In this document: positions 1 to 39,814 of the stretch, in pieces | How positions within the stretch are numbered: position 1 is the first letter of the stretch | Layout: every line of letters begins with the position of its first letter | DNA from: Saprospiraceae bacterium | GTDB taxonomy: Bacteria; Bacteroidota; Bacteroidia; Chitinophagales; Saprospiraceae | Assembly (NCBI GenBank): GCA_024762995.1 | Contig: JANTGI010000012.1 | Span: forward strand, 1-39,814 | DNA: 39,814 nt | Reading direction: 5' to 3' | Notes under the pieces: generated by a model | The model's database searches: none | Seen by the model: only the letters and a program-made list of their open reading frames with translations | What the model was told of the DNA's origin: nothing | Made by a program: the position numbers and the translations under genes

Positions 1-458
1 CCTGTGACTTGGGCTGTTGTGCCGGAGACAGAGCCAATATTTGCACCATCTTGGAAGATGTCATATCCGGTGACACCGACATTGTCCGTAGAAGCTGTCC
101 AAGATAAATCAACACTGGTTTGTGTGATATTGGAAGCTGTTAAATTGGATGGGTTGGAAGGTGCTTGCGTGTCCGGCGGTGTCAAGGTCGTTACACTGAC
201 GGTATTGCTATTGCCGGAAACGTTGCCGGCGGCATCGTGGGCTTTTACGTAAAAGTTGTAACCGGTGCTTGCCGTTAGTCCCGTGACTTGAGCTGTTGTG
301 CCGGTGACTGAACCGATATTTGCACCATCTTGGAAGATGTCATATCCGGTGACGCCGACATTATCCGTAGAAGCTGTCCAAGATAAATCAACACTGGTTT
401 GTGTGACATTGGAAGCTGTTAAATTGGACGGGTTGGAAGGTGCTTGCGTGTCCGATGT
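1..458 (-). repeat. Near-identical tandem FN3-coding repeats, 279 bp period
   Basis: Bases 1 to about 175 match bases 280 to about 455 with only about ten differences. The offset of 279 bp equals 93 codons, one fibronectin type III domain plus its linker. The array runs off the left window edge, so the copy number is unknown. Confidence 0.85.
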
Positions 459-2543
459 GCTGCCGACAAGATTAACGGTATAATCTTCTACTTCACCGTA
501 GGAGAAGGTTTCACAAGCTGTCGGGATGCCATTGTATTTCATGGATACCCGCATTCTCGTGGTGGCGGTTGCCGTTCCGGAAGGTACCGTAAATGTGCCA
601 CTGACAGGTGTTGTTTTGGAAGCGGCCTTACTCCATACTTGTTCTCCGGCATCACTAAAATCGCCATCATTATTGTAGTCAATCCATACAGAATAACCTT
701 CACTATAGACGGTTCCCGTCCAGTGTGGGGTGATGGTGATGGTGTATCCATTGCCGATGGTTAAGTCTGTGCTAATGGAAGTGTAATCTGAATATCCATT
801 GGTGGCGCCGGATGTATTGTCGATGGTATTAAGTTGGACTCTGCCGATGTATTCATCCGATACGCTATTTCCTTTGGAAGAGCAATAACTGGTTTGTCCA
901 TAAGCTCCCCCAATACCGACGGCGTGCCAAGCGTTGGTGACCGCGATTTCGGCCGCAGAACCGGCACCAAATAAATCAACCGCAGACTGGATACCAAACG
1001 TTCTGGCATCGGCATATTGCGAACTGGATGTCATATAGACGCTGATCATTCTGTAAGCGATTTTAGCGGCATCGTCTATGCCAATACCTGTGACGGAGTA
1101 GGTGTCTCCATTGTCGTTGGTACCGGAGCCACCGACAGAGACCAAGTAGTACCAATAATTTAAAACTCCACTATTGGTGTGTACACCACCGTTGTCGCTA
1201 CTACCTGTAGCCCAATTGGTGCCTTGATAAGTATCCGGTTGTCCTTCTGATTTAGGGTCGCTCATGCTTCGAAGTGCAGCGTGTCCGGCTCTACGCTCAA
1301 TATCTTCTCCGATAAGCCAAGTTTGCTTGTTAGGAGCTGCAAAATATTCAATGGATGCGCCCCAGATGTCCGAAAACCCTTCATTCATTGCACCGGATTC
1401 ATAGGAATAAGTCAAATCGGCCGTATAACTCATGACAGCATGACCAATCTCATGACCGGCAACATCTAAGGACGTCAAAGCGTCAAAATAAGTCCCGCTA
1501 CCATCACCATAAGTCATGACGCTACCATTCCAATAGGCATTATCATAGGCGACATCGTAATGCACATAACTTTTTATTTTTGCTCCGTTGTCGTCAAAGC
1601 TATTGCGATTGTGTTTGGTTATCCAATAATCGTAGGTCATCTCTGCGCCCCAGTGTGCATCTAGTGCGGCATTATCTTTGGCTGAATTATCGAATTCAGC
1701 GGCTGTCCAATCATTGTTGTTGTCCGTAAAGTCCACGGCATTGCTATAATTTGTACCGGTATTCATGTCGTAGGTTTCGATACCATTGCCCCGGGTATAT
1801 TCTCTTAAGCGGTAGGAGCCGCTATAGCTGTCCGTTTGAATGGTTTTGCTGCCGGAATAGCGAGTGGCAGCGGTGCCATTGGCAGGGGCAACATGGTGGA
1901 TGATGTTATCGGCATACAAAAAATCCCCTGTTTGGGCATCAATATAAATCATCGCACGGCTGACGGGTTTACTTGCGTAAATGTCAAAGCGATAGGCTAA
2001 TCTTGCAGCACTTTGATCTTTAGCGGTATTTTTGGATAGATTGGGGAAAATGACCAATTCGCCGGAAGGCTTGCTATAATCCATTAAAGAAGCGCTAGGG
2101 TTGTCCCACATATATTCATTGGCGCCTACATGTTGGATTGCTTTCGCAAAAGCGGCATCTTTAGAAAGTGTAGGATTTACATCTAAGTCATCGACTTGGA
2201 AATATTCACCATTAAAAGATTTGATAAGCCCATTTTGGCTATGCACCTTGTAAGTACCAAAAACAACATCAACTCCCTTGTAGGTTTGTTTGTATTTGGT
2301 GTGCGTAAATCCTAGCTCATCAGTATGCTGTTTTATCGGTACATACTTTGCCGCGGGGGCCAAATTTAATTTTTGCCGTAAGAACGTTTGGGCTTCTCCG
2401 ACAGAGCGACTTTCTTGCAAAATCTCAAATTTGGGTACATTGTGTGCGTTGGTAATTCGGGTTTGTCCGTTTTGAGCATAGGACGATAAGCTTAATGCTG
2501 AAACTACAAATAGGAGCATCAGTCTCTTGTAAATCAAGTGCAT
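1..2543 (-). CDS. Secreted M4 (thermolysin-type) metalloprotease with GEVED and FN3 repeats, C-terminus outside window
   Basis: Reading the minus strand from an ATG at 2543 gives 847 codons with no stop before the window edge, so the gene is 3'-truncated by the window only. Order: signal peptide (residues 1 to about 24, ending SSYAQ), FTP/PepSY-type propeptide (KYKQTYKGVDVVFGTYKVH), then the M4 catalytic domain with HEIGH at about residue 361, the downstream ligand motif GAMNEGFSD at about 386, and the thermolysin-like catalytic histidine in VHTNSGVLNYW. Next comes a domain ending in GEVEDYTVN (GEVED type), followed by fibronectin type III repeats joined by DTQAPSNPSNLTAS linkers. M4 enzymes are zinc endopeptidases made as inhibited precursors. 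The missing end probably holds a T9SS sorting domain, by analogy with three other proteins here; that part is inference. Confidence 0.93.
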   Translation of the reverse strand, partial: MHLIYKRLMLLFVVSALSLSSYAQNGQTRITNAHNVPKFEILQESRSVGEAQTFLRQKLNLAPAAKYVPIKQHTDELGFTHTKYKQTYKGVDVVFGTYKVHSQNGLIKSFNGEYFQVDDLDVNPTLSKDAAFAKAIQHVGANEYMWDNPSASLMDYSKPSGELVIFPNLSKNTAKDQSAARLAYRFDIYASKPVSRAMIYIDAQTGDFLYADNIIHHVAPANGTAATRYSGSKTIQTDSYSGSYRLREYTRGNGIETYDMNTGTNYSNAVDFTDNNNDWTAAEFDNSAKDNAALDAHWGAEMTYDYWITKHNRNSFDDNGAKIKSYVHYDVAYDNAYWNGSVMTYGDGSGTYFDALTSLDVAGHEIGHAVMSYTADLTYSYESGAMNEGFSDIWGASIEYFAAPNKQTWLIGEDIERRAGHAALRSMSDPKSEGQPDTYQGTNWATGSSDNGGVHTNSGVLNYWYYLVSVGGSGTNDNGDTYSVTGIGIDDAAKIAYRMISVYMTSSSQYADARTFGIQSAVDLFGAGSAAEIAVTNAWHAVGIGGAYGQTSYCSSKGNSVSDEYIGRVQLNTIDNTSGATNGYSDYTSISTDLTIGNGYTITITPHWTGTVYSEGYSVWIDYNNDGDFSDAGEQVWSKAASKTTPVSGTFTVPSGTATATTRMRVSMKYNGIPTACETFSYGEVEDYTVNLVGSTSDTQAPSNPSNLTASNVTQTSVDLSWTASTDNVGVTGYDIFQDGANIGSVTGTTAQVTGLTASTGYNFYVKAHDAAGNVSGNSNTVSVTTLTPPDTQAPSNPSNLTASNITQTSVDLSWTASTDNVGVTGYDIFQDGANIGSVSGTTAQVT

Positions 2544-3000
2544 AAAAAATCAATTTTTGTGAAAAAAAAGTGTCAAATTGGGCTGGAAGTGCAATTTTAC
2601 AACTTTTTATTAACCTGTGCAACATAACAACGAAATTTTATTGTGTCTATACGTTTTTTGACAATTTTTATGAAATATGCAATCTAAAATAATGTATTTT
2701 AGATTTACATAGAGTTTTAGGGAACTCAGCAGAATTTTTATTCTTATCCACTAAAAAAGACCATGGGAACATCCTACGATTAAATAGAATCTCTGCATCA
2801 TAATCGGCCGTGATTGCTGTATAAAACGTTTTACACCTTTTCAAGATTTCAGTCAATTCAAGCTCTATAAGAGTGGCATCTTTGTAGTCCGCAACGTAGT
2901 GAAGAGGTAAAAGCATGCCCCAACTGCAAGTCATAGCAAGTTATGTTGGAAAAACCAACGCAGAGTAAGGGAAAATTTGAAATTATGGCTGTTATTGTCT

Positions 3001-3094
3001 AAAAAATTTACTTCAAATTTTTTCTTAATCAAGGCGGATTTTGGAGGCATAGCAGGCTATGACGACCACTAGCCCAGTTTGAAGTATTATTTTT
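3001..3094. repeat. 94 bp inverted-repeat (hairpin) element, candidate distant member of the window's repeat family
   Basis: The ends are imperfect inverted repeats: AAAAAATTTACTTCAAA at 3001-3017 against TTTGAAGTATTATTTTT at 3078-3094, 14 of 17 positions pairing. The middle contains AAGGCGG followed after 11 bases by the hairpin ATAGC-AG-GCTAT. The two elements at 15416 and 35117 have the same order, AAGGCGG, about 10 bases, then a GGTAGC-type hairpin, but otherwise little identity, so kinship is inference. Confidence 0.5.
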
Positions 3095-3152
3095 GTGCAA
3101 TCTGTTATACACACTAATTGCTTACCAAAAATCTTTTTTTAACCCAAATCCG

Positions 3153-3160
3153 TATCTTTA
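3153..3160 (+). promoter_or_regulatory. Possible -7 promoter box (TATCTTTA) for the kinase gene
   Basis: TATCTTTA matches the Bacteroidota -7 consensus TAnnTTTG except for the last base and ends 6 bases before the ATG at 3167. If used, the transcript would be almost leaderless. No TTTG at the expected upstream spacing was found, so this is tentative. Confidence 0.35.
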
Positions 3161-3166
3161 CCCGTA

Positions 3167-6100
3167 ATGACAAAAAGGATTAAAATTATTTGGCTGGTAG
3201 GCGTATTGCTGGTTGCCCAAAAAATAGGGGCGCAACAGGTTAATTTTTTGCAATACACCTTGCAAGACGGCTTGCCCCAAAGCCAAGTCTATGCGATTGC
3301 AGAAGATGAAACGGGCGTTCTGTGGGTCGGTACTCAAGGCGGGGGACTCTCTCGGTTTGATGGTGAAAACTTTGAGCTGGCTCGGGTTTCGTTGCCGGAT
3401 AATTACATCAATGCCTTGTTGGTCGAAGGGTCAAGACTATGGATTGGGAGTAATACGGGCGTAACGGTTTGGTCGCAAGACTCGACTTTTACGATTCCTT
3501 GGAAAGAAGGACAGGTACACAAGGTCACTGCGCTAAATATTGATAATCAAGAAGTTGTGTGGGTAGGGACAGAGGACGGCTTATTTTTTGTGGATACCAA
3601 AAAGCATCCTGATCAGCTGAAAAAATACACCCGATTGAAAAATACCGGGGTGCGTTCTTTCTTTTTTACGGACAAAGAACAATGGGTGGCGACGGCGAGC
3701 GGGGCTTGGCAAATCCATGGTGATGGCCATTATTCCATGCGCAATGGGTTGGAGAGCAATGATGTCCAAGTGGTTTTTAGAGATATTTTGGGTCGGTTGT
3801 GGGTGGCTACTTTTGATGGGCGAATAGCGCTTTTTGATACGGACCAAAATTTGTCTCTGGGGGCGATTAAAATTCCGGCTAATGGGCATCCCCAATTTAT
3901 CGCTCAGATTCGCCGGCAAATTTGGGTGGGCACGAATAACAATGGGATAGAGACTTATAATTTAGATATCAAACGTTGGTCGGAGATTGGTGAGCGTTCG
4001 GGCCTTGCGGCAAAAAATATAAAAACGGTATTTGAAGATAGCTGGAAAAATATTTGGGTGGGGACTTCGGGGGACGGCTTACTCAAAAGTGTCGGTCAAG
4101 AGTTTGTGCATTTTGGGTTGCAAGCCGGACTCAAAGGAGACAATGTTTATGCGACTTTTTGTGATAGTAAAAACCGAATTTGGTTTGCGGAGTCGGGCTA
4201 TGGGGTGTCGGTTTATGATAGTGCGGGCCTGCATCATTTTGGGCGTCAAGAAGGTTTTTCTAATGTAAAATGTAAGGCCATTTTGGAAGACAATCGGGGG
4301 CGGATTTGGATAGGCACAGATGGTCATGGGTTGGCGTATCGCGATACAAGTGGTTTTCATTTCCTTTCGGAAAATAACGGTTTGCCTAGTAATTGGATAA
4401 ATAGTCTGGTCAAGGATTCCTTGGGAAATATTTGGGTGGGAACCTATGGAAACGGGATGGCTAAAATCAAAGATTTAGATACGCTGGGTTTTCAAGTATT
4501 TCCTTACGGAAAAGCAGAAGGACTGCCGGAATTGCGAATACAAACACTGGCCATAGACCCCGAAGGGCATTTATGGTTTGGGACTCGGCATGGAGGGTTG
4601 GGCTATTATTCGGATGAGTTTGAAGCGGTGGTTTTTGGTCCGGAAAATGGCTTGCCCAATGCAGATATTCGAGCCATCACTTTTGAAAATAAAAAGGTGT
4701 GGGTCGGTACGGCCGGCCATGGAATCTATCACGGCGATTGGCAAAAGCAGCCCGTAAAATTTGCGAAAGCCGATCTCAGCCACAGCGTCACTCCCGTCAA
4801 TATGTCTAATAATATTTACCTACTGGCCTTTGATAAAAATAATCATTTTTGGGTGGGTACGGAGCGGGGGCTGAATCGTTTGGTCTTGAATTATAAGTCG
4901 CAAGTAGTTGATTTTAAGCACTTTGGAAAGGAAGAAGGATTTTTGGGAATTGAAACCTGCCAAGATGCCATCTGCTTTGATCAGCAAGATAATCTATGGA
5001 TTGGCACGATGAATGGTCTGATGAAACACCAATCGGTGAAAGAAATCAATGAACTCGGCGCACCCAAAATACATTTTGCGGACATCCAATTATTTTATAA
5101 ATCCCTGAATGAAACGGATTTTAAAGATTGGTGTAAACCGGATGGTGGGCTGCGAAAAGGATTGGTATTGCCCCATAACAAAAATCACTTGGGTTTTAAG
5201 TGGTCAGGCATCCATTTGGCACGACCCAATCAAGTGAAATATCGTTGGCAATTGGCAGGCAGTGAAACCGATTGGTCGCCATTGTCAAAATCAAATAATG
5301 TTCATTACGCCAACTTAGATCCGGGTAGTTACGTATTTAAGGCGCAAGCCTGCATTAATCCGGAGAATTGCAGTATGGTGCTTACGGCTCCTTTTGAGAT
5401 TGAAAAACCTTATTGGCAGATGTGGTGGTTTCGGTTGGTGGCGGCAGGTAGTTTGTTGATGCTGGGCTTTTTATTTTATTGGCTTCGGGTGCGGTCTATT
5501 CGCAAGCAAGAATTAGCCAAACGAAAAGAATTAGAATTAAAAAATCATTTGTTGACAGTCGAGCAAAAAGCCTTGCAATTGCAGATGAATCCCCACTTTA
5601 TTTTTAATGCCTTGAATAGTATCAACGGCCTAGTCGCATTAAAGGATTTTGCGCAAGCGAGAAAACAAATCAATCGCTTTGCGGTACTGATGAGACAGAT
5701 ACTATCTAATTCCCGAAAGGAAAAAATATCGCTGGAAGAAGAGCAAAAAACACTAGAGAATTATCTGACGATGGAGCAGTTTTGTCGTCCGAATAAGTTT
5801 GATTTTGAGATAGAAATAGCGGATGATTTAGATGTGGAAGAAGTAGAATTGCCGACGATGATTATTCAGCCCTTTGTGGAAAATGCCATTATCCACGGTG
5901 TGTCTCATCTTGAAAATAAGGGCTTGGTGAAGATTCGTTTTTTTGCACAAGCGGATATCTTAATTTGCGAAATTATAGACAACGGAGTCGGTCGAAAAAA
6001 ATCTGCCGAACTCCGAAAAAAGCGTAGTCCAAGCCACCAATCCACAGCGATGGCAGTCACTCAAGAGCGATTGGACGCATTATTTGCCGAAAGGCACGGA

Positions 6101-6181
6101 AAATCAGTAGAAATAACCGATATTGTGGACGAAAAAGGAGTTGTAAAAGGGACGAAAGTCATCTTGCGCATTCCTATTTAG
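3167..6181 (+). CDS. Periplasmic-propeller sensor histidine kinase, LytS (His_kinase) type
   Basis: 1004 residues. A signal peptide (1-22, ending KIGAQ) leads into about a dozen Reg_prop propeller repeats to about residue 620, visible as recurring xxWVGTxxxG motifs. A Y_Y_Y domain follows (about 668-744), one membrane helix (about 749-771), a short charged coiled coil, then a LytS-type kinase domain with the phospho-acceptor in NPHFIFN (His810) and an ATPase domain with QPFVENAIIHG and IIDNGVGRKKS. The protein should sense a periplasmic ligand and phosphorylate the LytTR regulator encoded 30 bases downstream. Similar propeller sensors in gut Bacteroides detect glycans, but those are mostly hybrid proteins; this is the split form, and its ligand cannot be told from sequence. 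Confidence 0.93.
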   Translation: MTKRIKIIWLVGVLLVAQKIGAQQVNFLQYTLQDGLPQSQVYAIAEDETGVLWVGTQGGGLSRFDGENFELARVSLPDNYINALLVEGSRLWIGSNTGVTVWSQDSTFTIPWKEGQVHKVTALNIDNQEVVWVGTEDGLFFVDTKKHPDQLKKYTRLKNTGVRSFFFTDKEQWVATASGAWQIHGDGHYSMRNGLESNDVQVVFRDILGRLWVATFDGRIALFDTDQNLSLGAIKIPANGHPQFIAQIRRQIWVGTNNNGIETYNLDIKRWSEIGERSGLAAKNIKTVFEDSWKNIWVGTSGDGLLKSVGQEFVHFGLQAGLKGDNVYATFCDSKNRIWFAESGYGVSVYDSAGLHHFGRQEGFSNVKCKAILEDNRGRIWIGTDGHGLAYRDTSGFHFLSENNGLPSNWINSLVKDSLGNIWVGTYGNGMAKIKDLDTLGFQVFPYGKAEGLPELRIQTLAIDPEGHLWFGTRHGGLGYYSDEFEAVVFGPENGLPNADIRAITFENKKVWVGTAGHGIYHGDWQKQPVKFAKADLSHSVTPVNMSNNIYLLAFDKNNHFWVGTERGLNRLVLNYKSQVVDFKHFGKEEGFLGIETCQDAICFDQQDNLWIGTMNGLMKHQSVKEINELGAPKIHFADIQLFYKSLNETDFKDWCKPDGGLRKGLVLPHNKNHLGFKWSGIHLARPNQVKYRWQLAGSETDWSPLSKSNNVHYANLDPGSYVFKAQACINPENCSMVLTAPFEIEKPYWQMWWFRLVAAGSLLMLGFLFYWLRVRSIRKQELAKRKELELKNHLLTVEQKALQLQMNPHFIFNALNSINGLVALKDFAQARKQINRFAVLMRQILSNSRKEKISLEEEQKTLENYLTMEQFCRPNKFDFEIEIADDLDVEEVELPTMIIQPFVENAIIHGVSHLENKGLVKIRFFAQADILICEIIDNGVGRKKSAELRKKRSPSHQSTAMAVTQERLDALFAERHGKSVEITDIVDEKGVVKGTKVILRIPI

Positions 6182-6211
6182 GGCATGTCCCTTAATACTT
6201 AACACCAAGTC

Positions 6212-6952
6212 ATGAAAGCCATTTTGATAGACGATATGCCCCAAGCATTGCAAGTTTTGCGCGCAGATATAGCCGACGTGGCGCCCGAAATAGAAATAAT
6301 CGGGACCGCTGACAGTGTGGTCTCCGGTGTTAAATTACTGATGAAGGAGTCGCCGGATTTGCTGTTTTTGGATATTCAATTGGGGGATGGAACCGGCTTT
6401 GATATTTTGGAGATATTGCCTGAGATTAATTTTAAAATTATTTTTACGACGGCTTCGGATGAATATGCTTTGCGGGCGTTTCGGTTTGCGGCTGTGGATT
6501 ATTTGTTGAAGCCGATTGACTTGGATGAATTAAAAAATGCCATCGCCCGCGCCCAAACACAACTAGGAACGACAACGGAGCGATTAGATGTATTGAAAGA
6601 TACCTTTCGGAAACCGGATGAATTGCCTACCCGCATGTGCCTACACACGCAAGACAAGATAGAAGTGGTTGATATTCAATATGTTGTGCGGTGCGAATCC
6701 AGTGATAATTATACGATTTTTTATTTTGAAAGTGGTCAAAAATTGATGGTGACCCGCACCTTAAAAACCTTTGAAAAGCAGTTGTCGAAGCATCAATTTT
6801 TTCGTTCTCACCAATCTCACTTAGTGAATTTACAATATTTACAATCCTTCGTCCGGACGGAAGGAGGCTATTTGTTATTAAAAAATGGCGACCAAGTTCC
6901 GGTGTCCGTGCGCAAACGAACGGAACTGATGGGGATATTGGAAGGGATGTAG
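6212..6952 (+). CDS. LytTR-family response regulator
   Basis: 246 residues. The receiver domain (1 to about 115) has the acidic pair D7/D8, phospho-acceptor D54 in LLFLDIQL, a TT in IIFTTASDEYA and the conserved lysine in LLKPID. The LytTR DNA-binding domain occupies about 145-246 (VVRCESSDNYTIFYF ... FFRSHQSHLVNLQYL). LytTR proteins bind direct repeats upstream of their targets. It is the second gene of an operon with the kinase at 3167-6181, 30 bases apart, so the two form a LytS/LytR-type pair. Target genes are not evident from this window. Reading frame and domains are clear. Confidence 0.94.
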   Translation: MKAILIDDMPQALQVLRADIADVAPEIEIIGTADSVVSGVKLLMKESPDLLFLDIQLGDGTGFDILEILPEINFKIIFTTASDEYALRAFRFAAVDYLLKPIDLDELKNAIARAQTQLGTTTERLDVLKDTFRKPDELPTRMCLHTQDKIEVVDIQYVVRCESSDNYTIFYFESGQKLMVTRTLKTFEKQLSKHQFFRSHQSHLVNLQYLQSFVRTEGGYLLLKNGDQVPVSVRKRTELMGILEGM

Positions 6953-7006
6953 GATGGAAGTGTGGGGTTGGATGCTTAGCAGCAAACAAACGACCTTTGA
7001 GTACAT

Positions 7007-7040
7007 AAAAAAAAGCCACTCCCCACTTTTGGAGAATGAC
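7007..7040 (-). terminator. Rho-independent terminator of the SH3-domain gene
   Basis: On the minus strand GTCATTCTCC-AAAAGT-GGGGAGTGGC forms a 10 bp stem with several G-U pairs and is followed by eight Ts. It lies 30 bases past the stop of the gene at 7070-7828 and between two convergent genes. Confidence 0.8.
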
Positions 7041-7069
7041 TTCTAGGATGTTGTTAGGTCGGGTTGGTT

Positions 7070-7828
7070 TTAGCAACCTTCCATCATGACTTCGCTGATA
7101 ACTAGTTGGTCGTCAATGACTTGGAAGTTTACTTCTCCGGTTGCTTCGTCAAAGACGGAAAGCTCGGATTTCCAATTTTTGAACATATAGACTTCGCTGT
7201 CATCGGAGACGGCACGCCCTTGAAGGTTGTTGAAAAAGTTGTAAAATACGAATCCGTCTTCAATGGTGAAATTAGGGATGGTCACGGTGATATTTTGATA
7301 GTATTCGCCACTTTCGTATTGGATGGAGATGTTTTTGGGTGTGGTGGCCGAAAAAGCATATTCGTCGTCATCTTCGGTACCTAGGTCGGCGACTCTTTCG
7401 CTCATGGAGATTAGGTAGTGCTTCATGGATTCGCCGGCTTTAGGAGTTGGGATGGGTAGCAAGTAAGTATCCAATACAAATCCTTGAATATCACCTACTT
7501 GTACAAGTATCCAATTCCCTTTGATGATGTAAGGATTTTGTTCGTCTTCGGTGGAGCGTAGTGTTTTGATGGCGTAACGCTCTTGGGTAAATCCCAATAC
7601 TTTTACTTGAGATCCGGGGACTAAGATGGCAAGTCTTTTGGAGTGGATGGATGGTTCTTGGCGTAGGTTGAGTCCGGTTTTTGCCCATACGTATAGGACT
7701 TCTCCGGTTTGGCAAATATCAACAGTTTGTTTGGCTTGTAGCGGTTGCCCGAAAAGCATCGTTAGAAGGACAACTATCCATGAAAATCGGATTATCGGGT
7801 TCTTTGATTTCAAATTAATTGCGTTCAT
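7070..7828 (-). CDS. Secreted bacterial SH3-domain protein of unknown function
   Basis: 252 residues. An N-terminal signal sequence with a hydrophobic core (SWIVVLLTMLFG) ends near LQAKQ. A bacterial SH3-like domain follows at about 45-128: the start VWAKTGLNLRQEPSIHSKRLAIL is typical, and it closes with GNWILVQVGDIQGFVLDTYL. The C-terminal half (about 135-252), acidic and beta-rich, is not recognised. Such SH3 domains often bind peptidoglycan stem peptides or other periplasmic partners; which applies here is not known. The gene stands alone, convergent with the regulator gene and closed by a terminator. Confidence 0.85.
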   Translation of the reverse strand: MNAINLKSKNPIIRFSWIVVLLTMLFGQPLQAKQTVDICQTGEVLYVWAKTGLNLRQEPSIHSKRLAILVPGSQVKVLGFTQERYAIKTLRSTEDEQNPYIIKGNWILVQVGDIQGFVLDTYLLPIPTPKAGESMKHYLISMSERVADLGTEDDDEYAFSATTPKNISIQYESGEYYQNITVTIPNFTIEDGFVFYNFFNNLQGRAVSDDSEVYMFKNWKSELSVFDEATGEVNFQVIDDQLVISEVMMEGC

Positions 7829-8057
7829 GACTTTTAGTTTTAAAGTTGATAGATTCGCTTTCGCAAAACCTTTTGTCGAACTGACAAGGCAAAGATGGGG
7901 GGGAGTGGGTTGGTTTGTTTTGGGGTTTGAGAATTCGTGGGGGAGGGCTTAGAATTCGTTTTTGTGGAGGAAGGTGGTTGGGAGTTTACCCCTAAATTGG
8001 TTTGGACATATTTTTTTGCGCAAGCAGAATGAACCAATATCGGGCAAAAAGGTTATA
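7829..8057. other. Divergent intergenic region upstream of the riboswitch
   Basis: Sits between the divergent SH3-domain gene and the TPP riboswitch. It includes a G-rich purine stretch (about 7894-7975) on the plus strand. A weak -7-like TATACTTG lies at 8054-8061 but overlaps the riboswitch start. No gene is seen. Confidence 0.5.
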
Positions 8058-8146
8058 CTTGCTCACGGGGTGCCGAACCATGCAATATTGCAACGGCTGA
8101 GATGATACCCACTGAACCTGGCCAAGTAATTTTGGTAAGGAAACCG
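8058..8146 (+). ncRNA. TPP riboswitch (THI element)
   Basis: The conserved thiamine pyrophosphate aptamer core is present in order: CACGGGGTGCC (8064-8074), CTGAGATGATACCC (8097-8110), CTGAACCTGG (8112-8121) and AAGTAATTTTGGTAAGGAA (8124-8142), allowing usual variation. It ends about 50 bases before the ATG of the TonB-dependent receptor on the same strand. TPP binding normally lowers expression of the downstream gene. The switching part is unclear: AGGAAA in the 3' arm (8138-8143) could pair with TTTCCT further on (8164-8169), but no classic terminator is visible. Confidence 0.93.
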
Positions 8147-8194
8147 GTCCTATCTATATCTCTTTTCCTGCATTCCGTCCAATTTTTTTGAAAG

Positions 8195-10624
8195 ATGGAT
8201 AAGCTATTTGGGATAATTCTCTTGTTGATTTTGACTATTTCCGGCTACAGCCAAGCGATATTGACCGGGCGTATAACGGATGCGGATACGGAAGATCCGT
8301 TGAGTTTTTCTAATATTGCCATTCACATGCCTGATGGAAAGATACTGGGTACTTCGGCTGATTTGGATGGTAAGTACTCTCTAAAATTGCCTTTCGGAAA
8401 ATATAAATTGGTCGCAAGCTACGTTGGCTATCAAACAGTTACGGAGGATGTGGACGTAGCGAAAGATGTGGTGGTTAAGGATTTTGCTTTGGCGCCGGCT
8501 ACAGACGTGATGATTATTGCTTGTCCTGTGGTCTATGCTTCCCGTCCGTTTACGGTAGATAGAATTTTTCAAGCGACCATTGAAAAGGAGAATTTGGCGC
8601 AAGACGTACCTTTCTTGTTAAAAATGACTCCGTCGGCTGTGGTGACATCGGATGCCGGTGCCGGTGTGGGGTATTCGGGGATACGGGTTCGGGGTGCCGA
8701 CCAAACGAATATCAATGTAACCGTCAATAATATACCGCTTAATGATCCGGAATCTCACCAGGTGTATTGGGTGGATCTGCCGGACATCATGGCTTCCGCA
8801 AAAAATATAGAAATAGAAAGAGGAGTAGGGACTTCGACAAATGGAGCCGGTGCCTTTGGTGCCACCATCAATGTCGCCACTAAGCAACCAAATGAAAATG
8901 CCGGAGTCACGCTGGCTTCTACAATCGGTTCTTTTAATACTCAAAAGTACAGTTTAGAAGCAAACACGGGAAAAGTGAAAGATGATTTTTCTTTTCAAGG
9001 TCGTGTATCTTCCATAGGCTCAGATGGTTATATTGACCGGGCTTCGTCTGACTTAGTTTCCTACTTTCTTTCTGCTAATTATGAAAAAGGTCGCCATCGT
9101 GTCCAATTAAATACTTTTTCGGGGCATGAGATTACTTATCAGGCTTGGTACGGGGTGCCGATTAATTACATCAATGACCCTAAATTGAGAACCTACAATG
9201 CCGCCGGTACCAATCGCCCGGGGAGTCCGTATGAAAACCAAGTGGATAATTATAAACAGACTCATTATCAAGCCATTTATGATGGATTTTTGTCCGATCG
9301 AATCAATTATAATCTGGCATTGCACTATACCAAAGGGGCGGGTTATTATGAGCAATATAAGGATGGAGAAAAGATATCCAAGTACGGATGGCAGCCATTA
9401 ATACTAGGGGATACGACCATCGAAAAGACGGATTTGATACGCAGAAAATGGTTGGATAATGATTTTTATGGGGCTGTTTTTAACTTGACAATCCCTATTA
9501 AAAATGATAAGATTCAGATTGGTTCGGCGTGGAATCAATATGATGGATTGCACTATGGGAAGGTGATTTGGGCGCAACTGTCTGATATTCCGAAAGGGCA
9601 TGAGTATTATAATAATTCGGCTTTGAAGACAGATTTTAATGTTTTTGCGAAAGCTTATAAAAACTTCGGGCGGTTTGATACTTATTATGATTTGCAATTT
9701 CGTCAAGTGGATTACCGGTTTGAAGGAGTGGATTCGGAAGGAAAAACGTTGCCTTCTACCGTGCAGCATCAATTTTGGAATCCGAAGGTTGGGGTTTTGT
9801 ATTCATCTTCCAGTAAATGGTTTGACAATACTTATGCATCTTTTGCGGTGGCGCATCGGGAGCCTAACCGGAATGATTATCGAAGCAATTCGATAGATAA
9901 AGCGCCAAAATCTGAAAGATTAATGGATTTTGAAGCGGGAGTTCGTAAAATTAATGGAGATTTTCAATATGAAGTCAATGGTTTTTATATGGCCTATAAA
10001 GATCAATTGGTGTTGACCGGAAAATTGACGGAGGTCGGGGAGTATGCACGGGTCAATGTGCCGGAAAGTACGCGCATGGGAGTAGAGACAAAATTTGCGG
10101 TGAAAACCACTCCATGGTTAACCTTGTCCGGCAATCTGACCATCAGCCAAAACAAAATTAAGGAGTTTACGGAGTATGTGGATAATTGGGATACATGGGC
10201 GCAGGAAGAAGTGATTCACCGAAATACGGATTTATCCTTTTCTCCGAAAGTAATCAGTGGAATGGCGGCCGATTTTTCTATTTTGAAGAATAAATTGAGC
10301 GCATCCCTTACGGGAAAATATGTAGGAAAGCAGTATCTGGATAATACGTCAAATGACAAAACGGCTTTGGCGGCTTATTTTTATAATGACCTGCAAATCA
10401 ATTACTTACTAAAGAAAGCAAAGGTCAAATACCTACTGAATCTTAAAGTGAATAATTTGTTTGACCAAAAATATTCCACCAATGGTTGGGCATATCGGTA
10501 TCGTACCGGCAGCCCGTATATTGGGCCTTATGATCAATTGGAAGGTGGCGATACGTACTCTCAAGTCGGGCTTTTTCCACAAGCCGGAGTGAATTATTTG
10601 TTGGGGTTGGTGGTGAAGTTTTGA
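8195..10624 (+). CDS. TPP-riboswitch-controlled TonB-dependent outer-membrane receptor (Omr1-like, thiamine uptake)
   Basis: 809 residues. The signal peptide (1-20, ending SGYSQ) leads to a carboxypeptidase-regulatory-like domain (about 21-98), a plug domain (about 115-225, with GIRVRGADQTNINVTVNNIP and IEIERGVGTSTNGAGAFG) and a 22-strand-type beta-barrel ending in an aromatic residue (LGLVVKF). Receptors of this class take a bound substrate through the outer membrane using TonB energy. The TPP riboswitch directly upstream is the best clue to substrate: Bacteroidota receptors under this control (called Omr1 in comparative-genomics work) are assigned to thiamine or a precursor. No inner-membrane partner such as PnuT lies alongside. 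Substrate is inferred; family is certain. Confidence 0.92.
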   Translation: MDKLFGIILLLILTISGYSQAILTGRITDADTEDPLSFSNIAIHMPDGKILGTSADLDGKYSLKLPFGKYKLVASYVGYQTVTEDVDVAKDVVVKDFALAPATDVMIIACPVVYASRPFTVDRIFQATIEKENLAQDVPFLLKMTPSAVVTSDAGAGVGYSGIRVRGADQTNINVTVNNIPLNDPESHQVYWVDLPDIMASAKNIEIERGVGTSTNGAGAFGATINVATKQPNENAGVTLASTIGSFNTQKYSLEANTGKVKDDFSFQGRVSSIGSDGYIDRASSDLVSYFLSANYEKGRHRVQLNTFSGHEITYQAWYGVPINYINDPKLRTYNAAGTNRPGSPYENQVDNYKQTHYQAIYDGFLSDRINYNLALHYTKGAGYYEQYKDGEKISKYGWQPLILGDTTIEKTDLIRRKWLDNDFYGAVFNLTIPIKNDKIQIGSAWNQYDGLHYGKVIWAQLSDIPKGHEYYNNSALKTDFNVFAKAYKNFGRFDTYYDLQFRQVDYRFEGVDSEGKTLPSTVQHQFWNPKVGVLYSSSSKWFDNTYASFAVAHREPNRNDYRSNSIDKAPKSERLMDFEAGVRKINGDFQYEVNGFYMAYKDQLVLTGKLTEVGEYARVNVPESTRMGVETKFAVKTTPWLTLSGNLTISQNKIKEFTEYVDNWDTWAQEEVIHRNTDLSFSPKVISGMAADFSILKNKLSASLTGKYVGKQYLDNTSNDKTALAAYFYNDLQINYLLKKAKVKYLLNLKVNNLFDQKYSTNGWAYRYRTGSPYIGPYDQLEGGDTYSQVGLFPQAGVNYLLGLVVKF

Positions 10625-10774
10625 CGGTGTTTAACGGTATGACGGTGTAGCGGTGTAGCGGTGGGGCGGTGTAACGGTATGACGGTGTAGCGGTGTAACG
10701 GTGCAGCGGTGTGTAACGGTATGACGGTGTAACGGTGTGGCGGTATAACGGTGTGTGACGGTGTAGCGGTTTGG
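10625..10774. repeat. Octamer tandem array, about 18 units of CGGTGTAG/CGGTGTAA/CGGTATGA
   Basis: Starting at the base after the receptor's TGA stop, every unit begins with CGGT. Fifteen units are 8 bp and three are 10 bp (150 bp in total). The commonest forms are CGGTGTAG, CGGTGTAA and CGGTATGA. A long minus-strand frame across it (HRYT/TPS-like repeats) is a by-product of the array. Confidence 0.9.
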
Positions 10775-10837
10775 CGAGGAATGATTGCCCTTGTTTTGTT
10801 AAATATTTTGTAAACCCTTGACCCTTCACCTTCTCTG

Positions 10838-10870
10838 ACCGTTAAACCCTAAAACCGCTACACCGCTGTG
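10838..10870. repeat. Short inverted counterpart of the octamer array
   Basis: ACCGTTAA-ACCCTAAA-ACCGCTAC-ACCGCTGT keeps the 8 bp period but in the opposite orientation to the array at 10625-10774, about 65 bp away. The two could pair as a long hairpin, possibly working as a terminator behind the receptor gene. Apart from these repeats, 10625-10987 contains no gene. Confidence 0.7.
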
Positions 10871-10921
10871 CCTTCACCCCACTGACTTTTTGCCACAAAC
10901 GCAAAGTTTGATAAAAAAACC

Positions 10922-10929
10922 TATCTTCG
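10922..10929 (+). promoter_or_regulatory. Possible -7 box (TATCTTCG) for the EamA transporter
   Basis: TATCTTCG resembles TAnnTTTG and is the same octamer seen in the better-supported promoter at 38656. It lies about 60 bases before the GTG start. No upstream TTTG at 19-21 bases was found. Confidence 0.35.
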
Positions 10930-10987
10930 CTAGAATATTTACGTAAACCAAAGCTTTAGTATCTCATCAAATCAATGAAATTTTTGA

Positions 10988-11887
10988 GTGGCCTACTTCG
11001 GATTAAATAAAACTGCCTACATTCAATTGCATATCAGTGTGTTCCTATGGGGCTTTACGGCCATTTTGGGTAAGTTGATTACGTTGTCGTCTATTGAGTT
11101 GGTTTGGTGGCGGATGCTGTTTGCGTTTATCAGCTTATTGTTTTTAAATCGGGCGCGGGTAGGTCTGCGTGGGATGGCCATGAAGGATGTGGTGAAGATT
11201 GGGTTGAATGGCGGTTTGTTGGCGCTGCATTGGGTGGCGTTTTATGCGGCCATCAAAATGGCAAATCCGACCATAGCCTTGGTGGGATTGTCCACGACTT
11301 CGTTTTTCACGGCTATTTTTGAGCCGCTAATTTCTCGTAAGAAAATTGTCTGGCCGGATGTATTGATAGGGTTTGTGGCGATACCGGGGATGATATTGAT
11401 CTACAAAAACGTTGATTTACAGATGGTTACGGGGCTTTGGCTGGGGATTGGTGCGGCGATCGTATTGGCGATATTTTCTATTATTTCCAAGAAACAGATT
11501 GCGCATTCCAATGCTTTGGGGATGAGTTTTGTCCAATTGAGTGGGGGGTGGTTGTTTATCAGTTTAGCTTTGTATTTGATGCCATCGATGTCCTTTTCGC
11601 TGTCTTTTCCGACAGGTCAAAATCTATGGCTTTTGTTGATTATGGCTATATTTTGTACGACGATACCTTTTATATTATCCCTTCAAGCCTTGCGGAAATT
11701 GTCGGCTTTTACGTCTAACTTGACGTTGAATTTGGAGCCGGTTTATGGTATTTTTATGGCATGGCTTTTTTTGAATGATGCCAAAGAATTGTCCACAGGC
11801 TTTGTTTTGGGGGTGGTGATTGTCTTGGTTTCGGTGCTGAGCTATCCTTTGTTGTATCCTGTAACGCATAAAGGTGTAGGAGACTAG
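10988..11887 (+). CDS. EamA/DMT-superfamily transporter
   Basis: 299 residues with about ten hydrophobic helices in two five-helix halves, the EamA layout (for example HISVFLWGFTAILGKLITLSSIELVWWRML in half one, NLTLNLEPVYGIFMAWLFLNDA in half two, quoted here as family-typical segments only by position 17-46 and 242-263). EamA proteins move metabolites or amino acids across the inner membrane; substrate cannot be told from sequence. The start is GTG at 10988: the nearby ATG at 10975 is in another frame and stops after 11 codons. The repeat-filled gap behind the riboswitch-controlled receptor argues against cotranscription, though a thiamine-related role cannot be excluded. Confidence 0.85.
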   Translation: MAYFGLNKTAYIQLHISVFLWGFTAILGKLITLSSIELVWWRMLFAFISLLFLNRARVGLRGMAMKDVVKIGLNGGLLALHWVAFYAAIKMANPTIALVGLSTTSFFTAIFEPLISRKKIVWPDVLIGFVAIPGMILIYKNVDLQMVTGLWLGIGAAIVLAIFSIISKKQIAHSNALGMSFVQLSGGWLFISLALYLMPSMSFSLSFPTGQNLWLLLIMAIFCTTIPFILSLQALRKLSAFTSNLTLNLEPVYGIFMAWLFLNDAKELSTGFVLGVVIVLVSVLSYPLLYPVTHKGVGD

Positions 11888-12011
11888 GTAGAAATTTTAT
11901 GATTATTAGGCCCATTCAAAAAACGTAAGTGTCTAGGTACAAATAGGGCATTTACGGCAAAACTAGTGGATACCTAATCAGTTACCAAAAAACGATATAA
12001 TCGTAAAAAGA

Positions 12012-13544
12012 ATGAAGAGTTTTTTCTATCTTCGCCCTGATATGCAAGGGAGAGACTATCATCGATTTTTTTATTTTACCGTATTAGCGTTGATTGGGCT
12101 GCTGTATTGGCCCCGGATAGCAGATTATGGACTGTTTATGGACGGTTCTTATTATGGTACGATAGCGCACAATATGGCGCTGGGAGATGGAAGTTTTTGG
12201 CGACCAATTTTTCATAATATAAACCTTCGTTATAATTCCGGGTCTGCGGTTTTTTATGAGCATCCACCATTGATGTTTTGGTTAGAATCGTGGTTTTTTC
12301 GAGTCTTTGGGGATGGATTTTATGTAGAAAACATCTATGGGACGGTCATATTGGTGCTGCATATATTGACATTGACTTATTTTTTTCGGGCACTTACACA
12401 GGGAAAGTATTCTTTTTTTGCAGCATGGCCGGTATTATTATTGTGGTATGCTGTACCCACCATATCATGGAGTTTTCCACAGAATATGATAGATAATACG
12501 CTGTCTTTGTGGTGTTTGTGGGCTGTTTATCTAATTTTTATCGGCTTGCGCAAAGATCATTTTTTGTATGCGGTGGTCGCAGGGGTTTTAATTGGGTTAG
12601 CGGTTTTGACGAAAGGACCGGTCGGACTTTTTCCTTTGGCGGCGGTCGGAATGTATTGGTTAGCGAGTTTGTTGACCCAAGCCAAAGGCTTTAGGTATCC
12701 AATTTTTAGAAGTATTTATAAAACCATTGCGTTGCTTTTTGGCTTAGGGATAGTGGGGGTGAATGTCTATATGTCTCCATCCGGTCGAAAGTTTATGACT
12801 CAATATATCCATCAGCAAGTGATTCCATCCGTTAGTGGTCAACGCGAGATGCCCAATACGCTTTCGGCGCATTTATCGATACTTCGGGATATGTTGGTGG
12901 AATATGCCCCGATTTATGGCATCGCTATCGTTTTATGGGTAATTTTTCGTAAGCGCCATGGGAGTGATTCATTGATTGTCGCTGCCCGGAAAAATAATAC
13001 ACGGTTTGCCGTATGGATGTTGATGGTGGGGTTTAGTTCGACGTTGCCGATTGCTTTGAGTGCGAAAAGTCACTCATTTTATTTGATTAGTGGAGTGCCT
13101 TATTTTGCGATGGCTGTAGTTTTGTATTGGGTAAATGATATAGATGCTGTGGTTCAGCGACTTGTATTGACTAAGCGTCAACAATCTGTTTGGGTAGGTT
13201 CAGTCATAGCTATTTTTGTTTTTTCCATTGTATCTACTGTTTGGCAATGGGGAGATTATAAGCGAGACACTTTATTGTTGCATGATATGGAGTTGCTTTC
13301 GCAAAAAATGCCTAAAGATACGGTGGTGGGTATTTTTGCGGATATTTCAAATTCTACTTGGTACACTTTTGATTCAAATTTGGAGCGGCACTTACTTATT
13401 CGGACGAATCCAGATTGGTCCGCAGAAGAAGTGGTTTTGACGCGGGCGGTGGTTGATTCGACTGCTCTGTCTGAGCTCACCCAAAATAATTATAAGCCTT
13501 TAGAAGGAGATTGGAAGGCTTTTCGGGTTTTTGTGCGGAAGTGA
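12012..13544 (+). CDS. GT-C / GT39-type membrane glycosyltransferase
   Basis: 510 residues. A first membrane helix (about 20-37) is followed by a periplasmic loop with the family's acidic motif in YGLFMDGSYYGTIAHNMA and EHPPLMFWLESWFFRVFGD, then some eight to ten more helices and a soluble C-terminus. This is the plan of ArnT/PMT-like (PF13231/GT39) enzymes, which transfer a sugar from a polyprenyl-phosphate carrier to lipid or protein at the outer face of the inner membrane. ATG at 12012 is used here, but Met11 (12042) is a good alternative because a promoter-like TATCTTCG lies at 12027-12034 inside the first codons. The donor could come from the DPM1-like enzyme at 35377-36096; that link is inference. 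Confidence 0.85.
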   Translation: MKSFFYLRPDMQGRDYHRFFYFTVLALIGLLYWPRIADYGLFMDGSYYGTIAHNMALGDGSFWRPIFHNINLRYNSGSAVFYEHPPLMFWLESWFFRVFGDGFYVENIYGTVILVLHILTLTYFFRALTQGKYSFFAAWPVLLLWYAVPTISWSFPQNMIDNTLSLWCLWAVYLIFIGLRKDHFLYAVVAGVLIGLAVLTKGPVGLFPLAAVGMYWLASLLTQAKGFRYPIFRSIYKTIALLFGLGIVGVNVYMSPSGRKFMTQYIHQQVIPSVSGQREMPNTLSAHLSILRDMLVEYAPIYGIAIVLWVIFRKRHGSDSLIVAARKNNTRFAVWMLMVGFSSTLPIALSAKSHSFYLISGVPYFAMAVVLYWVNDIDAVVQRLVLTKRQQSVWVGSVIAIFVFSIVSTVWQWGDYKRDTLLLHDMELLSQKMPKDTVVGIFADISNSTWYTFDSNLERHLLIRTNPDWSAEEVVLTRAVVDSTALSELTQNNYKPLEGDWKAFRVFVRK

Positions 13545-13569
13545 TTCATATTTTTTTGCTATTATTTTT

Positions 13570-14214
13570 TTAGGTCTTTTTTTTGAGTTTGTCTTTTTCC
13601 CATTTTTTTGCGTTGTTTTCGATGTAGTTAGAGATGTAGTAGTGTGATCTTTCGTCCCGGATGATGATGTCCCAGTAGTCGCGTTGCCAGATGGAGCCTT
13701 TGGAGGGGATGTTGGGGAGTGGGGCGCTCGTCGGGGCGATCGTCGGGGCGATCGTCGGGGCGAATTGCAATTCGCCCTTACTATCTACGCCCTTAGCGTT
13801 GTCTAGGTCCTTGTTATTTTTGATATTTTGGTGGAGTATTCTTATTTTTTTGGTGGTTGCGCCTTTGTAGCCGCGGACGATGGCTCCGATAGTTTGCGAT
13901 GGAGATTTAAATTGGTTGGGGGTGTGTTCTTGGGGTTTCAGGCGGTAGTTGATCTGGATGATGGCGTGAAAGTGATTGGGCATTACGATGTAGGAGCCTA
14001 GAGTTACATTCTTGCGGATAAGGGCGGTATTTTCCCATTCTGCCTGGGCTATTAGACCAAAGTCATTTAAGATCATTTTTCCATGCTTGATGTCGCCGAA
14101 AATATTTTCTCGATTTTTCACCACTAATGTTATGAAGTATAATCCAGGTTGAGAATAGTCAAAATTCTTTAGACGTATCGAACGCCTATGGTGCCTTAAG
14201 GGGTCGTAGCTCAT
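13570..14214 (-). CDS. REP-associated tyrosine transposase (RAYT, IS200/IS605-like Y1 family)
   Basis: 214 residues. The start RLKNFDYSQPGLYFITLVVKNRENIFG is typical of this family (positions 14-40). The HUH motif is in MPNHFHAII (His81, His83). The later conserved block SIWQRDYWDIIIRDERSHYYISNYI contains the nucleophilic tyrosine at about 190-200. RAYTs are single-copy relatives of IS200 transposases that nick DNA at REP palindromes and are thought to spread them. Between the HUH motif and the tyrosine lies an unusual insert, encoded by a 20 bp perfect palindrome and a 12 bp repeat (ELQFAPTIAPTIAPTSAPLP). The gene is convergent with the glycosyltransferase. All key residues are intact, so it may be active. 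Confidence 0.9.
   Translation of the reverse strand: MSYDPLRHHRRSIRLKNFDYSQPGLYFITLVVKNRENIFGDIKHGKMILNDFGLIAQAEWENTALIRKNVTLGSYIVMPNHFHAIIQINYRLKPQEHTPNQFKSPSQTIGAIVRGYKGATTKKIRILHQNIKNNKDLDNAKGVDSKGELQFAPTIAPTIAPTSAPLPNIPSKGSIWQRDYWDIIIRDERSHYYISNYIENNAKKWEKDKLKKKT
13734..13777. repeat. 12 bp tandem repeat and 20 bp perfect palindrome inside the RAYT gene
   Basis: Three 12 bp units (CGATCGTCGGGG and one variant, CGCTCGTCGGGG) run into GGGCGAATTGCAATTCGCCC at 13758-13777, which is a perfect 20 bp inverted repeat with no spacer. Both are read in frame and add about 17 residues between the catalytic motifs. Confidence 0.9.
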
Positions 14215-14559
14215 AATCTGCTTTTTGATAGAATATGCAAAGTGAGTTGTCTGCTAAATAGCAGTATGTCACTCGCCTTGTTTTGTGGTAACTACTTAGA
14301 TATCCGCAAGTTTTTGCCGTCAACATTCCTGTTTTGTTTTCTAAAATAAGGGACATCTAAAGTAACATTTTAAGTAAGTATAAAGCTAACTCACTGTTAC
14401 AGAGTTGATTGGCTTTGAGCAAATGTACGAAAAATATCCTAAATCAAATTAAGAAACTTGTTTTGCTAGAGTCTCTCGCCGATGTTCGAAGGCTTGGCTA
14501 GGTGCTCCGTAAAGTTAGAATCGTTCAAGGCAGCAGGTTATAGATAAGTGAGCCAAGGT
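14215..14559. other. Intergenic region upstream of the RAYT gene with a hairpin
   Basis: No gene is seen. The hairpin CTGCT-AAAT-AGCAG (14251-14264) is extended outward by GAGT/ACTC (about 14244-14274, imperfect), 30-60 bases upstream of the RAYT start. It is a candidate REP-like site of that enzyme. One AGGGACA motif occurs at about 14349. Confidence 0.5.
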
Positions 14560-15393
14560 TTACAATTCTTTCCTAAATGCCCGTACTTGGTTATAATTCA
14601 TTAAAGCAGTTGTCCAATTTTTATCATAATTATCTACTTCAAAAGAGAGTTGGATTGACAAACATGTCATATAGGATGCAAAATAAATCAAATCTTCCAA
14701 ATCTTCTTGTACACGGATGTCCATATTGGGCATCTTCAATGAAACTTGGATATATTCAAACATCCTTTGGGATAGCTTGGGACTCCAAATCAAGGCCGGA
14801 AAACTTAACTCGTCCAGTATATGTCCCAAGTTTTGAATCGGACTTTTGAGATTCAACAACGGAAAAATTTTCTTTTCTACCGAAAGGGGCTTTTGCCAAT
14901 GACCAGAAGGGATTTCATGATACTTTTTTTCCCAATTCGGAATATGCGACAATGCCCAAGCTCCACGAATACCCGTCAAGGCTTCTATCCAAGGCTTCAA
15001 CCATGTTTCCGAAAGGGCATATTCTATCAATTCGGGAATCCGAAAGGCGGGAATCAATAAGTTTTGCGCTTTCACTTTCGTGATAAATTCATACATCGCC
15101 CACTGGAAATCTTTATTTAATATTTGCGAAAGCAGGCTGTTTTGTTGTTGAGAAATTGGCTCTTTGTCTTCGGTAATGGGGGATAAATGGGGCTTGCGGG
15201 TAGCCCGCTTAAACCGATAATACCCCCGATCTTGGAGACTTAATAGACTGATTGCGGCCAATATCTTTTTGGGGTCATCTCCATGGATATTTTGACGAGC
15301 CAAAAAATCTTGGAGTGATGGCGCTATCTCCGTGGCACTCAACCCCATTAGGCTGACACGTTTTAAGGCATCTTTCCAGTTGTTTTCTGACAT
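14560..15393 (-). CDS. Hypothetical protein, possibly a short DUF5691-like protein
   Basis: 277 residues, helical, no signal peptide or membrane helix, so probably cytoplasmic. The segment ALTGIRGAWALSHIPNWEKKY (about 139-159) recalls the GERGRWLAxxNPxW signature of DUF5691 proteins, and the N-terminal part (WKDALKRVSLMGL) fits their beginning. I recall those proteins as clearly longer (near 450-500 residues) with a HEAT-like middle, so this would be a shortened form missing that middle; the assignment is from memory. They usually sit beside MoxR/VWA/SWIM genes, none of which is here. The gene is divergent from the DegT-like gene, with a hairpin element between them. Coding is likely; function unknown. 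Confidence 0.6.
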   Translation of the reverse strand: MSENNWKDALKRVSLMGLSATEIAPSLQDFLARQNIHGDDPKKILAAISLLSLQDRGYYRFKRATRKPHLSPITEDKEPISQQQNSLLSQILNKDFQWAMYEFITKVKAQNLLIPAFRIPELIEYALSETWLKPWIEALTGIRGAWALSHIPNWEKKYHEIPSGHWQKPLSVEKKIFPLLNLKSPIQNLGHILDELSFPALIWSPKLSQRMFEYIQVSLKMPNMDIRVQEDLEDLIYFASYMTCLSIQLSFEVDNYDKNWTTALMNYNQVRAFRKEL

Positions 15394-15415
15394 TTTATTA
15401 TCTTTGGTGCGAAGT

Positions 15416-15560
15416 TAGGGACACAATCAGAATAAATGCCCATAATTAGGCGAGATTATTTTGGGATTAGACAAGGCGGGAAGAGCGATGGTAGCCCCGG
15501 CCAGAGTGATGAGCAACGCAGTCTAATCACAAAAGAAGCCGTGTAAAATGAACATTTAAT
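15416..15560 (+). repeat. About 130-145 bp interspersed hairpin element, copy A
   Basis: Shares most of its length with 34970-35117 in inverted orientation, including GGGACACAATCAGAATAAATG, GATTATTTTGGGATTAG, AAGAGCGATGGTAGC, CCAGAGTGATGAGCAACGCAG and TAATCACAAAAGAAGCC. Outer arms AATAAATG/CATTTAAT and inner arms TTTTGGGATTAG/CTAATCACAAAA would fold it into a long hairpin. It ends 13 bases before the ATG of the DegT-like gene. Confidence 0.85.
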
Positions 15561-15573
15561 AAAGGTAAAGAAA

Positions 15574-16719
15574 ATGTCTAATTGGTTTAAAAATCTACTG
15601 CATAAAGAAACGGAAGTAAGACCCAAGTTTGGGACCATGTCCATTCATGAGACGGACTTGGCGCTTGCGCAAAAAATGCTGACTGAAGCACCTAGTCCAA
15701 CGGCCATAAAGGACTTGGAAGAATACACCAAAAAGTATCTGAATGTGGAAGCTGTTTATGCTTTTGGGCAAGAGCCTTTGGATGCTTTGTTTTCGTTGTT
15801 GCCTAAGGAGAGCATTGTGGTTTCTCCGGCTTTCATCTATAAGAGTGCAGCCGAATCCATGTTGCGTAATGATCTGAAAATCAAATGGATAGATATTGAG
15901 TTGGCGAGTTTTGGACCTGATTTGGCAGAGTTGAAAACGACCATTGAAGATGGCGCTAATGCCTTGTTTTTGCCCTATTACTTGGGGATACCGTCTAATT
16001 TTTTGGAAGAGATTTTGGAAGTATGTCGGGCAAATGATGTGTTGGTGATTGAAGATTGTCGGCAGGCGCCTGGAGCATTGTTTGATAGTCAGCCATTGGG
16101 TAGTTTTGGGGATTTGGCATTGTTTAGTTTTAATGCCATGATGCCGGTGAATGCCATGCAAGGGGGGATGATTGCCATTAAATACAATGTCGATTTTTCT
16201 GAAAGGATGGCCAAAATACAGGCAGACGCACCCGCCGCGACGCTTTCGCAAAAAGAATTATTGGAAGCATTTATAGATTTTTATGAAGACCGAAAAATCC
16301 CCGACAAAGGTCTTTTAGACATAAAACATGGCAATAAACGTTGGGAGAAAAAATGGACTTTTAGCGAAAGCAAAACTACCAAAATCTATCCGGCTCAGGC
16401 TGTTTTGGCGAAAGCCCAATTAGAGCAAGCAGAAAACTTTAGTTATTACCGCCAAAATCATTTGAGAGTATGGCAAGCCATCGCCGAAGAAAAAAATTGG
16501 CTAATGCCCCAACCCATCCCCCAATCGGCACCGGGATGGTTGCGTGCACCGGTATTGGTCCCCGAACAAGACCAAGAAAAAGCAAAATCTTTGGATGAAC
16601 ACCCCGAAATCGGGCGCTGGTATTGTGAGACCAGTCTGCCACAAGGCCTTGATTTAGAGCTGTTTCCAAATACGAAGCGGGTGAGCCGGGAGATTTTTCA
16701 GTTTCCGACGGAGATGTAA
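15574..16719 (+). CDS. DegT/DnrJ/EryC1/StrS-fold protein lacking the PLP lysine
   Basis: 381 residues. The fold is recognisable from the stretch around 165-200: VIEDCRQAPGALFDSQPLGS keeps the Asp and Gln that hold PLP in this family, and SFGDLALFSF leads to where active members have a lysine (FSFxxxK). Here that position is Met190 in FSFNAMMPVNAMQGG. Family members are PLP aminotransferases for nucleotide sugars; without lysine no internal aldimine can form, so an ordinary transaminase role is unlikely. The N-terminus (about 1-45) is also not typical. It could be a pseudoenzyme, a dehydratase-like variant (ColD uses His there) or a structural partner. It is convergent with the gene at 16750. 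Confidence 0.82.
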   Translation: MSNWFKNLLHKETEVRPKFGTMSIHETDLALAQKMLTEAPSPTAIKDLEEYTKKYLNVEAVYAFGQEPLDALFSLLPKESIVVSPAFIYKSAAESMLRNDLKIKWIDIELASFGPDLAELKTTIEDGANALFLPYYLGIPSNFLEEILEVCRANDVLVIEDCRQAPGALFDSQPLGSFGDLALFSFNAMMPVNAMQGGMIAIKYNVDFSERMAKIQADAPAATLSQKELLEAFIDFYEDRKIPDKGLLDIKHGNKRWEKKWTFSESKTTKIYPAQAVLAKAQLEQAENFSYYRQNHLRVWQAIAEEKNWLMPQPIPQSAPGWLRAPVLVPEQDQEKAKSLDEHPEIGRWYCETSLPQGLDLELFPNTKRVSREIFQFPTEM

Positions 16720-16749
16720 AAAGCTCCGGAATTTTATATTTCAAGGCTT

Positions 16750-18180
16750 CTATTTTACCACAAATCGTCGAATCTCCACCCCCGCTTTAGACGTGATTTT
16801 CAAAAAGTATAAACCGGACTTCAATTGTTTATTAGCCAACTCGATCTGCTGTTGATTAGCGGCAAGTCTATGCTTTTCTGTGTACAGTAATTGTCCGTTT
16901 GCCGAAAGGATATCCAGGTTTAAGTTTATTGGCCTATTTACATTTAGCGTAAGCCGAACGGTCGAAGTAATAGGATTGGGCTGGATGCTCCAATCACTAA
17001 TCTCATCAATTTCCGAAAGGGCTAAGGGGCCGGTTATAAATGTCCACTTCATCGAAGTCAAGCTATCGGAGCAAGTATATCCATCATTAAATGGGGTCAC
17101 TCGCCAAAAATAATTTTTGTTTGGTTCCGGCAAAGCAAGTACATATTCCGATTGAGTCGTGATAAAAGTTTGCGTGAGTTGAGAGAAGTTGGAGTGTCGG
17201 GAGACTTCCAGGAAATAGGTTGACGCATTCGGCACATCATTCCAATCAAGAGTGACGTAATTGGAACTTAACGTCGTCGAATTGGCGGGAGAGATAAGCG
17301 TAGGGGCTTGGTTGATAGGCGTGGTATTGGGGATGTAGTTGCTCTGCAAATAAGCTCGGGAAGGCTTTGCATAATCGGCCTGCATCACCATTGATTGCTC
17401 GGGGGTAAAGGCAAAGAGTGGACACATCCAATAACCCATGGCATTGTTGGTCATGGGGTGGATGGGTGTGCCGCAGGAATCTTGGTCCGTCCCGGTGTAC
17501 GTACAATCATCAGCGCCAAGTGGCCCCAGTACATTATAATCCGGAGGTGTGTCACAAATAAAATCGGCGACATTTTCACAATTTTGGGCGCAAGTACTGG
17601 AAGTATCTATTTCAATATGGTCACTGGTGGTATTCATCAGGCTAAAGAAGTGACCGAGTCCGTGGGACGTTCTGGAGAGTGGAGCAAAATAACTGCTGTT
17701 CTTCATAATTAACCAGTCATCAGGGTGAGAATAAATAATCCCACTTGATCCTGTCGGATTGAGTATATCATGAACAATAAAAATATTAACCGCTGTCGAA
17801 TCAAAGGCTTGTCGGCAACTATTCGTCGTCAATGCACTGGTATGATTGTAGTCGAAGACAGCCGAATTGTCCATATAATCGAATCCATCTTTGATATAAA
17901 AGGTAAATCCGGTATTGGCAAATTCTTGATTGACCCGACAAAGCGCTTCAAAGACTTTGTGCTCCGTAACTCGTTGTTGCCCTTCAGAATCCGCAACTAA
18001 GTGGAATTTAATGGGGACATATCTTTCGTCTTCGGGAAAACCATCCGGATGTTTTTGGATTAAGGATTTGCTGGCTAAAATTCTCTGGATGGCTTCGGCT
18101 CGATTGGTGCCACACTCGTCTTGAGCTTTCGCAAAAAAGGAAAAAAGAAGAATGATGATAAAAGGGTAAAGGTATTTCAT
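16750..18180 (-). CDS. Secreted M43-like protein with degenerate zinc site (HGLGH), FN3-like and T9SS sorting domains
   Basis: 476 residues. Signal peptide 1-19 (ending FFAKA). Residues about 50-280 resemble M43 (pappalysin-like) metalloproteases: VNQEFANTGFTFYIKD, VNIFIVHDI, a cysteine-rich DFICDTPPDY segment and a Met-turn-like NAMGYWMC. However the zinc motif, normally HExxHxxGxxH, reads HGLGHFFSLMN (His173 to Asn183): catalytic Glu is Gly and the third ligand is Asn. An FN3-like domain follows (about 297-380), then a type A T9SS sorting domain (QPNPITSTVRLTL ... GLYFLKITSKAG). It should be exported and surface-attached but probably not proteolytic. The frame is intact, so this is not simple decay. 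Confidence 0.87.
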   Translation of the reverse strand: MKYLYPFIIILLFSFFAKAQDECGTNRAEAIQRILASKSLIQKHPDGFPEDERYVPIKFHLVADSEGQQRVTEHKVFEALCRVNQEFANTGFTFYIKDGFDYMDNSAVFDYNHTSALTTNSCRQAFDSTAVNIFIVHDILNPTGSSGIIYSHPDDWLIMKNSSYFAPLSRTSHGLGHFFSLMNTTSDHIEIDTSSTCAQNCENVADFICDTPPDYNVLGPLGADDCTYTGTDQDSCGTPIHPMTNNAMGYWMCPLFAFTPEQSMVMQADYAKPSRAYLQSNYIPNTTPINQAPTLISPANSTTLSSNYVTLDWNDVPNASTYFLEVSRHSNFSQLTQTFITTQSEYVLALPEPNKNYFWRVTPFNDGYTCSDSLTSMKWTFITGPLALSEIDEISDWSIQPNPITSTVRLTLNVNRPINLNLDILSANGQLLYTEKHRLAANQQQIELANKQLKSGLYFLKITSKAGVEIRRFVVK

Positions 18181-18367
18181 TGGTTATGTTTTTTATTGAT
18201 ATAATAATAGCATAACGATAGGTAAATTAGATTCGCTGCTCTATTCCCAATAAAAAACACCCGCTCGGATTGCGAAGTTTGCCGCCTTATGCGATTTCTC
18301 CAGTAAAGTGGACGAAGAGATTGGTGAGTTGAAAAGATTTTATTAACTCAAAATCGGGGTGATGAAA

Positions 18368-18404
18368 AAAATGTAAGTCACTGATAATTAGTGACTTACA
18401 TTTT
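18368..18404 (-). terminator. Terminator after the M1-MeaB-MscS operon
   Basis: AAAATGTAAGTCACT (18368-18382) and AGTGACTTACATTTT (18390-18404) form a perfect 15 bp stem with a 7-base loop. On the minus strand it is followed by Ts. It lies 26 bases beyond the MscS stop. The remaining 18181-18367 holds no gene. Confidence 0.88.
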
Positions 18405-18430
18405 ATCTTTTGCCCTGGTTGGAAAGTTTT

Positions 18431-19252
18431 TTATTCTCCAATTTCCCCAAGCTCGACCCCTTCAGAGTAAGCCATTTTGACGTGGTGTTCACTGAGCGCA
18501 TGTTTGATTCTTTGGTTGCATTCAAATTTTACATCCCAAAAATCATCCGGCTCGGCATAAGGGCGTACCGCTAGGAGAATGTTGTGAGAATCAAAAGTAT
18601 TAATACCGACTTCGACCGCAGGTGTCGGCAATACCCCCGGGACATCTTTAACCGCATCTAGGATGACTTGCTTTACTTTTGGGAAACTTTCCGCATAAGG
18701 CATGGATACTTCCAAGTCAACCCGAATGTAACCCTTGTCGGAATAGTTGGTGATGATGCCTTCGACCACTTTACCGTTGGGGATGATGAGTTTTTTGTTG
18801 CCGGGCGTAATTAGAATCGTATTGAAGATTCTAATCTCTTCGATTTTGCCGAAAGCGCCATCTACTTCGACCCATTGGCCAAGGCGATAAGGTTTGAAAA
18901 ATAAGATAAGAATCCCGGCGGCAAAGTTTCCTAAACTCCCTTGCAAGGACATACCGACGGCAAAACTCATCGCTGCCAAGATGCCCATCAAGGCGGTCAT
19001 CTTTATACCCAAAATCCCGACCACACTCATGATCAAGAAGACCTTCATCATGGTTGTCATAAAGGAAGATAAGAAAGGAATCGCATCCTCACTAACTTTA
19101 GCTTTTTCCAGCGCAAAGGTCAATACTTTTGATACCTTTTTTATGGCCCAATTACCAATGTAATAAACGGCAATCGCCATGAGCAAGTTAGGGGCAAATG
19201 TGACAACGGCATCAACGGCCTGATCCGCATATTTTTGAAAATCTATGTCCAT
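18431..19252 (-). CDS. MscS-family small-conductance mechanosensitive channel
   Basis: 273 residues with three N-terminal membrane helices and the pore-lining third helix MSFAVGMSLQGSLGNFAAGILIL (about 93-115, glycine/alanine pattern as in MscS), the beta domain with FKPYRLGQWVEVDG and IPNGKVVEGIITNYS, and the C-terminal alpha/beta domain. It opens under membrane tension to release solutes after osmotic downshock. It starts 6 bases after the MeaB stop and is the last gene before the terminator, so it is likely cotranscribed with MeaB and the M1 peptidase. A paralogue lies at 34087-34911. Confidence 0.93.
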   Translation of the reverse strand: MDIDFQKYADQAVDAVVTFAPNLLMAIAVYYIGNWAIKKVSKVLTFALEKAKVSEDAIPFLSSFMTTMMKVFLIMSVVGILGIKMTALMGILAAMSFAVGMSLQGSLGNFAAGILILFFKPYRLGQWVEVDGAFGKIEEIRIFNTILITPGNKKLIIPNGKVVEGIITNYSDKGYIRVDLEVSMPYAESFPKVKQVILDAVKDVPGVLPTPAVEVGINTFDSHNILLAVRPYAEPDDFWDVKFECNQRIKHALSEHHVKMAYSEGVELGEIGE

Positions 19253-19258
19253 AGTGTC

Positions 19259-20251
19259 TTACTTTTGGCGCAAAAATAGTAATATCAATTGTTTTGCAGC
19301 AGAAAATGGGGTTATTTTTAACTGAAGAACTTGCTTTTTATGGGCTTCGATGGCTTTTTTTAGCTTTTTATTCGCAAAAAAGTGGCTAAATATTTCTAAT
19401 TGTAACGCATCATCCATCCATTGGAGTAGTTGTGCCTTTCGGCGAATCTGAAAATATCCGGAGTCTTGGACCAATTGATGATGTTTTTTGATTTCTTCCC
19501 AAATTGATTCGATTCCGTCACCTGTCAAGGCGGATGTGGTGATAACCGGCGGCGTCCATTGGCTCTCCTTTGCAGGAAAAAGATGTAGGGCATTGGTGTA
19601 AGCCGCTTTGGCTTTTTGCGCAAGCGACGAATTGATGTCCGCTTTGTTGACGGCAACCAAATCGGCCAATTCTACCACGCCCCGTTTGATGCCTTGCAAT
19701 TCGTCACCGGCTCCCGACAAAATCATCAGCAAATAAAAATCCGTCATGTCATAGACGGCCGTCTCCGATTGTCCTACGCCCACGGTTTCCACCAAAATAA
19801 TGTCATAACCGGCTGCTTCACACAGCAAGATGGTTTCTCGAGTATGTCGCGCCACCCCCCCCAAGGTCTTGCCTGCCGGAGATGGGCGCACAAAGGCATT
19901 TTGGGATGCTCCAAGCTTCATCATTCTAGTTTTGTCTCCTAGGATGCTGCCACCGGTTTGTCGGCTACTGGGGTCCACCGCCAATACACCGACTTGATGG
20001 CCTTGCTCGATGAGATACATTCCCAAGCTTTCGACAAACGTACTTTTGCCGACTCCGGGACTTCCCGTGATCCCAATTCGGATAGATTTTCCTGTAAAGG
20101 GCATCAGGCGATTGAGCACTTCTTGGATGAAATCTTGGTGCGTCGGCAAACTGCTTTCGACGTAAGTGATGGCACGTCCAAGGGCAACCCGATCGCCTTT
20201 TTTTATCCTTTCGGAAAAATCTATGATGTCCGGCAACTTACTTTTTTTCAT
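19259..20251 (-). CDS. meaB: MeaB-type G-protein chaperone of methylmalonyl-CoA mutase (ArgK/YgfD)
   Basis: 330 residues from the ATG at 20251. An upstream in-frame ATG at 20284 would add 11 residues and overlap the preceding gene by 20 bases; I prefer 20251 (MKKSKLPDIIDFSERI). The P-loop is GSPGVGKST, followed by VLAVDPSSRQTGGSILGDKTRM, the switch region ILVETVGVGQSE and the base-recognition VNKADIN. MeaB uses GTP to guard cobalamin loading and protect methylmalonyl-CoA mutase from inactivation, a step in propionate/succinyl-CoA interconversion. No mutase gene is next to it here; instead it sits in an operon between an M1 peptidase and an MscS channel. Confidence 0.93.
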   Translation of the reverse strand: MKKSKLPDIIDFSERIKKGDRVALGRAITYVESSLPTHQDFIQEVLNRLMPFTGKSIRIGITGSPGVGKSTFVESLGMYLIEQGHQVGVLAVDPSSRQTGGSILGDKTRMMKLGASQNAFVRPSPAGKTLGGVARHTRETILLCEAAGYDIILVETVGVGQSETAVYDMTDFYLLMILSGAGDELQGIKRGVVELADLVAVNKADINSSLAQKAKAAYTNALHLFPAKESQWTPPVITTSALTGDGIESIWEEIKKHHQLVQDSGYFQIRRKAQLLQWMDDALQLEIFSHFFANKKLKKAIEAHKKQVLQLKITPFSAAKQLILLFLRQK

Positions 20252-20264
20252 GTTTCGGATTAAA

Positions 20265-23200
20265 TTAAGGGGCGTCCAGTTCAAAAATAGTTCTTGGTCG
20301 TAGCTTGTCCATGTTTATTGAAAAGGTAATTCTACCCAAATAGTTGCCGGAACTGCGCTGTTTTAGGTATAAGTTTAACTCCTTGCTGTTGAAGACGGGA
20401 AAATTTATTTTTAAGACATCGCCCCCCCGAATCTGAATTCCGGCAGAGTACATCTTGGCCAGTTGGGTGGAGTGGGTGCTCTCCGGAGCCGCAAAAATAG
20501 CGGCATCAAAGTAGGGACTCACATGGAAAAAGAAACCATTTGTCGGTAAGTCTGCCAATAAATTGATGCCTATCATCCAGTCATTGGAATGCCCAAAAGG
20601 CCCGTCGAGTGTAGGGGTTTTCATGCCGGCATCTCCGGAATAGATTTGTTGCGCCCATACATTACGCTCGTTTCGTCCCATATAGACTTGGGCAAAACGA
20701 TAGTCGTCTCGCCCCGTACCGGAAGCTGCCAGACTGCCCAGCACCAAACCATTATTAAACGAAGTCGAATAGCGGGCATCATTCATCAAGAAGTATCCGC
20801 CATGAAGACCGATTTTTATGCTTTTGTGGGCTTTGTAGTTGAAGCTAAAAGATTGAAAGCCGGATAGTTTTAGGTATTTTTTGGGTGTGTCGCCATATTG
20901 AGAATATTCCAAGCTGAGCCATGATTGCTGTTGCCGGATACCGTTTTTTTGATGAGCTTTGAATTGGAGCAGGCTGTATTGATGGAGGACTTTGTCCAAG
21001 TATTTGAATTCGCCGGTGTTGGTGTAGAAAGGTGTTTCTGACTGGACGAGTTCGTGGGAAAGTGTGATGATTCGGGATTGATTTCGAGCCGGATTTTTTT
21101 TACGTAAGTGAAACTCAATGGCCGGTACAATCCGGTTATAAACTTCCGAATAGCCATCTTTGGTATTATTGAAGTACGCAAATCTTCGTGCAGAAATTTG
21201 GGGGATGATTTGATGGAAGAGTCCTTGCGGAAAAAAAGGATAGCGTATTTCGCCTTGCCCCACGATGGTTTTGGCCCCAAAACTATACATCGGAATGACG
21301 GATGCGTAAAGTTTTTTGGTATAGAAACCTGCATTATAAAGGCCTATGCCGAGCATGTTTTTGTCGTAAGCATTCCAAGCATAAATGGGCGAAATAAACA
21401 GGAGATTTCGGTCTTTTTGCTCTGAACTCCCAACGAACTTGAGCGCCACAGGTCGGCGTGGGGAATAATTATTTTGTGGGTATAAATCAATGGTTTTAAG
21501 GTGGGGATCAATTTCAAAGTCATCATAAAGTCCGTCCTTCAGTTTAGGAAAAGAAAAGGTTTTGCTGCCTTCAAAGCCTTCTGCCACCAAAGAGTCCTGT
21601 ACTTGACCATATTTCTTGGCGAATAAGATTAAAGGTCCACGGAGACTTCCTTTGTTGGTGATGGTTACATCGGCAGTTTGCCCATCTTGGTGGACGGATG
21701 AGATGGTGTAATCCATGGTTTTGGTGGTGTTTAGGGCATCGAAAAACCAAGAAATATTTTTGTCTGTATTGGCTTGGAGTATTTGACGAAAGTCTTCGGG
21801 GTAGGGGTGTTTGAATTTCCAAGCCTGATAATATTTTTGCATGATTTGGTCAAATGCCGGTCTGCCTAGCAAGGTTTCCAGCATGTCTAAGTCAAAGGAC
21901 GGTTTTGCATAAGCAGCGATGCCATAATCCATCTCGCTCATTCGGTCGGGTGGGGTGATGGAGGGGATGTCGGAGTGTGTTCGTGCCTTTAGAAAATAGG
22001 CCAATTTTTCGTAAGAAATTTTCTTTTTTTGACTTTCTTCGGGTGGATAAAACTTGGTAGAGTAGCGATTTTCATAAAAAGTATTTATCCCTTCATCCAT
22101 CCATGCGTAGTCTCGTTCATTAGAAGCTAAGATGCCGTAAAACCAATTGTGTCCGACTTCGTGTGTGATGACGATGTCAGTCCCTTCCGGAGAAAAAGTC
22201 TTGCCAATAACGGTAATCATTGGATACTCCATCCCGCCACCGGCACCCAATGCGCTTAATACGGCCGTGGCATGGGAATAGGGATATTCTCCAATCCAAT
22301 TGGAGTAGGAGCGTAAGGCCCGTTTGATGTAATCGGTGGCATTTTTCCAATTATCAATGCCTTGCGGCGGAAAAAATGCCCAAGCATCAACTATTTTGCC
22401 GGAAGGTAGTTGCAAAGTGTCTTTGGTGACCAAGAACCTTTTGTCGGCAAACCAAGCAAAATCATGGACTTTTTGCGCCTTAAACCGGATGGTTTTGGTC
22501 TCGGTGGCAGATGGGGGAAAATGATTGCCTAGGGTATCGGCATTTATAATTGGTTGGGATTCGATTACTTTTTGAGCCAAAAATTCTTTTTCGGAAGCTG
22601 TTTGTAATTCGCCCGTGGCAGCGACTAGGTAATTTTGCGGCAGCGTAATGGTTACATCAAAATTACCAAATTCACTAAAAAATTCTCCTTGATCCAAATA
22701 GGGCATGGGGTGCCATCCTTTTTGGTCAAATACGGCCGGTTTTGGGTACCATTGGGAGATTTGGTAGGATGTTTTGACGTGACCGAGCCGGGAAAAAGAA
22801 GCGGGTATTTTTACGGTGAATGGGGTTTGTATATCAATGGATTGGTTGGGGGGCAATGGTTGGTTTAGGACGATGTAAGCGATATCCGGGGTCGATTTGT
22901 TTAGTGTTTGCCATTTGACTTTGCGTCCATCTACTTTGAAGTCCAATTGGGAGATATTACCCAAATCTTCTTCTTTTGAGAAGTAGAACTGAGAACTGCC
23001 ATTTTGGACTTGCTGTTGAGCAAAAGCGGTGAGTTTACTGCTATAGGCATTCGGCCAAAGGTGCATAAAAATGGTGTCTAAGGCAACGGGGGCATTATTT
23101 TTATAATGAATGTTGATGTCTCCTTTTAGGGTGTGGTTTTGGTCATTTAGGGATACATTGATTTTATAGTTGACTTCTTGTTGGAAGTAATCTTTTGTAG

Positions 23201-23267
23201 TGGGTGTCTGTGCATTAACCCGGAAGACAAAAAAAACGATTGACAATACGAAGCTTATGGATTTCAT
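20265..23267 (-). CDS. M1-family metallopeptidase with C-terminal outer-membrane beta-barrel-like domain
   Basis: 1000 residues. Signal peptide 1-19. The M1 N-terminal beta domain runs to about 300; the substrate motif is GGMEYP (in place of GAMEN) near 335; the zinc site is HEVGHNW (His369, Glu370, His373) with the third ligand in WMDEGINTFYE, about 19 residues on. M1 enzymes trim N-terminal residues from peptides. From about 600 the protein no longer looks like an M1 C-terminus: alternating aromatic/polar strands (FVGSSEQKDRNLLFISPIY onwards to ITFSINMDKLR) suggest a beta-barrel of about 400 residues. That would anchor the peptidase in the outer membrane; the barrel is inference from the pattern. 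First gene of the operon with MeaB and MscS. Confidence 0.88.
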   Translation of the reverse strand: MKSISFVLSIVFFVFRVNAQTPTTKDYFQQEVNYKINVSLNDQNHTLKGDINIHYKNNAPVALDTIFMHLWPNAYSSKLTAFAQQQVQNGSSQFYFSKEEDLGNISQLDFKVDGRKVKWQTLNKSTPDIAYIVLNQPLPPNQSIDIQTPFTVKIPASFSRLGHVKTSYQISQWYPKPAVFDQKGWHPMPYLDQGEFFSEFGNFDVTITLPQNYLVAATGELQTASEKEFLAQKVIESQPIINADTLGNHFPPSATETKTIRFKAQKVHDFAWFADKRFLVTKDTLQLPSGKIVDAWAFFPPQGIDNWKNATDYIKRALRSYSNWIGEYPYSHATAVLSALGAGGGMEYPMITVIGKTFSPEGTDIVITHEVGHNWFYGILASNERDYAWMDEGINTFYENRYSTKFYPPEESQKKKISYEKLAYFLKARTHSDIPSITPPDRMSEMDYGIAAYAKPSFDLDMLETLLGRPAFDQIMQKYYQAWKFKHPYPEDFRQILQANTDKNISWFFDALNTTKTMDYTISSVHQDGQTADVTITNKGSLRGPLILFAKKYGQVQDSLVAEGFEGSKTFSFPKLKDGLYDDFEIDPHLKTIDLYPQNNYSPRRPVALKFVGSSEQKDRNLLFISPIYAWNAYDKNMLGIGLYNAGFYTKKLYASVIPMYSFGAKTIVGQGEIRYPFFPQGLFHQIIPQISARRFAYFNNTKDGYSEVYNRIVPAIEFHLRKKNPARNQSRIITLSHELVQSETPFYTNTGEFKYLDKVLHQYSLLQFKAHQKNGIRQQQSWLSLEYSQYGDTPKKYLKLSGFQSFSFNYKAHKSIKIGLHGGYFLMNDARYSTSFNNGLVLGSLAASGTGRDDYRFAQVYMGRNERNVWAQQIYSGDAGMKTPTLDGPFGHSNDWMIGINLLADLPTNGFFFHVSPYFDAAIFAAPESTHSTQLAKMYSAGIQIRGGDVLKINFPVFNSKELNLYLKQRSSGNYLGRITFSINMDKLRPRTIFELDAP

Positions 23268-23348
23268 TCGGTATTTTTTTGCGGTAAAATTAGAAAAATT
23301 CTAGGGTTAAGCGTAGATTTAGGCTTTCAATTTTGTGAAAACTTCCCT

Positions 23349-23894
23349 ATGCGACTATTGATGGCCATAATGTCTAGTATCCTTTTGTTTTCTTGTAGTT
23401 CAAGCAATCAGCTAGAACATGAGCAAGTTGTTGTAGATAAATTTCCGGAGACATGGGCGGGGGTATGGAGTGGAGATTTGTCCATTTATAAAAATGGGAA
23501 GCAGTCTCGGACCTTGCCGATGAAGTTGTCTATTTTGCCGCAAGGCGACTCCGTACAATGGACTATTCAATATGATACGATGGATACACGGCCTTATACT
23601 TTGAAGGTTGTTGATAGGGAAAAGGGCGTTTACGTCGTTGATGAGCACAATACGATAAAGCTGGAATCTTATTTGTTTGGCAATAAGCTCATTTCGCAAT
23701 ACACCGTCATGGATAATCAAATTACCATCATGGAAGAGAAAAAAGGAGATACCATCATTTTTGAAGTGCTCATGTCCAAAAATGTGCCTGTGAGTACCAC
23801 CGGCGGCCAAAAAGTAGATGGGGAAGAGATTCCGGAAGTGATGACCTATCCCGTTAAAATTTATCAGAAGGCCATCTTGAAAAAGAAAGGCTAG
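23349..23894 (+). CDS. Small lipoprotein of unknown function
   Basis: 181 residues. The start MRLLMAIMSSILLFSCSSSN is a clear lipoprotein signal with lipobox LFSC (Cys16). The mature part is predicted beta-rich with a lipocalin-like run of strands (TWAGVWSGDLSIYKNGK ... LPMKLSILPQGDSVQWTIQYD ... YVVDEHNTIKLESYLFGNKLISQYTV, by position about 36-130), but no family is recognised. It is divergent from the M1 operon with an 81 bp gap, and its stop is followed 6 bases on by a tandem hairpin repeat. Confidence 0.8.
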   Translation: MRLLMAIMSSILLFSCSSSNQLEHEQVVVDKFPETWAGVWSGDLSIYKNGKQSRTLPMKLSILPQGDSVQWTIQYDTMDTRPYTLKVVDREKGVYVVDEHNTIKLESYLFGNKLISQYTVMDNQITIMEEKKGDTIIFEVLMSKNVPVSTTGGQKVDGEEIPEVMTYPVKIYQKAILKKKG

Positions 23895-23900
23895 GCATAG

Positions 23901-24045
23901 CCACAAAGCACCACAGGCACCCACCAAAAACCAAAAGCACCACAGGTGCGCCCCAAAACCAAAAGCACCACAGGTGCGCCCCAAAGACCAAAAGCGCCAC
24001 AGGCGCGCCCTAAAGACCAAAAGCGCCACAGGCGCGCCCCAAAGA
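23901..24045. repeat. 28-29 bp tandem repeat, five units, each with a hairpin
   Basis: Units begin at about 23901, 23931, 23959, 23988 and 24017, consensus CCAAAAGC-RCCACAGGYGC-GCCCCAAAGA. Each can form a 5 bp stem around ACA. Units 2 and 3 have GCACC-ACA-GGTGC, units 4 and 5 have GCGCC-ACA-GGCGC, a paired change that keeps the stem. It fills the gap between the lipoprotein stop and the convergent PaaZ stop at 24060 and could terminate both. No spacers separate the units, so it is not a CRISPR array. Confidence 0.9.
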
Positions 24046-24059
24046 CCAAAGCCCTCCTT

Positions 24060-26102
24060 CTACTCCTTCCGCTTCACCATCGTCAAAATAGTTCCCACCG
24101 CCACCGTTTCATTTTCATCATCATAAATATCCACATACCATTTGACAATGCCTTTGAGCACATCATCTTCAGAGCGTTTTTCTTGAGCTATTTTTTCTTT
24201 TACGGTCAGGCGAACCCCTATCGTGGTGCCCGGATAAACAGGCTTAGTAAATCTCATTTCTTCAATCCCATAATTCAATAAAACAGGTCCTTTTTTCGCT
24301 TCCACAAACAAACCTGCGGCCTTGGACATCAAATAATATCCATGCGCTACACGCCCCGTAAATATTGTCCCGTCCAACGAAGTCTCATCAACATGCGCAT
24401 AAAAATGATCCCCGCTTACATTGGCAAAATTAATAATATCGGTCACTGTCACGGTATGCTTCGCCGTGGTCAGGGTTTCCCCTATTTCCAATTCGTCAAA
24501 GTATTTTCTAAAAGGATGAATAATGGCTTCTTTTTGTTTTGCGCCCGGTTGATAAATCCGGGTGACTTGCGTCAAAGAAGTAGGCGTGCCCTGAATGGCT
24601 GTCCGCTGCAAATAGTGCTTGACACCGCGCATACCACCCAATTCTTCTCCACCGCCCGCTCTTCCGGGGCCGCCATGCGCCAATAGTGGCATCACGGCAC
24701 CATGTCCGGTATTCATCACGCCGGATTCCCGATTCAAAATCAATATCCGACCGTGAAAAGCCGCTGCATTCATCACGTAATCCGTGGCAATCGCATCATC
24801 ATAAGTACAAATCGTACTCACCAACGAGCCTTTACCCAAATTGGCAATTTTGATAGCATCTTCCAGTTTTTTATAAGGCATAATCGTGCTGACCGGCCCA
24901 AATGCTTCAATACGGTGAGTGCTTTTTACCCGTAAGGGCATCTTATTATACAACAAGATGGGCGACAAAAAAGCTCCTTTTCGAGCATCCGCACCCATCA
25001 CATCCACATCTTCCAAATTACCGTAAACAATCTCATTTTTCTCCGCAAGGAGTTCGACCTGGCGGCGGACGGATTCCAATTGTTTCTGTGAAGCTAGAGC
25101 GCCCATACGAACCCCTTCGGTGGTGGGATTGCCGATGGTGGTTTTGTCAAGGGCTTGCGCCAAAGCATCACGCACCGGTTCGACCATGTTTTCGGGGACA
25201 ATAATCCGGCGAATAGCGGTACATTTTTGTCCGGCTTTGACGGTCATTTCCTTGCGTATCTCCTTGATAAACAGTCCAAACTCGGGCATATCCGGTGTGA
25301 CATCCTTCCCTAAAATAGCGGCGTTTAAGCTATCGGCTTCCATATTGTAAGGCACGCTGTTTTCGATGATTGACTTTTGTTTTTTGAGCATCAACCCTGT
25401 TGCCGCAGAGCCTGTAAAAGTCACCACATCCTGCGAAGTAGCCGGGTCTAAGATGCCAATCCCCTTGCCACCGATGAATTGCAAGCTGCCTTCCGGCAAA
25501 ATTCCCGATGCAATGATGTCTCTGACCATCGCTTCCGCCAAATAAGAAGTTATTTCAGATGGTTTGACGATGGCCGGTACGCCCGCCAAAAGATTTACGG
25601 CTATTTTCTCCAGCATCCCCCAAATAGGGAAATTAAACGCATTGATATGGACTGCCACCCCTTGCTTGGGCACCATCAAATGATGTCCGATAAAGCTACC
25701 GTCTTTCGACAAATTCACGGCATTCCCTTCCACATAAAAAGGAGCATCCTGAAATTGTTTGCGTAAGCTGGCATAGACAAATAAATTGCCGATTCCCCCT
25801 TCGATATCAATCCAGCTATCTGTTTTGGTAGCTCCCGTCCAATAGCTTATTTCGTAGTATTTGTTTTTGATTTTGTGGAGATGGAGCGCTAAGGCTTTGA
25901 GTATCAAGCCCCTTTCGGGAAAAGTCATTCGGCGCAAGGCGGGGCCACCTACTTCGCGTCCATATTTGTAAATGGCTTTGTAGTCGAGTCCTTCGCTGCC
26001 GGCCAGGGCGATTAATTCCCCGGTAATGGCATTGTATTGTTCGATGGTTTGACCTTCCGGATTTTGCCAGTGGCCAAGGATATAATTTTGGAGATAGTTC
26101 AT
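24060..26102 (-). CDS. paaZ: PaaZ: oxepin-CoA hydrolase / 3-oxo-5,6-dehydrosuberyl-CoA semialdehyde dehydrogenase
   Basis: 680 residues from ATG at 26102, close to the E. coli PaaZ length of 681; an upstream in-frame ATG at 26258 would add 52 unrelated residues. N-terminal aldehyde dehydrogenase domain (1 to about 520) with Glu255 in YNMEADSLNAAIL and the nucleophile Cys294 in AGQKCTAIRRI. C-terminal MaoC-like hydratase domain (about 540-680) with ANVSGDHFYAHVDE, Asp565 being the expected catalytic residue. PaaZ opens the oxepin ring in aerobic phenylacetate breakdown and oxidises the aldehyde formed. No paaABCDE or other pathway genes are in the window, so the gene is at least locally separated from its pathway. 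Confidence 0.94.
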   Translation of the reverse strand: MNYLQNYILGHWQNPEGQTIEQYNAITGELIALAGSEGLDYKAIYKYGREVGGPALRRMTFPERGLILKALALHLHKIKNKYYEISYWTGATKTDSWIDIEGGIGNLFVYASLRKQFQDAPFYVEGNAVNLSKDGSFIGHHLMVPKQGVAVHINAFNFPIWGMLEKIAVNLLAGVPAIVKPSEITSYLAEAMVRDIIASGILPEGSLQFIGGKGIGILDPATSQDVVTFTGSAATGLMLKKQKSIIENSVPYNMEADSLNAAILGKDVTPDMPEFGLFIKEIRKEMTVKAGQKCTAIRRIIVPENMVEPVRDALAQALDKTTIGNPTTEGVRMGALASQKQLESVRRQVELLAEKNEIVYGNLEDVDVMGADARKGAFLSPILLYNKMPLRVKSTHRIEAFGPVSTIMPYKKLEDAIKIANLGKGSLVSTICTYDDAIATDYVMNAAAFHGRILILNRESGVMNTGHGAVMPLLAHGGPGRAGGGEELGGMRGVKHYLQRTAIQGTPTSLTQVTRIYQPGAKQKEAIIHPFRKYFDELEIGETLTTAKHTVTVTDIINFANVSGDHFYAHVDETSLDGTIFTGRVAHGYYLMSKAAGLFVEAKKGPVLLNYGIEEMRFTKPVYPGTTIGVRLTVKEKIAQEKRSEDDVLKGIVKWYVDIYDDENETVAVGTILTMVKRKE

Positions 26103-26349
26103 ATTGATTAGGGTGTTTTGTCGGTAAAATTGGTTTTGTCGGGTGAAAGTACGGATTTTTTTGGTTTTGAAGGGAGAGAGTGGGATTGGATGGGTAATTT
26201 GTAGGGTTGTATCTTTGTTAGGATAAAATCTTAGGACTTCTGATAGCCATAAGTCCATCGGGATATTAGGGGCAAAAAATCAAAGAATCGAAAAATACTT
26301 GGTTTTCTTCGAAGTGACCAACTTTTGTCTTGTACTTAGGGAAAATCCT

Positions 26350-26841
26350 TTAATTATTTCGCTTACAGCGTTCTATCCAAAGTTTATTTTTCTTTTCCAT
26401 TTCAGAAGTATGAACAATAATTTCTCCCTGAAGAGTGCCATACTTAAGTATTCCTTTGTCAACAATTTTGAATGAGCCTTCTAGTGGTTGGCTATTTGAC
26501 AACTCAGGCATGGGTGCTGAAAGGAGTTTGTTATTACCCACAATTTGTCCGGATGTCAAATTCATGACCCACTCACCATCTTTCTTAGAAAAACTGTAAT
26601 AAGAATAGGCTATAGACATTTCCATGATAAAACCTATGGTCTTTTCATCAAAAATTTTATAATCTTCAATATTAATATCAAAAGCAAATTTAGCAATAGT
26701 ATCCGCTCTATCAACACTTAATAAAACCACACATTCTAGACCAGATTCATTTCTAATATTGGCAATTTTAGATTCTTGTGCATTTAAGTGTACACTCAAG
26801 AATAAAAGCCAAATAATAGCTAACAAGGTGTTCTTTTTCAC
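26350..26841 (-). CDS. Secreted hypothetical protein
   Basis: 163 residues. A signal peptide is clear (MKKNTLLAIIWLLFLSVHLNAQ, cut after about 22 by position). The rest is beta-rich with charged residues and a basic C-terminus (WIERCKRNN); no family is recognised. It follows the 26896-28218 gene on the same strand after a 54 bp gap that includes TTAAGGGACA, so the two may be cotranscribed. Base composition is more AT-rich than in neighbouring genes. Confidence 0.7.
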   Translation of the reverse strand: MKKNTLLAIIWLLFLSVHLNAQESKIANIRNESGLECVVLLSVDRADTIAKFAFDINIEDYKIFDEKTIGFIMEMSIAYSYYSFSKKDGEWVMNLTSGQIVGNNKLLSAPMPELSNSQPLEGSFKIVDKGILKYGTLQGEIIVHTSEMEKKNKLWIERCKRNN

Positions 26842-26895
26842 TGTATTTACTTTAAGTTTTTTTTAAGGGACACATCAACAAATAGGACGAACCTC

Positions 26896-28218
26896 CTATT
26901 CCCTACTGCTGCTTTTAGCCTTTGCCCACCGTATATACCTACGAACATCATTTTCTAATCGTTCAATCACCAGTGATTTCGCTGCATCAATCTGTCGTTG
27001 ATATTCTATATGCATTTCTTCGGGTGTTTTCTGTTTATCTTTACCATAAAGCCGAGTATAAATGCGCTCTACTTCTTCTGGACTAGCATTGCCCATCTTG
27101 GCTAACTCTTCCTGTATCGTTAAACTATCTATGGTAATAATGGGTTTGGGTAATACGTAACTAGGCTGAACAACACAACGATAATCACGATAAGAAATGG
27201 GCGCAACAAACAACGCCCCGTCTTCATTATCCTTGTCGATCTGCCCCAGTTCAAAATAGTCCAATGTAAGGTAGTTGCTAATCAAACGTAATGGGCTTAA
27301 GTCACGTCTTCTCCATTGGTCATTCAACACATTTAAGAAAGCAGTTTGATAATCCTTATTTGCTTTGAGATGTTTTAGATTGGCATGAGTCAATAAATCC
27401 ATTAATTTTTCTGATCGTCTCAACCACTTTCCTTTACGCTTATATTTCATTATGGCTTGAATTTCCTTTTCCAAAGCAGCTTTGGTTTGCTCATTAAAGG
27501 AATATATTGCAATTTTCCAATATAATCCAAGGATGGACAAATGCTCAATAGGTCGAATACCATTTGGTGGGCTGAATGCCCATTGTTTGGGAATGGTGTT
27601 TTTATCTTTATCAAAGCGTCCTATGCTATGTAGTAACTCCTGACGTTCGTAATCTATACGCTGCTTTCTAAAAAAAGCCATTTTTTGTTTTTCGGACTTC
27701 AGGGTGAAAAAAGTTGGATTTATTCTAGTACGCATTCCCTTTCTGGAAATAAAGTAATCAGCAGAATCTTTCATCAAACGCTTATAATCAAACTTCACCG
27801 TATTTTGAAAATCTTTTTTTCTATCAGAAAAACTTTTGGGGGGATTCCCCAACCAAGGCTTCCCTATTACCTTAGCCATCCCTGCTCCTAAGTTTCTTTC
27901 TATCCAAATGTACCCTATTTTGTATTTTTCATTGAAGGTGGTTGCTGTATATTTGGCTTCGCCCCTTTCTATAAATCTATCTTTTACAATATCCAATCCT
28001 TCACTGATAAAAACACTATCCAATGCGCCCATAGCATCATTTGCCGTAAGGCGCTGTGGCTCGCCGGTCCCACACATCCTAGCCCAAAAAGGTAGATTTG
28101 TTTCCTTTTCCCAGAATGGATTAGACAAAGAATCTGTCTGCGCATAACCTAATACTGCCAACAATAGCGGAACTATTATTAGATTTGCCTTTACAAAAGA
28201 GCGTATTGAATAGAGCAT
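26896..28218 (-). CDS. Secreted hypothetical protein, 440 residues
   Basis: The N-terminus (MLYSIRSFVKANLIIVPLLLAVLGYAQ, by position 1-27) is a signal peptide. The remainder is helical and rich in Lys, Arg, Glu and aromatic residues, with a basic, charged C-terminus. I recognise no domain. Motifs worth noting are GYIWIERNLGAGMAKVIG (about 100-117) and SPPNGIRPIEHLSILGLYW (about 215-233). It is likely a periplasmic or surface protein. The upstream neighbour is a divergent glycosyltransferase and the downstream one a small secreted protein. Long, intact frame and signal peptide support coding. Confidence 0.75.
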   Translation of the reverse strand: MLYSIRSFVKANLIIVPLLLAVLGYAQTDSLSNPFWEKETNLPFWARMCGTGEPQRLTANDAMGALDSVFISEGLDIVKDRFIERGEAKYTATTFNEKYKIGYIWIERNLGAGMAKVIGKPWLGNPPKSFSDRKKDFQNTVKFDYKRLMKDSADYFISRKGMRTRINPTFFTLKSEKQKMAFFRKQRIDYERQELLHSIGRFDKDKNTIPKQWAFSPPNGIRPIEHLSILGLYWKIAIYSFNEQTKAALEKEIQAIMKYKRKGKWLRRSEKLMDLLTHANLKHLKANKDYQTAFLNVLNDQWRRRDLSPLRLISNYLTLDYFELGQIDKDNEDGALFVAPISYRDYRCVVQPSYVLPKPIITIDSLTIQEELAKMGNASPEEVERIYTRLYGKDKQKTPEEMHIEYQRQIDAAKSLVIERLENDVRRYIRWAKAKSSSRE

Positions 28219-28285
28219 ATTACCTTGTTCCTACTGTTAAGGGACAAAATGCCCCTAAGATATAAAAACATAACGCATAATAATC

Positions 28286-28293
28286 TACTTTCG
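28286..28293 (+). promoter_or_regulatory. Possible -7 box (TACTTTCG) for the glycosyltransferase-sigma operon
   Basis: TACTTTCG resembles TAnnTTTG, 82 bases before the ATG at 28375. No matching upstream TTTG. Flanked by AGGGACA (about 28240) and its reverse TGTCCCT (about 28328). Confidence 0.3.
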
Positions 28294-28374
28294 TCCATCT
28301 ACAAGGGAGATGCCCAAAATTAACTGTCCCTAAAGACAAGATCTCATTCAAACAGTCAACCATTAACGACTCGA

Positions 28375-29508
28375 ATGCGTTACATGCCCATGCCCATATT
28401 ACTACAATTTATTCTAATCGGTTTTATCATCAGCACGGTGATACAACTAATCTATTGGGGCATTATTTTCCGTAAGGTCATCGTGCATCGCCCCTTGCAG
28501 GAAAAAATAAAGATAGATATTCCGGTTTCGGTGATTATCTGTGCCAAAAATGAAGCTGCTAATTTACGCAAGTATCTACCTAGTATTTTGTCGCAAGACT
28601 ATCCGAAGTATGAAGTAATTGTGGTAAATGATCATAGTGCAGATGATAGCATGGCTGTCCTTTCGAAAATGAGTGACCAATATTCATACCTAAGAATCAT
28701 CGACCTTTCGGAAAAAAATGCGGATTATATCGGCAAAAAAATGGCATTGAGTACGGGCATTGCGCAAGCGACTCATGAATGGCTGCTATTGACCGATGCC
28801 GATTGCCAACCGGTTTCTAATCAATGGATTAGGGAAATGATGGCGACAACTATCCATAAAGATAAGGAAATTGGGCTGGGTTATTCGCCCTATATTTACG
28901 AAAAAGGACTACTCAATGCCTTTGTGAGATATGAAACTTTACTGACGGCTTTTCAGTATATAAATATGGCTTTGATAAAGCAGCCCTACATGGGCGTTGG
29001 CAGGAACCTATTATACCGCAAGGATCTATTTTATCAAGCCGGTGGGTTTGAGAGCCATCTTGAAGTGGCTTCAGGAGATGATGATTTATTTATCTCTGAA
29101 GTTGCGACCGGAAACAATACCTTTATAGTGGATACACCTGATGCCGTGGTGTATTCGGAGCCAAAAAAGACCTGGTCTTCTTGGCTTGCGCAAAAACGAA
29201 GGCATTTGAGTACCGGGAAGCATTATCGTCCAAAAATACAGATTTTGCTCGGATTATTTAGTATTACCCATTTTTTTCATGTGTTTTTTCTTGTTTTGTT
29301 ACTGATTTTCAACTTTGGCACGGTAGTTGCTATTGTTGGAAGTGTACTCAGGACATTAATTATTGTTCTAATGTGTACAGCATTTAGGAAAAAGTTCCGT
29401 GAAGTAAACGACTGGTATTGGATACCACTTTTGGATTTTCTTTATCCGTTTTACTACATGGCTCTGGCTCGCTATTTAATCAGTACCAAAACGAAATCAT
29501 GGAAGTAA
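28375..29508 (+). CDS. Membrane-anchored family 2 glycosyltransferase
   Basis: 377 residues. One N-terminal helix (about 8-30), then a GT-A catalytic domain with VSVIICAKNEAANLRKYLPS, VVNDHSADDS, the metal-binding LTDADCQP (DxD-like) and GDDDLFISE, then QKRRHLS, corresponding to the QxxRW motif of processive and lipid-linked enzymes. Two or three C-terminal helices follow (about 285-365). It probably adds sugars to a lipid-linked or surface glycan at the inner membrane; product unknown. Its last codons overlap the ATG of the sigma-factor gene by 10 bases, which suggests translational coupling. Confidence 0.88.
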   Translation: MRYMPMPILLQFILIGFIISTVIQLIYWGIIFRKVIVHRPLQEKIKIDIPVSVIICAKNEAANLRKYLPSILSQDYPKYEVIVVNDHSADDSMAVLSKMSDQYSYLRIIDLSEKNADYIGKKMALSTGIAQATHEWLLLTDADCQPVSNQWIREMMATTIHKDKEIGLGYSPYIYEKGLLNAFVRYETLLTAFQYINMALIKQPYMGVGRNLLYRKDLFYQAGGFESHLEVASGDDDLFISEVATGNNTFIVDTPDAVVYSEPKKTWSSWLAQKRRHLSTGKHYRPKIQILLGLFSITHFFHVFFLVLLLIFNFGTVVAIVGSVLRTLIIVLMCTAFRKKFREVNDWYWIPLLDFLYPFYYMALARYLISTKTKSWK

Positions 29509-30170
29509 CAGCAACAACACACAATCTTTCCAAGAAAGCGGCTAAGGACTACGAATTGGTTATTGAAGCCATTAATGGCAATCAATCCGCTTACGCCACA
29601 TTAATGAATCGCTATCGCTACTCTGTTTATCATCAGTTGTATGGCATGGTAAAAGATCGCAATGATGCCGAAGATCTGACCTTAGAAGCCTTTGGCAAAG
29701 CATTTAACAAATTATCCAGTTACGAGCCTAGATTTGCGTTTAGTACTTGGCTGTTTAAGATTGCTATCAACAACTGCATCGACCACATCAGAAAGAAACG
29801 TCTAGTGACACTGTCTATTGACGACACTATTTTGCCTGATTCGGATGCCAGTTTTGCCCGCAATATCAAGGATACGAAAAGAAATCCGGAAGAAGATATC
29901 ATCCGCACCCAAAAAATTGATTTGATGCGCGAAGCAGTTGGTATGCTTAGCCCAAAATATCGCACCATGATAGAGATGAGATATTTTGAAGAGTTAAGCT
30001 ACAATGAAATAGCCGATGAACTGGAAATACCCTTGGGTACCGTAAAGGCGCAGCTTTTTAGAGCTAAAGAAATGCTTTACAGCCTGTTGAATGCACCGGG
30101 TGCGCAGGCTTATTTTGACCTGGATAACAAGAAAACAAAAAGTAAAAAACTAGCTAAAGCTGTAGCCTAA
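29499..30170 (+). CDS. ECF-type RNA polymerase sigma factor
   Basis: 223 residues from ATG at 29499. Region 2 spans about 20-95 (AYATLMNRYRYSVYHQLYGM ... DAEDLTLEAFGKAFNKLSSY ... FSTWLFKIAINNCIDHIRKK) and region 4 about 145-200 (LSPKYRTMIEMRYFEELSYNEIADELEIPLGTVKAQLFRAKEML, by position). A basic tail follows (KKTKSKKLAKAVA). It directs RNA polymerase to a special promoter set. No anti-sigma gene is adjacent. The ATG lies within the last codons of the glycosyltransferase gene (ATGGAAGTAA, stop at 29508), so the two are probably coupled. An in-frame upstream ATG at 29418 is inside that gene and adds residues not typical of the family. Confidence 0.9.
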   Translation: MEVTATTHNLSKKAAKDYELVIEAINGNQSAYATLMNRYRYSVYHQLYGMVKDRNDAEDLTLEAFGKAFNKLSSYEPRFAFSTWLFKIAINNCIDHIRKKRLVTLSIDDTILPDSDASFARNIKDTKRNPEEDIIRTQKIDLMREAVGMLSPKYRTMIEMRYFEELSYNEIADELEIPLGTVKAQLFRAKEMLYSLLNAPGAQAYFDLDNKKTKSKKLAKAVA

Positions 30171-30221
30171 TTAGTTTATCCCATTTTTTATACCAATCAA
30201 CAATCTATCCCCTACAACATT

Positions 30222-30262
30222 AAAAATCGAGTTGGCACACATAGTGTCAACTCGATTTTTTA
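30222..30262. terminator. Bidirectional rho-independent terminator
   Basis: AAAAATCGAGTTGGCAC and GTGTCAACTCGATTTTT form a 17 bp stem with one G-U pair and loop ACATA, with T or A runs on both sides. It lies between the convergent sigma-factor and metalloprotease genes. Confidence 0.93.
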
Positions 30263-30308
30263 TTGATTCCTTACCGATGATTCGATTGGTCTGTGATAGG
30301 CAATTATA

Positions 30309-33300
30309 CTATTTCAAGACGACTATTTTGGCGACAGCCGTTGTACCTGCATTTTCTATGTGTACAAAATAGACTCCTGAACTGATTTCGCTCGTAGAGA
30401 ATTGGACATTCTTGGGATTTTTGCGGACAAATTGATGGACCACTTTTCCGGTAACATCCACCAAGCTAATTTTTACGAAACCGGTCATCTGGTCAATAAA
30501 ATCAATGTTTACTTGATTCTTCACCGGATTTGGATAGATGCTAAAGTCTTGGTTTAGTACGAGTTGAGTGCCGGTGGGGTCAACTACAATGTTGAATGTT
30601 GTCACAGGTATAAAGCCTCCATTTCCGTCAAATACCGAAAAGTTAAAATTGTCTTCCACAAAGCTGCCTCCATAGTTATAATACTTCAAAAGTCCTGCAG
30701 AGACATCTGCTTGGGAGAATTGGCTGCCGACATTTAAGTCTGTGTCACCTAGTTTTAAAATTCCATGCTTAGGAGTCGTCACAATGGTATAGATTAATTC
30801 TTCAGGGGTATTGTCTGTATCTTCGACCAAAAGCAGACTATTGGGAATTACTTGGTGGACGCCGTTGTCAATATTTAGGGTTTCGTTGTGAACTAGGACC
30901 GGTGCGTTAAAAGTGGCATCGGCACACAATTCAATACTCCAGCCATTAATCTTTCCACCGGAGCCGGGCGTATCATCTGTAACAGACAGTGTCCAATCTC
31001 CTTGCGTGCCTATACCCTGAAATACGCTAAATGGTTCTTCCGGCTTAGTTTTACCGGTTAAAATACAAGGATTAGCGTTAGCGGCTTCGTCATCAAAACT
31101 TAGGTCAAATGCCACTGAAGTATTGGCGCATTTATGACTCATTAAAATAGCAGATTCCCCTGACGGAGCGGTTAATTTGATTAATAGTTCACCAAGGTAA
31201 TCGTGCTTTCCCTTAAGGTGCTTTACATTTAAGTCGCTGACGGTCGCTGCCCCCCCGATGTGTATGGTGGATGTTTTGGTGCCGGGCGTGTTGCCTGAAA
31301 TGGAGATAGGGGTATCGGTTGCATCCGTCGAAGCACAAGTAACATTGATGGTCGTAAATGCCGCCGGAATCGTCCAATCACCAACACCGCATTCGTTATA
31401 TGCTCGAACTCGCCAATAATAGACACTGGCGATGTTTAATTCATTAGAGACTAAGAAAGTGTGCCCTGTCGTGCCTAGTTTTTCCATATGTATGCTATTG
31501 GCATCAAAAGTAGGAGAACTGGCAATTTGTACATCATATTTGGTGGCATTGCCTAGTGGTGTCCAATCTAACACCGGAAAGCCGCCAACGCCGGTTGAAC
31601 CATTTGCGGGGCTAGACAATTGTAGGTTAGAAAAATTAAAGTCAACGACATCCAGGTGTAAATTCATTACAGTAGAATCCACACCCACCCCTTTGGCGAT
31701 GATTTGTAGGTCAATGGGTTGATAATCTGTCACATTCTCAAAGTCCAATACCAAATTAGTGGAAGCTCCGGCATTAATGGTCGGAGAGTCAAAATAAACG
31801 TTAGCACCTGCGGGCAAGTTACCCACAAACGAAAGATTGGCAACATCGGAGTAGCCTCCCAAACCGGCAGTATTAACGACCACCTGTTCCGTGGCGGGTG
31901 CACATATTTGCAGACCCGTGGCGGACAAGCCTGCGGATAATTTTGGTGCAGTGGGTTGTTTTATTTCGTGGCTGGCTCCCGATGCGTCCAAGAAAACATT
32001 GTCGGCGGCTTCTACAATTACTCGATAGTTGGATGCGACCATGTCCGGTACTAGGACGTATGCTTCTCCGGTATTTCCGACATTTTCCGCAAGGAGAATA
32101 CTATTTTCATAATCTGTGCCATGAATCAGTCGAATATTTACCAGGTGACAATTAACGGGTGCCTTGTCTGTATTCGCTACCAACCATTTTACCTTGGCAT
32201 ATTCTCCGACTTCCCATATTTTATCATTTAGGCCGGGCAATACGACTACAAAGGGGCCGGCATCGGCGGTAGCCTTAAACTTCACCTTGTCCCATGTTGC
32301 GGCTCCTCCACCTTCATGGTTGTCTCTGACGACAAATTGAAAAGTCAAATCTCTTGAATAAGTAGGCAAGAGCTCCGTATTGTCAATACTTCCCGAAAAA
32401 ATCGTCGTTAATTTTGGGAAAAAGCGATATGTTACATCCTTTGCGGGAAGTACTCTAAAAATGGGTGCATTTCCGGAAGGAGAGCCAATATCAGACAAAG
32501 GGCCTAGGTCATACTCTTCCCAGCTATAGGTCAATGGGTCTCCGTCTTCGTCTGTTGCTTCTCCATTCAAAAGAAAAGCGGTCTTAATAGGGATGTAAAA
32601 TCCGTCTTCTAAGGTCGTGTGAGCGACCGGAAAATGATTGCCTGTATTGGTTTTTTGCGCACAGGTATTCCCAATTCCTTCAAACATGTAGTGAGTAATT
32701 TCTTGAAGGGAAGATACCTGATAGTATGGGTCGGAATCAAACAAAATATTATTGGGTCCGCAAATGCCAGAATACGACATAATGGTAGAACCACTTCCGG
32801 GTTCATAGGCTGTCCCGGGATTCTCATTGCCTCCGGCAAATCCACTACAATTATTAAAAGTATGATTGGAGCCCAATTGGTGACCCATTTCATGAGCTAC
32901 ATAGTCCACATAAAATTCGTCTCCGTCGATACCACCGGCACTGGTTACACCACGTGCTTTGTTGCCGCCACAGATACTTTGTATTTGCGCCAAGCCGCCG
33001 GCATTTGTCCCTAGTACGTGGCCGATGTCGTAACTGCTAAACGGGATTTTATTATTTAAAGCGGTCGGATTTTCGTTAATCATCGCGCTGGTATTGCCAT
33101 TGGTATAAGGGTCAGTCTGGGCATCGAAATTAAATAGGGTGTCTGTATTATCTATTAGCTCAAATCGTATGGCAAAGTCCCGTCCGATAATGGAATTAAC
33201 ACGATTAACGACGTTGACAACCTCTGCTAAGACGGTAGGCTTGGTGGAGCCAAATCGAGCAGAATACTCTCCGGTGGTCGCTACAGCTAAACGATATTTT

Positions 33301-33923
33301 CTCAATTGGACTTCCTCTGTTTCAGGATGAGTCAAAGTTATTTCTTTGTTTTTGATAGGGGTGTCATCCAGGGATATTCCTTGATTTTCGGTAGCGACAT
33401 CACAGATGAAGGAGGACTCGGGGTTCTTTCGATCATGTAAATCCTTGCGGAAAAAAACTTGATAAAGTGTATTGTTTTGCTTAAACGGCTCAATAATTAC
33501 CGGATTGCCTACCCCTAACAAATAGCCATGAAAGCCGACATTCGAAAAGTCAAATCGCCCATGAATAAGTGGATTGCTAACTGAGCGACCATAAAAGGTT
33601 TTTATGTCCGGATATTTTGCCGCAAGGCCCGGAGCCATCACAGGAGAATCAAAAAATTCAAAATCCATCATTTCTCCATCTGCCATGGGCAGTGTTAGTA
33701 GGGTGCCTTGCTTACTGCCTTCCGGTGGGCAAGCAGACAATGCCTTTTTTAAGGCATTAAAATCCAGACGATAGGTTTGGGCCACATCCGGGTGGTACCT
33801 GCTTTCTCCTTCTGCTTTGGAAAGTTTGTCTTGCGACAAAGGAGTCCAAAATTCAGCTTGGCCAAAGGCCATTACGTTTACAATCAAAAGCAAAGCAAGT
33901 AGGGATAATCTTTGAGTCATCAT
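30309..33923 (-). CDS. Large secreted reprolysin-like (M12B-type) metalloprotease with P-domain and T9SS sorting domain
   Basis: 1204 residues from ATG at 33923; an ATG at 33956 would add 11 lysine-rich residues. Signal peptide (MMTQRLSLLALLLIVNVMAFGQ, first 22 by position). Propeptide-like region to about 190, then a metzincin domain with HEMGHQLGSNHTF (His344, Glu345, His348, His354) and Met-turn-like STIMSYSGICG. After it come Ig/FN3-like domains (about 460-870, the last with SPANGSTGVGGFPVLDW), a proprotein-convertase P-domain (about 875-1000, TSTIHIGGAATVSDLNVKHL ... GSGGKINGWSIELC), a cadherin/CSPG-like repeat, and a type A T9SS sorting domain (YPNPVKNQVNIDF ... ISSGVYFVHIENAG). All zinc ligands are present, so it is likely an active, surface-attached or released protease. 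Confidence 0.92.
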   Translation of the reverse strand: MMTQRLSLLALLLIVNVMAFGQAEFWTPLSQDKLSKAEGESRYHPDVAQTYRLDFNALKKALSACPPEGSKQGTLLTLPMADGEMMDFEFFDSPVMAPGLAAKYPDIKTFYGRSVSNPLIHGRFDFSNVGFHGYLLGVGNPVIIEPFKQNNTLYQVFFRKDLHDRKNPESSFICDVATENQGISLDDTPIKNKEITLTHPETEEVQLRKYRLAVATTGEYSARFGSTKPTVLAEVVNVVNRVNSIIGRDFAIRFELIDNTDTLFNFDAQTDPYTNGNTSAMINENPTALNNKIPFSSYDIGHVLGTNAGGLAQIQSICGGNKARGVTSAGGIDGDEFYVDYVAHEMGHQLGSNHTFNNCSGFAGGNENPGTAYEPGSGSTIMSYSGICGPNNILFDSDPYYQVSSLQEITHYMFEGIGNTCAQKTNTGNHFPVAHTTLEDGFYIPIKTAFLLNGEATDEDGDPLTYSWEEYDLGPLSDIGSPSGNAPIFRVLPAKDVTYRFFPKLTTIFSGSIDNTELLPTYSRDLTFQFVVRDNHEGGGAATWDKVKFKATADAGPFVVVLPGLNDKIWEVGEYAKVKWLVANTDKAPVNCHLVNIRLIHGTDYENSILLAENVGNTGEAYVLVPDMVASNYRVIVEAADNVFLDASGASHEIKQPTAPKLSAGLSATGLQICAPATEQVVVNTAGLGGYSDVANLSFVGNLPAGANVYFDSPTINAGASTNLVLDFENVTDYQPIDLQIIAKGVGVDSTVMNLHLDVVDFNFSNLQLSSPANGSTGVGGFPVLDWTPLGNATKYDVQIASSPTFDANSIHMEKLGTTGHTFLVSNELNIASVYYWRVRAYNECGVGDWTIPAAFTTINVTCASTDATDTPISISGNTPGTKTSTIHIGGAATVSDLNVKHLKGKHDYLGELLIKLTAPSGESAILMSHKCANTSVAFDLSFDDEAANANPCILTGKTKPEEPFSVFQGIGTQGDWTLSVTDDTPGSGGKINGWSIELCADATFNAPVLVHNETLNIDNGVHQVIPNSLLLVEDTDNTPEELIYTIVTTPKHGILKLGDTDLNVGSQFSQADVSAGLLKYYNYGGSFVEDNFNFSVFDGNGGFIPVTTFNIVVDPTGTQLVLNQDFSIYPNPVKNQVNIDFIDQMTGFVKISLVDVTGKVVHQFVRKNPKNVQFSTSEISSGVYFVHIENAGTTAVAKIVVLK

Positions 33924-34022
33924 TTTTTTTTTGTTTTTTAGCTGCAATTTAGGCATATTTTAATGAGCCGGAATATAAAATAACGATATTTAACAAGTTT
34001 TCGTCCTCTACATTCCAAAAAA

Positions 34023-34058
34023 AGTAGGCAATTTGTACAAAAGTACAAATTGCCTACT
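34023..34058 (-). terminator. Terminator of the second MscS gene
   Basis: AGTAGGCAATTTGTAC and GTACAAATTGCCTACT form a perfect 16 bp stem around AAAA. On the minus strand it is followed by seven Ts. It is 28 bases beyond the MscS stop. Confidence 0.92.
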
Positions 34059-34086
34059 CAAAATAATGTTAGAAAAATCAAGCCGG

Positions 34087-34911
34087 TTAGTTCTTCATAT
34101 GTACCACCCGTTGTTCAAATGGAGCTTCGTATCCGGCTTCGCCCAATTTTTTAGCGATTTCACCACGTAATCCCCAAAATACATCCCAGTAATCTTCTAC
34201 CGTAGAAAAAGGAAGTGCGGTTAATTGGATGTTGTTATTGGTTAATTCTGTGACATAAACAGATGGTGCCGGGTCTTTTAGTACTTTGTCGGAAGAAGTC
34301 AGCACATCCATGACGATGGATTTGGCCTTTTCGATGTCTGCTCCATAACGAATGGCGAAAGGGATATCCGAACGCACACTGCCTTTTTTGGAGTAATTCA
34401 CAATATTACCGGCAAATAGTGGTCCGTTGGGGATGATGGCGGTTTTGTTCTGAAAAGTCTCTAAAACGGTCACAAGAACAGAAAGCTCTTTGACAAATCC
34501 AAGTTGACCCTGTACCTCAATCAGGTCCCCAACTTTGTAGGGTCTGAAAATCAGCAACAATACTCCGGCGGCAAAATTGCCCAAGGCTCCCTGAAGTGCC
34601 ATGCCAATCGCTAATCCAAGCATGCCAAGTACGGCTATAAAGGAAGTCGTCTCTACTCCGACTTGCCCAGCTACCGCTATAAATAGCATGACTTTGAGCA
34701 AAAATCCAATCAATGTTAAAATAAACGGACGCAGTGTTGCATCAATGTGACGAGTTTCCATCAGGCGTCCGACGGCACGCATAATGGCTTTGATAATCCA
34801 AAGACCTATCAGTAAGGTCACGATGGCCATGACTAATTTGGGGCCCCATTCTCCAAGAGAGCCGCCTAGTTTTTCCAAGAAAGTGGCCTTCAGCGTTTCA
34901 AAAATTTCCAT
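34087..34911 (-). CDS. MscS-family mechanosensitive channel (second copy)
   Basis: 274 residues. Same plan as the protein at 18431-19252: three membrane helices, pore helix GLAIGMALQGALGNFAAGVLLLI (about 97-119), beta domain with FRPYKVGDLIEVQG and IPNGPLFAGNIVNYSKKGS, then the C-terminal domain. Identity in the pore and beta region is high but the termini differ, so these are paralogues and not a recent duplication. It is a single-gene unit with its own terminator; a hairpin element lies about 60 bases upstream of its start. Confidence 0.93.
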   Translation of the reverse strand: MEIFETLKATFLEKLGGSLGEWGPKLVMAIVTLLIGLWIIKAIMRAVGRLMETRHIDATLRPFILTLIGFLLKVMLFIAVAGQVGVETTSFIAVLGMLGLAIGMALQGALGNFAAGVLLLIFRPYKVGDLIEVQGQLGFVKELSVLVTVLETFQNKTAIIPNGPLFAGNIVNYSKKGSVRSDIPFAIRYGADIEKAKSIVMDVLTSSDKVLKDPAPSVYVTELTNNNIQLTALPFSTVEDYWDVFWGLRGEIAKKLGEAGYEAPFEQRVVHMKN

Positions 34912-34969
34912 ATTGTTTAGTTTTATGGCTCTTATCTTGTACCATCAAAACCATAAGGAACACACCCCA

Positions 34970-35117
34970 AATAAATGTACTTTTTATGTGGCTTCTTTTG
35001 TGATTATTCTGCGTTGCTCATCACTCTGGTAGCCCTGCTACCATCGCTCTTACCGCCTTGCCTAATCCCAAAATAATCTCACCTAACTAAGTACATTTAT
35101 TCTGATTGTGTCCCTAA
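34970..35117 (-). repeat. About 130-148 bp interspersed hairpin element, copy B
   Basis: The reverse complement matches 15416-15560 along nearly its whole length. The ends are a perfect inverted repeat, AATAAATGTAC (34970-34980) and GTACATTTATT (35091-35101); the centre holds GGTAGC-AGG-GCTACC. A 16-base tail, TTAGGGACACAATCAG on the minus strand, is shared with copy A on one side only. Read in the same sense as copy A, it also lies upstream of a gene start (MscS at 34911). Confidence 0.87.
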
Positions 35118-35376
35118 GTATCGTTTTCTCCAAAAATAGAAACATCTGCCCACTCGAAAGGTATTCCTACTCTAGTCATAAATATTTCTACTCTCCAAGA
35201 AGAAATACTTATCAACAAACAAACGAAGAAAAAAATATTTCAGCATCCAATACTACAGGATAATCACCGGTTAAAGTACTGAAAAAATAATTTCAGTATG
35301 TAAAATAGTTACTTCGCAAATATAAGGATTATCCTGTCACAAAACTAGTAAAAGTATGGATAAATTAGGGGTGGAG
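35118..35376. other. AT-rich intergenic region
   Basis: Between the hairpin element and the end of the minus-strand glycosyltransferase. No frame, promoter or strong hairpin that I can support. Confidence 0.5.
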
Positions 35377-36096
35377 TTACTTGCGTACAAAATAATACTT
35401 CAAAATCGCATAAATCGCCCGCAAACCATCACGCCAGCCTATTTTTTTGCCTTCTTCGTAGGTTCGACCATAGTAGGAGATGCCTACTTCATAAATTCGG
35501 GCATTTGGATGGCGGGCAATTTTGGCAGTGACTTCCGGTTCAAATCCAAATCGCTTCTCTTTTAAATTCAAGGACTTGATGATGTCTGCACGAAATAACT
35601 TGTAGCAGGTTTCCATGTCCGTTAAATTTAGATTCGTAAACATATTGGATAGTCGAGTCAAAAAACGATTGCCGATAGAATGCCAAAAGAATAAAATACG
35701 GTGGGGTTTGCCACCAATAAATCGGGAGCCATAGACCACATCCGCAAATCCATCTAAAATAGGCTTCAAAAGTATATTGTACTCCTGTGGATCATATTCT
35801 AAATCCGCATCTTGAATGATGATATAATCTCCCGTGGCTTTAGCAATGCCGGTATGTAATGCAGCGCCTTTGCCTTGATTAATGAGGTGGTCAAAGTAGG
35901 CTATATCCAAATGGGGATGATTTTTTTGATAATTCAAGACCGCTTGGCGGGTATTATCAGATGAGCAGTCATTGACAATGATTAATTCTTTGGTTAACCC
36001 ATTGATTAACTCTACCTCATTCACTTTATCCAAAATAAGATGAATAGTTTTTTCTTCATTATAAGCCGGAATGACAATGGAAAGTTTTTGACTCAT
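35377..36096 (-). CDS. DPM1-like family 2 glycosyltransferase (polyprenyl-phosphate sugar synthase type)
   Basis: 239 residues from ATG at 36096 ([19 protein letters not shown]). A longer frame reaches to 36288, but the extra residues are not family-like and a promoter box lies at 36119-36126, inside that extension. Motifs: [39 protein letters not shown] (DAD metal site, by position about 80-108), GSRFIGG and the [14 protein letters not shown] segment. Such soluble enzymes charge undecaprenyl phosphate with a sugar for use by GT-C enzymes outside the membrane. The GT-C protein at 12012-13544 could be a user; this is inference. There is no C-terminal membrane helix pair. Confidence 0.9.
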
Positions 36097-36118
36097 AGAT
36101 TCTGTTATGGTGAAGGGA

Positions 36119-36126
36119 CAAAGGTA
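36119..36126 (-). promoter_or_regulatory. Promoter -7 box (TACCTTTG) of the DPM1-like gene
   Basis: On the minus strand TACCTTTG matches TAnnTTTG exactly and is 22 bases upstream of the ATG at 36096. It supports that start. The -33 element is not clear. Confidence 0.55.
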
Positions 36127-36288
36127 CAAAAAAAGAACTTCTTTGGTCTTTTTGGTTCCCAAATTGTAAGGCAGACGAATTATTGTCTTACCTGTCGATA
36201 CTTCTTCGGTCTGATGGTATAGCAATTTAACGGTATCGCTCATTCTTGGTTGTGTGGCATTGGTGAATGGTAAAAGGTTAAGGGTCAA

Positions 36289-36639
36289 AGGGTTATAAGA
36301 TTTGATTTCGGTCTGTTTCCTTAATATTTGGACTCTGTTAGATTAGAAGGCAAGATTTTTTAGAGATGCTTTGATAAGCTTTTATGCTTTTCTCGGTTAT
36401 AAACCCAATAACCACAGGCTATTTTAAGTGCCTAAACCTGAGTTATTTAACTTTCGGCCTGCCTAGCGCAGTTTACGTCACGGCTTGGCGGTAGGCAGAA
36501 AGGTGCTTCGGTCTAACGATGTACCGATACAACGGTATCGCTGCTGCAGGCAGGGTCAAAGGATATCGAGGCGTTCATCACCTGCTATTGTTGGTTTTTT
36601 GTGTATTGGTCAACGCTCACTTTATAACAAAAATTCCTG
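36289..36639. other. Intergenic region with a GC-rich hairpin and degenerate octamers
   Basis: Lies between divergent genes. CTGCCTAGCGC (36459-36469) pairs with GCGGTAGGCAG (36488-36498), 10 of 11 bases. Directly after it come octamers in register, CGGTCTAA-CGATGTAC-CGATACAA-CGGTATCG (36509-36540), which resemble the array at 10625-10774. No gene; the open frame from 36519 is an artificial extension of the SulP gene. Confidence 0.6.
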
Positions 36640-36647
36640 TACTTTTG
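36640..36647 (+). promoter_or_regulatory. Promoter -7 box (TACTTTTG) of the SulP gene
   Basis: Exact match to TAnnTTTG, 24 bases before the ATG at 36672. It supports that start over upstream ATGs. A -33 element at proper spacing was not found. Confidence 0.5.
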
Positions 36648-36671
36648 CCGCTTGCTTTTGAAAAATCGAAT

Positions 36672-38507
36672 ATGGAGTTTGTAAGAAAGAGAATGGCAAA
36701 CATCAAAAATGATGTTTTGTCGGGTTTGACTGTTGCCTTAGCTTTGGTTCCGGAGGCGGTGGCTTTTGCCTTTGTGGCCGGAGTTGATCCATTGGTTGGG
36801 CTTTATGCGGCGTTTATGATTGGGGGGATAACCTCTATTTTTGGAGGTCGCCCGGGGATGATATCCGGTGCAACAGGTGCATTGGCCGTAGTGATGGTGG
36901 CTTTGGTGGCAAAAGGGAATGCCATGGGGGCAGAAGAGGAGCAATTGGGGCTGTATTATCTGTTTGCAACGGTCATACTCATGGGTTTTATTCAGATGGC
37001 TGCCGGTTTTTTAAAATTGGGCAAGTTTGTTCGCTTGATTCCGCATCCGGTGATGATGGGATTTGTCAATGGGCTGGCTGTCGTTATTTTTCTGTCGCAA
37101 ATAGGAATGTTTAAACATACAGAGAAAGACCCTTACGGGAATTTTAAATATATAACAGAGTCTGTTGCTCAAAAATATACAATCAAAGGCGATACTGTTT
37201 TAGATACGGATTCCGGGGTTGTTTTATTCCGAAAAGAAGGCAACCGGCTTATTTATCCTACGACAGGACAAGCGCTTTATGAAATTAATGATGGGCAAGT
37301 CTATGATGCTAAGACGCATCAAGTTAAGTTCAATATTGAAGATGGTGGGATTTATAGTATAGAAAAAAAAGGGAAAGCAAAGATTTTTCTGCCTAGGTCT
37401 CAGTTACTATGGATGATTGGTTTGGTCTTGTTGACGATGTTGATGATGTGGGTCTTACCTTTGCTTTCGCCAAAAATACCTGAAGCGTTGGTGGCGATTG
37501 TTATCGTTTCAGTTATTGTTATTTTGGGTCACTTGGATGTAGCGACCGTCGGTTCTTTTATTCGTGACGGTGGGGGAGAAGGTCTAAAAGGTTCTTTGCC
37601 GGTTTTTCAGAAGGATATTTTTACGAAAGTACCAATGACTTGGGAGACCTTGGTCTTTATAGGGCCATATGCGTTAATTTTAGCGGCTATCGGTTTGATT
37701 GAATCCTTGATGACCTTGAATTTAATTGACGAAATTACCGAGACTCGCGGACATTCTAATCGGGAGTGTGTCGCACAGGGAGGCGCTAATATCATTACGG
37801 GATTGTTTGGCGGAATGGGTGGGTGTGCCATGATTGGGCAGTCGCTGATTAATATCAAAAGTGGTGGTCGGACACGAATTTCCGGCATAGTGGCTGCACT
37901 GATGTTACTTGTTTTTATTTTATTTGCTTCCGGATGGATAGAGCAGGTGCCGATTGCGGCCTTGGTGGGGGTGATGTTTATGGTTGTGATAGGCACGTTT
38001 GCGTGGTCGAGTTTTAGGATATTGCCTAAAATACCCAAGATGGATGCTTTTGTGTTGATTTTGGTTTCGGCGTTGACGGTGATGTTTGATTTGGCGATAG
38101 CGGTCATAGCCGGAGTGATTGTAAGTGCATTGGTTTTTTCTTGGGAAAATGCCAAGAGAATCAGGGCCAGAAAATCCATAGTGAATGGAGTGAAAAGGTA
38201 TGAAATATATGGCCCCTTGTTTTTTGGAAGTATTCAAATGTTTAATAGCAAATTTGACGTGTCAGGAGACCCGGATGTTGTAGAGATTGACTTTATGGAA
38301 TCCAGGGTGTCAGATCACTCCGGCTTAGAAGCCTTATTTAACCTGGTAAATAAGTATGAAAATGCAGGAAAAACAGTCCATTTGAAGCATTTGAGCGAAG
38401 ATTGTAAGCGTCTGTTGCGGAAAGCTTCCTCAAAATTTGAAGAAGTTATTGTTGATGCTGTTGATGACCCTAGGTATTATGTCATGTCCGGTCAAGATGA
38501 GGCTTAA
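36672..38507 (+). CDS. SulP-family anion transporter with STAS domain
   Basis: 611 residues from ATG at 36672 (MEFVRKRMANIKNDVLSGLTVA); an ATG at 36693 is also possible, and one at 36519 is rejected because a promoter box sits between. Core SulP features: ALALVPEAVAFAFVAGVDPLVGLY, GGRPGMISGATGALAVVM, about 12-14 helices, and a C-terminal STAS domain (about 510-600) with DHSG, where the serine can be phosphorylated in relatives. SulP proteins carry sulfate, bicarbonate or other anions with Na+ or H+. Between helices near residues 145 and 245 there is an insert of roughly 90 residues of soluble, beta-like sequence (GDTVLDTDSGVVLFRKEGN to GGIYSIEKKGKAK). Substrate is not determinable. Confidence 0.92.
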   Translation: MEFVRKRMANIKNDVLSGLTVALALVPEAVAFAFVAGVDPLVGLYAAFMIGGITSIFGGRPGMISGATGALAVVMVALVAKGNAMGAEEEQLGLYYLFATVILMGFIQMAAGFLKLGKFVRLIPHPVMMGFVNGLAVVIFLSQIGMFKHTEKDPYGNFKYITESVAQKYTIKGDTVLDTDSGVVLFRKEGNRLIYPTTGQALYEINDGQVYDAKTHQVKFNIEDGGIYSIEKKGKAKIFLPRSQLLWMIGLVLLTMLMMWVLPLLSPKIPEALVAIVIVSVIVILGHLDVATVGSFIRDGGGEGLKGSLPVFQKDIFTKVPMTWETLVFIGPYALILAAIGLIESLMTLNLIDEITETRGHSNRECVAQGGANIITGLFGGMGGCAMIGQSLINIKSGGRTRISGIVAALMLLVFILFASGWIEQVPIAALVGVMFMVVIGTFAWSSFRILPKIPKMDAFVLILVSALTVMFDLAIAVIAGVIVSALVFSWENAKRIRARKSIVNGVKRYEIYGPLFFGSIQMFNSKFDVSGDPDVVEIDFMESRVSDHSGLEALFNLVNKYENAGKTVHLKHLSEDCKRLLRKASSKFEEVIVDAVDDPRYYVMSGQDEA

Positions 38508-38629
38508 ATTATTCGTAACGATTTAGGTTCTCGCAAATTTTCGCCCGGTTTTTTACGTAAAAAATACCAAGGCTTGGCCTGTATCTTCTAAAGTATGCCA
38601 ACCGACATATCCTAAGTTTAAGGTCTAAA

Positions 38630-38663
38630 TTTTTGCGGACACCAAAAAAAAAGCCTATCTTCG
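38630..38663 (+). promoter_or_regulatory. Bacteroidota promoter upstream of the small T9SS protein
   Basis: TTTTTG (38630-38635), a 20-base spacer and TATCTTCG (38656-38663) match the Bacteroidota consensus TTTG-N19-21-TAnnTTTG well. The leader to the ATG at 38704 would be about 35 bases. Confidence 0.75.
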
Positions 38664-38703
38664 CATTGTGTACCTGAATTGAGTTAAATCATAAACCAAC
38701 CAT

Positions 38704-39357
38704 ATGAAGCCATTTTTTACTTTATTTTTTGTTGTTGTGTCCATGACTTTGGGATTGGCGCAGACTTTTAGTGTGAGTCTTTTGTCTGATCAGGTTCCTT
38801 TAGATGGGACCAATGGAATGGAGATTGATTTAGAGGTGTCTAATTTGACTTCGGATACGATATTCATTGCTTGGGAAAGAACAGAGGTCAGAATGCCGGA
38901 GGGTTGGACAAGTTATATTTGTGACCCGCTCTTTTGTCTTGGCCCTAATGTCTCCTCGAAAGTGTTTTCGTTGGTAGGTAATAGTTCAGGCACTTTTTCT
39001 ATGCATGTTAATCCGACCAATGTCGATTATGCCATCCTTAGCATAAAATTTTATGACAAGAAGCATCCTAATGATTCGATTATTGGAGAATATACCTTTG
39101 GGCAGGTGACTGCGACGGATGATTTGGCGGTGGCGCCTATCGAGATTTATCCGAATCCGGCGACTTCTTTTTTCCAAATAGAAAATGGGGAAAAGGTCGA
39201 TTTGATAGAAGTTTTCGACCTTTTAGGAGTGAAGGTGCTGCAATCAACCCCGCAGAGATATGTGGATGTCACTACCTTGAAGCCCGGCTTGTACTTTGTA
39301 CGTTTGTCTGATAGAAACGGAAAGGTGTTGACCACCCAACGATTGCACAAAAACTAA
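38704..39357 (+). CDS. Small secreted protein with T9SS sorting domain
   Basis: 217 residues. Signal peptide 1-20 (ending LGLAQ). A beta-sandwich-like domain (about 21-135) with two cysteines in YICDPLFCLG is not assigned to a family. Residues about 145-217 form a type A T9SS sorting domain (IEIYPNPATSFFQIE ... LKPGLYFVRLSDRNGKVLTTQ). It should be carried across the outer membrane and attached to the surface or released. It has its own promoter and terminator, so it is a single-gene unit. Function unknown. Confidence 0.87.
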   Translation: MKPFFTLFFVVVSMTLGLAQTFSVSLLSDQVPLDGTNGMEIDLEVSNLTSDTIFIAWERTEVRMPEGWTSYICDPLFCLGPNVSSKVFSLVGNSSGTFSMHVNPTNVDYAILSIKFYDKKHPNDSIIGEYTFGQVTATDDLAVAPIEIYPNPATSFFQIENGEKVDLIEVFDLLGVKVLQSTPQRYVDVTTLKPGLYFVRLSDRNGKVLTTQRLHKN

Positions 39358-39426
39358 AAGAGCATGCTCCGTTATTGACTAATTATGTGCGGCGGAACAA
39401 GTAGCGCTTTTTTTCGTAAGAAAATT

Positions 39427-39458
39427 AAATCCCTATAAATGAAAATTTATAGGGATTT
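39427..39458 (+). terminator. Terminator after the small T9SS protein
   Basis: AAATCCCTATAAAT and ATTTATAGGGATTT form a perfect 14 bp stem around GAAA, followed by a T-rich tail. Confidence 0.88.
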
Positions 39459-39521
39459 TGTTGTTTTTACTAGCTAAAACAAATCATTCCACCTAACTTT
39501 ACGCCCTTAAATATTGCGCAG

Positions 39522-39814
39522 ATGGCAGTCAAGAATAAATCAGCTATTGTTTTTCGTAAAGGTCGGCTTTCTAAAGCCTTATTGAAGGACTTGTACCATA
39601 AGATGCTATGGCCTAGGCTTATCGAAGAAAAAATGATTAATCTACTCCGGCAGGGACAGATTAGTAAGTGGTTCTCGGGTATTGGGCAAGAGGCCATCCC
39701 GGTTGGTATCACAGCGGCTTTGGCGGAAGACGATTTTATCTTTCCGATGCACCGTAACCTAGGGGTATTTACTACGCGGCAAGTGCCTTTTGAGCGGTTA
39801 CTCTCTCAATGGTT
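39522..39814 (+). CDS. 2-oxoacid dehydrogenase E1 component (alpha-type N-terminus), cut by window edge
   Basis: 97 codons are visible from ATG at 39522 to the window end with no stop. The sequence fits the N-terminus of TPP-dependent E1 alpha: LYHKMLWPRLIEEKMINLLRQGQ, then SKWFSGIGQEAIPVGITAAL and DDFIFPMHRNLGVFTTR. These enzymes decarboxylate branched-chain 2-oxoacids or pyruvate and pass the acyl group to E2. In Bacteroidota this form is often an alpha-beta fusion of about 650-700 residues; the missing part would decide. It uses TPP, the cofactor sensed by the riboswitch at 8058, but no link in regulation is visible. Confidence 0.85.
   Translation, partial: MAVKNKSAIVFRKGRLSKALLKDLYHKMLWPRLIEEKMINLLRQGQISKWFSGIGQEAIPVGITAALAEDDFIFPMHRNLGVFTTRQVPFERLLSQW

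Follow-up and report, generated by a model that had tools for sequence, protein, structure and literature searches.

A REP palindrome within the coding sequence of its presumed transposase in a Bacteroidota-wide clade of RAYT genes

The RAYT gene of a Saprospiraceae bacterium examined here raises the question of how a REP palindrome came to lie, as translated DNA, within a transposase gene, and of what has kept it there. In the window, by which we mean the whole stretch of 39,814 nt that was analysed, the 20-bp core GGGCGAATTGCAATTCGCCC is a perfect palindrome and the sole match to its sequence even when three mismatches are allowed, where shuffles lead one to expect none. Read on the minus strand, the palindrome region encodes GELQFAPT (the core itself GELQFA) in frame with the 214-aa RAYT ORF, in the context ...DSKGELQFAPTIAPTIAPTSAP... 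(Table 1), just as the initial annotation had proposed in placing a REP-type palindrome between the HUH motif and the tyrosine. Set beside GTAG REPs, which have three G-C pairs at the base of the stem and a GT[AG]G foot, the GGG/CCC base is present here and the foot is GTAA in the window and GTAG or GTAC in relatives. The three 12-bp units that had been read as adding a proline-rich linker are real and in frame, and their GGGGCGATCGTC-type copies begin at 13721, 13733 and 13745 (spacing 12 and 12; product APTIAPTIAPTSAP), slightly before the position of 13734 originally given. However, because similar reiterations (CGCCCCAACNG...) border extragenic REP copies (in Faecalibacter and at L127) as well as an insert in hsdM described below, they look like part of the REP, a reiterated 3' arm plus foot, rather than a linker of independent origin.

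Table 1. Coordinates of the RAYT gene and its REP-related features in the window
Feature	Position	Strand	Remarks
RAYT / TnpA_REP (Y1 HUH transposase) gene, 214 aa, intact open frame	13570..14214	-	
HUH motif MPNHFH, residues 78-83	13966..13983	-	H81, H83 invariant
WQRDYW with presumed catalytic Tyr180	13672..13689	-	W176, Q177 invariant; Y180 near-invariant
REP palindrome core GGGCGAATTGCAATTCGCCC	13758..13777	-	same frame in 11/18 clade members
5' foot GTAA of REP (variant of GTAG), coding strand	13778..13781	-	homologues have GTAG, GTAC or GTAA there
Reiterated 5' foot unit (GGGCGTAGATA ahead of GTAA)	13782..13796	-	18 bases identical to F. macacae
Three reiterated 12-bp units (CGCCCCGACGAT type), apparently REP 3' arm plus foot, coding for APTIAPTIAPTSAP	13721..13757	-	
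Stretch with RAYT gene; congener G033 lacks it between the same two neighbours	13545..14559		exact ends approximate

Both the motifs and the predicted fold identify the ORF as a TnpA_REP/RAYT protein, with the HUH motif and a presumed catalytic tyrosine in what is modelled as a Y1 fold. It matches Pfam Y1_Tnp above the cut-off (E 2.1e-5), and its best family match is NCBIfam REP_Tyr_transpos (E 1.3e-14), at a score of 54.3 bits that is under the curated cut-off of 80, as are the scores of all six clade members tested. NHFH and WQRDY fall in invariant columns, as judged on an alignment of 27 homologues, and the last motif of the window protein is YIENNA where the subclass has YIxNNP and most clade members have YIxNNP or YIxENP. 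The AF2 model (mean pLDDT 84) is matched by Foldseek to IS200/IS605 TnpA structures and to the E. coli RAYT-REP complex 4er8, in which TnpA_REP is bound to a REP hairpin; the E. coli protein shares the HUH/Y1 fold by this comparison but has only 14% sequence identity to the window protein and is assigned to subclass 2.2 in the main text of Quentin et al. (2018; PMC6006769). In the model, the insert lies between helix alphaC (109-140) and the strand (176-184) that bears Tyr180, with the palindrome-encoded residues 147-152 inside an unstructured segment (141-175) whose first part, residues 141-160, has a pLDDT of about 55 and no secondary structure.

In-frame REPs in the gene of their own transposase are already a published phenomenon: subclass 2.4, as presented in the main text of Quentin et al. 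(2018; PMC6006769), has REPs inserted in frame within tnpA_REP genes, generally between HUH and Y and as a peripheral extension. The window gene and its relatives resemble that subclass, as portrayed there, in the NH[IFV]H and WQ motifs (NHFH and WQR in the window), in the Cyanobacteria/Bacteroidota distribution, in long or double-foot REPs, and in having an in-frame REP between HUH and Tyr. They differ from it in that its variable insertion lies between beta3 and alphaC (slot 1 in what follows), whereas the REP of the clade described below lies between alphaC and beta4 (slot 2). What is added here is the clade itself, the use of this second loop, the frozen codons and a compensated switch of the palindrome sequence; in the main text of PMC6006769 we found no report of the alphaC-beta4 location, of clade-wide retention, of a codon test, of a compensated switch or of the hsdM pair. 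The GTAG REPs, described along with in-frame copies in other genes by Di Nocera et al. (2013; PMC3733652), are comparable in the parts of that paper that bear on them: they are short palindromes with a GTAG-type foot, associated with RAYTs and sometimes lying in frame in ORFs, with DNA repair genes among the hosts, but the foot here is GTAA, GTAC or GTAG and often double. The RAYT section of the same paper makes no mention of REPs lying within RAYT genes. The Rickettsia palindromic elements cited there are likewise palindromic DNA lying in frame in protein genes and translated, but they are CGTC-tagged, according to the passages concerned, and have no RAYT gene linked to them.

How general the phenomenon is can be gauged from 66 RAYTs gathered by protein similarity, in which perfect hairpins with an arm of 7 or more were counted and compared with codon shuffles. 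Slot 1 contains such hairpins in 37 of the 66 genes against a shuffle mean of 4.1 (maximum 9) and slot 2 in seven against 0.7 (maximum 3); the N-terminal part shows a slight excess (23 against 13.0, maximum 22), and in helix alphaC and the C-terminal part of these 66 proteins there is no enrichment, counts falling within the shuffle range. Many slot-1 peptides, VGADLRVCP, VGATLVVAQ, GQPQGIAPT and RDAMHRVST among them, are translated REPs of other families. The window REP is in slot 2 and the beta3-alphaC loop of its protein is short, whereas the sister rows L101, L110, L203 and L204 have their insertion in beta3-alphaC. Together with GELQFAPT and similar peptides, such translated REPs explain the 'variable domain' seen in this subclass of transposases.

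All 18 genes with the REP in slot 2 form one clade in a tree built on the core without loops (support 96/96, in an analysis whose bootstrap had not fully settled), spanning Weeksellaceae, Flavobacteriaceae and many further Bacteroidota families. Members were picked by protein similarity alone and not by the peptide, a choice that added members with one mismatch, a relic or another frame, and every one of the 18 has a REP or its remnant in the slot-2 loop. The perfect GGGCGAATTGCAATTCGCCC is found in the same frame in 11 (the window, L005, L006, L007, L098, L099, L100, L127, L155, L160 and L210), and in L211 a perfect palindrome occupies the same place in another frame and reads GRIAIRP. In one further member, L097 from the close relative G048, both partners of a pair are changed and pairing is kept (GGGCGTATTGCAATACGCCC); the contig ends in the REP, and the available portion of this RAYT has 64% identity to the window protein. 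One-mismatch palindromes are present in three members (L197, L199, L208) and decayed relics in two (L200, TDELTFAPT; L209, STCESQFAP), and since perfect pairing has thus been lost in 5 of the 18, the palindrome is not essential. The initial annotation is supported in that this is a REP-type element in the gene of its presumed enzyme, with copies elsewhere in the genome, but a recent or strain-specific capture is not supported: the insert is clade-wide, and the linkers of homologues do carry palindromic DNA. In L100 (genome G009), the RAYT gene has a second REP copy with its flank downstream of the tyrosine motif, in place of the usual C-terminal helices, and that gene may be damaged.

The DNA letters of the palindrome are held across the clade far beyond what the protein needs. 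Among 16 members (leaving out the near-duplicate L006 and the other-frame L211), not one synonymous difference was seen at the six palindrome codons in 591 pairs sharing a residue, pairs that are not independent of the tree, while the 118 core columns of the rest of the gene have a mean codon identity of 0.464 and the best six-column core window reaches 0.62. None of 50000 residue-matched draws reached the palindrome value, a count that sets the palindrome against the remainder of these genes and is not a probability. The nine substitutions away from the consensus that can be reconstructed are all non-synonymous, and the peptide changes from E to V, from F to Y and from Q to L, T or K. The pattern is one of DNA-level conservation or recent renewal and not of protein-level constraint. 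The proposal that the insert is simply tolerated in a loop is borne out as far as the low-confidence loop of the AF2 model goes, but it is not the whole story, because mere tolerance fails to explain six codons without synonymous change in 16 species, and codons frozen to this degree mean that the DNA has been maintained or repeatedly renewed.

Mobility of the same REP is visible in two sister species of Faecalibacter. The hsdM gene of F. rhinopitheci (identified by Pfam N6_Mtase and HsdM_N) has an in-frame insert of about 78 bp that includes the same REP and reiterated feet (TCRGETKGDENKGETKGELQFAPTAPTAPTAPT), which is absent from the hsdM of F. macacae, the two genes being otherwise about 90% identical in the part compared. 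At a second hsdM site, which both species share, the REP is read in a different frame, and in F. macacae a change has broken its palindrome. These REP-bearing loci, which encode a type I restriction-modification methylase, are L092 1238-2881 (F. rhinopitheci) and L094 1114-2679 (F. macacae). Most clade genomes have further REPs of this type outside the gene, and types tend to match: where the RAYT is of the GAA type, the genome mostly has no copies but those of the GAA type, 30 GTA-type copies were counted in an Atribacterota genome with the GTA type in its RAYT, and both types are found together in G003 and G697. In three draft genomes, copies were found within the RAYT gene and nowhere else, two in G009 and one each in G048 and G694. 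A REP-rich genome of the same order as the window, G677, has 84 copies of GGGCGAA-N(0-6)-TTCGCCC, with loop types that include TGCA, AATT and TGC.

We consider it probable that the window gene belongs to the TnpA_REP/RAYT subclass in which the gene contains copies of its own REP as coding sequence, that the REP was taken up by the ancestor of the clade, that the enzyme recognises and spreads the hairpin, and that the in-gene copy has been kept by selection or renewed. In the ancestor of this Bacteroidota-wide clade, one REP, a palindromic hairpin with a GTAN foot, would have been taken up in a stop-free frame in the loop between alphaC and the tyrosine strand, and the protein would tolerate it since this loop is away from the catalytic core. 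The RAYT would recognise the hairpin in single-stranded DNA and spread it, and the in-gene copy would go on functioning as part of the REP family, whether as a selected cognate site travelling with the enzyme gene or through periodic renewal by copying from other REPs. We infer both the recognition of the GGGCGAATTGCAATTCGCCC hairpin by the enzyme of this clade and the reason for its conservation from sequence comparison. A palindrome that arose by chance in a proline-rich linker, unrelated to REPs, can safely be set aside given the window shuffles, the exact 20-mer, present in 7 of 396 genomes from the order against none for the reversed control, and the copies that flank RAYT genes in other genomes. 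It is also highly improbable that GELQFAPT and the proline-rich repeats are selected at the protein level as a linker or binding motif: the peptide is indeed similar in most clade members, but the pattern of changes in the codon test disfavours such a role, with only synonymous sites frozen while residues change, and unrelated peptides from other REPs are found in other RAYT clades, L211 reads the element in another frame, and the pLDDT of the loop is low.

The choice between selection and renewal is less easily made. Renewal without function, by which a neutral in-gene REP would be overwritten again and again by other copies (through gene conversion or re-insertion at a tolerant site) and would look frozen because it is always young, is a serious contender that falls somewhat short of an even chance. 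Two observations point toward it: decay is entirely non-synonymous, as expected for a young unconstrained peptide, and L211 has the palindrome at the same place in another frame. The in-gene 3' flank of F. macacae, which resembles the flank of a nearby extragenic copy, and the 18 bases upstream of the core common to the window and F. macacae, which are distant in the tree, are also consistent with renewal, but it sits less well with the occupation of the same slot in the same frame by 17 of the 18 members, with separate feet and flanks. What points in the other direction, toward selection, is that no donor copy is visible in the drafts G009, G694 and G048, together with the compensated switch. 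It is possible, although we would call it tentative, that the in-gene REP is a selected cis-element, the enzyme's own recognition hairpin retained within the coding sequence, in which case the enzyme and its site could move and co-evolve as one piece and sites would switch by compensated pairs that also alter the protein. Autoregulation, in which the RAYT or a hairpin in its mRNA would act on the gene that encodes the enzyme, for instance if the enzyme kept expression low by nicking or binding the DNA or mRNA from which it is made, would account for conservation at the DNA level, for the kept pairing and for a segment that folds better than shuffles (z -2.9 as DNA, -2.6 as RNA); we nevertheless regard it as improbable, as the palindrome is lost in some clade members and it is the sequence that is held and not the stem alone, which an mRNA hairpin by itself would not need. 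The slot-2 clade bears on how RAYTs stay matched to their REP families: its synonymous sites are frozen phylum-wide, one member shows a compensated switch of the site and others have decayed copies, which allows an embedded REP to be tested as functional (in binding, cleavage or autoregulation) or simply renewed.

In the window's own genome, the palindrome is not unique, as the suggested genome search might have found it to be: a second perfect copy lies in an array between trpD and trpC. This array comprises three REP copies in the trpD-trpC gap (L170 186-303; G000:C212). A 19-bp REP-like copy is translated in frame as GRIAFAPT in an unrelated ORF, a partial one of 144 aa (L169 2-433; G000:C147) in which it stands beside a tandem repeat, TQESPSP, that forms the contig end. 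Within 1.5 kb of the window gene no REP copies were seen outside it, whereas REPs adjoin the RAYT genes of Faecalibacter, L007 and L127; since copies in the window's genome are few and none flank the RAYT gene, active spread of the REP is not visible there. In the comparison with the congener G033 (L182), about 10 bp separate the ends of the two neighbour genes and no RAYT lies between them, which would represent either a species-level gain in the window's genome or a loss in G033. Terminal inverted repeats were looked for around the RAYT stretch and none were found. The idea that the REP entered an already present RAYT in this strain alone was rejected, as the REP is clade-wide and G033 lacks the whole RAYT stretch and not the REP alone. 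Elsewhere, L176 (G093:C46) has two RAYT copies about 3 kb apart, with matches at C46:13991-14431 and 17050-17649, the first of which is broken by stops; these lie in a perfect palindrome of 34 bp, longer than the REP core that it includes.
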